From: Acidobacteriaceae bacterium
GTDB taxonomy: Bacteria > Acidobacteriota > Terriglobia > Terriglobales > Acidobacteriaceae
Assembly: GCA_030037705.1 (NCBI GenBank)
Contig: JASHQE010000039.1
Location: forward strand, 1 to 64,000
DNA length: 64,000 bases
Reading direction: 5' to 3'
The position numbers were made by a program, and so were the translations under genes. Under the pieces are notes generated by a model. It was not told where the DNA came from, did no database searches, and saw only the letters and a list, made by a program, of their open reading frames with translations. Below, piece after piece: positions 1 through 64,000 of this stretch (position 1 is the first letter of the stretch; every line of letters begins with the position of its first letter).

Positions 1-74
1 TATGGGATCATTCAGTGCAACCCCCCGGGGGACGGTGGCGGATGAGCAGGATAGCGCGCGCCGCAAATGCTGGA

Positions 75-124
75 TGCCCCAGGTCTTCCGCCGCGGCGGA
101 CCGCGGCGGAAGAGACCTGGGGCA
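75..124. repeat. Long near-perfect hairpin TGCCCCAGGTCT-TCCGCCGCGGCGGACCGCGGCGGA-AGAGACCTGGGGCA, just past the 3' end of the TonB-like gene
   Basis: Arms GCCCCAGGTCT/AGACCTGGGGC around CCGCCGCGG..CCGCGGCGG; the inner 24-mer recurs at 7828-7851. Confidence 0.75.
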
Positions 125-152
125 CCCGGCACCCGGCCGGGATGATTTTTGT

Positions 153-1562
153 CTACTCGAATGCCTGAGGGATGATGAGCAGCACTTCGACCTTGGCGAT
201 CTGGCCATCTTTGGAGGCTGGCCTGAACTTCCAGCGTTCGAGAGAATCAAGAATGAACTGCGCTTCAGGATATTGCGGCGGGAAGACGACGCTGAGTGTC
301 TCGAACCGGCCGGCGTTGTTGACGAAGCCGTGAATCATAAGGGCATCGGTAGCAAGCGAGCCGGGCGTGATATTCGGACGCACGATGCTGTAGGGCCAGG
401 GAGCATCGAGGTGAGACACCGCACCCGCACTCTTCGCTTCGGCCGCGCGTGGCAGCGAATATTGCAGGATCCAGCTCTTTTCGAGACCGACGTGCAGATA
501 GACGGTGTAGGCCATCCTGCCCTTCCACACACTGCTGATCTGGGGATACTGGTCTTCGAGCGAGGAGCCCACGATAACCGAGCCGAATTGCCCATTCACA
601 GGCAGGGAAATCATAGTCGCGGAAGGGCGGTTGCCGCCAAGAGTGCCGGCCAGTTGTGCCCCTTCGCCAGAGTGCGCTCCGGATGACTTACCGGTCCCTG
701 TGCCGCTTCCCGCCGCTTTGGTTGGTGTATCGCCGTTGCCGGGAGATGTGCCTGCTTTGGCAGGACCGGCGGCAAGCCCGGATGCGTTGGCCGCCGCTAC
801 TTGATTTACAGGGGGAAGGGCGATGGTTCCATTTTTCATCTGAACGTCAGAGAGCGACATGACCGTCGCCGCCGTGGGCGTAGCGGAGGTCTGGGTAACC
901 GTGGTTGGAGTGGTTGGGGGCTGCGGCGGGCCCTTTACTACGACGGGCGTGGTGGTGCTCGGAACGAGCAACTGCTTCAAAGAGGGCTGCGTGGCGGACG
1001 CAATGGCCACATCGTTGATGTTCGGTTCCGGAATGGGAGGCGCGAGCGTGGGATGGACAATATTGGTCTGGAGCTTCTGCGGCACGGGAGCCACGATTTT
1101 AATGACGGGAGTCTTGTCCGGAGACCAGAGCATCATTTGCGGCAGCGGCGCCTGTTGAATCAGAACCATGTTTGAACGCAGGTCAGGCTGCAAGAGCGTC
1201 TGCGGCGCAATCTTTACGTTCTGGACCGGAGGCGCCATAGGCGCCTGGGCCGACGCTTTTCCGCCAGGCGGAGTTGGATGAGGGGTCCGGTGCTGTTCGG
1301 GATAAGGCAGATCACTCGCCATGGAATGTTGAGGATCAAGATCAGGCATCTTCAGGTCGAGACGGCGGACAGCAAAGCGATCCAATGGCGCGTGGGTGAT
1401 GACTGGAGGCGTATAAAGGACTCCGAAAAAGACCAGACTCACCACTCCGACATGAACCAGTGCCGAGGCCACCATCGTGACCGGCCGGCGGTGAGTGTCA
1501 AGATGTTCTTCGAAGAGAGTGACCGTGTGGGGAGACGTCATGAACGAGTACATTCCCTCCAT
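153..1562 (-). CDS. TonB-family protein (N-terminal TM, Pro/Thr-rich linker, TonB C-terminal-like domain)
   Basis: 469 aa ORF; C-term ALMIHGFVNNAGRFETLSVVFPPQYPEAQFILDSLERWKFRPASKDGQ. Confidence 0.75.
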   Translation of the reverse strand: MEGMYSFMTSPHTVTLFEEHLDTHRRPVTMVASALVHVGVVSLVFFGVLYTPPVITHAPLDRFAVRRLDLKMPDLDPQHSMASDLPYPEQHRTPHPTPPGGKASAQAPMAPPVQNVKIAPQTLLQPDLRSNMVLIQQAPLPQMMLWSPDKTPVIKIVAPVPQKLQTNIVHPTLAPPIPEPNINDVAIASATQPSLKQLLVPSTTTPVVVKGPPQPPTTPTTVTQTSATPTAATVMSLSDVQMKNGTIALPPVNQVAAANASGLAAGPAKAGTSPGNGDTPTKAAGSGTGTGKSSGAHSGEGAQLAGTLGGNRPSATMISLPVNGQFGSVIVGSSLEDQYPQISSVWKGRMAYTVYLHVGLEKSWILQYSLPRAAEAKSAGAVSHLDAPWPYSIVRPNITPGSLATDALMIHGFVNNAGRFETLSVVFPPQYPEAQFILDSLERWKFRPASKDGQIAKVEVLLIIPQAFE

Positions 1563-2141
1563 TGCCGCGCTGGCCGTGTCATCAAAGAAATAACTGCCTT
1601 CAACTGTTATCGGGCCCGGACCACCGCAGCAAAAGAGATACCGTTAAGACCGCATTTCTGCAGATCCAGAGTTGTCGCGCCTAAGGCTTGCTTCGGCCGC
1701 CACCCGTTTCAGCCAGCGACAGAAGTCAACGCTGGGGCCCCCGGGTAATTGAGGTTCAGGATTCCGAGGGATGGTTACTTTGGGGTTGCAGTTGAACTCA
1801 ATTGTACGTCGCATTGTACGCCGTATGATGAAGTCCGTATTTCCCGAAATCCGCCTGCACCCGATTGCAGTATGCCATTCTAGGAACGATTTGCGGTAGA
1901 TTCCACATCGCCTATTCGAGTCATTGGTCGTAGCACTTTAGATACCCCGGAAAATCCAAAAAAGCGAAATCAAGCGATTGCAGGAATGTACGAACGGATA
2001 TACTGAAGTAACACGACCCCTCTTTTGGCTCGATGGCGACACGTTCTCCCAGTGCAGCCGATTACTGGGTACACGTAAATCCGGATGGGGCACAGAAAGG
2101 TGGAGCTGGCGGCTCGTGGCCAGCTCAGAGCACGCTGAGAG

Positions 2142-2972
2142 ATGAACCGAAGACTGCTTACGATCCTTCTCGTCGCATTCGTGGTAGCCAGTGGATGTAC
2201 CTTTCTGGTCTATCGAATTCTAGGTCATATGATCGTGGCATCGAAGCCGATTCCTACCACGCGTGTGGTAGCTGCGGCGACCGACATCAAGTTGGGAACG
2301 GTGCTTACCGCCTCGGATCTGACCACTACGGAGATTGCGGGTACGACGCCTAAGGGCGCCATCCTGAAGCCGGAGACGGTGGTCGGCCGTGGAGTGATCG
2401 CCGATATTTATCAGGGCGAGCCGATCCTGGAGAGCCGTCTGGCGCCGGCGGGTTCGGGCGGCGGGCTGGCGGCGACGATCCCGCAAGGCATGCGAGCCTG
2501 CGCGGTGAGAGTCGATGAGGTTGTGGGCGTAGCCGGATTCGTGACGCCCGGCATGCGTGTTGACGTTTTGGCCTCTGGCACTCCGCCGAACGCAACGGCG
2601 CAAGGCACGATGACGAAGACGATCCTGCAGAATATCGAGGTCCTCTCGGCGGGAACGGATATCCAGAAGGATGCCGCGGGCAAACCGCAACAGGTTCAGG
2701 TAGTGAATCTGCTGGTGACGCCGGAGCAGGCGGAGCAGTTAAGCCTGGCGAGCGGTCAGCTGAAGATTCAACTTGTGCTGCGCAATCCGCTCGATACGAA
2801 GGTGGCGCCGGTGCCTAACACGGCTATGGGAACCTTGTTCGGGGATCAAAGCGCCGCGCCCCAGCAGCGGCGGATCGTGGCAAGGGCCGCACCCAAGCCT
2901 CCGCAATATTCGATTCAGGTGATCAACGGATCGAGTTCCAGCGAACAAAAATTTCCGGAGGCACTGCATTGA
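2142..2972 (+). CDS. cpaB: Flp pilus assembly protein CpaB (SAF domain)
   Basis: N-terminal TM, IPTTRVVAAATDIKLGTVLTASDL, GMRACAVRVDEVVGVAGFVTPGMRVDVL. Confidence 0.9.
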   Translation: MNRRLLTILLVAFVVASGCTFLVYRILGHMIVASKPIPTTRVVAAATDIKLGTVLTASDLTTTEIAGTTPKGAILKPETVVGRGVIADIYQGEPILESRLAPAGSGGGLAATIPQGMRACAVRVDEVVGVAGFVTPGMRVDVLASGTPPNATAQGTMTKTILQNIEVLSAGTDIQKDAAGKPQQVQVVNLLVTPEQAEQLSLASGQLKIQLVLRNPLDTKVAPVPNTAMGTLFGDQSAAPQQRRIVARAAPKPPQYSIQVINGSSSSEQKFPEALH

Positions 2973-4555
2973 GAGTCAGGACTCTAATTGCGATCGCGTG
3001 TTTCAGCGCAGTGGGTTTGATCTTTTACGCAGGGCAGGGCGTTCAAGCTCAAAGCGCACCTTCTCCCCTGGCGGCTACCCCTTCTCAAGATTCGACGAAC
3101 GACTTATCTGTGACTGTGGGCAAGACGGTGCTGGTGGACTGTGCGCAGCGCATTGCGCGTGTGGCGCTGGGGCTTGGTGATATCGCCCAAGCGAGCGCCG
3201 TAAGCCCCACCGAGATCATGGTGAACGGCAAAGCCCCCGGCGAAACCAGCCTGATCATCTGGGACATTCACGGGGGAAGGCAGTTTTTCAATGTGACGGT
3301 GCGGCCAATGCCGACCCTTTCGAGCGACAGTCTGGACGCGGTGCGGCGTGAGCTGAAAACCGAGTTGCCGGGAGATACGATCAAAGTAAGCTATGACAAT
3401 AACACTGTCTTTCTACGCGGAGATGTAAAAGATCTGACCAGCTCCCGCCGCGCGGTCGAGATCGCCTCTACCGCAGGCAAGGTGGTGAACCTGTTGGATG
3501 TGGATGTGCCCTCGTCCGATCCGCAGATCCTGCTCAAGGTGCGTTTTTGCAGCGTGGCCCGCAGCCTGGAAAAGCAGATGGGCATCAATCTCTTCAATCT
3601 TGGCGCCGGCAACTTCATCGGCGGCGTGGCTACCGGTCAGTACAGTCCACCGTCTCTTGCGGGAGGTTCCACTGCGTCGAGCTCGACGGGAGTTTCCGGA
3701 ACGATCGGCTCGGCGACCATCTCGAATGACTTGAATCTCCTTGCATTCGTTCCCGGCGTCGATTTGGGCGCAACCATCCAGGCGCTTGAGACCAAGGGCT
3801 TGGTGGAAACTCTTGCGGAGCCCAATCTGCTGGCGACGAACGGCCATGAAGCCAGCTTTCTGGCCGGCGGCGAGTTCCCGTATCCCGTCGTTCAAGGCAC
3901 ATCGTCCGGCTCGACTGCGGTAACCATTGAGTTCAAGGAGTATGGAATCCGGCTCAACTTCATTCCTACCATCACGCCACGCGAAACCATCCGGCTGCAG
4001 GTGGCGCCGGAGGTAAGCTCACTCGACACCACAAACGAGGTCGATATCTCCGGGTTCGAGGTTCCCGGGATCACCACGCGCAGAGTGAATACGGAAGTGG
4101 AGCTGCGCGATGGGCAGAGCTTCGTGATCGGCGGCCTGCTGGACAAGGAAGAGACCGAGACGTTCGAAAAGATTCCCTTCCTCGGCGATGTTCCGATCCT
4201 GGGCAAGCTCTTCCAATCGATGACCCGGACGAAGAACGATACCGAACTGATCGTGATCGTCACGCCGGAGATCGTGGCGCCGATACCGGCCGGGCAGCCG
4301 TTGCCGAGCCTGAAGTATCCAGTTGCGTTCCTGCCGCCCAACTCCAATATCCCGATGAACACTCCGGATGCCAAGACGCCGGAAAATACGCCGCCGACGC
4401 CGTCGACGAGCATCCCGATCGAGACGCTCATCGACAGTATGAAGCCGGAGAGGCCGCTGATCATCGAAAGCGGCACCGGCGGATTCGGAGCGGGAGGCCA
4501 AACGATCAATGCGCCTACTCCGAGCGCCCCAGCGGCATCCAGTGCTCCGCAATAG
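2969..4555 (+). CDS. cpaC: Tad/Flp pilus secretin CpaC/RcpA
   Basis: C-terminal secretin motif VELRDGQSFVIGGLLDKEETETFEKIPFLGDVPILGKLF; start overlaps cpaB stop (ATGA-type). Confidence 0.92.
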   Translation: MRVRTLIAIACFSAVGLIFYAGQGVQAQSAPSPLAATPSQDSTNDLSVTVGKTVLVDCAQRIARVALGLGDIAQASAVSPTEIMVNGKAPGETSLIIWDIHGGRQFFNVTVRPMPTLSSDSLDAVRRELKTELPGDTIKVSYDNNTVFLRGDVKDLTSSRRAVEIASTAGKVVNLLDVDVPSSDPQILLKVRFCSVARSLEKQMGINLFNLGAGNFIGGVATGQYSPPSLAGGSTASSSTGVSGTIGSATISNDLNLLAFVPGVDLGATIQALETKGLVETLAEPNLLATNGHEASFLAGGEFPYPVVQGTSSGSTAVTIEFKEYGIRLNFIPTITPRETIRLQVAPEVSSLDTTNEVDISGFEVPGITTRRVNTEVELRDGQSFVIGGLLDKEETETFEKIPFLGDVPILGKLFQSMTRTKNDTELIVIVTPEIVAPIPAGQPLPSLKYPVAFLPPNSNIPMNTPDAKTPENTPPTPSTSIPIETLIDSMKPERPLIIESGTGGFGAGGQTINAPTPSAPAASSAPQ

Positions 4556-4591
4556 CTTCTGTCCAAGCAGCGGGCAATCTGAGGGAAATGG

Positions 4592-5056
4592 ATGAGCCTG
4601 CTGCGACAGATCGTGGAAGGATTGCGGAAGTTCCTTGTTCCGCCGGCTGTGGAGATTCCGGCCGACCTGCTGAAGGTCGTGAATGTTACACGCGGCACTG
4701 TGGTGGCCACGCATCTCGAGGTGGCCCACAGCGGGGCAAAACGCAGAAAAGGGCTGCTCGGACGCGACCGCCTCAATGTGGGCGAAGGGCTCTGGATTAT
4801 TCCGTGCGAGTCAGTGCACACCTTCTTTATGCGGTTTCCGATCGATCTTGTCTATCTGGATCGCGAGAACCGTGTCAGGAAAGTCAGGAGCAGAGTCGGC
4901 GTTTGGCGGATATCAATCTGTTTGACCGCACACTCGGTGCTGGAGCTTGCCGCAGGCGCGGTTGACGGTACACAGACCCGGCAAGGCGATATGCTCGAAT
5001 TTACGCCCGCCGCACCCACTCCTGGAGCTGGTTGCATAAATGGTCTGGTCAGGTAA
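4592..5056 (+). CDS. DUF192 family protein
   Basis: HSGAKRRKGLLGRDRLNVGEGLWIIPCESVHTFFMRFPIDLVYLD; 3' end lies inside a repeat element. Confidence 0.85.
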   Translation: MSLLRQIVEGLRKFLVPPAVEIPADLLKVVNVTRGTVVATHLEVAHSGAKRRKGLLGRDRLNVGEGLWIIPCESVHTFFMRFPIDLVYLDRENRVRKVRSRVGVWRISICLTAHSVLELAAGAVDGTQTRQGDMLEFTPAAPTPGAGCINGLVR

Positions 5057-5157
5057 AGAAACTTCCCTCAGGGGCTAAAGCCCCAGTGTTCATGAGGCTT
5101 TTGCGGCACGACTAAAGTCGTGCCCTGTTACGAAACCATTTATGCAACGAGTTCTAG
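5022..5157. mobile_element. MITE-like element A: 23-bp TIR CTrGArCTsGTTGCATAAATGGT (20/23) around two CTAAAG-loop hairpins
   Basis: Perfect 14-bp inverted repeat GTTGCATAAATGGT (5031-5044)/ACCATTTATGCAAC (5135-5148); internal GGGGCTAAAGCCCC and GGCACGACTAAAGTCGTGCC. Confidence 0.75.
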
Positions 5158-6356
5158 TCCGGTATAGGCAAGGCGATGGGAATCTCCTCCACGGCGGTGC
5201 GTTTGCCGGCAGAGGAGCGCGCGAAGAAATACCAAAAAAGCAACGCAGGTGCTGTCCAGAGATAATAGACGCTGGTGATGCGAACCCACACGGTTTCTAA
5301 CCCGACCGCGGCGAGCATACCGACTGCAACGACAATCAGGTAACGTCTGCGAGTGGTGTACGCTCCGTGCAGTACAGCAGGTATCGCAATGCTCTGGTCG
5401 TAAAGAAACGAATACGGTGCAGCGACAAGCGATATGAGCACAAGCGGCGCACCATTTTCCAGCCAATTCCATGTGTAGCGGCGGCGCCAGAAGAACCAGA
5501 GCGCCCAAACGCTGGCGATGGCGGCGGGCAGGTATTGCAGCCAGACGAGCCGTTTGCCGATAGCGAAGCGGAACACATCACTGAGGCAGGGGACGAACTC
5601 CTGCACAACGTCTGGCGAGCGCATCAACTGCAGATAGCTATGGAATGCGGAAGGATCGATCCACATACTGAGTGCGCAGCTCGCCGCCATGGCAACTGCC
5701 GCTCCAGCCAGCACCTTATAACTGCGAGTGAAGATGATCCAGGCGAGCAGGACGGCGGCGAAGGGAAACAGCAGATGCGGTTTTACCGTGCACAGCCAGA
5801 GTGAAGCGCCAGCCGCAAAGGGATGAGTGAGGTGATAGTAGAGGAACAGGGTCAAACCCAGCAGGACGAAAAGAGAGGTTTGGCCCATGGTAAGGCAGAT
5901 GAGGGCCGGCGTGAAACACAGGCTTAACCAGTGAATGGAATTAGGAGGTGAGCCGTGCATCTTGTGGATCAGGCGTATGGGCACCAGAAAACACGTGAGC
6001 AAAACCAGCGACCAGAAGGTGGCCGCGATACGAACCTTACAAAATCCCAGCGGAAAGGCCAGCGGCAAGGTCCACGGCGGATTGCGCATGACGAGAACGC
6101 CATCGACTGTAAAACCGGAGGAGTGCTCGACGCGGGAGACTGCGCTCCCATCATAGGGATTGGCATGGTTCACGAGCTGGCGGCCTGCTGCATAATAAGC
6201 AACGAAGTCGCGGGTGCCAGCCATTTTAAGTGCGAAAGGCACAGTGCAAAGGAACAGCGCAGTAATGGCGAGAACCAGGCCGCTGAAGAGCGCAATCGAC
6301 ATATCCGCCAGATCATAACGGGGCTTCGTCGCGGATGGACTCGTACTTGTCGCCAT
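5154..6356 (-). CDS. Glycosyltransferase family 87 / DUF2029-like integral membrane protein
   Basis: 400 aa multi-TM; MAGTRDFVAYYAAGRQLVNHANPYD near N-term. Confidence 0.75.
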   Translation of the reverse strand: MATSTSPSATKPRYDLADMSIALFSGLVLAITALFLCTVPFALKMAGTRDFVAYYAAGRQLVNHANPYDGSAVSRVEHSSGFTVDGVLVMRNPPWTLPLAFPLGFCKVRIAATFWSLVLLTCFLVPIRLIHKMHGSPPNSIHWLSLCFTPALICLTMGQTSLFVLLGLTLFLYYHLTHPFAAGASLWLCTVKPHLLFPFAAVLLAWIIFTRSYKVLAGAAVAMAASCALSMWIDPSAFHSYLQLMRSPDVVQEFVPCLSDVFRFAIGKRLVWLQYLPAAIASVWALWFFWRRRYTWNWLENGAPLVLISLVAAPYSFLYDQSIAIPAVLHGAYTTRRRYLIVVAVGMLAAVGLETVWVRITSVYYLWTAPALLFWYFFARSSAGKRTAVEEIPIALPIPD

Positions 6357-6445
6357 GCTGGATATTGTACTTATGGAATGGCCGCCGCCGATTCACACAG
6401 GTATCACGTCGCAATAACACTTCAGTGGCATACACCTTCAGGGCA

Positions 6446-6495
6446 TGTATACGACGCGCTCAGGACGCGGAAGCAAGTGTAAACACGCGTATACA
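6446..6495 (+). promoter_or_regulatory. Candidate upstream activator site: inverted repeat TGTATACG-N34-CGTATACA
   Basis: Perfect 8-bp arms 6446-6453 and 6488-6495, ~75 bp upstream of the sigma-54-like promoter. Confidence 0.4.
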
Positions 6496-6570
6496 GCATG
6501 GACGGGCAGTCATTCGTCAGAGGTCTTACTAAGTGCTTCATTCTAATCTGTGTCAGATTGTTGACGCGAT

Positions 6571-6586
6571 TGGCACGCCAGGTGCA
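6571..6586 (+). promoter_or_regulatory. Sigma-54 (-24/-12) promoter TTGGCACGCCAGGTGCA upstream of Flp pilin 1
   Basis: TGGCACG-N4-GTGCA with correct GG-N10-GC spacing. Confidence 0.8.
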
Positions 6587-6640
6587 AAGACAAAGGTGCC
6601 CCGGCTGAGGCTGGGAAATTGAAAACTGGAGAGAATACAC

Positions 6641-6826
6641 ATGAATAACCTCTTTTTGAAGATGTACGTGAAGGCCCAGGACCTGATGAGCCGTGAGGAA
6701 GGTCAGGATCTGGTTGAGTACGCTCTGCTCATCACCCTGGTTGCGCTGGCTGCAGTAAGCGGCATTCAGGGCGTTGCCTCGGCCATCAACGGCGTGTTTT
6801 CGAAGATCAGCACTACGCTGGTGTAG
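6641..6826 (+). CDS. flp: Flp-family type IVb pilin 1
   Basis: 61 aa; EEGQDLVEYALLITLVALAAV hydrophobic N-helix. Confidence 0.9.
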   Translation: MNNLFLKMYVKAQDLMSREEGQDLVEYALLITLVALAAVSGIQGVASAINGVFSKISTTLV

Positions 6827-6878
6827 TCACTGGCGGAAGTCTTCAAGTCATCGCACCCAGTACCTCAGCTCCGTTGCG

Positions 6879-6920
6879 GGAGAGTATTGAGGTCCGGATC
6901 ACACGGACACAGTACTCTCC
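6879..6920 (+). other. Inter-pilin stem-loop GGAGAGTA..GTCCG..CGGAC..TACTCTCC
   Basis: Two coaxial perfect stems (8 bp and 5 bp) between the two pilin genes; no poly-U tract. Confidence 0.5.
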
Positions 6921-7076
6921 TTGCAAGGTTAACCTTAGAGGAGAATCGAGCAAGCAGCGATTATGCGATCTGAATGGATCGCGAATCGGGAGGTTGCACG
7001 AATTTGCTCCCGAAGACTAGAACTGACACAGCACCCCTAGCCGCGTTGAAGCCAGATCAAAGATGGAGAACCGGAG

Positions 7077-7262
7077 ATGCACGATCAGTTCTTAAGGCTG
7101 CAGCTTAAGTTCCGGGAATTGATGCTTGGCGAGGATGGCCAGGATTTGGTGGAATATGGCCTTATCGTCACGGCAATTGCCTTGGCAGCACTCGGCGGCA
7201 TACAACACTTTGCTTCCGCAGTCGTTACGCTTTTCACAAATATCGATAGCTCCCTCGCATAA
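7077..7262 (+). CDS. flp: Flp-family type IVb pilin 2
   Basis: 61 aa; GEDGQDLVEYGLIVTAIALAALGG. Confidence 0.9.
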   Translation: MHDQFLRLQLKFRELMLGEDGQDLVEYGLIVTAIALAALGGIQHFASAVVTLFTNIDSSLA

Positions 7263-7595
7263 ATTTCCACATCTCTCGCCGATTCATTCATGTTTAGGAA
7301 AATCAGGGTAAATGGGCGATCATGCGTTGCCGATGGGGCAAACTTGCAATCACACCCTGAAAATGAATCGACACGCTGCGCTTTCTGCGTCTGAAAGCAA
7401 GGGCGCGCTTCGGGTGATCGAATGCGCCCTTGCGGAGATTGTCGCGGCTTCCTTTGCATGACCCACGCATCCGCTTTATCGTAATCACTATCTGCATCAT
7501 GATGGCCGTCATGCGGGTCTTTGCGCGGCCGCCTCATGTTGTGTCGCCGGAACTGCCGGCAAATACTGGAATTGCAGATGATGGGGGCCGGAGCA

Positions 7596-7731
7596 CTAGT
7601 GTGGTGAGTCAGAAGTTCATAACATAAGTCGAAGTCCCGAACCGCAGATCCTTCGACTCCGGTCGCCGCGGCGACCTCCGCTCAGGATGACAGCGGCAAT
7701 TATGTTGCGAATTTAAGACTCAGAACACTAG
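7596..7731. mobile_element. MITE-like element B: CTAG-bounded, imperfect TIRs (27/35)
   Basis: GCACTAGTGTGGTGAGTCAGAAGTTCATAACATAA (7593-7627) vs reverse complement of 7700-7734; CTAG at both ends. Confidence 0.7.
7640..7693. repeat. Dispersed repeat AACCGCAGATCCTTCGACT-[CCGGTCGCCGCGGCGACC]-TCCGCTCAGGATGACAG, copy 1
   Basis: Shares flanks with the repeat at 7808-7869; internal GC palindrome differs. Confidence 0.75.
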
Positions 7732-7924
7732 GGCGTATCGGCATATAGCCTGATAACCTATGGGCAAAACGAGCAAGTTTTCCATTGAATGCGTGGAGCA
7801 CGAAGCGAACCGCAGATGTTTCGACTCTCCGCCGCGGCGGACCGCGGCGGACTTCGCTCAACATGACAGTGCTTGAGTTGCTTTTCAGCAACTTAGAGTT
7901 GGTCTATATGCCGATACAGCCTAG
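7728..7924. mobile_element. MITE-like element C: CTAG-bounded, TIR CTAGGssGTATCGGCATATAG (19/21)
   Basis: GTATCGGCATATAG (7735-7748) is the perfect reverse complement of CTATATGCCGATAC (7904-7917); CTAG at 7728-7731 and 7921-7924. Confidence 0.75.
7808..7869. repeat. Dispersed repeat AACCGCAGATGTTTCGACTC-[TCCGCCGCGGCGGACCGCGGCGGA]-CTTCGCTCAACATGACAG, copy 2
   Basis: Same flanks as copy 1; its 24-bp core is identical to 87-110. Confidence 0.75.
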
Positions 7925-8176
7925 GACGAGGAGCGGGCCGCCTACAATGCTCCGGATATCGATAATTCCAAAGTCGTATGGGCAAGAGAGATAGGCGCCA
8001 GGGATAATATGGAGTTAATCCACGACTATGCTGGCCGGAAGGTGTGGCTGGTTGAGCCGGACATGGTTCCGGCCAGGGTCTCGTCCTATCCCATACTCAG
8101 CCATGGAGAAGTATCGGCGCATGAAGCCGATAGCTGGAAGAGGGCGCGGGAAGGAATGCAGGAGTTCGAGCCATGA
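7925..8176 (+). pseudogene. 5'-truncated remnant (83 codons), C-terminal end of a probable membrane glycosyltransferase
   Basis: Open frame ERAAYNAPDIDNSKVVWAREIGARDNMELIHDYAGRKVWLVEPDMVPARVSSYPILSHGEVSAHEADSWKRAREGMQEFEP*; in-frame TAG at 7922-7924 inside element C border; stop overlaps next gene start (ATGA). Confidence 0.6.
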
Positions 8177-8961
8177 TCAATGGAAAGCGCGTTGCGGTGG
8201 TGATGCCGGCATACAATGCCGAGAAGACACTGGAACGGACGGTTCGTGAGCTCTCCGATGTGGTGGACATTAAGATCCTCGTGGATGACTCAAGCAAGGA
8301 TCAGACGGCGCAATTGTCGCGCAGTCTCGGTGTGCAGACGTTCATCCATGACGCCAACTATGGCTACGGACGCAACCAGCAGACCTGTTATCGCGAGGCC
8401 TTAGCCGCCGGTGCGGACATCGTAGTAATGGTGCACCCCGATTATCAGTACACGCCTTTACTCGTGCCGGCTATAGCGGGCATGATTGCCAGCGGCGTAT
8501 ACGATATGGTGCTGGCCTCGCGCATCCTGGGCCGCGGAGCGCTGAAAGGCGGCATGCCGCTCTACAAATACGTCTTCAATCGCATGCTGACTGCGTTTCA
8601 AAACCTCTTTCTGGGCGTGAAGCTTTCGGAGTATCATACGGGCTTCCGGGCGTTTTCACGGGAACTGCTGCAGACGCTGCCGCTGCTCGAGAACTCGGAT
8701 GATTTTGTCTTTGATAACCAGATGATCGCACAGGCTATCATGTTCGGTTTTGAGATCGGCGAGATTTCCTGCCCGACAAAGTATTTTGAAGAGGCGTCAT
8801 CGATCAACTTTCGGCGCAGCGTGAAGTACGGCCTGGGCGTGCTGGCGACGACCGTGGGCTTCATGGCCCACAAGCTGGGCATTTACCGGGCGCCGCGTTT
8901 TGGGGCGTCGGGGCGCAAGGTGACGGAAAAATATTACTCGCAAAACGCGCAGAGGTCGTGA
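8173..8961 (+). CDS. Glycosyltransferase family 2 (dolichol-phosphate mannosyltransferase-like)
   Basis: VAVVMPAYNAEKTLERTVREL, ILVDDSSKDQT, VVMVHPDYQY, EYHTGFRAFSRELL. Confidence 0.9.
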   Translation: MINGKRVAVVMPAYNAEKTLERTVRELSDVVDIKILVDDSSKDQTAQLSRSLGVQTFIHDANYGYGRNQQTCYREALAAGADIVVMVHPDYQYTPLLVPAIAGMIASGVYDMVLASRILGRGALKGGMPLYKYVFNRMLTAFQNLFLGVKLSEYHTGFRAFSRELLQTLPLLENSDDFVFDNQMIAQAIMFGFEIGEISCPTKYFEEASSINFRRSVKYGLGVLATTVGFMAHKLGIYRAPRFGASGRKVTEKYYSQNAQRS

Positions 8962-9328
8962 AGCGGGTAATGAAGGAGGCGGGGGAGGAGCACGAACCGC
9001 TCACCGCGCTTTATGCATGGCCAAGTCTGCGGGCTTTCAAAACTTCCGGCGAATTCCGCAGGATGAAAACCTTTGAACGGGCAGTTCCCAGTTCAATGAT
9101 TATGCCAAGCCCGTAGCGCGCACATCCCTGAATCCCAGTGGCTTGAGTTTGAAGTTTTACCAGGCACGCCGCATCTCGCACGCCGCATCTCATGGAGAGC
9201 TTTCGATGGACGGGTGGGGCATTGGATCAGGCGCTTGCCTTGAGGATCGTTTCATCCGCGAGCCCCTTCGTACAAGGGCATATACTGATGGCGAAGAGGC
9301 ACGATGCGAGAGCGTTCTCTGAGCCCTC

Positions 9329-11800
9329 ATGAGACATGCCGTATGGGAAACTTGTACCGTCATCCTCCTGATTTTTCAGCCGTGGGCGGTTTGTGTTTCC
9401 GCAAAATCACCGCCGGCGGATTCAACCATTCTGCTCACTGTAGTTGACGAGAATGACCTGGCCGTCGAGGGTGCGCTTGTTTTCGTTACTGAGCCGAATC
9501 AGCCGCCGCTGACGCTGCGGACAGATTACATCGGACAATGCGCTTTCACGCTGCGTGCAGACACGCCGTACGCACTCCACGTGGAAAAGCCGGGCTTTTA
9601 CCAGGCCAATGAGAGCGCCGTCGATCCTCTTCGCAAAACCGTAAAGATCGTACTCGCGCATGAGCAGATCGTGCGCCAGCAGGTGAATGTGACGGCATCG
9701 GCGCCGGAGATCGATACGGAGCAGGTCTCCGATCAGATGACGATGAACACGCCGGAGATCGTCAATATTCCGTACCAGACCTCGCGCGATATCCGTTACC
9801 TGCTGCCGTTTTATCCGGGCGTGGTGCAAGATACGTCGGAGCAGATTCATGCGGCCGGTTCGGAGACATGGGAGACGCTGGACACACTGGATGGCTTTGA
9901 CATCCGCTCGCCGGAGGAAGGCGCGCTGGATATGCGTGTGAGTGCAGACGCGGTGCGGTCGATCGATGTGGAGACGACGCGGTACCCGGTGGAGTTTGGC
10001 AGGGCGACGGGTGGCGTGGTTGCTTTCTACACGGGTATGGGTGATAACAAATTTCGCTTCAACGCGACGAATTTTATTCCTTCGTTTCGCGATGCGAATG
10101 GAATTCGTTTCGATAAATTCGTACCGCGGTTTACATTTTCCGGTCCGCTGAAACGCAACCGGACATGGTTTTACGACGGGCTCGAGACAGAGTACGACAA
10201 CATCTATATTCCGGAGCTGCCGGCGAACGCGGACACCGATACGCTGATACGCGGGAGCAACCTGCTCAAGATTCAATCGAACCTGACCGAGAGGGATATT
10301 CTGACGGCGGGATTGCTGTTCAACGACTATCACTCGCCTTATGAAGGGATTTCTTCACTCACGCCACAACAGAGCACGACCAATCGCGACATGATCGCGT
10401 GGCTGCCGTACGTGCGGAATCAGTGGAGCTTCGGAGGCGGCGCGCTACTGGACCTCGGTGTGGGCGTAATGCGCTTCCGTGACGGGCACGAGCCGCATGG
10501 CGACGCTCCTTACGAGATCACGCCGGAGGTTGCGCAAGGCAGCTACTTTGAGAATCTGACCGGACGCTCGCAGCGCGTGGAAGGCAACGCAACGTTGTAT
10601 CTGCCGGCGCGGAAGTGGGCGGGGATGCATGATCTGAAGGCAGGATTGGATCTGGATCACGTTGGATACAGCCAAGATCAGGCGCGGGCTCCGGTGAGTT
10701 ATCTGCGCGAAGACAGAACGCTGGAACGGCAGAGCGTCTTTGCGCCGGCGGCGCCTTTCACCATGCACAACGATGAGACCGGTGCGTACATCGAAGATCG
10801 GTGGCAGATCAAAAAGGATCTGCTGGTCGAGCCGGGATTGCGCTTCGATTGGGATGCGATTATCCGCCGGCCGCTTATTGCGCCGCGCATTGCAGCGGTG
10901 TATGCGCCCGAGGCAGGCGATAGCCCGACCAAGGTTTCTGCAGGGGTCGGGCTTTATTACGAGCATACGCAGCTCGACTATCTTGCTGCAGCGTTCGCCG
11001 GTATCCGCTATGACACGTACTACGGGCCGGACGGCGCAACTCCGTTGGGACCGGCGGCGGAGACGAGTTTTATAGCAAATGACGAGTCTCTTCACGAACC
11101 AAGGGCCGTGAACTGGAGCGTGGGCATCGAACGTAAGCTGCCCTGGAGTATTTTCGGGGGTACAAATTTTCTTCAAAAGCGAACCGGCAACGTGTTTATG
11201 TTTGCTAATCAGAGCGGGCCGGCTGCTTTGTCCGGAGACTATCTGCTCACAAATGCGCGGCAGGATCACTATCACTCATTCGAGGTGGATGCGCGCCGGC
11301 TGTTTGCGAATGAGTATACGATCTATGTTGCCTATACGCACTCCTCAGCGCGCACCAACGCGGCTCTCGACTATTTACCAACACCCTCCCCGCTCGGCGC
11401 GCAGCAGAATGGACCTCTGCCGTGGGATACGCCGAATCGGATTCTTTCCTGGGGATGGCTGCCAGTGCCGCTGGCTAAGCTGAGAAATCGCTGGGATATG
11501 GTGTATCTTTTCGATCGCCATACTGGTTTCCCGTATACGTCGGTCAATGCAGCACAGCAGGTGGTGGGTGCAGCGGGATCGCGACGGTTTCCTGATTATC
11601 TGAATTTCAGTCCGGGGCTGGAGTGGAAGTTCCATTTTCATGGCGCCTACTATGGATTGCGGGGAGTAATAGAGAACGGAACGGGCAGCATGAATCCGGC
11701 AGTGGTGAACAATGTTGTGGATTCGCCGGAGTACGGAATGTTCAGCGAACCGCAGGGGCGGGCGTTAACGGCGCGGATCCGGCTGATCGGATCCAAATAG
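9329..11800 (+). CDS. TonB-dependent receptor with N-terminal carboxypeptidase-regulatory-like domain
   Basis: 823 aa; N-term ALVFVTEPNQPPLTLRTDYIGQCAFTLRADTPYALHVEKPGF followed by plug/beta-barrel pattern. Confidence 0.8.
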   Translation: MRHAVWETCTVILLIFQPWAVCVSAKSPPADSTILLTVVDENDLAVEGALVFVTEPNQPPLTLRTDYIGQCAFTLRADTPYALHVEKPGFYQANESAVDPLRKTVKIVLAHEQIVRQQVNVTASAPEIDTEQVSDQMTMNTPEIVNIPYQTSRDIRYLLPFYPGVVQDTSEQIHAAGSETWETLDTLDGFDIRSPEEGALDMRVSADAVRSIDVETTRYPVEFGRATGGVVAFYTGMGDNKFRFNATNFIPSFRDANGIRFDKFVPRFTFSGPLKRNRTWFYDGLETEYDNIYIPELPANADTDTLIRGSNLLKIQSNLTERDILTAGLLFNDYHSPYEGISSLTPQQSTTNRDMIAWLPYVRNQWSFGGGALLDLGVGVMRFRDGHEPHGDAPYEITPEVAQGSYFENLTGRSQRVEGNATLYLPARKWAGMHDLKAGLDLDHVGYSQDQARAPVSYLREDRTLERQSVFAPAAPFTMHNDETGAYIEDRWQIKKDLLVEPGLRFDWDAIIRRPLIAPRIAAVYAPEAGDSPTKVSAGVGLYYEHTQLDYLAAAFAGIRYDTYYGPDGATPLGPAAETSFIANDESLHEPRAVNWSVGIERKLPWSIFGGTNFLQKRTGNVFMFANQSGPAALSGDYLLTNARQDHYHSFEVDARRLFANEYTIYVAYTHSSARTNAALDYLPTPSPLGAQQNGPLPWDTPNRILSWGWLPVPLAKLRNRWDMVYLFDRHTGFPYTSVNAAQQVVGAAGSRRFPDYLNFSPGLEWKFHFHGAYYGLRGVIENGTGSMNPAVVNNVVDSPEYGMFSEPQGRALTARIRLIGSK

Positions 11801-11846
11801 AATGGATGGCGCGATTCCGGCCGTCCCATGCAGAATCAGAGAAAGT

Positions 11847-12071
11847 ATGAATGAGCTGGGCAAAACGCTGTTGGGGATCGGACTGTTGCTTGCGTGCGTC
11901 GGCGCTCTGGTGTTGATTGCCGGACGCATCGGCTTACCCTTGGGACGATTGCCGGGTGACTTCGCGTACCGCGGCAGGCGCGTCTCCGTCTACTTTCCAC
12001 TCGGCACGTCGATTCTGATCAGCGTCTTGCTGACAGTCCTGTTGTACGTGATCTCGCATTTGCGCCGCTGA
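11847..12071 (+). CDS. DUF2905 family small membrane protein
   Basis: MNELGKTLLGIGLLLACVGALVLIAGRIGLPLGRLPGDFAYRGRRVSVYFPLGTSILISVLL. Confidence 0.85.
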   Translation: MNELGKTLLGIGLLLACVGALVLIAGRIGLPLGRLPGDFAYRGRRVSVYFPLGTSILISVLLTVLLYVISHLRR

Positions 12072-12080
12072 ATCATCCGG

Positions 12081-13085
12081 TCAGAACCGATAGTCCGGCT
12101 TGAGCTCGCATTGATAAACAGTGGACCGGTCTGATTCAGAGTTGGTTCTTGCCGTGCAATTCGCCCAGCTCAGATAAAGGTCGGGACCCAGCGGGAAAAC
12201 CATGGGCGTGCCATTGATATCGGCTTCGATGCTCACGCCTTCCTGAGTCGGGGGAAGAGTGAAATGGAGCGTCCGGCCAAAGATGACTGGGTAGGATTCG
12301 CGCACGCTCGATCCGATCGTGTCGCGAAAGACTTCGGCTTCGAGGAGGAACGTTGCCGTGCCGGACCAGTCGAGGGCTGAAGCGGTGATGAGGCGGCCGC
12401 CATCCGCAGAGTCGGTCGTATTGACCCGCGTGAAGGGGCAGGGGCCGGCGATGCACGAAGCACGGAAGTTGCGAAAGACATTGCCGGGGCCTGCGTCCAA
12501 GGTCACCGAGTCTGAAGATGCTTTCCAGTGCCCGTTGGGCGAGCACGGCGATTGGTGATTGCAGGGAACATTGTCCTGATTGACAATTTGGAAGGTCTTC
12601 ACCGCGCTGCCGATGTTTGAATCAGTCTGCTCGTTGGTGGTGTAGCGTACGCGAATATTTGAAACCACGGAAGTAGGGTGCAGAGCTTCCGGGCTCTGCT
12701 GCACGAGCGGATTGAGTTCGGCAACAATGAGCTTTATGGGTACGCGAGGAAGGCCAATCTGAAAACTAAGATGGAATGGCTGATAGTCAGAGTGTTGAAA
12801 ATGAAGCGTGACGATACTTTGCGGCCATACGCCGGCTCCCAACACGATCTTAAAGTAGCCCGATGCATCGGAATGCGTTATAGCCGTTGTTACGCTGTCT
12901 GACGCGGTTACCTCAACTCCGGCGATCGGGAACTGCTTGCGCGTATCGGCATCACGGCGGATGACGGCGCCTTGTATGGTGATGGATCGGGGACCCCAGT
13001 GATGGGTATGAAGCCAGACAAAGATAACGGTTGCGACTGCGGCCGCAGTGACGAGAATCCAGCTGACGGTCTTTCTCGATTTCAT
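12081..13085 (-). CDS. Hypothetical protein with N-terminal TM and carboxypeptidase-regulatory-like domain
   Basis: 334 aa; IQGAVIRRDADTRKQFPIAGVEVTASDSVTTAITHSDASGYFKIVL. Confidence 0.65.
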   Translation of the reverse strand: MKSRKTVSWILVTAAAVATVIFVWLHTHHWGPRSITIQGAVIRRDADTRKQFPIAGVEVTASDSVTTAITHSDASGYFKIVLGAGVWPQSIVTLHFQHSDYQPFHLSFQIGLPRVPIKLIVAELNPLVQQSPEALHPTSVVSNIRVRYTTNEQTDSNIGSAVKTFQIVNQDNVPCNHQSPCSPNGHWKASSDSVTLDAGPGNVFRNFRASCIAGPCPFTRVNTTDSADGGRLITASALDWSGTATFLLEAEVFRDTIGSSVRESYPVIFGRTLHFTLPPTQEGVSIEADINGTPMVFPLGPDLYLSWANCTARTNSESDRSTVYQCELKPDYRF

Positions 13086-13271
13086 TCCTGTTCCAGGTGT
13101 CTTCGCCTTTTACTTTGGATGCATTGTTGGCGAAGATTGCTGTCCAGGTGGGGCAATCATAACGCTCCTTTTGGCATCTAAGGGGTTTAGTGATCGCCGC
13201 CGGATTTCTCTTCTGTTGCAGTTGTTTCTGAGAACAGGACGCGGCAATTTGAGTGGAACGGGCAATTCGGG

Positions 13272-14702
13272 ATGCGCATCGACAGAGTTGCCGGGCCGCA
13301 GGGCAGGCCCCGTTCGCGCCGGGAGTTGCTACGCCAGATGGCGTACCTCTCGTTAGCGCTTCCAGTTTCGCGCGGCGACGCATTACGCCTGGCCGAGGAG
13401 GCGCTTCCGCAACAACAGAGGCCGGAGAATGCAGCGGGGCAGCACGCGCAGCCGGCCCCCTTGCCGCCGCTCACGACTCTTTCACCCGAAGACGAGCAGT
13501 TTCTGGACACGCTGGAACGTGCCAACTTTTTGTTTTTCTGGGAACAGGCAAATCCGCAGACAGGATTGATCAAGGACCGATGCGATGTACGCACCAAGGA
13601 TACGAGCGTAGCTGCGAGCATTGCATCGAGCGGCTTTGGATTAACGGCGATCTGCATTGCGGAGAAGCGCGGGTTCATCTCCCGCGCCGAAGCGCGCCTG
13701 CGCGTGGTGCAGTCGCTTGCCTTCCTATGGCACAAGCTGCCGACGCATCGTGGGTTCTACTTCCATTTCGCCAATATCAATACCGGCGAGCGGGTTTGGG
13801 ATTCAGAGGTTTCGTCAGTGGATACGGCCATTTTGCTCTGCGGCGTGCTCACATGCCGTCAGCACTTTATCGACGATCGCGACATAGCAGAATTGGCGCA
13901 CGCCATCTTCGATCGCGTGGATTGGACGTGGCTGGCGGAGGACACATCTCTGCTTTCGCATGGATGGACGCCGGAACTCGGGTTCATTCCATCGCGTTGG
14001 GATTTTTATAGTGAACTGATGATGATGTATCTGCTGGGCATGGGGTCTTCATCACACCCATTGAACAGCGATGCCTGGTTTGCGTGGAAGCGGACGATCT
14101 TTGAATATGACGGTTTGCGTTATATCGGCTCGTTCGCGCCCTTATTTGTTCATCAGTACTCGCAGGCGTGGTTTGATTTCCGCAACAAGCGCGACCGCTA
14201 TGCGGATTATTTTGAAAACTCAGCGATTGCGACCGACGTGCATCGGCGCTTCTGCCTGGAGTTGAACGAGCAGTTTTCCGACTACAGCAATGCATTGTGG
14301 GGAATTACGGCTTCAGATTCGATACGCGGATACGTGGTCTGGGGCGGGCCGCCGGCGATGGGACCCATCGATGGGACGGTGGTGCCCTGCGCCGCGGGCG
14401 GCTCGCTGCCATTTCTTCCCGACGCGACGATGCGGGTGCTGCGAACGATTCATGATCATTACCCGCAGGCATGGTGCCGTTACGGTTTTGTCGATGCGTT
14501 CAATCCGCTGACCAACTGGTACGACACAGATGTGATCGGGATCGACACCGGGATCATGATGGTGATGGCGGAAAATGTGCGGACCGGGTTTGTATGGGAC
14601 ACGTTTATGAAGAATCCGGAGGCGCAACGCGGCATGGACGTGGCGGGCTTCAGGCCATACGACGCGGCGCCCTACTCTTCGGCTGGCTCACAACTGCAGT
14701 GA
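13272..14702 (+). CDS. Glycoamylase-like / GH144-type (predicted endo-beta-1,2-glucanase) protein
   Basis: ERANFLFFWEQANPQTGLIKDR, ASIASSGFGLTAICIAEKRGFISRAEA, GFYFHF, DIGIDTGIMMVMAENVRTGFVWDTFMKNPEAQRGM. Confidence 0.8.
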   Translation: MRIDRVAGPQGRPRSRRELLRQMAYLSLALPVSRGDALRLAEEALPQQQRPENAAGQHAQPAPLPPLTTLSPEDEQFLDTLERANFLFFWEQANPQTGLIKDRCDVRTKDTSVAASIASSGFGLTAICIAEKRGFISRAEARLRVVQSLAFLWHKLPTHRGFYFHFANINTGERVWDSEVSSVDTAILLCGVLTCRQHFIDDRDIAELAHAIFDRVDWTWLAEDTSLLSHGWTPELGFIPSRWDFYSELMMMYLLGMGSSSHPLNSDAWFAWKRTIFEYDGLRYIGSFAPLFVHQYSQAWFDFRNKRDRYADYFENSAIATDVHRRFCLELNEQFSDYSNALWGITASDSIRGYVVWGGPPAMGPIDGTVVPCAAGGSLPFLPDATMRVLRTIHDHYPQAWCRYGFVDAFNPLTNWYDTDVIGIDTGIMMVMAENVRTGFVWDTFMKNPEAQRGMDVAGFRPYDAAPYSSAGSQLQ

Positions 14703-14959
14703 GGGTACTCGCCATGCACTTGCCGGATACGGCTAAACCAATGCGGCGTAAGCTTGAAAACACGGGCCTCGGTCCGGTTTTTCGATTCCGGGAAGCCGCC
14801 CAAAAAACAACACCTCACCGCGGACCTGCATCGCATTAGGGATAGAGCTCAAGACGCCGGCCATGGCAGTACACTATTGAAAACCTTGGCCCACAAGTCC
14901 AACGCGATCCACGCCTTTGTCGATTCTCAGCCATAAAGCAGAGGGCCCGGAAGGAAATT

Positions 14960-16831
14960 ATGTCCTCGACGACGAATCGAGAGAAATCTGCCGGCGAATC
15001 CCAGGAAGGTTCTGTCGAGCCACCCCAAGCCCTCGGAAGCGCATGGGCCGACCGCGTGCGTGCGCTCAAGAATGTGCCGCCGGTGCTCAAGTTTGTTTGG
15101 GAGTCGGGTCCGGCAGTTGTCTTCTGGAATGTCGTTATCCGCGTCGTAGTTGCATTTCTGCCGGTGGGCGTTGGCGTTATCGGCGGCAAGATTATTGATG
15201 GCGTTAACCGCATTCGCTTTCATCAGCCGCTGCCCTCGTATTTCTGGTACCTCGTTGGCGCTGAGATGGCGCTGGCGATTCTCATCGGCATTCTTCTGCG
15301 CGCGGTGGATTATCTGGATAACCTGCTCGCAGACCGCTATACGCATCACGTGAGCGTGGAGGTGATGCGAAAGGCAGCGGCGCTCGACGTAACCGTATAT
15401 GAAGATCCAGTGTTCTATGATCGGCTGGAGCGCGCGCGTGTACAAGCGACGGACCGGCTGGCGATGATCCAGCAGATGGGCAGGCTCATCCAGCAGGGTG
15501 TGACGGCCCTAGCTTTTTCGGCCCTTCTTATTAAGTACTCGCCGCTGCTGTTATTACTGCTGGTGGGCGGCGTTATTCCGGCTTTCCTGGGTGAAAGCCA
15601 TTTTGCGTTTCTTACTTATGCGAAGAACTTCCGGCAGACACCGGTACGCCGGCAGATGGATTACCTGCGACAGGTGGGTGGAAGCAAAGAGGCGGCCAAG
15701 GAACTCAAGCTCTTCAATCTCAGCCGTTATCTGACGGACCGCTTCAGCGCGCTTTCCTACCAAATCTATGAAGAGAATGTTGCCTTGAACCGGCGCCGGC
15801 TCTTCTGGGGCGGCCTGCTCGCCATTCTCGGCCAACTCGGCTATTACTCCGCGTACATCCTTAGCATTTACAGAACCATCGAGGGACGTTATACGGTTGG
15901 CGATCTCACGGTGATCACGACGGCCATCATGCAGGCGATGAGCAACATCCAGCAGGCGTTCTCGACGGCTTCGGGAGTCGCCGACCAGGCACTGTTTCTC
16001 ACGGACCTATTGGCTTTCTTCGGGATGCAGCCGCATGTGCGATCGAAGACAAACGGGCTGCCGGCCCCGCGCCCGATCACACGCGGCTTCGAGTTCCGCC
16101 ATGTGTCGTTCGCTTATCCGGGAACGAGCCGGCACGTTCTGAGCGATTTTAATTTCACGCTGTCGCCGGGAGAGCGGGTTGCTCTGATCGGCGAGAACGG
16201 TCAGGGCAAGACGACGATCGTCAAGCTGATCACGCGGCTCTATGACCCGACCGAGGGGCAGGTTCTGCTGGATGGCGTGGATCTTCGCGAATATGACCTG
16301 GACAGTCTGCACGCGGAGATTGGCGTGATCTTTCAGGATTTCATGCGGTACGAGATGACGGCGCGCGAGAACATTGCTGTGGGCCGCATTGAAATGAATC
16401 ACGCCGAAGAAGAGATCGAATACGCGGCGGAAAAAAGTCTGGCAAACGGCGTAATCGCGAAGCTGCGCGGCGGGTATGACCAGATGCTCGGCCGGCGCTT
16501 CGAGGGCGGCGTGGATCTTTCGGGCGGCGAATGGCAGAAGCTTGCGCTGGCCCGTGCCTATTTGCGCGATGCGCAACTTCTGATTCTCGATGAGCCGACT
16601 GCGTCACTCGATGCGCGCAGCGAACTCGAGGTCTTCGAACGCTTCGCAGAGCTGACCTGCGACAAGATGGCGCTGCTGATCTCGCATCGTTTCTCTACCG
16701 TCCGAATGGCCGACCGCATTGTTGTTCTTGAAGCGGGACGGCTGGTTGAAGAAGGCAATCATGCCCAGCTGATGGCGCTCGGCGGCCGCTACGCTGCGAT
16801 GTTCGAAATGCAAGCCGCCAGTTACCGGTGA
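14960..16831 (+). CDS. ABC exporter, fused membrane and ATP-binding domains
   Basis: Walker A GENGQGKTT, signature DLSGGEWQKLALARA, Walker B LLILDEPTASLDA. Confidence 0.93.
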   Translation: MSSTTNREKSAGESQEGSVEPPQALGSAWADRVRALKNVPPVLKFVWESGPAVVFWNVVIRVVVAFLPVGVGVIGGKIIDGVNRIRFHQPLPSYFWYLVGAEMALAILIGILLRAVDYLDNLLADRYTHHVSVEVMRKAAALDVTVYEDPVFYDRLERARVQATDRLAMIQQMGRLIQQGVTALAFSALLIKYSPLLLLLLVGGVIPAFLGESHFAFLTYAKNFRQTPVRRQMDYLRQVGGSKEAAKELKLFNLSRYLTDRFSALSYQIYEENVALNRRRLFWGGLLAILGQLGYYSAYILSIYRTIEGRYTVGDLTVITTAIMQAMSNIQQAFSTASGVADQALFLTDLLAFFGMQPHVRSKTNGLPAPRPITRGFEFRHVSFAYPGTSRHVLSDFNFTLSPGERVALIGENGQGKTTIVKLITRLYDPTEGQVLLDGVDLREYDLDSLHAEIGVIFQDFMRYEMTARENIAVGRIEMNHAEEEIEYAAEKSLANGVIAKLRGGYDQMLGRRFEGGVDLSGGEWQKLALARAYLRDAQLLILDEPTASLDARSELEVFERFAELTCDKMALLISHRFSTVRMADRIVVLEAGRLVEEGNHAQLMALGGRYAAMFEMQAASYR

Positions 16832-16837
16832 GGTTCA

Positions 16838-19800
16838 ATGAGCGAAGCAGTTGACATTCTGGATCCGCAGCAACAAGCCGATGGGGACCTGCTTGAACGG
16901 ATCTATCATGCCGCGCGAGAGGCGAGCGCGTGGGAGGTCGTGTTGCGTCCTCATGGGCTCGGCATATTTCCGGCGCGCGTGCGCGCGAAGCGCCTCGCGC
17001 TCGAACGGCTGGAGAAGGAGCTTGCGCAACGTCCGAGACGGGAGAGTGGAAGCGGGGCGCAGGAGTCGCCCACCGAGGTGGCTTTGCATGAACTTGAGTT
17101 GAATCCCCGTTTGCTTCGCTCGGCGATCCTTGCAGTTTCCGACCGTCCGAAGATTGTGTCCCAGCTTCCGCGCGTCACAATCGAGGACCGGCCGACCGAA
17201 CCGCGTGTTGCCGCGGCAGCAGCCGTCTATCTAGACACCGTGAACGGGGACTTCTCGGCGCAAACCTTTCGCAGCTTTGTGAGGGCATTCCAAGCGCAGG
17301 AACACTTTACTGTAGATGAGCTCTGGAACATTGTGGCTTTTCTGCGATTTGTGCTGCTCGAAACGCTGCTGGAAGGAGCGCGAGCGCTGCTGCATACTCC
17401 CAATGCGGATTTAGCCGCCTTACTATCGATGCGCCTGAAGAGCCTGCGCGCCATTACGAATGCCGATCTCGTTTTTTTGATTGAACCGCTCATTACTTTT
17501 GATGCCATTCTCAACCAGGATCCCGCGGCGACTTATGCGCGCATGGACTTCGAGAGCCGTGAACTGTATCGCAAGCGGATCGCCTTTGTTGCACGCTATT
17601 CCGACTGCACAGAGGGTCAAGTGGCGCAGGGCGCTCTTGAACTGGCGCGGATGGGAGCTACGGCGCCAGCGAGCGATCCCCGGATTCAGCTTTGCCGAAT
17701 TCATGTGGGCTATTACCTTATCGGCCGGGGTTTTTCGCAGCTTGCGGAGCGCGTAGGTTTTCATGCGCCCGTTGTTTATCGCTTGCGGCGGTTCGTGCAG
17801 GAGCACGGCGAGGATTTTTACATCACCGGCATCCAGCTCTTCACCATCCTTTTCCTTGCCGCCGTGCTGTTTCCAGTTCTTCCCAAGATTGCGGGGTTCA
17901 TGGGATTGGCGGTTACGGTATGCCTGCTGCTGTTTCCGGTTGCGCAGGCTGCCGTAGACCTGATCAACAACATGACGATCGCATCTTTCGAGCCGAGCGC
18001 CTTGCCCAAGCTCGACTTCAGTAAGGCCATCCCGCCGGAATGCACTACGCTGGTGACGGTTCCCTCGCTGCTTTTGAATGAAAAGCAGGTACGCAGCCTG
18101 GTGACTGATCTGGAAGTGCGCTATCTGGCTAATCGCGATCCCAACCTGCACTTTGCCCTGTTGACGGATCTGCCGGATTCCGCGAGCGTGCCGCACAAAA
18201 AAGATTCGCATCCGCTGGTGGAGCTCGCGGTGCGGCTCATCGAAGAGCTGAATGCGCGATATTGCACGTCGCAGAGTGGATGCTTCATTCTGCTCCATCG
18301 TCACCGCATCTTCAACACGCGCCAGGGCGTGTGGATGGGTTGGGAGCGGAAGCGCGGAAAACTCCTGGATTTGAATAAACTTCTAGCCGGAGAGTTTGAC
18401 GCCTTTCCCATCAAGGCTGGGCGTGTTGATGCGCTCCAGCATGTGCGTTACATCATCACGCTTGATTCCGATACCGAGCTTCCGCGCGGCACGGCGGCAC
18501 GGATGGCTGGAGCGATTGCACATCCTCTGAATCAGGCGGTCATCGATCCGAAGCTGCGCATTGTGACGTCGGGTTATGGCATTCTGCAACCGCGCGTGGG
18601 AATCACGGTGCAATCGACGGCGCGGTCGCGGCTCGCGGCTATCTACTCCGGACAGAATGGTTTCGATATTTATACCCGCGCGATCTCAGACGCATACCAG
18701 GATCTTTTCGGCGAAGGCATCTTTACCGGCAAAGGCATTTATGAGGTTGCGACGCTTCATGCGGTACTGAATCGCAGGTTTCCGCGGAACGCCCTGCTCA
18801 GTCACGACCTGATTGAAGGCGCTTATGCGCGCGCAGGCCTGGCAACGGATATCGAGATCATCGACGATTATCCCTCCCACTATAGCGCGTACAGCCGGCG
18901 CAAACACCGCTGGGTGCGCGGCGACTGGCAAATCGCGCAGTGGATGTTCAAGAGCGTGCCCGACGAGTCAGGGCATTGGGGACGCAATCCGATCTCAGAG
19001 ATCTCGCGCTGGAAGATATTTGACAACCTGCGCCGCTCCCTCGTGGATCCGTTTCTGTTCATTTTGTTTGTGGCAGGCTGGTTCGGATTGCCGGGCGGTC
19101 CGCTTTACTGGACGATTGTTCCGCTGATCCTATTGATCTTTCCTTCACTAGTTCAATTTGCATTTGGCCTGGGCCGCGCCATGACCAGCGGCTATAAAGG
19201 TCAAACTGCCGAAGCGTTTGCTTCCCTGGGGCATGGATTGCTCCTAGAGCTCTTTCATCTTATTTTTCTTCCTCACCAGACCCTGCTTGCTCTCGATGCG
19301 ATTATCCGATCGCTGGTGCGCAGATTCATTACCGGCGAACGCCTCCTTGAATGGGAGACGGCGGCGCAGGCGGAGTTGCGCAGGGGCAATCACGCTCCGG
19401 TGGACCGTTATCTTGCGGTGATGCCCCTGGTGGCCATGAGCCTTGCTGCGCTTGTGTGGTTGTGCGCGCCACGAAGAGAAGCGATCTTGTGCGCCGCGCC
19501 CATTCTTCTGCTTTGGGCGCTTGCCAATAGCGTGACGACGTGGCTGGATCGGCCGCCGCGCGAGCGTGAACCCTTAGCGCCGGGAGACGAGGCATTTTTG
19601 CTGAACCACGCGCTCCGCATCTGGCGCTATTTTTATCAATTCAGCAGCGAGCGGCATCATTACCTGATTCCCGATAATGTCGAAGAGCAGGGGCTGTTTG
19701 AGGCAGCGCGTGTTTCCCCCACGAATATAGGGCTTTTGTTGAATGCACGGCAAGCGGCGTGTGAGCTGGGGTTCATCACGGTGCCGGAGTTCGTGGATCT

Positions 19801-21340
19801 CACACGGAAAAGCCTTGGCAGCGTTGACCAGCTCGAGAAGTATCGCGGGCATTTATACAACTGGTACAACACCGAGACCTTGGCACCGCTTAACGCCGCG
19901 CCGTTTGTTTCTTCGGTCGACAGCGGCAACTTTGTCGCATCGCTGTATACGCTGCATGTGGGGGCGCGCGATCTGCTGCGCAGGCCCTTACTTTCGCTGC
20001 GTCTTTTCACAAGCCTGCATACGCATTGGCTCCTCATGAGAGCCACAAACCATCTGCCCGCTCCGCTCGCGAAGCTGCAGATTCCGGCTTCGTCTGCATC
20101 ACCTGCTGCGTGGATGGAATGGATGCCCGAGGCCGAGGCGGCGCTCTCGAAGGCCGCTGTATCTTCCCAGCAAGAAAGCGGAGATCCATGGTGGATAATC
20201 GAAACACGGAACCGCATCGAGGCCGTTCGAACGCTGCTTCATGACTATCTTCCGTGGGCCTTGCCTGAATTTGGCCGGCTTCGCGCCCTGCCGCAATTGG
20301 CGCTCGATGAAAATGGCGACGGGCTGTCGATTAAAGATGCAATTGTCTTTGCAGAGGCGGTGCAGGTGCGGCTTTCTGGCGCGTGGGGCACGTTGGGCAG
20401 TGATCCCGCTCTGACAGAACTTATAGAGAAATTTCGTATTCCTCTTACCGAGGCGATCGAGAATCTGCGCGCACTCGCCGAAGCGTTGCGCGAGATTGCG
20501 GAAGAAGCTGAGCACATGGCCGAGGAGACGGAGTTTGCGTTTCTGGTTGATCCCGGGCGTCAGATTCTTTCGATCGGGTACGACATGGGAATCAAGAAGC
20601 TCCACGAGGCCTGTTACGACATGATCGCATCGGAGGCGCGCATTGCCACGCTGCTCGCTATTGCGCGCGGCGATCTTGCGCAGCAGAGCTGGTTCAAGCT
20701 GGCGCGCGATCACGCCTACGCGTATGGGCGTTTCCTTCTGCTTTCCTGGACGGGCACGATGTTCGAATATCTGATGCCGGCATTGTGGATGCGCAGCTAT
20801 CCTGGAACCCTTATTGCGCGCACGCAAAATGCTGTTGTGTACGTACAGCGGGCCTTTGCGCGCGGCCTCGGCATTCCGTGGGGCATCTCGGAATCGGGCG
20901 CGGCGCGCAAGGATGACGCCGGGCATTATCACTACCAAGCCTTTGGCGTGCCGCGCATCGCGCTGTGGTTTGAGGCGACAGCCGGTCCTGTGATTTCTCC
21001 TTATTCCACTTTTCTGGCGCTCCCTATTGATCCGGAGGCGGCTTTGCGCAACCTGCGGCGGATGGAGTCTTCCCATTGGGTGGGCGCCTTCGGTTTTTAT
21101 GAAGCCGCTGATTACACTGGCTCGCTGCGCGCGCCGGAGTTAGCGCGTGAATGGATGGCGCATCACCAGGGAATGTCGCTGTTGGCGATCACGAATCTGC
21201 TCCATGACAACGTGGTGCAGCGCTGGTTCCATGAGAATCCTCTGGTGCAGGCAACGGAGCTTTTGCTCCACGAAATTCCGGTCAGCAGGGCGGTGCTCAA
21301 GGCCAAGTTGAACGAGTTTGCCCCGATTCACGCTGCGTGA
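16838..21340 (+). CDS. Cyclic beta-1,2-glucan synthase-like protein (NdvB N-terminal/GT84 plus glycoamylase/GH189-like domain; no GH94 region)
   Basis: 1500 aa; YIITLDSDTELPRGTAARMAGAIAHPLNQ, SRRKHRWVRGDWQIAQW, GIPWGISESGAARKDDAGHYHYQAFGVPRIAL, WMAHHQGMSLLAITNLLHDNVVQRWFHENPLVQATELLLHE, then stops. Confidence 0.88.
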   Translation: MSEAVDILDPQQQADGDLLERIYHAAREASAWEVVLRPHGLGIFPARVRAKRLALERLEKELAQRPRRESGSGAQESPTEVALHELELNPRLLRSAILAVSDRPKIVSQLPRVTIEDRPTEPRVAAAAAVYLDTVNGDFSAQTFRSFVRAFQAQEHFTVDELWNIVAFLRFVLLETLLEGARALLHTPNADLAALLSMRLKSLRAITNADLVFLIEPLITFDAILNQDPAATYARMDFESRELYRKRIAFVARYSDCTEGQVAQGALELARMGATAPASDPRIQLCRIHVGYYLIGRGFSQLAERVGFHAPVVYRLRRFVQEHGEDFYITGIQLFTILFLAAVLFPVLPKIAGFMGLAVTVCLLLFPVAQAAVDLINNMTIASFEPSALPKLDFSKAIPPECTTLVTVPSLLLNEKQVRSLVTDLEVRYLANRDPNLHFALLTDLPDSASVPHKKDSHPLVELAVRLIEELNARYCTSQSGCFILLHRHRIFNTRQGVWMGWERKRGKLLDLNKLLAGEFDAFPIKAGRVDALQHVRYIITLDSDTELPRGTAARMAGAIAHPLNQAVIDPKLRIVTSGYGILQPRVGITVQSTARSRLAAIYSGQNGFDIYTRAISDAYQDLFGEGIFTGKGIYEVATLHAVLNRRFPRNALLSHDLIEGAYARAGLATDIEIIDDYPSHYSAYSRRKHRWVRGDWQIAQWMFKSVPDESGHWGRNPISEISRWKIFDNLRRSLVDPFLFILFVAGWFGLPGGPLYWTIVPLILLIFPSLVQFAFGLGRAMTSGYKGQTAEAFASLGHGLLLELFHLIFLPHQTLLALDAIIRSLVRRFITGERLLEWETAAQAELRRGNHAPVDRYLAVMPLVAMSLAALVWLCAPRREAILCAAPILLLWALANSVTTWLDRPPREREPLAPGDEAFLLNHALRIWRYFYQFSSERHHYLIPDNVEEQGLFEAARVSPTNIGLLLNARQAACELGFITVPEFVDLTRKSLGSVDQLEKYRGHLYNWYNTETLAPLNAAPFVSSVDSGNFVASLYTLHVGARDLLRRPLLSLRLFTSLHTHWLLMRATNHLPAPLAKLQIPASSASPAAWMEWMPEAEAALSKAAVSSQQESGDPWWIIETRNRIEAVRTLLHDYLPWALPEFGRLRALPQLALDENGDGLSIKDAIVFAEAVQVRLSGAWGTLGSDPALTELIEKFRIPLTEAIENLRALAEALREIAEEAEHMAEETEFAFLVDPGRQILSIGYDMGIKKLHEACYDMIASEARIATLLAIARGDLAQQSWFKLARDHAYAYGRFLLLSWTGTMFEYLMPALWMRSYPGTLIARTQNAVVYVQRAFARGLGIPWGISESGAARKDDAGHYHYQAFGVPRIALWFEATAGPVISPYSTFLALPIDPEAALRNLRRMESSHWVGAFGFYEAADYTGSLRAPELAREWMAHHQGMSLLAITNLLHDNVVQRWFHENPLVQATELLLHEIPVSRAVLKAKLNEFAPIHAA

Positions 21341-21369
21341 TCTGTGCGCGGATTAGGGATGGATGTAGA

Positions 21370-22875
21370 TTATGGATGGATTTTGATCAGCGCGAGCGTA
21401 TTGGGCGTGAGTTCCAGATCCAGCCTTCCGTCCTTGAGCTGCGTTTCTTCCGGAGCCGGCAGTTCGGTTTCGCGGTTCAATTGTTCCACCTGCGCGGGTG
21501 TGGGATCGAGCGGCTTGTCCATGGCGGCATATTTCGCGAGCACATTGCCATGATCGGAGTCGATGCGCTCGACGCTCACATGAGAGGCTGCGGGAAGATG
21601 AGCGAAGGCAAAGTGGATGTCCGTCGTAGCTCCTTTCTGTCCAGGATCGACGAGATTCCAAGCGGCGATGGCGAGGCTGCCGTCAGGAGCTTTGGTCACG
21701 AGCACGTCCTTTGCATCGACCGCGATCCGCTGGTCGCCGAGCTGATGCAGCAATCCGTAGGCGTAGTAAACGGGCTTGTTGATGCCGCCTTTGGCGCGCA
21801 GGCCGAACATGCCGACGAAGGGCCTGGGAATAGGGCCGCCTTCTTCAAAAACATCGGAGAATGTCCAGAAAGACATCATGTTTACCAGGCCGTCGCACTG
21901 GCGAATGGTATTGGCGAGCGCGGGACCCACGAAGATGGTGTCGCGCGCATTCATCATGCCCTGCACATTCCACTCGGTGAGGAAGAACGGAAGATCGGGC
22001 GTGGAAGAGGATTTGATCTCGTTCCGGACCTTGGCTACGGCACGGCAGACACGCTCATCCATGGGAATGTCCTCGTTCGTGCCGAAGAGATCCAGCGTGG
22101 TGTCATCCGCGTAGGCGTGCGTGGAGACGAAGTCAATCGGGACGTGATTCTCTGAAGTGAACTTCAAGAAATTGCTGATCCAGGCGGATGCCGCGGTTGC
22201 CGGACCGCCCACGCGCAGGCGAGGGCTTACGCTCTTAAGAGCGCGTGCCGTATGCGCGTAGAGATCGAAGTAGGAGCGCTGGCGGGGTATGCCGTTCCAG
22301 AAGTCGATGTTGGGCTCGTTCCAGACTTCGAAGTACCACTGAGAGACCTCATCGATCCCATAGCGGTCTACAAGATGCTGCGCGAAGTGGCGGATGAGAT
22401 CGTCCCAGCGATCCATGCTCTTGGGCGGCGAGACATTTTGCTTATACCAGAAGGGATGCAGCGCATCGGGATTGAATGCCAGCTTTTTGGGCATGAAACT
22501 GATTTCGACAAAAGGACGCACGCCGTTCTGGAGGAGACCGTCGTAGATCTGGTCGACATAGGCGAAGTTGTAGACAGGATTGCCGTGCTCGTCCTCGTTG
22601 TAGACGCCCACCTCATCATGAAAGATGGCGTGGAAGCGCACGTACTTGAAATCCGCAACCTGTTTCACGGCGCGTAGATCATTGCGGTAGCTCTCGCGCA
22701 AGGAGAGAATGGCGCGTCCCGAGCCAAACATCTGCTCCCAGAAATGCGGAAAAGGGGTGGTTTGCGCCTGCGCGTCGACATTTACGGTTTCCTGAGACCA
22801 GCTCTGCGCAATGGCCGTAAAAAAGAAAAGGAGAGCAAACCCGCATTCACGACAAAATCTCAGGCGCCGCATCAA
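21370..22875 (-). CDS. GH39-like glycoside hydrolase, secreted
   Basis: 501 aa with signal peptide; VSQWYFEVWNEPNIDFWNG catalytic NEP motif, DLPFFLTEWNVQ. Confidence 0.8.
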   Translation of the reverse strand: MMRRLRFCRECGFALLFFFTAIAQSWSQETVNVDAQAQTTPFPHFWEQMFGSGRAILSLRESYRNDLRAVKQVADFKYVRFHAIFHDEVGVYNEDEHGNPVYNFAYVDQIYDGLLQNGVRPFVEISFMPKKLAFNPDALHPFWYKQNVSPPKSMDRWDDLIRHFAQHLVDRYGIDEVSQWYFEVWNEPNIDFWNGIPRQRSYFDLYAHTARALKSVSPRLRVGGPATAASAWISNFLKFTSENHVPIDFVSTHAYADDTTLDLFGTNEDIPMDERVCRAVAKVRNEIKSSSTPDLPFFLTEWNVQGMMNARDTIFVGPALANTIRQCDGLVNMMSFWTFSDVFEEGGPIPRPFVGMFGLRAKGGINKPVYYAYGLLHQLGDQRIAVDAKDVLVTKAPDGSLAIAAWNLVDPGQKGATTDIHFAFAHLPAASHVSVERIDSDHGNVLAKYAAMDKPLDPTPAQVEQLNRETELPAPEETQLKDGRLDLELTPNTLALIKIHP

Positions 22876-22937
22876 AAACTCCTTTCGTTGTCTGCTGCAA
22901 CGGCAAAAGGAAATGTGGATGGGAGTAGAGGATGCAA

Positions 22938-22965
22938 GTGGCGGAGTTCAGTGAAACTCCGCCAC
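22938..22965 (-). terminator. Hairpin GTGGCGGAGTT-CAGTGA-AACTCCGCCAC downstream of the TonB-dependent receptor gene
   Basis: Perfect 11-bp stem. Confidence 0.6.
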
Positions 22966-23025
22966 ATATTGTAAACAAGGCTCGTAAGGAGTGCATGCGC
23001 AAAGACGCTTTTGACGGCCATCCAC

Positions 23026-26000
23026 TTAGAAGCTGAACCTTGCCTGCAGAGTGACGGTGCGCCCGCCGAGCGCCGATTGCGCCTGGCCGAAGTTTACGGC
23101 GTTGATGCTATTTGAGATTCCTCCAGAGGAGGATTCGATTCCGCCGGTAAGTTGCTCGCCGGGCTCGAAGTTCAGGTTGTTGAAGAGATTGAAGGCGTCG
23201 GCGCGTACCTCCAGCCCCGCGCCCTCATGCAGGCGCGGCATGCCGAAGGTCTTGGTGACGGTTGCATCCACATCGCGATAATGCGGACCGGGCATCGAGT
23301 TGCGGCCGATGCCGGGAGGTTGCGGAATAGCGCCTCCCGTAGCCGGGAAGGTTGGGCCGGGCATGTAGGTGGGCGGCGCAAAATAGACGGTTCCGGATTG
23401 GGTGGCAGCCAGCGGGAAGTTTATGTTCATCCCGTTGCCGACGCCGGGGCCGGATTTGAAGGCCGCGTTGCTGGTGTTACGCCCTGCGCCGCCCAGATAG
23501 GCTCCGGGCAGCAACGAAGTGTAATTGCAACCGCTGCAATAGAGATCGGCAGGAACTGAAAAGACTGGGCTCCAGGGGAAGCCGGTGTGCCAGTTGAAGA
23601 TTCCGCTTAGGTTCCAGCCGCCGGCGATCTTTTCGATCCAGGTATGGTTGCCGTGGAAGAAGGTAGGCTGCCACATGCCGAAGATTTTGACGAGTTGCGG
23701 GACGTTGTAATCGGAGGGTCCATAGGATAGCTGCGGATTGTAGGGATACTCCTGAGTCTCATACGGGTTTGAGCTGGTGTCGAGACTCTTGGCCCAATTG
23801 AAATCGGCTTCTGCCTGAAATCCGTGGGACATCTGGTGGCGGAGTGTGGCGATCATGGAATTGTAATTCGCGTGCCCATTGTTGCCAAAAAAAATGACGT
23901 TGGTGACCGAAGGATTTAACGAAATTCCTTTGACAGACGCAACTGCATTCTCGTCGTAGTAATAGTAAGTATGCCGCGATTGGCTTCCCGTGTAACCGAG
24001 CGAAAAGACGGTGCGTAATCCCATGTCGAGTTCCATCTCAAGCGAATAGTGCTCGATGTACATGGTGGGCATATTCTGGTCAAAGGCCGTAACCGAAGTG
24101 GTGCTGGTGGTGGGAAGACCGTTGGATCCGAAGGCATGAGCCGAAGTCGCAACGACATTGGGATTGGGCGGATAATCGTAGAGCGAGTGTACATTCGTCG
24201 CAGTCGCATACACGATGCCGGGATTAGGCGAGCTTGGCTGGCTCATGACGAAGTTGGGGGAAACCGCGATCCCAGGATTACTGTAGACGCTCGCCGAGGT
24301 CGCAATCTCATTCTGGTTGTAATTGATTCCAAACCCTCCACGGAATACCTCGCGCCCATTGCCGGCGCGCGGCGTATAAGCGAAGCCGACCTCGGGGCCG
24401 AAGTCCCATTTCTGTGGTTGCCAGAGGTTTCCACCCTGCTGGAGATAGAGACCGGTAAGAAGCGAACTGCCGCTTCCAAAGCGGACCGAGAACATATCGC
24501 CCTGTTTCGAATAGAGAGAACCAAAGTAGTTGTAGCGGAGCCCGAGATTCAACGTAAGGTTGGGCGAGACCTTGAAATCATCCTGCCCGAAGAAGCCCCA
24601 CAGGTCTTCGCGGTCGTCCTGGCGCGCCGCAGAAGGTGTTCCGGTTGCCGGATCGAATAGCCCGGACTCGGAACGCGGCGCGTCATTCAGGAAATCCCAG
24701 ACGTTGAAGAATCCGTAGGTGGGGCGCGCATTGTAGGGTTGGTCGTTCAGATAATAAAGGCGCGTAAGTTCGCCTCCGAACTTGATGGTGTGGCGGCCCA
24801 TGACTTTGGTAGCGACGTCGCGATATCCATATGTCCACTGATTGAAGATGGCCGGTCCCGGCGGACCGAAGTTTTGCAGCGTGGCGTTTCCGATGGTATA
24901 GGCGAGCTGATCGCTTGGCAGGCCGAAGGGCGCCTGGGGATTGGAGTTGACCTCGTTGTACCGCCATCCGGCCGCATTGGCGCGAGCCTCATTGAGAAAG
25001 CTAGGGGAAAAGACATGGTTCCAGATGCCGGTGTAGGCGTTGTTCGTCACATCGTGATGCCACAGGTTCATCGGGCGGACGGGACCGTTGTATTCGGTGT
25101 TCGATGAAGGAACCCAATAGATGGTTCCGGTAAGCCGATCCTTAGCGGTCAACTCGGCGTCGACGCGGCCGTTGTACTGGTCATCGGTGATGGTTGTAGG
25201 ATTCACGCTGGTGTATTGCGCGATATCCGGAGTCGTACCCAGTCCTCCACCTACACCGGGCGTGCTGGTGCCAGCCCATGTTGGGTCCTGCGTGCCGAGG
25301 GGCGTGGTCATCGGCGAACCGATGTTGAGGCCGCCTGGGACCGTAGCGCAGTTTACGCCCTCGGCGAGGCCAATATTTTTGCAGCTTTGAGTCACTTGTG
25401 TACCGGTGACGCCCGCACCTGGAAAAGTGAGATAAGTAGATGCGATGCTGCCGGAGGGCGCCAGCTTATCGAACTGCGGTGTATCGTACCAGCCGGTTGC
25501 AGTAACCTGACTGGTGCCGCTGCGCTCTCCTTCATACGCAAAGAAGGCAAATAAATGATTCTTCCAGAGCGGCCCGCCGAGGCTGGCGCCGTATTGGTTG
25601 AACTGTTGCTCGTCGCGGAGCAGGGATCGCGCCGCGGGAGTTCCGGTATTGTAGAACCCGGTTCCGTTGTAGCGCTGATAGGCGTTGAGCCCTGGGCTCC
25701 ATCTCTGGAAGAACGCGCTGCCGTGCAACTGATTTGTGCCGCTTTTGGTGGTTACTTGAATCTGCTCACCTGCGAAACGGCCGTACTCGGCATCGTAAGC
25801 GTTGGAAAGCACATGAACGTCGTCGACCGATTCCTCGGTCGGCGTAATGACGGAGGTGCCGCCCCAGACCGCGCTAACCGTGCTGATGCCGTCTATCTGG
25901 ATGCTATTGTTCTCATATTGACTGCCGTTGCTGTGTGTCTGTGGTCCGTTTTCCGTAGAAAAGATGCCGCTGTTGCTCGATGGACCACCAGGCCCTGCCG

Positions 26001-26613
26001 TGCCCGGCAGGCTATAAGTGCCTCCTCCGGCTCCCTGTGACATATCGCTTATCGTCCCTGGAGCAAACTGACTCAGCTGAAATACGTCGCGTCCAAAGGA
26101 AGGCATGTGCTGCACTTCATTGGAACTGATGGTGGCGCTGAGCGAGCCGTTCTCCGTGTCGATCAGGGGCGTCTGCGCTGCGTTCACCGTAACCGTCTGC
26201 TGGGTGGTGCTCACCGCGAGCTGAATGTTAAACGAATTATTTTGCTCGGGTATGATCTGCAGGTTGTCGTAGGTCTTTGTCGCAAATCCATTTCTTGAGA
26301 CGACAAGCGTGAACGTGCCGGGAGGGAGCGCGTTGAAATTGTACACGCCGGCTCCGCTGCTGGTGCTGACCTGCTTTTCACCGGTTGCGTTGTTCGTAAG
26401 CATGAGCGTAGCGCCAGGGATAAGTGCGCCGCTTGGATCAGTTACCACTCCCTGGATCGAGGCGCGATATTGCGCGCTTGCGCGTGGCACAGAAAGCAGG
26501 AGTGCGAGCCCGGCAGCTAAGCCTAAGAGGATGGAAACACGGGTTCCACAAACGAACTGCGAACGGACACAACGTGCCCTGAAGAGGGCGCTGAGGGGGA
26601 GAAACATACGCAT
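23026..26613 (-). CDS. Oar-like TonB-dependent receptor with carboxypeptidase-regulatory-like domain (frame open to 26805; start at MRMFLPLSALF preferred)
   Basis: ASIQGVVTDPSGALIPGATLMLTNNATGEKQVSTSSGAGVYNFNALPPGTFTLVVSRNGF; C-terminal ALGGRTVTLQARFSF. Confidence 0.9.
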   Translation of the reverse strand: MRMFLPLSALFRARCVRSQFVCGTRVSILLGLAAGLALLLSVPRASAQYRASIQGVVTDPSGALIPGATLMLTNNATGEKQVSTSSGAGVYNFNALPPGTFTLVVSRNGFATKTYDNLQIIPEQNNSFNIQLAVSTTQQTVTVNAAQTPLIDTENGSLSATISSNEVQHMPSFGRDVFQLSQFAPGTISDMSQGAGGGTYSLPGTAGPGGPSSNSGIFSTENGPQTHSNGSQYENNSIQIDGISTVSAVWGGTSVITPTEESVDDVHVLSNAYDAEYGRFAGEQIQVTTKSGTNQLHGSAFFQRWSPGLNAYQRYNGTGFYNTGTPAARSLLRDEQQFNQYGASLGGPLWKNHLFAFFAYEGERSGTSQVTATGWYDTPQFDKLAPSGSIASTYLTFPGAGVTGTQVTQSCKNIGLAEGVNCATVPGGLNIGSPMTTPLGTQDPTWAGTSTPGVGGGLGTTPDIAQYTSVNPTTITDDQYNGRVDAELTAKDRLTGTIYWVPSSNTEYNGPVRPMNLWHHDVTNNAYTGIWNHVFSPSFLNEARANAAGWRYNEVNSNPQAPFGLPSDQLAYTIGNATLQNFGPPGPAIFNQWTYGYRDVATKVMGRHTIKFGGELTRLYYLNDQPYNARPTYGFFNVWDFLNDAPRSESGLFDPATGTPSAARQDDREDLWGFFGQDDFKVSPNLTLNLGLRYNYFGSLYSKQGDMFSVRFGSGSSLLTGLYLQQGGNLWQPQKWDFGPEVGFAYTPRAGNGREVFRGGFGINYNQNEIATSASVYSNPGIAVSPNFVMSQPSSPNPGIVYATATNVHSLYDYPPNPNVVATSAHAFGSNGLPTTSTTSVTAFDQNMPTMYIEHYSLEMELDMGLRTVFSLGYTGSQSRHTYYYYDENAVASVKGISLNPSVTNVIFFGNNGHANYNSMIATLRHQMSHGFQAEADFNWAKSLDTSSNPYETQEYPYNPQLSYGPSDYNVPQLVKIFGMWQPTFFHGNHTWIEKIAGGWNLSGIFNWHTGFPWSPVFSVPADLYCSGCNYTSLLPGAYLGGAGRNTSNAAFKSGPGVGNGMNINFPLAATQSGTVYFAPPTYMPGPTFPATGGAIPQPPGIGRNSMPGPHYRDVDATVTKTFGMPRLHEGAGLEVRADAFNLFNNLNFEPGEQLTGGIESSSGGISNSINAVNFGQAQSALGGRTVTLQARFSF

Positions 26614-26857
26614 TCTCCTTATGATTGCTCGCTTCAAACTCCGGACCTGCTCTGACGCGAACCTGCAGGCTCGAACCGGAACGGCTTTCTTTTGCGTGCA
26701 ACCGTCTTGGGAGATTGCACAACTCCCCTGGAGCCAACTACTCCACCAGTTCGCTGGCCTCTCAAAAATCGCGCACGTAACACCCGGCGATAAAACGAAA
26801 CACAACTGCGCTTTCTTGGATGCAGGATTTACCCAGGAAGTGACTTCACGTAGCCCA

Positions 26858-26873
26858 TGTGATTGTTATCACG
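26858..26873. promoter_or_regulatory. CRP/FNR-family-like operator TGTGA-TTGTTA-TCACG
   Basis: 9/10 match to TGTGA-N6-TCACA upstream of the receptor gene. Confidence 0.4.
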
Positions 26874-27133
26874 CAGAGCCGATTGAAGTAATTCAATGCG
26901 GACCTCTCCATACAAGTCTCGGAACAAGCCTCTGACGGGCCACGCCTCAATCACGAAGGCGAAATTCCCGGCATTTTCACTTTGGTCCTGTTGACACAAA
27001 CAAGGCAATCTACGTTTTTCGGGCGACAACTCTTAACTAAACTGCATCTTCTACACACAGGTCGCAATGAACCCGTTACAAACAATCCATACAGGATCTC
27101 GCTAAGGAGGCTGGCAAGAATTTGCTATGTCAG

Positions 27134-27153
27134 TGTGGCATTTATTTGCCACA
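27134..27153. promoter_or_regulatory. Perfect inverted repeat TGTGGCA-TTTATT-TGCCACA upstream of EPS cluster 1
   Basis: 7-bp arms, 6-nt spacer, 180 bp before the chain-length gene. Confidence 0.4.
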
Positions 27154-27332
27154 GAAAAAGGCAGGCCCGCACGATGCGAGTTGTTAGCGAGAGAGGTTAT
27201 TCATGGTAATGAACGTTTGCCAACGCTTTTGAGGCGACCTGAACGGATCGTGGCGGCTGATCTACCTCACAGTTTGCTGCCCAACAAACCGATTCCAACG
27301 TCAAAAGGCATTCCCCCCCCGGAGCTTAGCTT

Positions 27333-28934
27333 ATGCAGAGTCTTCCAGGCAGCGTGACAGTACAGGACAGCGGTTCTTTGCGATCCGCGGTCGAGTCTAT
27401 CTTCCGATACAGGCAATTGTGGATTTTCGTGGCGGCAGGCGTGATTGCGCTCACACTGCTCTACACCTTGCTGATGCCCAAAGAGTACCGGTCAGAGATG
27501 GAGATCCTGGTTCAAAACACACGCGGCGCAGAGCAGATCACTCCTGATCGCAACACCGGCACAGTGACGATCAACGATGTTACGGAAGAGCAGATCAACT
27601 CGGAGATTGAGTTGCTGCGCAGCCGCGGCCTCGCCAATGTGGTTGTCGATCCGCAGTGGAACAGCCGGCAGGTATCGGCGTTGAGCTATGCACAGCTTAA
27701 GGCTCACGACAAGGCTGTGGCAGAGTTTGAAAAACATCTGTCAGCGGAGCTGGTGCGAAAATCGAACATTATTCATCTTACGTACACGGCGTCCGATCCG
27801 CATCAGGCGACCGAATATATGACGCGGCTGCTGACGGCTTTTCTGGCAAAGCAGCGGGAGATCGCGCAGCCGCCGGGCACGGCAGACTTCTTCGCATCAG
27901 AAGCGGAACGCTACAAGCATGAACTCGATGATGCGCAGCAAAAACTGACCGCATTCCAGCAGAAGCAGCAGATCGTCTCAGTCCCGGATACAGAGCAGTC
28001 GATCGACGGTCAAGTCAACGCGGCGGAGGCCGAGTTGCGCAGCACCGATGCGCAGATCAGCGAAGTAACGCGCAAGCTGGGGACGCAAACGCGACAGCTC
28101 AAAGGGATATCCGCGCGACAAACGACTGTGGAGCGCACAGTTCCCAATGAATATTCAATTGAGCAGCTCAATACCATGCTCGCCGAGCTCGAAAACAAGC
28201 GGACGACACTGCTGACAAAGTTTACAGAGAACGACAGGCTCGTCCAAGAGGTTAACAAGCAAATTGCGGATACGAAAGCGTCGCTGGCGAACGCGCAGCA
28301 CATGACTTCGCAGGAACAATCAACAGATGTCAATCCCGTGTGGCAGGCGGTAACGGGTTCGATTATTGAAAACGAAGCTGACCGACAGGCATTGAGAGCG
28401 CGGCATGATGCTCTGGTGCAGCAGATCGCGGGGCTGCGCGGTAACTTATCCGATGTAGAAGGGTCAACGGTGGAATACACGACGCTGCGCCAGCAAGTGA
28501 CCGACCTCGAAAACAATTATCAGCTCTATACGCAAAAGCGGGATGAGGCGCGGATTGCGGACCAGATGAATGCTAATAGGCTTCTCAATGTGTCCATCGC
28601 GCAAAGCCCGACATTTACGATTTCACCGTTCCGGCCAAAACCGATGGTGGATATGGTGCTGGGAGGTTTTACCGCGGTGATCCTGGCGAGCTTCGTTGTC
28701 TTCTTTGCCGAGATGGGCCGGAGCACAATTGCCAGTTCCAACGAGCTCGAAAGAGTGTCGCAATTCCCGGTGCTGGCGGTCGTTTCATTGGATCGGAACC
28801 GCGGTGAGCTCATGGATCAGCTCCGCGATGGCGCTCCGGTGCTTATTGGAATGACTCCGTCAAGCGGAATGAGAAACGAAGCTGCCGCGGGCTCGGCCTT
28901 AATGCGATATCGGAGGGAGTTGCGAGCGCTATGA
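27333..28934 (+). CDS. Wzc/GumC-type polysaccharide chain-length determinant
   Basis: 533 aa; N-terminal TM, Wzz region, long coiled coil, C-terminal PKPMVDMVLGGFTAVILASFVVFFAEM. Confidence 0.85.
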   Translation: MQSLPGSVTVQDSGSLRSAVESIFRYRQLWIFVAAGVIALTLLYTLLMPKEYRSEMEILVQNTRGAEQITPDRNTGTVTINDVTEEQINSEIELLRSRGLANVVVDPQWNSRQVSALSYAQLKAHDKAVAEFEKHLSAELVRKSNIIHLTYTASDPHQATEYMTRLLTAFLAKQREIAQPPGTADFFASEAERYKHELDDAQQKLTAFQQKQQIVSVPDTEQSIDGQVNAAEAELRSTDAQISEVTRKLGTQTRQLKGISARQTTVERTVPNEYSIEQLNTMLAELENKRTTLLTKFTENDRLVQEVNKQIADTKASLANAQHMTSQEQSTDVNPVWQAVTGSIIENEADRQALRARHDALVQQIAGLRGNLSDVEGSTVEYTTLRQQVTDLENNYQLYTQKRDEARIADQMNANRLLNVSIAQSPTFTISPFRPKPMVDMVLGGFTAVILASFVVFFAEMGRSTIASSNELERVSQFPVLAVVSLDRNRGELMDQLRDGAPVLIGMTPSSGMRNEAAAGSALMRYRRELRAL

Positions 28935-29596
28935 GCACTTTGCTGAATCCTACAATCACCAGCGCGCAGACAGAGCGCGAAGTTGTTTGCCGCGAGGCTG
29001 TTTTTGACACGCTGCTTTATACCGTGTTTCAGAAGCCGCGCGAGCTTGATTCGGCTGGAACCGTCGTCGCACTGAGCGCGCCGAACCGCGGCGCAGGCGT
29101 GACCCATACCGCGCGGGCATTAGTGCGTGAACTGACAAAAAGTGAACTCACCTCCGTCGCCGGAGTGAATGTCAGCTTTCTCCGCAAACTTCACGAGCCG
29201 ACGATCGAGGCGATTCACAAGTCTTTCGCGAGATTTCAGGCCCGCTCCGGAAGCGGAGTTTGGGAGACCACGCCGCAGACGTCATCGTTGGCCATTCCAG
29301 AACATCGTGGACCCTGGGAGGGAAGCTGGCAATATCGCCGCGACTGCATCGAGTTGCTGCGGTTTGAGTTCGATCACACGATCATCGATTGTCCTTCGCT
29401 GGAGGAATCTGGCGACCTGTTGAGCATAGCTCCCTTTGTGGATGGAGTGATTCTGGTTGTGGAAGCGAACAAGACACGGCGCGAGCAGCCGCGTCAGGCT
29501 GAACAGGTGATAGCGGCGGCAGGGGGTAAGTTTCTCGGTTACATCTTGAACAAGCGAACTCATGAAGTGCCGGACTGGTTATATCGGAACCTCTAA
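28931..29596 (+). CDS. CpsD/CapB-like P-loop protein with degenerate Walker A (probable pseudokinase)
   Basis: VVALSAPNRGAGVTHTARALVREL replaces the GKS/GKT loop; retains HTIIDCPSLEESGDLL..VDGVILVVEANKTRREQ. Confidence 0.7.
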   Translation: MSTLLNPTITSAQTEREVVCREAVFDTLLYTVFQKPRELDSAGTVVALSAPNRGAGVTHTARALVRELTKSELTSVAGVNVSFLRKLHEPTIEAIHKSFARFQARSGSGVWETTPQTSSLAIPEHRGPWEGSWQYRRDCIELLRFEFDHTIIDCPSLEESGDLLSIAPFVDGVILVVEANKTRREQPRQAEQVIAAAGGKFLGYILNKRTHEVPDWLYRNL

Positions 29597-29630
29597 ATGC
29601 CTTGTGCTCGCTGGAATGCGAGGAGGAATT

Positions 29631-30281
29631 ATGAACAGAGTGCTTACCCTGCTGTTCTTTGTCGGGCTCGTTTTTCCAGCTACAGGCCGAGCTGACGAGC
29701 AGCTTCACACCCGGCCGGTGTACACGTTGCACACTGGCGACGTGATCGTTCTGAACTATCGATACACTCCGGAGTTCAATCAAACCGTCACTGTACAACC
29801 GGATGGCTGCGTGGATCTGAATGTTGTGGGCTATATCAAGGTTGCAGACCTGACACTAAGCCAAGTGCACGATCGGATTGTGGATCTGGCCTCAAAAGAG
29901 CTTAATCACCCAGATCTCACCATTACGTTAAAGGAGTTTCAGCAGCCTTATGTCGTGGTGGCCGGCGAGGTGGACCGGCCAGGCAAGATCGAACTCCGGG
30001 AGACGACAACTGCTCTGCAGGCGGTGATGCTTGCGGGCGGATTCAAGGATTCCGCGAAAGACACGCAGGTATTGCTTTTCCGGCGCATCAATGGAGATAT
30101 GGCCGAAGTCAGAAAGTTAGACCTGCACAACATCAAAAAGAGTGGAGATCTGGAGCGAGATACAGAACTTGAGCCGGGCGACATGTTGCTTGTGACTCGC
30201 AATAAGATGGAGCACCTTTCGCGCTTCATGAAGGCCAGTAATCTGGGCGTCTACTTCAATCCCTTTCCAGTTGCGCCATAG
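29631..30281 (+). CDS. Wza-like polysaccharide export protein
   Basis: YTLHTGDVIVLNYRYTPEFNQTVTVQPDGCVDLNVVGYIKVADLTLSQVHDRI; AGGAGG just upstream of ATG. Confidence 0.85.
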   Translation: MNRVLTLLFFVGLVFPATGRADEQLHTRPVYTLHTGDVIVLNYRYTPEFNQTVTVQPDGCVDLNVVGYIKVADLTLSQVHDRIVDLASKELNHPDLTITLKEFQQPYVVVAGEVDRPGKIELRETTTALQAVMLAGGFKDSAKDTQVLLFRRINGDMAEVRKLDLHNIKKSGDLERDTELEPGDMLLVTRNKMEHLSRFMKASNLGVYFNPFPVAP

Positions 30282-30366
30282 TGGACGGAATGGATGACTG
30301 AGAATTGTGCCGCGCATGAGGCGGTGAAGGCAAACTGCGCTCCAGCGGCGCTCATCATGGAGTCAT

Positions 30367-31893
30367 ATGCAGCCGAATTTCCAGGCCGAACATGAAGGAA
30401 CAGCGGGAATGGATTTAACCGCTCCTCCATTCGTGCTTACGATGCCGGACCCTGCAGTGCGCTTGCAGCCTACGGTAGCGCGCGGAATCGCGGGCAGTGC
30501 AATTAGCGTTGTGGATTTGCTGTTCCTTAGCATGACGCTGATCTATATGGCGCTCTTTGCGAGCGGCAATACAACATCGGACAACCTGATTGCGATGCTG
30601 TCGATGAAGATCACCGTCGGACACTTCGCGACACTTACGCTTTGCTGGGTTGCGTGGCGGCTGTGCTATTCCTATTCCGGCTTGTATACCTGGCAGCATG
30701 TGCAGTCGGCGAAGGGCGTACTGGGCCGCGTGATTGCAGCCGCGGGATTTTCTGCGTTAATAGGCGGTCAGGTGATTGGATGCTTGTGGCACAACGGCCA
30801 TGCAATCCGTTTCACTCTCTATTTTTGGGCTGCGGCAGCGTGCAGCACGTTAATGGCCCGCGCGACGCTGGGTATTTTTCATATGTATCTGCGGCCGCGG
30901 CTGCGGCGAAGCAGAAATGCAGTCATCGTGGGCAGCGGTTCGCGCGGGGCGGCCATCCGGGAAGAATTAAAGACCCACCCGGAGTGGGATTACAAGTTTC
31001 TGGGCTTTATCGACTCGAATCTACGCGACGTGCCGGGAACAACCGAAGGCTTGCTGGGGAGAATCAACGATCTCGAAACGATTTTGATGCGGCAGGTCGT
31101 GGATGAGGTTATCATCGCCGTTCCCGCAAAGACACAATACGCGACCATCGAGCGGGTCATCTCAGTGTGCGAGCGCGTGGGCGTGCAGGTGCAGTATTGG
31201 GAAGAGCTGTTTGAGAAGTCGCAGCGGATTCACTGCTATCGCGAGAAGCACGATCACCGGCGCATCGTTTTGAAGATGGTTCACGACGATTATCGGCAGC
31301 GCATTAAGCGGGCTCTGGACATCTGCGGCGCTGCATTTGGATTGCTGGTGTGTGCGCCGCTATTCGTATTGGTTGCCGTTCTCATCAAATCCACAAGCAA
31401 GGGCCCCGTTCTGTTCAAGCAGGAGCGCTACGGCCTCGGGAAACGCACATTTCGGATTCTCAAGTTCAGAACGATGGTCGAAAATGCCGAGGCCGCGCAG
31501 GCGACTCTGGAGCATATGAATCAAAATAGCGGCCCGGTGTTCAAAATCTTCAAAGATCCGCGGATCACAAAGGTGGGAGCATTTTTGCGCCAGACATCGA
31601 TTGATGAGCTACCGCAGTTGATCAACGTGCTGAAGGGCGAGATGTCCCTGGTAGGGCCGCGCCCCTTGAATAAGCGCGATGTGAGCAGGTTTTCCGAGGC
31701 GTGGCTGATGCGGCGGTTCAGCGTAAAGCCGGGACTGACCTGTCTGTGGCAGATCAGCGGGCGCAGCAACGTAAGCTTCGATCGCTGGATCGCGCTCGAT
31801 TTGCACTACATCGATCATTGGTCATTGCAGATGGATCTGAAGATCCTTGCGTTGACGCTTCCGGCTGTGATCAGGGGCACGGGGGCTGCATGA
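30367..31893 (+). CDS. Polyprenyl-phosphate hexose-1-phosphate transferase, WbaP/WcaJ type, with N-terminal TM domain
   Basis: RALDICGAAFGLLVCAPLFVLVAVLIKSTSKGPVLFKQERYGLGKRTFRILKFRTM, QTSIDELPQLINVLKGEMSLVGPRP. Confidence 0.92.
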   Translation: MQPNFQAEHEGTAGMDLTAPPFVLTMPDPAVRLQPTVARGIAGSAISVVDLLFLSMTLIYMALFASGNTTSDNLIAMLSMKITVGHFATLTLCWVAWRLCYSYSGLYTWQHVQSAKGVLGRVIAAAGFSALIGGQVIGCLWHNGHAIRFTLYFWAAAACSTLMARATLGIFHMYLRPRLRRSRNAVIVGSGSRGAAIREELKTHPEWDYKFLGFIDSNLRDVPGTTEGLLGRINDLETILMRQVVDEVIIAVPAKTQYATIERVISVCERVGVQVQYWEELFEKSQRIHCYREKHDHRRIVLKMVHDDYRQRIKRALDICGAAFGLLVCAPLFVLVAVLIKSTSKGPVLFKQERYGLGKRTFRILKFRTMVENAEAAQATLEHMNQNSGPVFKIFKDPRITKVGAFLRQTSIDELPQLINVLKGEMSLVGPRPLNKRDVSRFSEAWLMRRFSVKPGLTCLWQISGRSNVSFDRWIALDLHYIDHWSLQMDLKILALTLPAVIRGTGAA

Positions 31894-33122
31894 GCTGCAA
31901 TGCAAAAAAGCGCCTAGTCTTCACAAGTCATACCGGCCGGGTGAGCGGCGCAGAGCGCGTGCTGCTGGGCATTTTGCGCGGACTGGACCGCGAACGCTAC
32001 GAACCGTTCGTTGTGTGCCCCGAGGACGGAGGATTGCACACGGCGGTGGTGGCTGAAGGAATTTCGTATTTACCTATACCGTCCCTGCGTGCGCGCTTCA
32101 CGTGGAACCCGGTTCGATTGTTGGGTTATGTCTTCTCCATTGCCCAATCCATGCTTCTGGTCCGAAGGAGAATTCTCGATCTTGATCCGGATCTTGTCCA
32201 TGCCAACTCGCCGCGCGCCGGCATCGTCGCCACGCTTGCCACAGCAGGAACGTCGAAAACTGTGGTCTGGCATGTGCACGATATCCTTCCACGGCATCCC
32301 GTAAGCGTTGTGGTCCGGCTGCTGGCCTATTTGTCACGCCGGACGCAAGTCATTGCGGTGTCCGATGCCACGGCAGAAGCTTTCAGCAGCAGGCTGCCTT
32401 TCAAAAATCGGATACAGACGATCCATAACGGGGTCGACCTGAGCTGCTTCCCAAGAAAACAACCTGGTGATGTGGAGTTTAAGAGAAGGTTGGGCATTCC
32501 AGAGGGATCGTTTCTGGTTTGCGCCGTTGGGCAAATCTGCGCGCGTAAAGGGCTCATGGAATTGTCGCAGGCCTTTGCGCAGAGTTATGCGAGCACGCCG
32601 TCGATGCATCTTGCCATCGTGGGAAAGGTCGTTTTTGAACACGAGAAGCCTTATGGAGAGCAGCTGCTTGCATATGTAACCAGGACGAAGATCAGCAGCC
32701 GGGTCCACTTCGCGGGCGAGGTGCGCGACGCCGCAGCAGTTCTGCGGGGAGCCGATCTTCTGGTTCTGAACTCGCTCGAAGAGCCGTTCGGCCTGGTGCT
32801 GGTTGAAGCGATGGCAAGCGGGACGCCTGTGCTCGCGAGCAGGGTGGGTGGGATTCCCGAGATTGTTATCCATGGGACAAACGGATGGCTGGTTGAGAGA
32901 GGAGATATCGTTGGTTTGTCCAGGAAGCTTGTGGAGTTGTCGCAGAGCCCGGATGATCTCAAACGGACGGCGGAGATCGCATTCCTCAATACTTGTCCGC
33001 GATTTTCTTTGGAGCGATTCCACCGCAACCTGCATGTATTTTATGCCGAATTGGATGCCCGCGCCGCAGATAACCGGAGCATAGCCCGCGCTACAGCCCT
33101 TGTGAGGGACGAAAGCAAATAA
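31890..33122 (+). CDS. GT4-family glycosyltransferase
   Basis: MSCNAKKRLVFTSHTGRVSGAERVLLG; LEEPFGLVLVEAMASGTPVLASRVGGIPEIV; ATGA overlap with previous gene. Confidence 0.88.
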   Translation: MSCNAKKRLVFTSHTGRVSGAERVLLGILRGLDRERYEPFVVCPEDGGLHTAVVAEGISYLPIPSLRARFTWNPVRLLGYVFSIAQSMLLVRRRILDLDPDLVHANSPRAGIVATLATAGTSKTVVWHVHDILPRHPVSVVVRLLAYLSRRTQVIAVSDATAEAFSSRLPFKNRIQTIHNGVDLSCFPRKQPGDVEFKRRLGIPEGSFLVCAVGQICARKGLMELSQAFAQSYASTPSMHLAIVGKVVFEHEKPYGEQLLAYVTRTKISSRVHFAGEVRDAAAVLRGADLLVLNSLEEPFGLVLVEAMASGTPVLASRVGGIPEIVIHGTNGWLVERGDIVGLSRKLVELSQSPDDLKRTAEIAFLNTCPRFSLERFHRNLHVFYAELDARAADNRSIARATALVRDESK

Positions 33123-33133
33123 GGAGGAACTCT

Positions 33134-34258
33134 GTGGCGAAGATTGCGCTATTTCAAGATTATCTTGCGCAAAACGGGGGCGCTGAGCGAGTGACGGAAG
33201 CCATCCATCAGGCGCTGCCGGAGGTAGACCTGTACACTACGCTCGCGGTGCCGGAAAAGATCTCGCCTTATTTGCGCGATGCAGAGCCAAAGACAACCTG
33301 GATGCAGGCGCTTCCTGCGAAGTCGAAGCTCTACCGGCATTACTTTTTGCTTTATCCGCTGGCGATCGAGTCTGCGCGGATGGAAGCCTACGACCTGATT
33401 GTGAGCAGTTGCTGCGGATATTCGAAGGGCGTACGGCGCGGACCTGATGCAGTTCATGTGTGCTACTGCCACAACCCCATGCGCTGGGTATGGCGATTCC
33501 CGGAGTACATGGCGCGCGAAAAATTCAACAAGCCTGCAAAGCTTGCACTAAAACTTCTGGTGCAGGGTCTGAAACGGTGGGAGATGCAGGCAGCGAGCCG
33601 GCCAGATTATTACATCGCCAATTCGCATATCGTAGCGGAGCGCTTGAAAGATGCGTTCGGAGTCGACGCAACTGTAATTGAGCCGCCCATTATAACGTCG
33701 CGTTTCCGGGTCAGCAGAGAAACGGAAGACTACTACCTCATCCTTGCGCGCCTGGTTCCCTACAAACGAATCGATCTGGCGATCGAAGCATGCATGAAGA
33801 CAAATCGCCGCCTGTTTGTTATTGGCGATGGCTCCGACCGGCAGAGATTAGAGAGCCTCGCAGGCCCGACGATTTCCTTTCTGGGCCGTCAGCCGGATGA
33901 GGCAGTGAATCGGTATGCGAGCCGGTGCCGCGCACTGATCTTTCCCGGCGAAGAGGATTTTGGCATGGCGCCACTCGAAGTCAATGCGGCAGGACGGCCC
34001 GTAATTGCTTACGGGGCAGGAGGCGCGACGGAGACGATTCATGAAGGGTTGAATGGAGTGCTCTTCCCAGAGCAGACGGTTGAATCGCTGATCGAGGGAC
34101 TGGAGAAACTGGAGAGTCGCACATGGAATCCGGCCGCGATCCGGAAGCACGCGCTGCGCTATGACGTGGAGGTTTTTCAGGAGCGGCTGCTGAAGTTTCT
34201 ATGCCGGGTGTCGCCAGCCATCGAGGCAACCGGAATGCTCAGCCGGAGGGCCGGATGA
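33134..34258 (+). CDS. GT4-family glycosyltransferase
   Basis: QNGGAERVTEAIHQALPEVDLYT, FPGEEDFGMAPLEVNAAGRPVIAYGAGGATETI. Confidence 0.88.
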   Translation: MAKIALFQDYLAQNGGAERVTEAIHQALPEVDLYTTLAVPEKISPYLRDAEPKTTWMQALPAKSKLYRHYFLLYPLAIESARMEAYDLIVSSCCGYSKGVRRGPDAVHVCYCHNPMRWVWRFPEYMAREKFNKPAKLALKLLVQGLKRWEMQAASRPDYYIANSHIVAERLKDAFGVDATVIEPPIITSRFRVSRETEDYYLILARLVPYKRIDLAIEACMKTNRRLFVIGDGSDRQRLESLAGPTISFLGRQPDEAVNRYASRCRALIFPGEEDFGMAPLEVNAAGRPVIAYGAGGATETIHEGLNGVLFPEQTVESLIEGLEKLESRTWNPAAIRKHALRYDVEVFQERLLKFLCRVSPAIEATGMLSRRAG

Positions 34259-35613
34259 GTTCGATCCCCTTGGACACGATGGTTCGGCCTGCCGATAACA
34301 TGTCGCGGCAACGGCGGGGAGCATCTGCCGTCATCCAGTCGATCGCGAGCAAAATTATAATTCTCGGCCTGCAGGCGGGCACGGGCATCTTGACCGCACG
34401 CACCTTGCGACCGGCCGGGCGCGGTGAGCTGGCTGCGATGATTCTTTGGCCGCTCTTTGCGGCGAGCGTGACGACGCTTGGCGTGCCTAGCTCGCTGATC
34501 TATCATTTGCGCCGCTATCCGGAAGAGCGCGACCGACTGGTCGCAAACGGGTTCGTGATTTCGGTATTTATGGGAGTGGTTGCCGCTGCGCTAACCGCGG
34601 TTGCCTTGCCCTGGTGGCTACGGCAATATTCTCCCTCAATCATTCGTGCTGCAGAATGGTTCCTGATCACGGTTCCCTTGTGCTCGGTGACGCTTGCTGG
34701 GCGCGCTGTGCTCGAGGCCTCGCATGACTTTTCCGCCTCGAATGCGATTCAGACGCTGACGCCATTCGCAACGCTCATCGGGTTGCTCCTGTTTCTCGGC
34801 TTTCACCATATCAATCCGCCAACCGCCGCGCTCTCTTACATCATTGCGTCGGTTCCCGCATTCTGGTGGATGATTGTGCGTCTGCGCCGGATTGGGATGA
34901 AAGCCGCGCCGGTCGAGGGCAGGATGATGAAGTGGATCCTCGGATACGGTGTCCGTTCGTATGGGATTGATGTGCTTGGCACACTGGCACTGCAAGTAGA
35001 TCAGGTTTTGGTAATAAGCCTGCTCAGTCCCGGTGCGATGGGTTCCTATGTTGTAGTGCTGAGCCTGTCGCGGATGTTGAACCTTTTCCAGAACTCGGTG
35101 GTGATGGTTTTGTTCCCGAAAGCGGCCGGCCGCTCCGCGAGCGAGGTTGTGGCCATGACCGGAGACGCCGCGCGTATCAGCAGCCTGGTCACTGCAGTCT
35201 GCGGAGTATTTGTGTGCCTCACCGGGCCCGCTCTGTTGCGCATTCTGTATGGCGCCGAGTACGTGCCAGCCGCGGGCGCACTGCGCATTCTGGTGATCGA
35301 AGTTGTGCTCTCCGGCGCAACGTTTGTGCTGGCCCAGGCCTTTATGGCGCTCGATCATCCCGGTGTTGTGACGCTCTTGCAGGCCCTCGGGCTTTCCCTG
35401 AGCATTCCCATGATGTTGTGGCTGATTCCACGGTACGGGATTTATGGCGCGGCCATTTCACTTCTAACCTCGACGACTGCGCGGTTGATCTTTGTCTGCG
35501 TGGGGTTCAAGGTATTTTTGAAGACGAGACCGCCAAAGCTGTTGCCGGTATTCGACGATGTTCGCTTCCTGATTGGAACGTTAGCCGCTTTGCGGGCGGA
35601 GCGCGCTTTATGA
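34255..35613 (+). CDS. Wzx-like polysaccharide flippase
   Basis: Multi-TM; AGTGILTARTLRPAGRGELAAMILWP; starts in ATGA overlap. Confidence 0.8.
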   Translation: MSSIPLDTMVRPADNMSRQRRGASAVIQSIASKIIILGLQAGTGILTARTLRPAGRGELAAMILWPLFAASVTTLGVPSSLIYHLRRYPEERDRLVANGFVISVFMGVVAAALTAVALPWWLRQYSPSIIRAAEWFLITVPLCSVTLAGRAVLEASHDFSASNAIQTLTPFATLIGLLLFLGFHHINPPTAALSYIIASVPAFWWMIVRLRRIGMKAAPVEGRMMKWILGYGVRSYGIDVLGTLALQVDQVLVISLLSPGAMGSYVVVLSLSRMLNLFQNSVVMVLFPKAAGRSASEVVAMTGDAARISSLVTAVCGVFVCLTGPALLRILYGAEYVPAAGALRILVIEVVLSGATFVLAQAFMALDHPGVVTLLQALGLSLSIPMMLWLIPRYGIYGAAISLLTSTTARLIFVCVGFKVFLKTRPPKLLPVFDDVRFLIGTLAALRAERAL

Positions 35614-37079
35614 CGACAGCGAACCAGTGGATCGGTTCGCAGACGGCGACCGTTTCGGTTGTGCCCAGGCACAAGGCGCAGGTTTATTGCGCAGTGCTGG
35701 TCATGATTGGAATTCCCGTTCTCTGTATCGCCGGAGGCCAGGGCGGATTGCTACGAATTGTTTTTCCGCTGCTCAGCGTATTTGTGGGAGCATTCCTGCT
35801 CTGGCGGTCCAAGCCGGTATATGTAGGACTTGTATTTTGGCTTTGGTTTCTCACGCCGTTCTTGCGGCGCGTGGCAGATTTTCAGAGTGGATGGACGCAA
35901 TCGAGCGCGGTGCTCCTCGCGCCATATGCCGCGGCAGGCATTTCGGGTTTTTCTCTCCTCGCTTCATGCAAAATCTTTCACACACGCCGGTCCATTCCCT
36001 ATGTCTGCGCCTTTGTCGCCATCGGTTATGGCTTTATCATCGGCCTGTCGCGATATCCGCTTTTCAATGTCTTGCAGGCGCTGCTGAACTGGCTCGTCCC
36101 GGTCGTCTTCGGACTGTTCGTTTATGAAAATCGCGAGATGTATCCGGAGATGCGCAGGGTCATCGAGAGCTGTTTTCTGTACGGCGTCCTGCTCACCGGA
36201 GCATACGGCATTTACCAGTTCTTTACGCTGCCGGATTGGGACAAGATGTGGCTGCTGGACGTGCAGACAAACTCGTTTGGCGCGATCGAGGCGATGGGAG
36301 TCCGCGCGTTCAGCACAATGAATGCGCCGGTGATCTTTGCAGCGATTATGGCTTGCGGGTTGCTGTTGCTGTTCAACATGAAGGGGAAGCTTAGTCTGCT
36401 TGCGGCTGCGTGCGGATTTGTGGGTTTGCTCCTGACCATCAGCCGGGCATCATGGTTGAGCCTCGTAGCGGGCGGAATTTTCCTGATGGTTCGAGTGGAA
36501 ATGCGTCAGCGCTTTCGCTTGGCCATAGGTTTGGTAGCTTGCGCGATTGCAACAGCCTGTCTTGCGGAGGTTCCGGTTATCCATGATCTGTTGTGGCAGC
36601 GCGTCGAGACACTCTCTGATCCAGCCCAGGATGTGAGCTATTCCGCGCGCGTGGAAGGCCACGAGACGGCTTTGCGCGAGCTTGCCCAGGAACCATTCGG
36701 CGAGGGTTTGGGAAGCACGGACACAGAGCACGCGACTGAGGGCGACGACGCCATGATTGGTCCGCACGACAGTACGATCCTGGAATGCCTTTATTCGCTG
36801 GGATGGATCGGCTCCATAATCTTCGCAGTAGGGATCGTGACGCTTGGAGCGCAGGTGGCGCGCACGGGCCGGAACCGCGATCCATTCGTTATCTCTGCGC
36901 AGGCGATCCTGGTGGGATTTCTGGCACAGTGCCTGCTGAATAGTGTGATGCTGGGCGTATTGGGATTCATGGTATGGACGTTTGCGGCGATCTGTCTGGC
37001 AGAAGCGGACCGATCGCCTGAGATGAACGTCGAGGTTGATAAAGAAAACAATGCTGCAGTGGATTACGCAGTTGTTTAG
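35610..37079 (+). CDS. O-antigen ligase/Wzy-like polymerase
   Basis: Start ATG 35610 (MTTANQWIGSQ); multi-TM with ISRASWLSLVAGGIFL and long periplasmic loop. Confidence 0.75.
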   Translation: MTTANQWIGSQTATVSVVPRHKAQVYCAVLVMIGIPVLCIAGGQGGLLRIVFPLLSVFVGAFLLWRSKPVYVGLVFWLWFLTPFLRRVADFQSGWTQSSAVLLAPYAAAGISGFSLLASCKIFHTRRSIPYVCAFVAIGYGFIIGLSRYPLFNVLQALLNWLVPVVFGLFVYENREMYPEMRRVIESCFLYGVLLTGAYGIYQFFTLPDWDKMWLLDVQTNSFGAIEAMGVRAFSTMNAPVIFAAIMACGLLLLFNMKGKLSLLAAACGFVGLLLTISRASWLSLVAGGIFLMVRVEMRQRFRLAIGLVACAIATACLAEVPVIHDLLWQRVETLSDPAQDVSYSARVEGHETALRELAQEPFGEGLGSTDTEHATEGDDAMIGPHDSTILECLYSLGWIGSIIFAVGIVTLGAQVARTGRNRDPFVISAQAILVGFLAQCLLNSVMLGVLGFMVWTFAAICLAEADRSPEMNVEVDKENNAAVDYAVV

Positions 37080-37088
37080 CGGGCGAGG

Positions 37089-38189
37089 ATGAGAGTTCTT
37101 CACGTTCTCAATGATGTGACGGATCGCGGCAACGGTATTGTGAATGCTGCGGTGGACCTGGCGATGGAACAGGCGCGTCAGGGCATGACGGTCGCCATGG
37201 TCTCGGCAGGCGGCGGATACAAACCGGTGCTGGAGCGCGCCGGCGTAACGCATTTTACGCTTGATCAGTCGAGACGGCCTGGCCGGATTTTGCGGGCGGC
37301 TTTGCTATTCCGCAAGCAGATCGCCGAGTTTCAACCTGACGTGGTGCATGCGCATATGCGCACCGGGCTGCTGCTTGCGTGGCTGTGGAGACGCTTCCAT
37401 AAATTTGCGCTGGTCGGTCATGTGCACAATGTGCACGATCGGGAGTCGGTCATGATGGGTTTGGCTGATTCGGTCATTGCAGTCAGTCAATCGGTGGCCG
37501 AGACGATGGCGAAACGGGGAATTGTCAGAAGTAAGATACGGGTTGTCCTCAATCGGACGCTCGGAAGCCGGCGCAGTTCAGAACTGATCGACGTTGCACC
37601 TGCGAATCTGAAGAGGCCATCCATTGTTACCGTCTGCGGCATGACGCAGCGCAAGGGCATTGAAGAGTTGATCATCGCCTTCGAGATGGCCGGCGAAAAA
37701 CTGCCGGAGGCGCATCTCTACATTGTGGGCGACGGACCGGAACGGGAGAGGTTTGAGCAGCAGGCGCGCCGGTCGAAACTGCGCGATCGGATCCACTTCG
37801 AAGGTTTCCAGGCAGTGCCACAGGCCTATATGTTGAGCACCGATGTTTTTGTGCTGGCCTCGCGGCGGGAATCGTTTGGGCTCGTGCTCATCGAGGCGCG
37901 CGAGGCTGGCTGCGCGATTGTTGCGACTGATGTCGATGGCATTGCAGAGGCGCTCGATGGCGGCCGCGCCGGGATGCTCGTGCCGCCACAGAATGTGGAA
38001 GCTCTGGCAGGTGGGCTGTGCGCAATGCTGGAAGATCGTGACGCACGGAATCTGTGGAAGAGCAGGGCGCGTGAAGGTCTTGCAGAATATCGCGTGAATG
38101 TGATGGCCTATGAGGTCCGGCACGTTTATGAAGAGATTGTGCCGGCAGGAAAGTGGCAGGCACCTTCGAGCGTAGCGTGGCTCAAATGA
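37089..38189 (+). CDS. GT4-family glycosyltransferase
   Basis: MRVLHVLNDVTDRGNGIVNAAVDLAM; SRRESFGLVLIEAREAGCAIVATDVDGIAEAL. Confidence 0.88.
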   Translation: MRVLHVLNDVTDRGNGIVNAAVDLAMEQARQGMTVAMVSAGGGYKPVLERAGVTHFTLDQSRRPGRILRAALLFRKQIAEFQPDVVHAHMRTGLLLAWLWRRFHKFALVGHVHNVHDRESVMMGLADSVIAVSQSVAETMAKRGIVRSKIRVVLNRTLGSRRSSELIDVAPANLKRPSIVTVCGMTQRKGIEELIIAFEMAGEKLPEAHLYIVGDGPERERFEQQARRSKLRDRIHFEGFQAVPQAYMLSTDVFVLASRRESFGLVLIEAREAGCAIVATDVDGIAEALDGGRAGMLVPPQNVEALAGGLCAMLEDRDARNLWKSRAREGLAEYRVNVMAYEVRHVYEEIVPAGKWQAPSSVAWLK

Positions 38190-38255
38190 TGCGAGCGCCA
38201 TCTGCTGCTTCGTTCCGCGCTGTTTGAGAAATGTGGCCTGAGCAATGTGGTCGAC

Positions 38256-38271
38256 AGCGGAACTCTCCGCT
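38256..38271. terminator. Short hairpin AGCGGA-ACTC-TCCGCT between convergent genes
   Basis: Perfect 6-bp stem. Confidence 0.35.
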
Positions 38272-39652
38272 ATTGCACAATCCTTATCACCATGGGATGA
38301 TCGGGAATCTCCACTGCAAACTCAGCTCGGTTTGCATATGTTTTCACCGGATCCGATTGGATCAACGGTTCATAAAGGGCTACACTCCTGGCTTTATGGC
38401 TGAGCGTCAGAAGAGCCGGACAGCGCGGATTAACCAGATCGATCTGCGCTTTTTCATCATAGCTCGATACCTCCTGCCAAAGCACCAGATCAAATTCTCC
38501 AGTGGATTTCTGCAGCAAGAGGTGATGAATATGAGGATCTTTGGAACTAAGCGACCAGGACAATGAGCCAAGTTGCCGTGGTGTCTCTGTATCTCTCAAC
38601 TCGGCAATCAGATTCTTGAGCGCGAAGAAAGCCGGTTTTTCCGAACCGTCGGAGCGGATAAGCCCCCAGTGCAGTTGGAAGTGATTGAGCGCCGGGTCTG
38701 CGGCCTCGTCGAGAAATTCGTAGAGGTACGTGCGTGCAATGCCGTTCGCAAAATTTTCAAGGTAGAGGCGTGGAATATAGCGGGCGGCAGCCGCTTCTGA
38801 AATGCCGGGCTGATCGCTGTGATCTTTGATGCCATTGTGATAACCAGTTTCAGTGATCACGATCTTCTTGGCCCCAGACATCATCCTGGCAAAATCAATC
38901 TGCTGGGGAAATATAACCGATGGCTCTTTCGCAGCAGGATAGGGATGAAGGTTGCCTTCATCAACATATGCGCTGATATCGCCGAGATCGGAGGCTTGGC
39001 TAGCGAATGCCAGAGAGGGCGCGATGATCTGGATGACGCTTCTATTCGGAAGTGATTGCGCGGCTTTGAAGATAGCTTGCTGATAGTCGCGATCGACGGA
39101 TAGCCAGTTGGGTATTTTGCTGATATCGAGTTCGTTGGGCCCTTCGAAAGATTCGATCGTCCGGCCGGAAAGCTCGTCTATATTCGCGAGCAGCGCAGGG
39201 GGCATTTCGCCGAGTTTGCTTCTTGGATCGAGCACGGCATCGAAACGGATGCCGAGTTTACCCAACTCGATCCACCGGCCATAGAGAGTGCGGTTGTAAT
39301 CCGCATTCTGGAGATGAGCGCCATCGCGAAGATGGCGGATTCCGAGGCTCTGCAACTCGCGAGAGATGAATGAAAAATTTCCATATTGCGTATCAAAGTA
39401 ATTCAGGTGCGTATTAACGCCAATGCTGTTGACAAAGTCGAAAGCGCTGCGCGCCGTGTCAGGCGCGGGCGTAATGGATGCTGCGTGTCCAGGCTGCGTA
39501 GGGACCGCGTCACCATAGGGATTGCCCGTGATGAGCATGAATGCAAGCAGCGGTGTCATCACACAGGAAGCAAGCCAGGAAGGACCAGATGGTGATACAA
39601 ACAATGTTTTCATTTTCGTGAAGCCAACCAAACGAATCATGAGAGCGTCCAA
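38270..39652 (-). CDS. Secreted glycoside hydrolase-like (TIM-barrel) protein
   Basis: FDFVNSIGVNTHLNYFDTQYGNF, LGIRHLRDGAH, SFEGPNELDIS, KIVITETGYHNG. Confidence 0.65.
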   Translation of the reverse strand: MDALMIRLVGFTKMKTLFVSPSGPSWLASCVMTPLLAFMLITGNPYGDAVPTQPGHAASITPAPDTARSAFDFVNSIGVNTHLNYFDTQYGNFSFISRELQSLGIRHLRDGAHLQNADYNRTLYGRWIELGKLGIRFDAVLDPRSKLGEMPPALLANIDELSGRTIESFEGPNELDISKIPNWLSVDRDYQQAIFKAAQSLPNRSVIQIIAPSLAFASQASDLGDISAYVDEGNLHPYPAAKEPSVIFPQQIDFARMMSGAKKIVITETGYHNGIKDHSDQPGISEAAAARYIPRLYLENFANGIARTYLYEFLDEAADPALNHFQLHWGLIRSDGSEKPAFFALKNLIAELRDTETPRQLGSLSWSLSSKDPHIHHLLLQKSTGEFDLVLWQEVSSYDEKAQIDLVNPRCPALLTLSHKARSVALYEPLIQSDPVKTYANRAEFAVEIPDHPMVIRIVQ

Positions 39653-39802
39653 ATCAACAAGTTATGTCTGTGCACCAATGCTTTAGATGCGCGTGAAGCG
39701 GCGCTGAGACGCTGCGAAAAAAACGTGCAGTGAAAAAGGCGCTGGCTAGACGCGCTCTTTCTTCTGAAGAGCCTTGAAGCCGAAACCAGAAAAAACTACA
39801 AC

Positions 39803-39842
39803 GCGGCTTTGTCGAGTTAACAGGTTTTTAACCTGAAGCCGC
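39803..39842 (+). promoter_or_regulatory. Nested inverted repeats GCGGCTT..[CAGGTT-TTT-AACCTG]AAGCCGC immediately 5' of the NarL-like RBS
   Basis: Inner stem 39821-39835 perfect; outer arms 39803-39809/39836-39842 perfect. Confidence 0.5.
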
Positions 39843-39854
39843 GAGGTGAGGTCT

Positions 39855-40508
39855 ATGGGTGACATTCAGGTTGTATTGGCGGACAATCAGCCGCTTACTC
39901 TCTCCGGTTTGCGCAGCGCTGTAGCAGATCACGCCGACATCCAGGTGCTTGCAGAGTGTGAAAATCGTGAGCGGCTCATGGACGCGGTGCGACATCACAG
40001 CCCGGATGTCCTGCTGGTGAGTACAGAGATTCTTCAGGAGGAACTTGGCGTGCTTGAGCGTCTCGTCACGGAGATGGAATCGACGCGCGTGATTGTTTTG
40101 ACGAGCCGCAAAGATCCCGATTTTCTTGAGGGAGCGCTGCGCTGCGGAGCCAGGGGAATCTTTCAGCGTGAGTGGCCTGTCCAGCAGATACCGGTGGCCA
40201 TTCGTAAAGTAACGAGCGGCGGAGTGTGGCTTGAGCAAACAGTTGCGGAGAAGGTGCTCGAGGAAATTCTGAACCGGCGCAAGGCACCGGATCTGGATGA
40301 GCAGAAGATTACGAGCCTGACTGCGCGCGAACGCGAAGTGATTGGGCTCATCTGCGAGGGGCTCCGCAATAAGGAGATTGCCAGCCGCCTACACATCAGC
40401 GGTGCGACGGTTTCACATCATCTGACTTCGATCTTTCGCAAGCTGGAGGTCGAGGACAGGACCTCGCTTGTCATCTACTCCGCAAAACACGGGCTGGCGT
40501 CATTCTAG
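39855..40508 (+). CDS. NarL/LuxR-type regulator with degenerate receiver
   Basis: HTH LTAREREVIGLICEGLRNKEIASRLHISGATVSHHLTSIFRKL; phospho-Asp position is Ser (PDVLLVSTEI); SD GAGGTGAGG. Confidence 0.85.
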   Translation: MGDIQVVLADNQPLTLSGLRSAVADHADIQVLAECENRERLMDAVRHHSPDVLLVSTEILQEELGVLERLVTEMESTRVIVLTSRKDPDFLEGALRCGARGIFQREWPVQQIPVAIRKVTSGGVWLEQTVAEKVLEEILNRRKAPDLDEQKITSLTAREREVIGLICEGLRNKEIASRLHISGATVSHHLTSIFRKLEVEDRTSLVIYSAKHGLASF

Positions 40509-40691
40509 AACAGTTCAGGAAATAGCCGCTCAGGAAACAGCCGCTGATGAGCAGGGCTGCTGCTCTCTCCGTACAGAGGCGAGACTTGCCCATGGAACGT
40601 GGATGAAGTTTGCTGCGGCGCGCAAGCGGGAACCGATTGCGATGCCGAAGGCGAGACACCCGGTCTCGCCTCAGAATTGCGCAAGGACTGC

Positions 40692-42692
40692 TTAAGGAAT
40701 TGAGACAGTGGCCGTGTTCGACGGAACGCTTTCAACTCCGGATGAATCGACGCTTTCCACGATGTAATCGTAGGCTTGCCCATTCACGATGTTGTTGTTG
40801 TCTGTATACGCCAGTTGCGTGTCGCTCACGGTGCCCATAAGCGTATAAGTTGAGGCGCCGCTCGGCGACCGATAGATGTTATAGTTTGCCACCGGATCCG
40901 TAGAACTCGTCGGGGCCTGCCAGCTGAGATCAACCACATAAGAAGACGCTACCCCTGTGCCGCTCAGCGAGATGGTTGCGGTGGGATTGGTGGACGAGTT
41001 GCTGCTGACGGTCAATTGTCCAGTGACGGCACCTGCCGCGGTGGGATCGAACTGAACGCTCAGGGTGGCAGCCTGTGGCGCAGTCAGCGTTAATGGGAAG
41101 GTGGCCCCGGAGAACGAAAAGCCGGTCCCGGTGATCGTTACCGAATTGACGGTTACAGGCTGGCCTCCGGTGGAGCTTAAGGTCACCGTCTGCGTCGTGG
41201 GCGTATTCAGATTCACGTTGCCGAAACTGATGCTGGTTGAGTTGATGGTCAATAGCGGCGACGAAGAGATTGCTTGCAGAGTAAAGGTTGTGGAGACCGA
41301 GCCGGCGCTTGCCGTCAAGGTTATGGTTTGCGTGCTCGATACCGAAGAAACGGTTGCCGAAAATGTGGCGGTGGTTGCGCCCGCTGCCACCGTCACCGAA
41401 GCTGGCACCGTTACCGCCGAGTTGTTGCTGGCCAGGTTTACAGTGAATCCGCCGGTCGCGGCTGCCGCATTCAGCGTTACCGTGCAACTATCGGTACCCG
41501 ATCCGGTGATGGACGAGCTTGTGCAAGAGAGCCCCGTGAGCACCGGCACGCCTGTGCCGCTCAGGGCAATGGTTGTGGAAGCTCCGGCCGAGGAGTTGCT
41601 GGTCAGAGTCAATTGGCCTGTTGCCGCGCCTGCCGCGGTGGGATCGAACTGCACCGTGAGCATCGTCGAGCTACCCGAGCTAAGGGTGACCGGGAAGCTA
41701 GCTCCGGGAATCGTGAAGCCCGCACCTGATATGGTCGCGGAATTGATGGTCAGGGCTGAGCCTCCTGAAGAGGTGAGGGTAAGCACCTGCGTGGTCGGCG
41801 TATTTACCCCCACGCTTCCGAAGGCTACGCTGGTCGAGCTAACAGTTAGCGATGGACTGGATGTCTCTGCCTGAAGCGTGAAGGTCTGCGAGGTTCCTCC
41901 AGCCGTGGCCGTCAATGTGGCTGACTGGTCGGTGGAGACTGCCGCGACTGTAGCCGTGAAGGTCGCCGTGGTAGCGCCGGCGGCAACGCTTACCGAGGCT
42001 GGCACCGTGACGGCTGCATTGCTGCTGGACAAGGTCACCGTCGTGCCGCTGCTCGGAGCCGCTGTATTGAGAGTGACTGTGCAGGAGTCTGTTCCCGGTC
42101 CCACGACCGAGCTGTTGGCGCAGGTAAGTGCGCTCGGCGCAGGAGTTACCACCGCAACACCCGTGCCGCTCAAACTGACCGTCGCGGTGTTGTCGGTGGT
42201 CGAATTGGTTGTGACCGTCAACTGCCCGGTCGCTGCGCCCGCAGCGGTCGGATTGAACTGCACGGTCACGCTGTAACTGCCGCCGCCCGAGGACAAGATG
42301 ATGGGCGTGGTGCCCTGGCTAGTTATGGAGAACCCGCTGCCGGTTACGCTCAGATTCGAAATTTGGATCGCAGAGGAGCTCAGATTCACGACTGAGACAG
42401 TGGCATTGGCTGTGCTGCCGACATTCACGGAACCGAAGCTGACGCTGGTCGGCGAGACCTCGATGGCACCCGTGATGGCACCGGCCGCTACCGAGGTTCC
42501 CCCACAGCCTGAAAGCGCGAGAGGCAATAACGCCGCAATCAAGAGGAATGCAACAGAAAACCAGCCGCTACCGTGTGGAATATCGAGGTGGCTTGACGCG
42601 CCACGAGACATTCGCCGTGCGTGACCCACGCCAGAACGCACACCACGAACTGCGCACTCAGGGCCCACTGGAGGACAAACTAACTCGTACAT
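40692..42692 (-). CDS. Lipoprotein with repeated choice-of-anchor/ASH-like domains and C-terminal fibronectin-III-like domain
   Basis: Repeats ending VQFDPTAAGAATGQLTLTSNSS..IALSGTGV; lipobox LALSGC; C-term SYVVDLSWQAPTSSTDPVANYNIYRS. Confidence 0.75.
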   Translation of the reverse strand: MYELVCPPVGPECAVRGVRSGVGHARRMSRGASSHLDIPHGSGWFSVAFLLIAALLPLALSGCGGTSVAAGAITGAIEVSPTSVSFGSVNVGSTANATVSVVNLSSSAIQISNLSVTGSGFSITSQGTTPIILSSGGGSYSVTVQFNPTAAGAATGQLTVTTNSTTDNTATVSLSGTGVAVVTPAPSALTCANSSVVGPGTDSCTVTLNTAAPSSGTTVTLSSSNAAVTVPASVSVAAGATTATFTATVAAVSTDQSATLTATAGGTSQTFTLQAETSSPSLTVSSTSVAFGSVGVNTPTTQVLTLTSSGGSALTINSATISGAGFTIPGASFPVTLSSGSSTMLTVQFDPTAAGAATGQLTLTSNSSAGASTTIALSGTGVPVLTGLSCTSSSITGSGTDSCTVTLNAAAATGGFTVNLASNNSAVTVPASVTVAAGATTATFSATVSSVSSTQTITLTASAGSVSTTFTLQAISSSPLLTINSTSISFGNVNLNTPTTQTVTLSSTGGQPVTVNSVTITGTGFSFSGATFPLTLTAPQAATLSVQFDPTAAGAVTGQLTVSSNSSTNPTATISLSGTGVASSYVVDLSWQAPTSSTDPVANYNIYRSPSGASTYTLMGTVSDTQLAYTDNNNIVNGQAYDYIVESVDSSGVESVPSNTATVSIP

Positions 42693-43601
42693 CTCTACGC
42701 CTCAAAAAAAATTCAGGGCAACTGAGAGTTCTGCAAGTTCAAAACTTCACTTTGTTAATACTCACTGGAGTATAACACGGTTCGATCCTGTCAAATTACC
42801 GAGGTTGGTTACCGCAGTGCAACTTTCATGTTATGTCGCGTATTTGAATGAATATAATCGGTTTATCTCAATCTAAACAGCAATTTCCTGGGGGAAATCT
42901 AACCTTTTTTGAGGCTGAAATCGAGAAAAAATAAAAAGAAGGCGAAAACTGGTAACTGAGTAAGTGGTTACTCATGCGCTATATCCAGAAAGGTTCTTCT
43001 GCGACTTAATAGCCAGAATTATTCTTCCTAATTCTCTCTTCTACAGCAGGGCAGAGGCGCACAGGCCGCAAAACAGGCACGCATTCTCGAGTGACTTATT
43101 GCGGATTACCCGTGTGTATTACGGAAGTTCCATTGACACTGATGGTTCTTGCAAGGATGATAAATGCACTATAGGAAAGACGCGGTCCACAATGCTTTCC
43201 TACGCTGCGAAAAAAGAAAATCAAAGGACAGCGTATGAGTTTGACTGGACATTGGGCCGTTCGATGGGACATAACTATCCGCTCTGTGCAACCGGAGCGG
43301 TTTAGGTGCTCATACACTTACGAATGCAGAATTTGTTCTACCGGTGGCAACAGAAGCCGCTTATTGGCCGCTACCGCAAACAGAGATTGGCTATGAGCAT
43401 CGTATCGACGAATCCGTTGAGACGATGACTTGCATGTCGCTCCTGTAATTGCACAGTCCAGCATGAAATATAAAAGTGGACGACACCCTGATCCGCTTGG
43501 ATGAGGGCAGTGCTTGCGTTGAATGGCGGCTATCCCAACGGGCCCAGAAATCAGTTCTTGTCCGATGGTAAGCCTGCGGAAGACTTTACTGAAGGTGCCT
43601 T

Positions 43602-45122
43602 GTGAGTCCATTTTTGCTTGTTTTAGCCCTGGTTCAAAGTGCCGAGACGCGCGCATTCGTAAAAAGAGTTCTTGAGAGCGCTGGTCATCGAGTCATCGAA
43701 GCGGACGGATACCAGCAAACTCAATTGCTTTTGAGCAATGGCCTTTCACCCGACCTCCTGTTGCTTGCGTGTTCTCCTGCCAACTCGACTGAAATGTCTC
43801 AATGCCAACGGCTCTTGAGGAGCGTTCCGGCTGACCGCGTCTGTCTGGTTGCGGGAGTCGGCGAAGACAAACTGCGGACGGAAGCTCGCGCACTTGGCAT
43901 CAGACAGATTCTGTCGAATCCGGTTACGCGTTGCGAGATTGAATCCATGATGGAGAGTCTGAGTCAAGCGCAAGAGAGGCCTCTCGCGCCTGATTCGGTT
44001 CTAGCTTCTTCTGCAACGGCAAATGTGCGCGAGCTTGAAGCTTCGATAGACATGCCCGCGCTGCCCTACATCGAAGAATTAGGCGGCGATCATTTCTTTC
44101 TTGCGGCGTCTCCAAAGATGCTGGAGATCCATCGCCAAGTGAAGCTGCTCGCGGAGACCGATGTGAACGTGCTGATCCTGGGCGAGAGCGGCACGGGAAA
44201 AGAGGTCATCGCTCAGTTGATTCACCGGAATTCGCAAAGAGCGAACGATAAGTTCCTGAAGGTGAATTGCGCGGCGCTGCCGGCTGACTTGCTGGAAAGC
44301 GAGCTCTTCGGGCACCGTCAGGGAGCTTTCACTGGAGCCATCAAGGACCAGCCGGGCAAGTTCGAACAGGCGAACGGTGGCACGCTGCTGCTCGACGAAA
44401 TCGGCGAAATCGGCGTACAGATCCAGGCCAAGCTCCTGCACGTGCTGCAGGACGGGCAGTTCACCCGCCTGGGCGGGCAAACGTGCACCAAAGTGAACGT
44501 AAGAGTTCTCGCCGCCACCAATATCCAGATGGACAGTGCATTAGTCGAGAAGACCTTCCGGGAAGATCTTTATTACCGTCTGAGTGTGTTCACGATTCAT
44601 GTTCCTCCGCTGCGAGAGCGGCGCGAAGAGATTCCCTACTTGATGGAGGAGACGATCCGTCGAGCGCCGGCTGCGATGAAGGGCCGCGCGGCAAGTGTGC
44701 TTTCTTCACGCTTGCTTGATGCGGCACTGCTCTACGACTGGCCGGGCAATCTGCGCGAACTGAGGAATTTTGTGATCCGCACGATCATCATGCGCGACCC
44801 GGAGGCCGCAGCGCGCGAGTTGGAATCTAAAGTCGAAGGGCCATGCGGAGCATTTCAGGCAAGCTGCGCCAGCACAAAATCGCTTCAGGGCTTGGGAATG
44901 AGATCGGTTGTGCGCGATCTCAAGGAACGGACCGAAATGCAGATGATTCAAGATGCGCTGGAGATTTCCCGCTGGAATCGCCGCAAGGCTGCGCAATCGC
45001 TCAATATCAGTTATCGGGCTCTGCTCTATAAGATTCAGCAGCATCGCCTAACGCCAAGAACGGATAGAGATATGAATGGAGAATCTGGCGTCAACTATTC
45101 CGTCGAGAACAGCGCGACATAA
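43602..45122 (+). CDS. Sigma-54-dependent regulator (NtrC family) with degenerate receiver
   Basis: GESGTGKEVIA, ELFGHRQGAFTGAIKDQPGKFE, GGTLLLDEIGEI, FIS-type HTH NRRKAAQSLNISYRALLYKIQ; receiver PDLLLLACSP. Confidence 0.9.
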   Translation: MSPFLLVLALVQSAETRAFVKRVLESAGHRVIEADGYQQTQLLLSNGLSPDLLLLACSPANSTEMSQCQRLLRSVPADRVCLVAGVGEDKLRTEARALGIRQILSNPVTRCEIESMMESLSQAQERPLAPDSVLASSATANVRELEASIDMPALPYIEELGGDHFFLAASPKMLEIHRQVKLLAETDVNVLILGESGTGKEVIAQLIHRNSQRANDKFLKVNCAALPADLLESELFGHRQGAFTGAIKDQPGKFEQANGGTLLLDEIGEIGVQIQAKLLHVLQDGQFTRLGGQTCTKVNVRVLAATNIQMDSALVEKTFREDLYYRLSVFTIHVPPLRERREEIPYLMEETIRRAPAAMKGRAASVLSSRLLDAALLYDWPGNLRELRNFVIRTIIMRDPEAAARELESKVEGPCGAFQASCASTKSLQGLGMRSVVRDLKERTEMQMIQDALEISRWNRRKAAQSLNISYRALLYKIQQHRLTPRTDRDMNGESGVNYSVENSAT

Positions 45123-45601
45123 CCAACACCGATTGCTGTTTACAAGTAGGAACTTTTGGCTGACTAACCGGGACTAATTTGTCGTTACGCACATCGCTGC
45201 CAGCAGCGAGTGTGCGTTCCAGTCGCTTCACTCCTGAAACGAGTGCTGCCTAAGCTGTGTCTGCGCGAGTGGATAAGGAGGATTGTTTTGCGGATGAACG
45301 AAAAAATCCTGCGCGCAACCCGTTGGCAGTTAGGCGATAAACAGAAAGAAGGCGGTGTCGGATTGACAGGAGAAGTGAAACGCTATGCACACATTGAACA
45401 CGAAGTATGCAAAGCTTTGCAGAGTTATAGCCAGGCGCGGAAGAGATAGCGGCGCCATTACTCGAAAATGCCCTAAAAAATGAAGACAGAACCCAGTGAA
45501 TCGATTCGAAGTAAGTTCATCGTGATTTTACCTGCGATCCATATTTTGGCGAGATGCGTGCAGTAACTTGGAACAGAACACTTTAACTCCGTCGGAGAAC
45601 C

Positions 45602-46633
45602 ATGCCCGCTGAATTGCACCAGGGCTTTCAAATAGATCCTGCAGATTTGCCAAGTGAAGCGGTCGTTTTTGGCAATACCGCAGCGATGCTTGAAGTGCGT
45701 GACAAGATCGAGTGCGCGCGGGAAGGCGATTTTCCCGTGCTTCTGCAGGGAGAGAGCGGAACAGGCAAGGATTTGCTTGCGCGGTATCTGCATCTGCGGT
45801 CAGGGCGGCGTGAAGGGCCATTTGTAAAGCTAAGTTGCGCGGCTGTCGCTCCAGGCCTGCTGGAAGGCGAGCTGCTCGGATACGAAGAGGGCGCCGCTCC
45901 GGGAACGGACGAGATCCGGTGCGGGTTAGTCGAGATTGCAAGTGGCGGCACTCTGTTTCTGGATGAGATTGGACAGATGAGTTGGACGCTGCAGAGAAAG
46001 CTCCTCCATTTGTTGCAGAATGGCCGCTATTTTCGGGTTGGAGGGCGTGAGGAGCGGCAAGCGCAGGTCCGCATTGTTTGCGCAACAAACGTTAATTTGG
46101 CAAAGGCCATCGAGAAAGGAACCTTTCGGCGCGACCTGTTCCATCACATGGGAGTTATGTATCTACGCCTCTCGCCATTACGCGAGCGCAAAGAGGATAT
46201 TCCTCAACTGTGGGATTTCTTTGCGGAGAAACTGGCGAGAAAATTCGGAAAGCAGGCTCCTCAATTGACGCCCGAGGTGCTGCAGGTTCTGGAGCAGTGG
46301 AATTGGCCGGGCAATCTGTGCGAGCTGGAGAATTGCATCGCGAGGGTCATCATTTTGGGGGACGAAGAAGGGATTGGTGAGGAACTCCGGCGCCAGGCGG
46401 CGTTTACGAGCGCGATGGAGGGTCAACCGGAGAGGGGTTGGCGTTCTAAGAGCGTCTTGCGCCCGGCAGCGGCGGATGCGGTAATTTTGCAGGTTCTGCA
46501 GGCTAACCGTTGGAACCAGCGAAAAACGGCCGGGGAGCTGAAACGGAGCTACCGCTCGCTGCTCTATAGGTTGAGAAACTCGGGTGTACTGCAGCGGCCA
46601 AGAAGCCGCCGGGGATTTTCACGTCCGGAGTGA
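45602..46633 (+). CDS. Sigma-54-activator-like AAA+ protein lacking a receiver and with altered GAFTGA motif
   Basis: GESGTGKDLLARYLH, ELLGYEEGAAPGTDEIRCGLVE, GGTLFLDEIGQM, HTH NQRKTAGELKRSYRSLLYRLR. Confidence 0.88.
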   Translation: MPAELHQGFQIDPADLPSEAVVFGNTAAMLEVRDKIECAREGDFPVLLQGESGTGKDLLARYLHLRSGRREGPFVKLSCAAVAPGLLEGELLGYEEGAAPGTDEIRCGLVEIASGGTLFLDEIGQMSWTLQRKLLHLLQNGRYFRVGGREERQAQVRIVCATNVNLAKAIEKGTFRRDLFHHMGVMYLRLSPLRERKEDIPQLWDFFAEKLARKFGKQAPQLTPEVLQVLEQWNWPGNLCELENCIARVIILGDEEGIGEELRRQAAFTSAMEGQPERGWRSKSVLRPAAADAVILQVLQANRWNQRKTAGELKRSYRSLLYRLRNSGVLQRPRSRRGFSRPE

Positions 46634-46736
46634 TTTACCGGAGAACGGAAGCGCTGACCTGTTTGTGCGGTTTGGGCTCAGATTGCGAGAGGGGCAGCAC
46701 AGATGGTACTGCGGCATGCGGGGTGAATGCGGGCAG

Positions 46737-46758
46737 CGGTAACGGCTCGAAGTTACCG
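46737..46758 (+). other. Leader stem-loop CGGTAAC-N8-GTTACCG upstream of the NusG-like gene
   Basis: Perfect 7-bp stem. Confidence 0.45.
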
Positions 46759-46833
46759 GCGCGAGGGCAAAGAAACAGAGGACAGTGGCTTTGCCGGGGG
46801 ATTGGGATTAAATGGGCGATGAAAGCCTATCAC

Positions 46834-46878
46834 GTGCATTTGGAAGCTGTTACCAGTGCATATTGGAAGAGTTACCAG
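46834..46878 (+). repeat. Imperfect 22-bp tandem repeat GTGCATTTGGAAGCTGTTACCA / GTGCATATTGGAAGAGTTACCA
   Basis: Two adjacent copies in the long leader before the NusG-like gene. Confidence 0.5.
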
Positions 46879-47125
46879 GGGTTCAGGACGCTAGCACAAA
46901 CCGGGAATTGTCACTCCCCGGTCGGGTCTAAGATTTTGAAATAGGGAAGATGTGCTCCAGTATCGGGATACCCTTACCGGCCGGTGCAGGCATGTTAGAG
47001 CGTGAGGCGCTCGACGTGTGAGGAGCTTAGAAAGAAAATGGGTCTGTGACCCACAGGGCGAAGCTATGTCTAGGCGGCTTCATTGGAAGAGAACCGCATA
47101 CCTGCGGAAGAGGTGAGAAAACGGC

Positions 47126-47743
47126 ATGCCGATGCCACCGAAAATCGACAGCAGCTCGTACGAGGGATCTCCTTGGTGGGCCCTTTACACGCGACATCAG
47201 CACGAAAAAACGGTGGCGGAGATGCTCATGACGAAGGGCTTCGATGTTTTTCTGCCGCTGTATGATTCCATGCGCCGTTGGAAGGACCGGAAAAAGATGC
47301 TTTCTCTTCCGCTTTTTCCCTGCTATGTCTTCGTGAGAGGGAACATCGAGAGAAAGCTGCAGGTTGTAACCACGCCGGGCGTGCACATGATTCTCTACCA
47401 TGGCGAGCATCTCGCCATCATCCCCGAACAGGAAATTCAGGCGATCCGGGCTGCAGTGGAGGGAAGCTTTCGCGTAGAGCCTCACCCGTTTCTCAAATGC
47501 GGAGATCGGGTTCGCGTGCTGCGCGGCTCGCTTGCGGGGGTTGAGGGCATTCTGAGCCGCAAGAAGAATCTTTATCGCCTGGTGCTCTCCGTCGACATGC
47601 TCGCGCAGTCGGTTGCGGTAGAGATCGATGCTGCCGATGTGGAGCCGGTGAACGGGCGCGGATCAGCCGGCGCATCGCAGGCCGGGCAGTTTGGCGGGCT
47701 GGGTATCTTCCCCAAGCCAATCGCTCTGGGCAGGAGCCAGTGA
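47126..47743 (+). CDS. NusG/RfaH/UpxY-like transcription antiterminator
   Basis: PWWALYTRHQHEKTVAEMLMTKGFDVFLP, LPLFPCYVFVR, CGDRVRVLRGSLAGVEGILSRKKN. Confidence 0.88.
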   Translation: MPMPPKIDSSSYEGSPWWALYTRHQHEKTVAEMLMTKGFDVFLPLYDSMRRWKDRKKMLSLPLFPCYVFVRGNIERKLQVVTTPGVHMILYHGEHLAIIPEQEIQAIRAAVEGSFRVEPHPFLKCGDRVRVLRGSLAGVEGILSRKKNLYRLVLSVDMLAQSVAVEIDAADVEPVNGRGSAGASQAGQFGGLGIFPKPIALGRSQ

Positions 47744-47829
47744 AACCGGAAGAGCCCGCGCGCGGATGGCGCGTGGGTGAGACGAGCGGCGCGAGGCGCC
47801 GAGCCCTACTTATCCCCGCAGTTGGAACT

Positions 47830-48492
47830 ATGATGAACATCAGGCCCGATCGTTTTATGCAGCTGAGGCTTCTGGCTGTTTTCTTTTCGGTTTTCGTGCT
47901 CAGCCTGCCTGCTCCCGGCCAGGATACTCACGAAGCTTCGCCCGCCGCTGCGCCCGACGCAACTTCACAATCCGCAACGCAACCCGCCAAGAATGTGACG
48001 GATGACAGTTTCGTGATCGGAAACGATGATGTCCTGTCGATCAATGTCTGGAACGAGCCGGATTTCAATAAACAGTCATTGCCGGTGCGGTCGGATGGAA
48101 AGATTTCGCTGCCGCTCATCGGAGAGGTTCAGGCGGCCGGCCTGACGCCGTTGCAATTGCAACAGGATATCGCGACCAAACTGCGCTCCTTCATCACCCA
48201 GCCTGACGTCACGGTGATCGTGCTGCAGATCAACAGTCAAAAGTTCAATATCCTGGGGCGGGTGGCTAAGCCGGGATCGTATTCGCTTACAGCGACAACA
48301 ACCGTGATCGATGCCATTGCGGAGGCCGGCGGATTCCAGGATTTCGCGAAGCAAAAAGATATCTATATTCTGCGGAAGAGCCCGAACGGCGTGGAGTCCC
48401 GCATTCCTTTTAACTATAAAGACGTGATCCGAGGCAAACATCCTGAACAGAACATCAAGCTCGAGCCGCACGACACAATCGTCGTGCCGTAA
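47830..48492 (+). CDS. Wza-like polysaccharide export protein (XrtA/PEP-CTERM-locus type)
   Basis: FVIGNDDVLSINVWNEPDFNKQSLPVRSDGKISLPLIGEVQAAGLTPLQLQQDI; SLBB-like C-term. Confidence 0.85.
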   Translation: MMNIRPDRFMQLRLLAVFFSVFVLSLPAPGQDTHEASPAAAPDATSQSATQPAKNVTDDSFVIGNDDVLSINVWNEPDFNKQSLPVRSDGKISLPLIGEVQAAGLTPLQLQQDIATKLRSFITQPDVTVIVLQINSQKFNILGRVAKPGSYSLTATTTVIDAIAEAGGFQDFAKQKDIYILRKSPNGVESRIPFNYKDVIRGKHPEQNIKLEPHDTIVVP

Positions 48493-48532
48493 AGGGCGAT
48501 CGCTGCCGGCACAAGTCTGGCTGGGCTTCGCA

Positions 48533-49837
48533 TTGCTGCTGGCTTTACCCGTCTGGCCGCAAGTGGCCAGCCCTATCGAAGGTGCTCCCGTTACGACCAC
48601 AGACGATGAGATGGCGACGCCTCCGCCGGTAAGCGGAGCCGCGTTTCCAACTGCGGTAGGAGCGGAGACGCGATCGAATTACATCCGCGGCGGCGTGAAC
48701 TTTCAGACTTCGTATATCGACAATCTGTATGGGGGCACTGCCGGCCATCCGATTGGCGAAACCACGTTTTCACTTCTGCCCACGGTTACCATAGACCAGA
48801 CCACTCCGAGACAGCACCGGCTTATCTCGTACAGTCCGGGATTTATATTTTACCGGCCTACGAGCTCGCTCGATGAGGTGAATCAGAACGCGGTGGCGGA
48901 ATATCAGTTGCGGCTGACGCCGCACAGTTCGATCAGCCTCAACGATACCTTTCTGGACAGTTCCACCTCGTTCCTCTCCTCGAATTCGGAGGTGGGCGGC
49001 ACGGTCTCCGGCTCAGCCCAGTCGGCAACTCCCGAGATCGTTCCTCCTTTTGCGCAAGAGTTGAGCAATCAAGCCAACGCCGAGTTCAGCGTGCAGACGG
49101 GCCGCGACACGATGATCGGCATATCGGGAATGGCGACGCTGCTGCACTATCCCAACCCATCCGAGACCTCGGGACTTTACGATTCAAGCTCGCGCGGAGG
49201 TTCGGCGTTTTACAACCGCCGGCTCACCGAGTCGCAGTATGCAGGCGCAACCTACGCATACTCGCAGTTCCTGACGTATCCGCCGAACTCGACAAGCGAG
49301 ACGCAGACGCATACGATCTCTGCGTTTTACACGCTTTATCTGAAAAAGCAGCTTTCGCTCTCGATATCCGGAGGGCCGCAATATTACTTAGTGACGCAAC
49401 CCCCTTTCCCGAGCTCGAGCGCGTGGCAGCCCTCTATTATGGCCAGCATCGGCTGGCAGGGGCAGCGCACGAGCTTCGCCGCCAGTTATCTGCGGGAAGT
49501 GACGGGAGGCGGCGGGTTGCTGGGAGCCTACAAGACAAGCAGTGCGAATATCTCCGCACGCTGGCAGATCGCTCGTAACTGGACTGCAGGTGTGGGAGGG
49601 GCTTATGCGAACTACTCGAATGTAAGCCCAGCCCTGTTCTCATCGACTGCGGGCGGCCACTTCATTTCGGGAGACACGACCCTGGAGCACTCGTTTGCCA
49701 AGCAGCTCCTGGTGGGACTGGAATACGACCGCATGCACGACAGCTATGGCGGAGTCACTTCCTTGACTGCCAACCCGAACAGTGACCGCGTTTCCGGGTC
49801 GATTTCCTGGCAGTTCATGCGGGCAATAGGACGATAA
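48533..49837 (+). CDS. Outer-membrane beta-barrel protein of an EPS locus (TIGR03016-like by position and pattern)
   Basis: FSLLPTVTIDQTTPRQHRLISYSPGFIFY; alternating beta strands; C-terminal VSGSISWQFMR. Confidence 0.65.
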   Translation: MLLALPVWPQVASPIEGAPVTTTDDEMATPPPVSGAAFPTAVGAETRSNYIRGGVNFQTSYIDNLYGGTAGHPIGETTFSLLPTVTIDQTTPRQHRLISYSPGFIFYRPTSSLDEVNQNAVAEYQLRLTPHSSISLNDTFLDSSTSFLSSNSEVGGTVSGSAQSATPEIVPPFAQELSNQANAEFSVQTGRDTMIGISGMATLLHYPNPSETSGLYDSSSRGGSAFYNRRLTESQYAGATYAYSQFLTYPPNSTSETQTHTISAFYTLYLKKQLSLSISGGPQYYLVTQPPFPSSSAWQPSIMASIGWQGQRTSFAASYLREVTGGGGLLGAYKTSSANISARWQIARNWTAGVGGAYANYSNVSPALFSSTAGGHFISGDTTLEHSFAKQLLVGLEYDRMHDSYGGVTSLTANPNSDRVSGSISWQFMRAIGR

Positions 49838-49840
49838 ACC

Positions 49841-51430
49841 ATGCCGGAAGAATTCGAAGAACAAAAATCGCAGTTTGACATTGGGCGCTATCTCGACATC
49901 GCGCGGCGCCGTTATATCCATTTCCTGGTGCCGCTCTTTGTGGGCTGGATTCTGGTATGGGGTTCGAGCTGGGTTCTGCCGCCGCGTTATAAGTCGAGCA
50001 CGCTGATCCTGGTAGAGCAGCCGACGATGCCCAGGAACTACGTGACGCCCAACGTGAGCGACGACCTGCAGGACCGTTTGCAGAGCATTACGCAGCAGAT
50101 TCTAAGCCGGACGCGGCTTCTGCTGATCATTGACAAGCTGCATCTCTATGGAGGCCAACAGGGCCGCATGACGCCGGACGGAAAAGTTGCGGCGATGCGC
50201 AAAGATATCGACATCGAGCTGGTTCGCGACCCATCTGGGGCGATTACCGCATTTCGCGTCTCCTATTCGGCGCCGGATCCCCACACCGCGCAGGAGGTGA
50301 CCAGCGAGCTGACCAACCTGTTTATCGATGAGAATACGAGGGTGCGCGAGCAGGAATCGGAAGATACCACGGAATTTATCAAGAGCCAGTTGACGAGCGC
50401 GAGCGCAAGTCTTTCCGACCAGGAAGCCAAGGTGCGGGCCTTCCAGGCAACACACGAAGGCGAACTACCGACACAGCAGGCGAGCAATCTGCAGATTCTG
50501 AGCGGGCTCCAGGCGCAGCTGCAGGGTGAGCAGGATGCGCTGAATACCGCAAAACAGCAGCGGGTTTACGCGCAGTCGCTAATTGATCAGTACCGGGCTG
50601 TCCAGGGCACGACGCGGACGGCGACCGGAGCGCCGACCGGCATGGCGATCATTGATCAGCAACTCGACACGCTCAGGCAAAAACTCGCCGACCTGAGCAC
50701 GCGATACACAGATCAGTATCCGGAAGTGCAGCAGGTGAAGGACGAGATTGCCAAGACGGAAAAAGAGAGGGAGCAGGCCCTCGCGAATCTAAAAAACGAT
50801 AAGGACAAGAGCAGCGGCGATATGCAGGCCGTGACCGATCCTGCGCAAGGCGCGCCACTCTTGCAAATGCAGAGCCAGCTCAAGGCGGATGATATCGAGA
50901 TTGCCAACCGTGAGCAGGCAATCACAAACCTGAAGGCCAGAATCAATGACTATCAGGGACGTTTGAGCGAGGAGCCTGCCGTCGAGCAGCAACTGGCGGA
51001 TCTGACACGGGGGTACGATCAGTCGAAAGCCAACTTTGATGACCTGCTGAAGAAAGAAAACGATTCGCAGATGGCGACCAGCATGGAGCAGATGCAGGAG
51101 GGCGAACGGTTCACGATGCTGGATCCGCCAAGCCTGCCGCTCAAACCGGATTTTCCCAACCGCCTCAAGATGTGCGGAGCCGGAGTCGGCGCAGGGCTTG
51201 TGCTGGGAATTGCCCTGGTGGCCGGGCTAGAGTTTCTGGACGATCGCATGCATGGCGAAAAGGAGATTCAGGCTCTTCTGCCGGTGGCGGTCATCTCCGA
51301 GATTCCGGAGATTGTTACACCGTCGGATGTGCGCAGCGGCAAGATTAGAATGGCACTAGGGTGGACAGTGGCCGCGTTTGTTGTTTTAAGCATCCTGGCT
51401 GGCACCGCGGTCAGCTATCTGCACGACTAG
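49841..51430 (+). CDS. Polysaccharide chain-length determinant (XrtA-locus type)
   Basis: FDIGRYLDIARRRYIHFLVPLFVGWILVWGSSWVLPPRYKSSTLILVEQPTMPRNYV; long coiled coil; MLDPPSLPLKPDFPNRL. Confidence 0.85.
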   Translation: MPEEFEEQKSQFDIGRYLDIARRRYIHFLVPLFVGWILVWGSSWVLPPRYKSSTLILVEQPTMPRNYVTPNVSDDLQDRLQSITQQILSRTRLLLIIDKLHLYGGQQGRMTPDGKVAAMRKDIDIELVRDPSGAITAFRVSYSAPDPHTAQEVTSELTNLFIDENTRVREQESEDTTEFIKSQLTSASASLSDQEAKVRAFQATHEGELPTQQASNLQILSGLQAQLQGEQDALNTAKQQRVYAQSLIDQYRAVQGTTRTATGAPTGMAIIDQQLDTLRQKLADLSTRYTDQYPEVQQVKDEIAKTEKEREQALANLKNDKDKSSGDMQAVTDPAQGAPLLQMQSQLKADDIEIANREQAITNLKARINDYQGRLSEEPAVEQQLADLTRGYDQSKANFDDLLKKENDSQMATSMEQMQEGERFTMLDPPSLPLKPDFPNRLKMCGAGVGAGLVLGIALVAGLEFLDDRMHGEKEIQALLPVAVISEIPEIVTPSDVRSGKIRMALGWTVAAFVVLSILAGTAVSYLHD

Positions 51431-51441
51431 GTTCCTTTACA

Positions 51442-52431
51442 ATGTATAAAGCTTTTTTCAAGCTTACGCGCGACCCGTTCGAGCTCACGCCGGATCCGAA
51501 TTGCTTCGTTCCAACCAAGCACCACGATGAAGCGCTCGCTTCTCTTTATTACGGCGTTCGGCGGCATAAGGGACTGGTCGTCGTAACCGGCGAGGTAGGA
51601 ACCGGAAAGACATTGCTGCTTCGATGCCTGCTTCGGCTTTTGGAGCAAAGCAAAGACATCGCTTATGCCTATGTTTTCAACAGCACGCTGAGTCCCACGG
51701 AGTTTCTGGAGTACGCAGTTTCCGATTTCGGGCTTTCGGCTGCTGGAAAGAATAAGTGCGAGCTGCTCACGGAGCTCAGTAAATTCCTGATTGCTCGCGG
51801 CACCAAACAAATGACTACGGTGCTGATCGTGGACGAGGCTCACCAGTTGTCTCCCGAGACACTGGAGGAGATACGATTGCTGTCGAATTTGGAGACGTCA
51901 ACCGAGAAGCTGGTGCAAATCATGCTGGTGGGGCAGCCCGAACTGGATGAAAAACTGGACTCGGTGGGACTCAGGCAATTGAAACAGCGGATCGCGCTGC
52001 GCACGCAGCTCGTGCCGCTTACGGCCGAAGAAACGAAGACATACATTGAGAAGCGCCTGCGGATTGCCGGAGCTGACCCAAGCGTGTCGACGCTCTTTTC
52101 ACCACAGGCTATTGTGAAGGTGCATCGGTATTCTCAGGGTCTGCCCCGCTTGATTAATACAATTTGCGAGAACTCTCTGATTACTGCCTATGCGCGGCGC
52201 GCATCCGCTGTTTCCGCGGAGATTGTGGAGCAGGTGGCGCAAGAGTTCCGTCTGGACGGGTTGGGTCCCGCTGCGAACGGTGGCGCAGAGTTCCGCGGCG
52301 AGACAAACGCGGCCCATCGGCCGGGCAGTAATTTGGAGAGGCACGTGGCGTTGCGAGGGGCCGTCGCGAGCGAATCCGGCTTAGAGAGGCCGGTTGCCCT
52401 CGAAGTGAGTAGTTATGAGTCAGATATTTGA
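51442..52431 (+). CDS. ExeA/GspA-like AAA ATPase of XrtA-type EPS loci
   Basis: MYKAFFKLTRDPFELTPDPNCFVPTKHHDEALASLYYGVRRHKGLVVVTGEVGTGKTLLLRCLL. Confidence 0.88.
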   Translation: MYKAFFKLTRDPFELTPDPNCFVPTKHHDEALASLYYGVRRHKGLVVVTGEVGTGKTLLLRCLLRLLEQSKDIAYAYVFNSTLSPTEFLEYAVSDFGLSAAGKNKCELLTELSKFLIARGTKQMTTVLIVDEAHQLSPETLEEIRLLSNLETSTEKLVQIMLVGQPELDEKLDSVGLRQLKQRIALRTQLVPLTAEETKTYIEKRLRIAGADPSVSTLFSPQAIVKVHRYSQGLPRLINTICENSLITAYARRASAVSAEIVEQVAQEFRLDGLGPAANGGAEFRGETNAAHRPGSNLERHVALRGAVASESGLERPVALEVSSYESDI

Positions 52432-53359
52432 TGCATTGCTCAGATCGGAGACGGATCGGGCAGGCAAAGATCCTGAAGCACAGGTGGCTACTGAGCTTTT
52501 GCAGCGCGTCGAGAGTCTCGCTGCGTCGCGATGGGAGTCTGTCGATCTTGCTTCAGAAGCCGAGCCACAGGCGCACCTTGAGTTGCTGAAAGCGCCACAG
52601 CCTGGGACAGTCAATGGATTGCAGCCTGGTAAGCACGACGAGCGCGTAGTTGCGCTGGACCGGGTCAAATCTCTGTCCCTTTCGCCGGCGTCGGGCGGCC
52701 GGCTGGTGTGCCTGACCGACACGGAGGAGCCGACGGCAGAAGCATTTCGCTTGTTGGGCGTGCGGCTGAGAGACCTTCGCCGCACGCAGTCCTTGAGGAA
52801 AGTGCTCATCACCAGCACTGTTCCGCGCGAGGGCAAGAGCACGGTGGCCGCCAATCTTGCCTGTACGCTGGCGCACAAGGCCGAAGAGAAGATTCTGCTG
52901 CTCGAAGGCGATGTGCGGAGGCCTTCGCTTTCTGACGCCTTTGATCTGGGAAGAATTCCGGGACTCTGCGAGTGCCTGCAGGGTAAGCGCAGCCTGCAAG
53001 ACAGCATTTACCGCATCGAGAAAGCGGATCTCTGGATTTTGCCGGCAGGCATTGCACCGAAGACCCCGCTCGAATTGCTGCAATCGGAAAAATTGCCTCG
53101 CCTGATGGACCAGTTGGCCTCGTTGTTCGATTGGGTGATTGTCGATTCTCCGCCCATCCTGCCTCTTGCCGACACAAGCGTCTGGACCAGGATGGTAGAT
53201 GGAATCCTGCTCGTCAGCCGTCAAGGCGTAACAGAGAAAAAACAGTTGGAGCGGGGAATTCAGGCGATCGAACCTGGAAAGCTGATCGGAGCCTTGCTGA
53301 ACTGTTCTAAAACTTCAGCCTATAGCAGCTATTATTATCGTACTTCCGCCGGGTCCTGA
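52415..53359 (+). CDS. CpsD/CapB-type (BY) tyrosine kinase
   Basis: KVLITSTVPREGKSTVAANLACTLA, WVIVDSPPILPLADT, Tyr-rich tail AYSSYYYRTSAGS. Confidence 0.9.
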   Translation: MSQIFDALLRSETDRAGKDPEAQVATELLQRVESLAASRWESVDLASEAEPQAHLELLKAPQPGTVNGLQPGKHDERVVALDRVKSLSLSPASGGRLVCLTDTEEPTAEAFRLLGVRLRDLRRTQSLRKVLITSTVPREGKSTVAANLACTLAHKAEEKILLLEGDVRRPSLSDAFDLGRIPGLCECLQGKRSLQDSIYRIEKADLWILPAGIAPKTPLELLQSEKLPRLMDQLASLFDWVIVDSPPILPLADTSVWTRMVDGILLVSRQGVTEKKQLERGIQAIEPGKLIGALLNCSKTSAYSSYYYRTSAGS

Positions 53360-53365
53360 TAACGT

Positions 53366-53395
53366 TCGGTTCCGCGATCGATCCACGGGAACCGA
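53366..53395 (+). terminator. Hairpin TCGGTTCC-N14-GGAACCGA followed by pyrimidine-rich tract
   Basis: Perfect 8-bp stem, then TCTTTCCTTCC. Confidence 0.5.
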
Positions 53396-53576
53396 TCTTT
53401 CCTTCCACTGAAATTGCACTTTACGCTGAGAGCGTATGCCGCCCATCGGCTCGCATGAGTGCGTTGCGATGCGCGGTGCCTGTCTCATCCTTCCCACCCC
53501 AAACATGTTTTTATCCCCTTGGTTCGCAGTGCCTGCATCGGCACCAGACACAACCAACCAGTTTAGAGAGGAGTAA

Positions 53577-54728
53577 GTGTTGACTATGCGAAGCGAGAAT
53601 GGTGCCTCATCCATGGCCGATCCTCTATTGGAGTCCATATCGGCGGCGCAGCGGCTGCCCCTGGACGAAGAAACCTTCAGACGGATGATTGCAATTGAGC
53701 GCAAGCGGACTGAGCGCTCGAAGACCCCCTTTCTGCTGATGCTTCTGGAGATCACCAACCGGAAAAGCCCGGAACAGAACAAAGCGACGCTTGAAACGAT
53801 CGTGACCGCGCTTATGGCCTCCAGCCGCGATACGGATATCGTCGGATGGTACCAGTCGTGCGCCATCGTTGGCGTCCTGTTTACTGGGCTGGTTGGCAGC
53901 GATAAGAACTCAATTGCCGACATGATCGTCAACCGCGTGAGCGCTACGCTTCTGGACGAATTGACCGTGGAGACCTTCAAAGAGGTCAGTATCTCTTTCC
54001 ACTTCTTCCCCGACGATTGGGATCACGAAAAGCCGGGACGGCTCAGCAATCCCGCTCTGTATCCCGACCTGGTGAAGCACGAGAAAGGCAGGCGGCCGCT
54101 GTTGCTGGCTAAGCGGCTGATCGATGTCATTGGCAGCGCGGTGATGCTCATTCTCTGCGCTCCCGTGTTTCTTGTGATCGCGCTCGCCGTCAAATTGACC
54201 TCGAAAGGGCCTGTGTTTTTCCGGCAGCAGCGCGTCGGTCAATATGGAAAGAGCTTCACGTTTTTGAAGTTTCGGTCCATGCATGTGAACAACGACAACA
54301 GCGTGCACAGGGAATATGTGAAACGGCTGATCGAAAGCAAGCCCGGTTGCGAGAACGGCACCGGCAAGAGCGTCTATAAGCTGACGAACGATAAACGGAT
54401 TACGCCGCTGGGTAAGCTTCTGCGCAGGACCAGCCTCGACGAATTGCCGCAGTTCCTAAACGTTTTGTGGGGAGACATGTCGTTGGTAGGTCCTCGTCCT
54501 CCGATTCCTTATGAGCTGGCCGCTTATCAGACGTGGCATCGCAGGAGGCTTCTCGACGTAAAGCCGGGCATCACTGGCTTGTGGCAGGTTACGGGCCGCA
54601 GCAGCGTGAAGTTCGATGAGATGGTCCGTCTGGATCTCCGGTACGCCATGTCCTGGAGCCCGTGGCTCGACCTCAGGATTCTTATCCGCACACCTCTCGC
54701 GGTCATCAAGGGATCGGGCGCGTGCTGA
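53577..54728 (+). CDS. Sugar-1-phosphate transferase catalytic domain fused to N-terminal degenerate GGDEF-like domain (start may be 53586)
   Basis: RLIDVIGSAVMLILCAPVFLVIALAVKLTSKGPVFFRQQRVGQYGKSFTFLKFRSM; N-term RMIAIERKRTERSKTPFLLMLLEI..ALMASSRDTDIVGWYQSCAIVGVLFT. Confidence 0.88.
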   Translation: MLTMRSENGASSMADPLLESISAAQRLPLDEETFRRMIAIERKRTERSKTPFLLMLLEITNRKSPEQNKATLETIVTALMASSRDTDIVGWYQSCAIVGVLFTGLVGSDKNSIADMIVNRVSATLLDELTVETFKEVSISFHFFPDDWDHEKPGRLSNPALYPDLVKHEKGRRPLLLAKRLIDVIGSAVMLILCAPVFLVIALAVKLTSKGPVFFRQQRVGQYGKSFTFLKFRSMHVNNDNSVHREYVKRLIESKPGCENGTGKSVYKLTNDKRITPLGKLLRRTSLDELPQFLNVLWGDMSLVGPRPPIPYELAAYQTWHRRRLLDVKPGITGLWQVTGRSSVKFDEMVRLDLRYAMSWSPWLDLRILIRTPLAVIKGSGAC

Positions 54729-54834
54729 TCGCATACGCTGTTCCCGATCGAACATCGACTTCTTCGAATGGGCAAGAACAACTCCTTACTTAGAGGTTTC
54801 TAAATTAAGTCAGCGAACGAAAGAGATAAAACAC

Positions 54835-55833
54835 ATGAACTTTGGCGTGATCGGTTATGGATATTGGGGCCCGAATATCGTGCGCAACCTGATGACCCTG
54901 GAGGGGTCACAGGTGTGCGCCATTGCGGACTTAAGCCCTACGGCGCGAGCACGCGCACAGAAGGCTTATCCGGGAGTCACGGTGACGCCCAATGCCGCCG
55001 AAGTGATTACATCGCCGGAAATCGATGCGATCGCTGTGATCTCCCCTGTTTGGACGCACTACGAGTTGGCGAAGGCTGCGCTCGAAAACGGCAAACACGT
55101 CTTTGTCGAGAAGCCCTTCACAAGTACAGCCGCGCAGGGCGAAGAATTAATCAATCTTGCCTTGCGGAAGAACCTCAAGATCATGGTGGATCACACCTTT
55201 CTTTTTACGGGTGCGGTCCGGCGTATTGCTCAGCTCATTGATCAGGGCGAGCTAGGGAGCCTTTATTATTACGATTCGACGCGCGTCAACCTGGGGCTCT
55301 TTCAACACGACATCAACGTCCTGTGGGATCTTGCTCCGCATGATCTGTCGATCATGGATTACCTCATCAAGGCCAACCCGGAAGGGGTCGTCGCAACTGG
55401 AGAAGGGCATTTGAACGGGCATGAGGATGTGGCGTACATGACCATCTATTTCCCGGACCGCGTGATCGCGCACATCAACGTCAACTGGCTTTCACCTGTA
55501 AAGGTGAGAACGACGCTGATCGGCGGCGAAAAGCGGATGCTGGTGTGGAACGATCTCGAGGCTGATGAGAAGGTCAAGATCTACGACAAGGGTGTGCAGA
55601 TCACCAACCAGGAAGGCGTCTACAAACTGCTAGTCAACTATCGCTCCGGCGATATGTGGTCGCCGCAGCTGGAACAGGTTGAGGCGCTGCAGCAGGAGCT
55701 TTCCTATTTCGTGGATTGCGTGTCGGCGGGGAAGGAACCATTCAACAACGGACCCGCAGGATTACGAGTCGTGAAAATGCTGGAAGCGGCCAGCCAGTCG
55801 CTCAGCAAGAAGGGCTCTCTTGTTTATTTATGA
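54835..55833 (+). CDS. Gfo/Idh/MocA oxidoreductase (WlbA/WbpB-like)
   Basis: MNFGVIGYGYWGPNIVRNLMTLEG; GKHVFVEKPFTSTAAQGEELINLA. Confidence 0.9.
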   Translation: MNFGVIGYGYWGPNIVRNLMTLEGSQVCAIADLSPTARARAQKAYPGVTVTPNAAEVITSPEIDAIAVISPVWTHYELAKAALENGKHVFVEKPFTSTAAQGEELINLALRKNLKIMVDHTFLFTGAVRRIAQLIDQGELGSLYYYDSTRVNLGLFQHDINVLWDLAPHDLSIMDYLIKANPEGVVATGEGHLNGHEDVAYMTIYFPDRVIAHINVNWLSPVKVRTTLIGGEKRMLVWNDLEADEKVKIYDKGVQITNQEGVYKLLVNYRSGDMWSPQLEQVEALQQELSYFVDCVSAGKEPFNNGPAGLRVVKMLEAASQSLSKKGSLVYL

Positions 55834-56336
55834 ACTCCTATAACTGCATTGCAGAGAGCGTCAAGCTCGGTAAAGATGTAAAGCTGTCCCAATTCATCAA
55901 TCTATACGGATGCGAGATCGGAGATGAGACGAAGATCGGCGCGTTCGTGGAGATCCAGAGGAATGCGACCATCGGCAAGCGCTGCAAAATCTCAAGCCAC
56001 ACCTTCATCTGCGAAGGCGTGGTGATCGAGGACAACGTCTTTATCGGCCACGGCGTGATGTTCACGAACGATTCTTATCCTCGGGCCACAGCCCGCGGCG
56101 GAAGCCTGCAGACCGAAGCGGATTGGAAGGTCGAGCCGACGGTGATCCGCAAGGGCGCTTCGGTCGGTTCGGGTGCAACGATCCTATGCAATCTCAGCGT
56201 GGGAGAAAACGCGATTGTCGGCGCGGGTAGCGTGGTCACGAAAGATGTTCCGGCCAATGCCATTGTCGCTGGTAATCCGGCTAAAGTACTTCGTTATATC
56301 GAAGAAAACGTGGAGGCAACGAATGTCCGTTCCTAG
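55830..56336 (+). CDS. Left-handed beta-helix acetyltransferase (WlbB/WbpD-like)
   Basis: Hexapeptide repeats; ATG overlaps previous stop; NAIVGAGSVVTKDVPANAIVAGNPAKVLRYI. Confidence 0.88.
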   Translation: MNSYNCIAESVKLGKDVKLSQFINLYGCEIGDETKIGAFVEIQRNATIGKRCKISSHTFICEGVVIEDNVFIGHGVMFTNDSYPRATARGGSLQTEADWKVEPTVIRKGASVGSGATILCNLSVGENAIVGAGSVVTKDVPANAIVAGNPAKVLRYIEENVEATNVRS

Positions 56337-57561
56337 CAATATTCCTTTCCTCGATCTGGTAACACCGCACGTGGAGCTTGAAAACGAGCTTACCGAGGTA
56401 TTCCACAAGGCGCTGCACACCGCCGGTTTCATTGGCGGTCCCATGGTGGAGGGGTTCGAGAATGCTTTTGCTGCGTTCTGCAATACAAAACATGCTGCCG
56501 CTATAAGCAGCGGGACGGATGCACTGCGCTTCGCGCTTATGGCATGTGGCGTGCAAAACGGCGATGTTGTGCTGACGGTGCCGCACACGTTCATTGCTAC
56601 GACAGAGGCGATCTCGCAGGCTGGGGCGTTGCCGGAGTTCATCGATATCGATGAGCAGACCTATAACATGTCGGTGGAACGGCTGCAGTTCTTTCTCGAA
56701 GAGCAGTGCACACGCAACAGTGCGGGTAAGCTGATCAGCGACCGGAGCGGCCGGCCGGTGACGGCGATTGTCCCGGTTCACTTGTATGGCCAGATTGCGG
56801 ATATGGATCCGATTCTCGAGCTCGCCGATGCGTATGGCCTCATGGTGATCGAAGACGCCTGCCAGGCTCACGGAGCCGAGTACTTTTCGCGCAAGGCCAA
56901 TCGCTGGATGAAGGCGGGCTCGATGGGGCGCGCCGCTGCATTCAGTTTTTATCCTGGAAAGAACCTTGGAGCATGCGGCGAAGCGGGCGCTGCCACAACG
57001 AACGATGACGAGATTGCCCGCAAGATCAAGATGCTGCGCGATCACGGCCAGGCGCAAAAGTACTATCACGATATCGAGGGCTACAACGGCCGGCTGGACG
57101 CGATTCAGGCTGGGCTGCTGCAGGTGAAGCTGGCGCACCTGGCGAAGTGGAATGCACAGCGCCGCGAACGGGCGGAGGAGTACAACCGCCTGCTTGCCGG
57201 CACCGACGCCATCACGTGTCCCTACGAACCATCCTGGTCGCGAGCCGTATATCACCTGTATGTAATCCGTACGGCCGATCGCGATGGCATGATGAAGCAC
57301 CTCAAGGACGCGGGCATTGCGACAGCAATTCACTATCCGATTCCGCTGCACATGCAGAGGGCCTACTCCTGGCTCAATTACAAAGCAGAGGATTTTCCGG
57401 TTGCGTCGCGCGTTGCCGCCGAGATTGTGTCCTTGCCGATGTTTCCGCAACTGACGGCAGAGCAACAGGAGCGCGTGGCCCAGGAGACACTTGCCTTTGC
57501 CTCCAAACCTGCTCTCCAACCCGCGGTGAACGCAACAGCACTCGCAGAAGTTACCGCATAA
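56323..57561 (+). CDS. DegT/DnrJ/EryC1/StrS aminotransferase (WlbC/WbpE-like)
   Basis: PFLDLVTPHVELENEL, AAISSGTDALRFALMA, AFSFYPGKNLGACGEAGA. Confidence 0.92.
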   Translation: MSVPSNIPFLDLVTPHVELENELTEVFHKALHTAGFIGGPMVEGFENAFAAFCNTKHAAAISSGTDALRFALMACGVQNGDVVLTVPHTFIATTEAISQAGALPEFIDIDEQTYNMSVERLQFFLEEQCTRNSAGKLISDRSGRPVTAIVPVHLYGQIADMDPILELADAYGLMVIEDACQAHGAEYFSRKANRWMKAGSMGRAAAFSFYPGKNLGACGEAGAATTNDDEIARKIKMLRDHGQAQKYYHDIEGYNGRLDAIQAGLLQVKLAHLAKWNAQRRERAEEYNRLLAGTDAITCPYEPSWSRAVYHLYVIRTADRDGMMKHLKDAGIATAIHYPIPLHMQRAYSWLNYKAEDFPVASRVAAEIVSLPMFPQLTAEQQERVAQETLAFASKPALQPAVNATALAEVTA

Positions 57562-57585
57562 CCGGCACGGGACAACTATTACAGG

Positions 57586-58791
57586 TTGCGTAGGATTCGC
57601 ATGGTATCGAACAACGTTGCAGAGAGAACGGTCTCGCCGGATCTTGGGACGGAAGTGACGGCAATGCAGCAAGGCGCGTCAGTCCGGAGTGGTTCCGGGG
57701 AGAGGCGTACCGTTCCGGCCGGACCGCGGCGCAAGGTATGGATCGATCTCGAAAACTCCCCGCATGTTCCGTTCTTCGGGCCGATCATGCAGGAGCTCGA
57801 AAAGCTAAATTACGAGATCGTGCTGACCGCCCGGGATTGCTTTCAGGTATGTGAGCTGGCGGACATGGCCGGACTGAGATATCGCAAGATCGGTCGCCAC
57901 TACGGGAAGAACCGCTTAGCGAAGCTGGCCGGGCTGGGAATTCGCGTGCTGCAACTGGCTCCATTCATTCTGCGGCAGAGACCGGCGATCAGTGTTTCGC
58001 ATGGCTCCCGCTCATTGATTGTGCTCTCCGCTCTGCTGGGCATTCGCAGCATCACCATCGCCGACTACGAGCATGCCGATCTCCGGCTTACGAAGTGGCT
58101 GGGCTCGGAGCGCAAGAAGTGGATCATGACGCCAGAGGTGATTCCGTCTGAGGTCTTTACCAAGAACGGAATGCGCCAGGATCACGTGCTGCATTATCCG
58201 GGGATCAAGGAAGATGTCTATGTGCCATATTTTCTGCCCGACCCGGCGTTAAAAACTTCCTTCGGGTTCACTGCAGCGGACGTGGTTGTGGTGATCCGGC
58301 CACCGGCGACCGAGGCGCACTATCACAATCCTGAAAGCGAAAAATTATTGATGGCTGTCCTCGAGATGCTCGAAGAACATCCGAACGCGCGGGTGGTTCT
58401 GCTGCCTCGGACCCATAAGCAGGAAGCAGAGCTGCGCAAGGCTAAACCGCAGTTATTTACCACGGGAAAAATCATGGTGCCGGAACACGCGGTGAACGGG
58501 CTGGACCTGATCTGGTACTCGGACCTTGTGATCAGCGGCGGAGGCACGATGAATCGCGAGGCCGCGGCTTTGGGCATTCCGGTCTATAGCCTCTTTCGCG
58601 GCACGCTGGGAGCGGTGGACAGACACTTGGCCGAGGTGGGCAAACTGATTCTTCTCGAAAGCGTAGAGGATGTGCACGAGAAACTGAAGCTGGTGCCGCG
58701 CGAGAAGACGCCTGCCTTCCGGCCGGGACAGGGAGCCGCGCTTCAGGCAGTGGTGAACCACATTCACGCGGTCATGGAAAGTCGAGGCTGA
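57586..58791 (+). CDS. DUF354 family protein (GT-B-like)
   Basis: KVWIDLENSPHVPFFGPIMQELEKLNYEIVLTARD, DLVISGGGTMNREAAALGIPVYSLF. Confidence 0.85.
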   Translation: MRRIRMVSNNVAERTVSPDLGTEVTAMQQGASVRSGSGERRTVPAGPRRKVWIDLENSPHVPFFGPIMQELEKLNYEIVLTARDCFQVCELADMAGLRYRKIGRHYGKNRLAKLAGLGIRVLQLAPFILRQRPAISVSHGSRSLIVLSALLGIRSITIADYEHADLRLTKWLGSERKKWIMTPEVIPSEVFTKNGMRQDHVLHYPGIKEDVYVPYFLPDPALKTSFGFTAADVVVVIRPPATEAHYHNPESEKLLMAVLEMLEEHPNARVVLLPRTHKQEAELRKAKPQLFTTGKIMVPEHAVNGLDLIWYSDLVISGGGTMNREAAALGIPVYSLFRGTLGAVDRHLAEVGKLILLESVEDVHEKLKLVPREKTPAFRPGQGAALQAVVNHIHAVMESRG

Positions 58792-58795
58792 CGGG

Positions 58796-59905
58796 ATGCT
58801 TTCAGAGGCAGTGATGAACCGCGAGCAGCAGGACGTGGGTGCCCGGGGCATCTCCGAATTGTGCGATCTGGCAGCGCGGGGGCTGGTTCCCATGCTCGAT
58901 CCGAAGGCGCAGATCTTTTGCAACATCTACAACCAGACCGCCCAAGGAATGCAGCGCGAGGAGCTGTCGCCGCGCTACACGATGATGACCCTGTTGGGGC
59001 TGCAGCGGTACGAGCAGTCCGGCCGCCGCTCGCCCGTAGCGATCGCGCCAGTGCTGGAGAGGCTGCTCGGGGATACGCGTTGGCTCACAAGTGCGGGCGA
59101 CCTGGGACTGCTGCTCTGGACCTGCTCGGAACTGGCGCCGGAGCGATTGCCGAAGGTCTATGAAGCAGTGCGGGCGCAGGAAGCCTTGACGCGCTTTGCC
59201 GATGGACGGCAGGGCTGCACGATGGAAGTGGCGTGGTACCTCACCGGGCTGGCGTCTTGCCTGATGGTTGGAGACGTGGGTCTTCCTGGACTAGAGAAAC
59301 AGATCGCAGCGGCGCGGACAATCCTCAAGGACAACTGCGGAAAATCCGGTGTGTATGGGCATCGCAGCCGCAAGGCGGGCTACATCCGGCACAGGATCGG
59401 CAGCTTTGCCGACCAGGTGTATCCCACCATCGCCTTTGCACATCTGGCTCAGGCGCAGGGCAATGAAGATGCGCGGGCCATGGCGCTCCGTACTGCGACA
59501 AAAATGTGCGAACTGCAAGGGCCGCTCGGCGAGTGGTCGTGGCAATACGATGCGGCGACGGGCAGAGTCGTGAGCCGCTATCCGGTCTATTCGGTGCATC
59601 AGCACGCGATGGCGCCCATGATGCTGCTTGCCGCAGCCGAGGCTACGGGGCGCGACTTCAGCGCTGCCATCTACAAGGGGCTGGCGTGGATCAGCGGCAA
59701 CAACGAGATGCATCGCGATTTCATCGAGCCTTCGCTCGGCTTGGTTTGGCGGTGCATCTACCTTGAGGCGTTCGATAAGTATGTGGATGTCGCTCTGCGA
59801 TTTTTCCAGTTGCGCAACGGTGTTGCTCCTGTTCAGTTGAAAGTTCGTTACGAGTGCCGGCCCTATGAATTGGGTTGGCTGCTCTATGCCTTTGCGGGAA
59901 AGTGA
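58796..59905 (+). CDS. Uncharacterised EPS-locus protein, possibly alpha/alpha-toroid fold
   Basis: 369 aa, helix-rich; GEWSWQYDAATGRVVSRYPVYSVHQHAMAPMMLL; 4-bp gap to the DUF354 gene. Confidence 0.6.
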   Translation: MLSEAVMNREQQDVGARGISELCDLAARGLVPMLDPKAQIFCNIYNQTAQGMQREELSPRYTMMTLLGLQRYEQSGRRSPVAIAPVLERLLGDTRWLTSAGDLGLLLWTCSELAPERLPKVYEAVRAQEALTRFADGRQGCTMEVAWYLTGLASCLMVGDVGLPGLEKQIAAARTILKDNCGKSGVYGHRSRKAGYIRHRIGSFADQVYPTIAFAHLAQAQGNEDARAMALRTATKMCELQGPLGEWSWQYDAATGRVVSRYPVYSVHQHAMAPMMLLAAAEATGRDFSAAIYKGLAWISGNNEMHRDFIEPSLGLVWRCIYLEAFDKYVDVALRFFQLRNGVAPVQLKVRYECRPYELGWLLYAFAGK

Positions 59906-59953
59906 ACCCGCCATCGTCCCGTTCCGGTAACCTCGCTTCAAGTTTTCCAGCCG

Positions 59954-60079
59954 GTATCTCCGGTAGTGGGTCAGTTTGAATATTTTTCTCTCAGGGGCTA
60001 AAGCCCCGATTAATTTTTTGACCAGTTGACGTACGGGCTAAAGCCCGTACCCTTCAAACTGACCCACCACCGTATCTCC
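59954..60079. mobile_element. MITE-like element E: 19-bp TIR GGTrGTGGGTCAGTTTGAA flanked by 8-bp direct repeat GTATCTCC
   Basis: TIRs 59962-59980 and 60053-60071 (18/19); direct repeats 59954-59961 and 60072-60079; internal GGGGCTAAAGCCCC and GTACGGGCTAAAGCCCGTAC. Confidence 0.85.
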
Positions 60080-60092
60080 TGATCGCCAATGT

Positions 60093-61304
60093 ATGCGCGC
60101 ACTCTATAGTTTTCCGCACAAACTGGGCGCTGATCGCATCTGCTATACAGCTTGGCAGCAGGTGAACGGGCTGGTTTCAGCCGGCGCAGAGGTTGCGCTC
60201 TATGCGGGAGCGCTGACGCGCCCGGTACCCGATTCCGTTGAGGTGCACACGACGCTTGCGCGCGGCAAGCTGCGCCTGCCGTACAAGCTCGTTGGCAAGC
60301 TGCGGGCGCTTGCGCTGCACGACAAGATCGTCGCGCATCAACTGAAGAAGTTTGCCGGCAAAATCGACGTGGTTCACGTCTGGCCCTGCGCAGCATTGGC
60401 AACCATCGCGGCGGCGAAGCGGCTGGGGATTCCTACGGTGCTGGAACGGCCGAATGCGCACACGCGGTTTTGCTATGAGGTGGTCGCTGCGGAGCATCGG
60501 CGCGTCGGGATCCAGACGCCGCACGATGATTACCTGCCGAATGAAGCGGTGCTGGCACGGGAAGAGGCGGAGTTTGCCGCATGTGATTTTCTGCTTTGCG
60601 CATCGGAGTTTGCGGCCAAGAGCTTCCTCGATCTCGGCTACCCGCAACAGAAGATCCTTCGGCATCGTTACGGCTTTGATGAGACGGCATTCTTCCCTGC
60701 CGCCACAGTGCGCGAGCGCGGAAGGCCATTTACTGCACTTTTTTGCGGGGTCGATGCAGTGCGGAAGGGCTTGCATCTGGCCATGGAAGCATGGCTGGCC
60801 TCGTCCGCCAGCAAGGATGGCGTGTTTTGGATCGCCGGCGAACTCATGGACGAATTCAAGAACCGGTTTGCAGAATATCTTGCACATCCCAGCATCGTGC
60901 AGCTCGGCCATCGTCATGATGTACCGCAGTTGATGCAAAAAGCCGATATTTTGCTGATGCCGTCCATCGAAGAGGGGTTCGGCTTGGTCTGTGCGGAGGC
61001 GATTGCCGCTGGATGCGTGCCCCTGGCTTCCGACGCCTGCACGGAGATGTGCCGTCACATGGAAAATGCGCTGGTGCACAAGGTCGGGGATGTTGCCGCT
61101 TTGCGCCAGCAAATCTCCCAACTGTATGACAATCCAGAACTGCTGGCCGCACTGCGGGCCGGAGCGTTGCGGAGTCGAGGGGAATGGACGTGGTCAGAGG
61201 CGGGTATAGCCCTGGTGGAAGCGTACCGGCAAGCTGTTGGCAGCCGCAGCACTGCCAGTTCTAACTGTGGGGCAGCCTTCGAGATTTCGCGGAGCAGGGC
61301 GTAG
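60093..61304 (+). CDS. GT4-family glycosyltransferase
   Basis: MRALYSFPHKLGADRICYTAWQQVNGLVSAGAEVALYAG; PSIEEGFGLVCAEAIAAGCVPLASDACTEM. Confidence 0.85.
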   Translation: MRALYSFPHKLGADRICYTAWQQVNGLVSAGAEVALYAGALTRPVPDSVEVHTTLARGKLRLPYKLVGKLRALALHDKIVAHQLKKFAGKIDVVHVWPCAALATIAAAKRLGIPTVLERPNAHTRFCYEVVAAEHRRVGIQTPHDDYLPNEAVLAREEAEFAACDFLLCASEFAAKSFLDLGYPQQKILRHRYGFDETAFFPAATVRERGRPFTALFCGVDAVRKGLHLAMEAWLASSASKDGVFWIAGELMDEFKNRFAEYLAHPSIVQLGHRHDVPQLMQKADILLMPSIEEGFGLVCAEAIAAGCVPLASDACTEMCRHMENALVHKVGDVAALRQQISQLYDNPELLAALRAGALRSRGEWTWSEAGIALVEAYRQAVGSRSTASSNCGAAFEISRSRA

Positions 61305-61450
61305 GGACCAATTTGATTCTGTGAATTCGAAGATTCATATTGAGGAAAATAGGGGTACTTTGGTGCGGTAATTTTCTCGGGGTTGGGGTCGCGTAAACTA
61401 AAGTAATGTTTCAAGGGCCCCGATATCGTGGAGTGAAGGAGACCCCGCTC

Positions 61451-63055
61451 ATGGCAAGACGTATTACCCGATTTTTCCTTTTCGCGGTCTGCGCGACCTT
61501 TCTCGGGAACAACCTGTTCGCCGCAGCAAACTGTCCTGCGTCAGTTCCGTCCGGCATAACCTCGTGCTATTTCGCCGATTTCGCGAGCGGCTCGGACACC
61601 AATGCGGGCACCAGCGAGGCCGCGCCGTGGCAACATTTCCCCGGCATGATCGGCTGCACAAAAAACTGCTCCAGCACTACCCCGGCGGCAGGTGAGGGCT
61701 TCATTCTGAAGGGTGGAGATACCTGGACCAGCGCGGCGCTCGGCTGGTATTGGATTTGGAGTGGTACGAGCACGACGTCCTCACCGGGATGCAGTGGCAG
61801 CGGCTGTATCTACATAGGGGTCGATCCAAACTGGTATACCGGCAGCGCTTGGGCCCGGCCGATCCTGAATGCGGGAGGTGCGGCTCTCACGGGCGGCACG
61901 CTGGGCAACACGATTTTTGGCTGTTACTGCAATTACGTTGTTTTCGATAATGTCGAGCTGACGGGATTGTACTGGAGCGGCGTTCCGGCTTATGGAACCG
62001 GCAATAACATCGGTTTGGCCGGCGGCTCTCCTGGGATCGGCACCAATGACACGTTCGAGCACCTGTATATTCATGGATGGTCGCACGGCTCCTCTTCAAG
62101 TGGCACAGTCGAGAATCCTTGCGGTTTTACCGGCGATACGGGCGATCCGAACAACAACGTCAATACAATTCTTGAATACAGCGTCATCAGCGGCGCTGAT
62201 ACGACGCAAGACAGTTGCTCGCTCGTCTTCGGCAGCCCGCCCTATGTTGCGTATAACGTCTTCGAGTATGGTTCCTCGGCCATGGTGATTGATGGGACAA
62301 CCACCGTCCACGACAATATTGTGCAGAACGTCGTGACGTCGTTTGATTCCTCGGCCCATGAAAACGGACTCGAAATCAACTTCAGCAAAAATGTGACGGT
62401 ATACAACAATATCTTCCGGCATATCGGCTCAGGTTCGCTGACAGTTTGGCTCGCTCCGGATTCCGGTTCGACAACCTACTTTTTCAACAACGTGGTGTAT
62501 GACACGGATATCACCAATGTGCTCGATCTTGCGGCCAGCCTGAACGGGGGAACGGGCTCGGACGTGCTCTGGAACAACACGGTCGAGTGTGGGCCAGACT
62601 CCAATCCGGACGTAGTATGCGTGGCGAACATAAGTTCTGCGGTCAAGTCTGTGACCCTCCAGAATAATTTGTTCATCACGAATGCCGGAAGTTATTGGAG
62701 CACGGGCGGAGTAACGCCGACCCTCGGCAACAATATTCTGATGACCAAGACAACCGCGACCTCGCAAGGGTATACCTCGTCGGAAGCGTACGCCTTTTCT
62801 CCCACTGCGGCATACCCGACAGATGCAACACCAAGCCAGGGAAGTTCGGCGACTTCGCTCTGCTCGGCTTCGGGAGCCGGCGCTTGCAGCAACGATACGA
62901 CCTACGCAGTGGTCTATAACACAACGAACCACACAGTAAGCTCGCCTGCGCGGACCAGCAATGCATGGAGCAGTCCTCCGGATGTGGGTGCTTACTCCTA
63001 TACCAAGGCGCCGTCTCCACCACAGAATGTCCAAGGGACGCCACAACCGCAATAG
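61451..63055 (+). CDS. Secreted right-handed parallel beta-helix-like protein
   Basis: Signal peptide MARRITRFFLFAVCATFLGNNLFAAA; Asn-rich strand repeats (VYNNIFRHIGSG, YFFNNVVYDTDI, VLWNNTVECG, LQNNLFITNAGS). Confidence 0.7.
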   Translation: MARRITRFFLFAVCATFLGNNLFAAANCPASVPSGITSCYFADFASGSDTNAGTSEAAPWQHFPGMIGCTKNCSSTTPAAGEGFILKGGDTWTSAALGWYWIWSGTSTTSSPGCSGSGCIYIGVDPNWYTGSAWARPILNAGGAALTGGTLGNTIFGCYCNYVVFDNVELTGLYWSGVPAYGTGNNIGLAGGSPGIGTNDTFEHLYIHGWSHGSSSSGTVENPCGFTGDTGDPNNNVNTILEYSVISGADTTQDSCSLVFGSPPYVAYNVFEYGSSAMVIDGTTTVHDNIVQNVVTSFDSSAHENGLEINFSKNVTVYNNIFRHIGSGSLTVWLAPDSGSTTYFFNNVVYDTDITNVLDLAASLNGGTGSDVLWNNTVECGPDSNPDVVCVANISSAVKSVTLQNNLFITNAGSYWSTGGVTPTLGNNILMTKTTATSQGYTSSEAYAFSPTAAYPTDATPSQGSSATSLCSASGAGACSNDTTYAVVYNTTNHTVSSPARTSNAWSSPPDVGAYSYTKAPSPPQNVQGTPQPQ

Positions 63056-63087
63056 CAGCCCGGTTACGGCACACGAAAGACCGCGGG

Positions 63088-63118
63088 TCGGCTGAAGGAC
63101 GTAAGAGCCTTCAGCCGA
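63088..63118 (+). terminator. Hairpin TCGGCTGAAGG-N9-CCTTCAGCCGA downstream of the beta-helix gene
   Basis: Perfect 11-bp stem, no T tract. Confidence 0.55.
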
Positions 63119-63283
63119 TCGATGGTGTGGATCGTTGCCTCTCTTCGGACCGGCGCGCCGGTTCCGGGAATATAGATAAGAGCCTGTTTCTACACGTAAG
63201 TTATATTCAACCCACTCGGTCTCATTTTTCCCGCTGAGTTTATCCCTGTCTATCTTCACTCTCCGTCATTCCGGGGCGGGATA

Positions 63284-63403
63284 TTAGAGCAGTTCCCAAA
63301 TTCATATGGACTTTTTAAAAGTCGTATAGGGCGGCGTTTTCTTGAGGAAAACGCCACTTGGCAGGCATGCTTTCGGACTGCACCAATTTGGGAACTGCTA
63401 TAA
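63284..63403. mobile_element. MITE-like element D: 19-bp TIR TTAkAGCAGTTCCCAAATT, two internal hairpins
   Basis: Perfect 15-bp IR 63288-63302/63385-63399; internal GACTTTT-T-AAAAGTC and GGCGTTTTC-TTGAG-GAAAACGCC; TA at 63285-63286 and 63401-63402. Confidence 0.75.
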
Positions 63404-63478
63404 ACCCAAAGCAGATTAAAAACAGGTCAGAGCCGGAGCGGCGGCTTGCGAGAATCAATCCGAACCCAGCAGGTTTCG

Positions 63479-64000
63479 ATGCAAACGCAGACAGAACTTG
63501 AAACGCAGCAAGCATCTGAAAGAAGCAAGTCGAGTACAGCGTGTCCAGGATGCGGCAGGGGGCAGGGCGTAGTATTCCTGTCTGCGCCGGATCGCTTTCA
63601 CGGCAGAGACCAGATATACGAACTGGAGCGTTGTCCCGTGTGCGCACTGGTGTGGCTGAAAGATCCGCCGCCTCCGGAGCGCATGGGCGAGCACTATGGG
63701 CCGGATTACGACCGCTCTGTGGCGGCAGCGGGTGATTCGCCGGCGCGATGGAGCGGCCGCGTCAAGGTCCTCCGCCAGCTCAGGAGTGGCGGCTCTCTGC
63801 TCGATCTTGGATGCAGCTCGGGCGGATTTCTGCAGGCTGTGGCGAGTCCGTCCTGGCGGCTTTATGGCATCGAGATGTCAGAGAGCGTGGCGCAGCGGGC
63901 GGAGTCCGCATCGGGGGCGCAGGTCTTTGTCGGCGATATTCTCGACGCTCCTTACGCACCGGCGAGCTTCGATGTGATCACCTGCTTCCATGTATTCGAG
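63479..64000 (+). CDS. Class I SAM methyltransferase with N-terminal Cys-rich (CPGCG..CPVC) segment; runs off window
   Basis: My translation: MQTQTELETQQASERSKSSTACPGCGRGQGVVFLS..LERCPVCALVWL..GSLLDLGCSSGGFLQAVAS..SFDVITCFHVFE. Confidence 0.85.
   Translation, partial: MQTQTELETQQASERSKSSTACPGCGRGQGVVFLSAPDRFHGRDQIYELERCPVCALVWLKDPPPPERMGEHYGPDYDRSVAAAGDSPARWSGRVKVLRQLRSGGSLLDLGCSSGGFLQAVASPSWRLYGIEMSESVAQRAESASGAQVFVGDILDAPYAPASFDVITCFHVFE

Follow-up and report, generated by a model that had tools for sequence, protein, structure and literature searches.

How do two short elements with different inverted repeats come to share a single CTAG? The question is raised by positions 7596-7924 of the window, the whole 64,000-nucleotide stretch that was analysed, which belongs to contig 61 of a fragmented MAG of a soil acidobacterium (5.13 Mb, 332 contigs, 85% complete). 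An earlier note on this DNA had described here two adjacent CTAG-bounded MITE-like elements, B and C, with differing TIRs and one CTAG (7728-7731) in common. The letters of the window bear this out, the positions of both elements being exact, and searches of the genome identify B and C as members of separate high-copy families. Very probably B is an IS630-derived and C an IS5-derived MITE, both with a preference for CTAG, and one was inserted at the border of the other to give B-CTAG-C. The features of the locus are as follows.

7596-7731, plus strand: element B, a 136-bp MITE with IS630-type TIRs and CTAG at both borders (B proper is 7599-7728 if TA is the duplication)
7600-7618, plus strand: left TIR of B, TGTGGTGAGTCAGAAGTTC
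7709-7727, minus strand: right TIR of B, the minus strand reading TGTTCTGAGTCTTAAATTC
7638-7693, plus strand: hairpin core in B, CCT..GG subfamily
7728-7731, no strand: CTAG common to B and C, with TA at 7729-7730 as the presumed target duplication
7728-7924, plus strand: element C, a 197-bp MITE with IS5-type TIRs and CTAG borders (C proper is 7731-7921 if TA is the duplication)
7732-7748, plus strand: left TIR of C, GGCGTATCGGCATATAG
7904-7920, minus strand: right TIR of C, an inverted-repeat match to the left arm
7806-7869, plus strand: hairpin core in C, GTT..AC subfamily
7925-8176, plus strand: remnant of a membrane glycosyltransferase gene, the last 83 codons and stop
8173-8961, plus strand: family 2 glycosyltransferase (GT2) gene, in relatives directly 3' of the intact homologue of the truncated gene

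The ends of B match at 14 of 20 bases, and the arms of C (7728-7748 and 7904-7924) form a 21-nt inverted repeat that is 90% complementary. Among the best 40 candidates scored in each similarity search of the genome, both B and C gave tens of matches ending exactly at CTAG borders. The end pattern of B occurs 106 times in the genome (50 + 56) and that of C 141 times (69 + 72), with zero occurrences of the reversed control in each case. Copies and borders were counted in about 0.88 Mb (878 kb) of sampled, MITE-enriched genome stretches, which hold 39 paired copies of B, 136-161 bp in size and without coding capacity, and 48 paired copies of C. Across 85,462 species genomes, the exact C-end pattern was found in only 14 stretches, all from Acidobacteriota, including records of Granulicella, Edaphobacter and Terracidiphilus.

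The affiliation of each family is indicated by full-length ISs with matching TIRs, the search for which had been proposed in the earlier note, and which were found in relatives for both elements but in different transposase families. B-type ends flank CTAG-bordered elements of about 1.16 kb in two relatives (G011 contig 49:3-1159 and G030 contig 410:7266-8427), which encode a DDE_3 transposase (IS630 family, NF033545) with E-values of 5e-85 and 2e-82, respectively. B thus has its TIRs in common with elements carrying an IS630 transposase and, judged by its ends, probably derives from an IS630-family (Tc1/mariner-like) element as a non-autonomous MITE, without a transposase of its own. C-type ends flank an 837-bp IS in the congeneric genome G015 (C363:719-1555), which encodes DUF4096 and DDE_Tnp_1 in two frames and matches NF033580 (IS5 family) at 4e-48. 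The same ends and transposase motifs recur in Acidobacteriales at L221 (837 bp) and L224 (768 bp), two loci that share TIRs with C and are assigned by transposase motif; C is a probable non-autonomous derivative of such an IS5-family element with a DUF4096/DDE_Tnp_1 transposase. NF033580-type elements of this two-frame organization are presumably members of the IS427 subgroup. Since B ends flank IS630 and C ends flank IS5 transposases, the two MITEs come from unrelated transposase families, and the IS5-group origin suggested in the earlier note holds for C but not for B. In the window's own genome assembly (85% complete, fragmented), neither a DDE_3 (IS630) transposase nor an IS5 transposase bearing the C inverted repeats was found, so that the mobilizing enzymes are known only from relatives, whose IS630 and IS5 transposases are of the types that may act on B and C in trans. 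The IS5-type transposases of the own genome were considered as partners of C; these carry other inverted repeats (AAGCTGTTTCATAACC, AACCCATCTCATAAATG and AAGCAGTCTCATAAATG), and their partnership is not proven.

The earlier note explained the shared border by successive insertion into CTAG, an account that would be undermined by copies without CTAG borders, or by B and C always occurring together as one fixed repeat. Within the 878 kb sampled, CTAG is present on both sides of 64 of the 87 paired B and C copies and on at least one side of 85, while B and C occur mostly as single copies and meet in several end combinations, supporting the insertion of two distinct MITEs. Further support comes from junctions with four more CTAG-bounded families, D (AGCTGGTTGCATAAATGG, 136 bp), E (AGCAGTTCCCGAATG, 89-120 bp), F (GTCTCTGACCG, 89-151 bp) and G (CAGGCTGCGGAAAAA, 159 bp). 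Altogether, 24 shared CTAG borders in nine family combinations were counted among 125 paired elements (B-D eight, B-C six, C-D three, C-E two, and five other combinations one each), as against about 0.02 abutments expected by chance (random placement, N^2/L arithmetic). The six B-C junctions differ in end pairing, orientation and flanks, and are thus independent. Longer arrays include a chain of four CTAG-linked MITEs on the same contig beyond the window (C61:99973-100686), in the order B, C (with E nested inside), B and D, and chains of D, B and C (C134:5241-5700) and of B, D and C (C121:250-707). Full or partial IS5-type elements of this MAG are part of such arrays as well, their CTAG borders meeting B-type ends on contigs 134, 140, 188 and 265. 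Many contig ends fall inside elements, an indication that assemblies break at CTAG arrays.

These arrays can be accounted for by a simple mechanism for tandem MITEs, in which every insertion restores the target site on either side of the new element. Insertion would duplicate the central TA (or the whole CTAG, in the model of the earlier note), leaving CTAG at both ends, and each inserted element would then offer two fresh, already tolerated CTAG targets. We infer an order in which either B or C entered the CTAG border of the other, giving B-CTAG-C; repeated CTAG insertion would link members of at least six families, two to four at a time, into chains throughout the genome. In the MITE-enriched sample, where CTAG is under-represented (617 observed, 978 expected), about 19% of element ends are shared and 171 of the 617 CTAGs are already element borders, so that random choice among CTAGs suffices for chains and no special mechanism is needed.

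The earlier note attributed both elements to IS5-group transposition with a 4-bp YTAR duplication. Classical IS5 duplicates YTAR, most often CTAG (PMC5493358), and the IS5-related MITEPsy1 duplicates CTAG or YTAA (PMC3189936); C itself has IS5-type ends. IS630, by contrast, duplicates TA and prefers CTAG (Tenzen and Ohtsubo 1991, as cited in PMC2170065). CTAG borders by themselves identify neither the family nor the length of the duplication, and are uninformative here because they fit both a CTAG duplication and a TA duplication with element ends G...C. A 4-bp duplication predicts equal borders, and among non-CTAG sites these were seen only in one B copy on contig 93 (CTAT..CTAT) and in a C-like MITE in G003, with TTAG on both sides. 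The other deviant borders of B are mismatched (TTAG..CTAG and CTAG..CTAA), and the C copies comprise CTAG..CTAG (36 of 48), TTAG..CTAG (three) and CTAG..CTAA (one), with CTAG..CTAA also bordering the L221 IS. Among B, C and D copies with TA intact, nine outer-base and two inner-base deviations were counted (p = 0.065), a suggestive bias toward TA duplication within YTAR. Several copies of C contain an element of family E, reading CCCATA[E]TAGG in place of the empty site CCCATAGG seen in many others, and the inner bases of E are mostly constant while its outer bases vary; E therefore duplicates the 2-bp TA, which is decisive for E itself. An E-family MITE within the window (63284-63403) has TTAG..ATAA borders, as a TA duplication at TTAA predicts. 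Joining the flanks of B and C copies revealed no clear empty sites among the matches listed. The 4-bp duplication is thus not supported, given the mismatched borders of most non-CTAG copies and the TA duplication of the nested E; TA duplication is likely for B, and for C it is slightly favored over the 4-bp alternative. With the mismatches falling mostly at the outer base, and IS630 transposases flanked by B-type ends twice independently, the reading of both B and C as IS5-group MITEs with a 4-bp YTAR duplication is improbable.

Two other readings concern how B and C came into contact. That they form one composite repeat, moving or duplicating as a unit, could be argued from the recurrence of the B-right:C-left junction (C164:53-389) and of the order C-B-D (C61:100113-100686, and again on C147), but is contradicted by the solo copies that predominate in each family and by the varied ends and orientations of the B-C junctions, whose flanks and sequence variants differ by locus. 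Only individual loci could be duplicates, and the composite is hardly credible as a general explanation. A little less improbable, though still unlikely, is contact through deletion or recombination between separate insertions, rather than insertion into a shared CTAG. Its appeal lies in the adjoining membrane glycosyltransferase gene, of which 83 C-terminal codons are left, starting at the right CTAG of C, with the 5' portion of about 500 codons gone exactly at this border. The intact homologue has about 580-617 codons in relatives (598-617 in G001, G002 and G009), where the gene order is CpaB, CpaC, DUF192, GT87, pilin, membrane glycosyltransferase and GT2; the window has the pilin genes and GT2 as well. 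A search of the genome for the detached 5' half found only an intact paralogue on contig 2. The B-C pair thus marks the edge of a deletion or rearrangement, but what was lost is not at the border between the two MITEs, being on the far side of C or of B, while shared borders are common across the genome and the deletion would have had to land precisely on CTAG. Insertion of one MITE at the CTAG border of the other remains the preferred explanation. Elsewhere in the window, the left end of a D-family MITE (5022-5157, CTGG..CTAG borders) provides the final codons and the stop codon for a DUF192 gene (4592-5056).

B and C are new, but their kinds are known, and the locus represents ordinary MITE biology, with the added feature that CTAG is the common target of two unrelated families, which form chains as a result. 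B resembles the IS630 family (IS630, ISY100) in its CTAG borders and in its inverted repeats, which in relatives lie on either side of genes for IS630-type transposases; the preferred target of IS630 is the TA in CTAG, according to Tenzen and Ohtsubo 1991 as cited in PMC2170065. It differs from IS630 elements in its lack of a transposase, its size of 136-161 bp and its hairpin repeat. C resembles NF033580-type members of the IS5 family, whose transposases are bordered by its inverted repeats in relatives, and in its CTAG/YTAR target; unlike classical IS5 (4 bp), its duplication looks like TA, and it lacks a transposase. MITEPsy1 of Pseudomonas syringae is likewise a short IS5-related MITE at CTAG/YTAA, in tandem with another element at one locus, but is unrelated in sequence and low in copy number, and multi-family CTAG chains are not reported in the available text (PMC3189936). 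The locus offers a clean case of two transposase superfamilies using one tetranucleotide, with mixed arrays as the outcome.

B and C also contain a common 22-nt internal repeat (7638-7659 and 7806-7827), and the motif AACCGCAGAT..TTCGACT-hairpin-CGCTCA..ATGACAG that the earlier note saw in both is indeed present. This core is a repeat of its own, independent of B and C: its pattern has 161 matches in the 878 kb, some of them by chance. Of these, 86 fall within B or C copies that were paired; the other 75 do not, though some lie in copies of B or C for which pairing was not possible. Two subfamilies are distinguished by compensatory pairing (GTT with AC 57, CCT with GG 34, mixed 4), and sequence changes in the inner stem leave its complementarity intact. 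Since the B core is CCT/GG and the C core GTT/AC, the core was not simply inherited by one MITE from the other. The C core is more stable than its shuffles (z -4.64), and the B core alone is no more stable than its shuffles (z -0.14). A search against Rfam gave just two hits, both well short of the gathering cut-offs and neither overlapping B or C. As a short, high-copy imperfect palindrome occurring both solo and inside other repeats, the core is similar to REP and RAYT-associated repeats (PMC3733652), but differs in having no GTAG or CGTC tag by eye. A RAYT origin was considered and rejected: no solo core lies within about 1.5 kb of seven Y1_Tnp genes, and the one flanking copy is part of a C element. 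Several unrelated transposases in Terriglobales genomes may conceivably use CTAG as a common docking word that is renewed with every insertion, with harmless mixed arrays exchanging independently mobile hairpin cargo, a tentative idea that we consider somewhat doubtful.

Other small palindromes occur in these elements. A second palindromic repeat (CCCAGGTCTTCCGCCGCGGCGG...) is found at positions 60-130 of the window and inside two F copies (C196:262-412 and C209:3993-4119). In B, C, E and F alike, the unit TCCGCCGCGGCGGA recurs within the hairpin loops as a nested mini-palindrome, and an extra palindrome, CCCTTCGACTTCGCTCAGGGCAGGC (or the form CCCTGAGCTTGTCGAAGGG), lies within the core or F (C50:20067-20227, C265:8462-8619 and C196:262-412).
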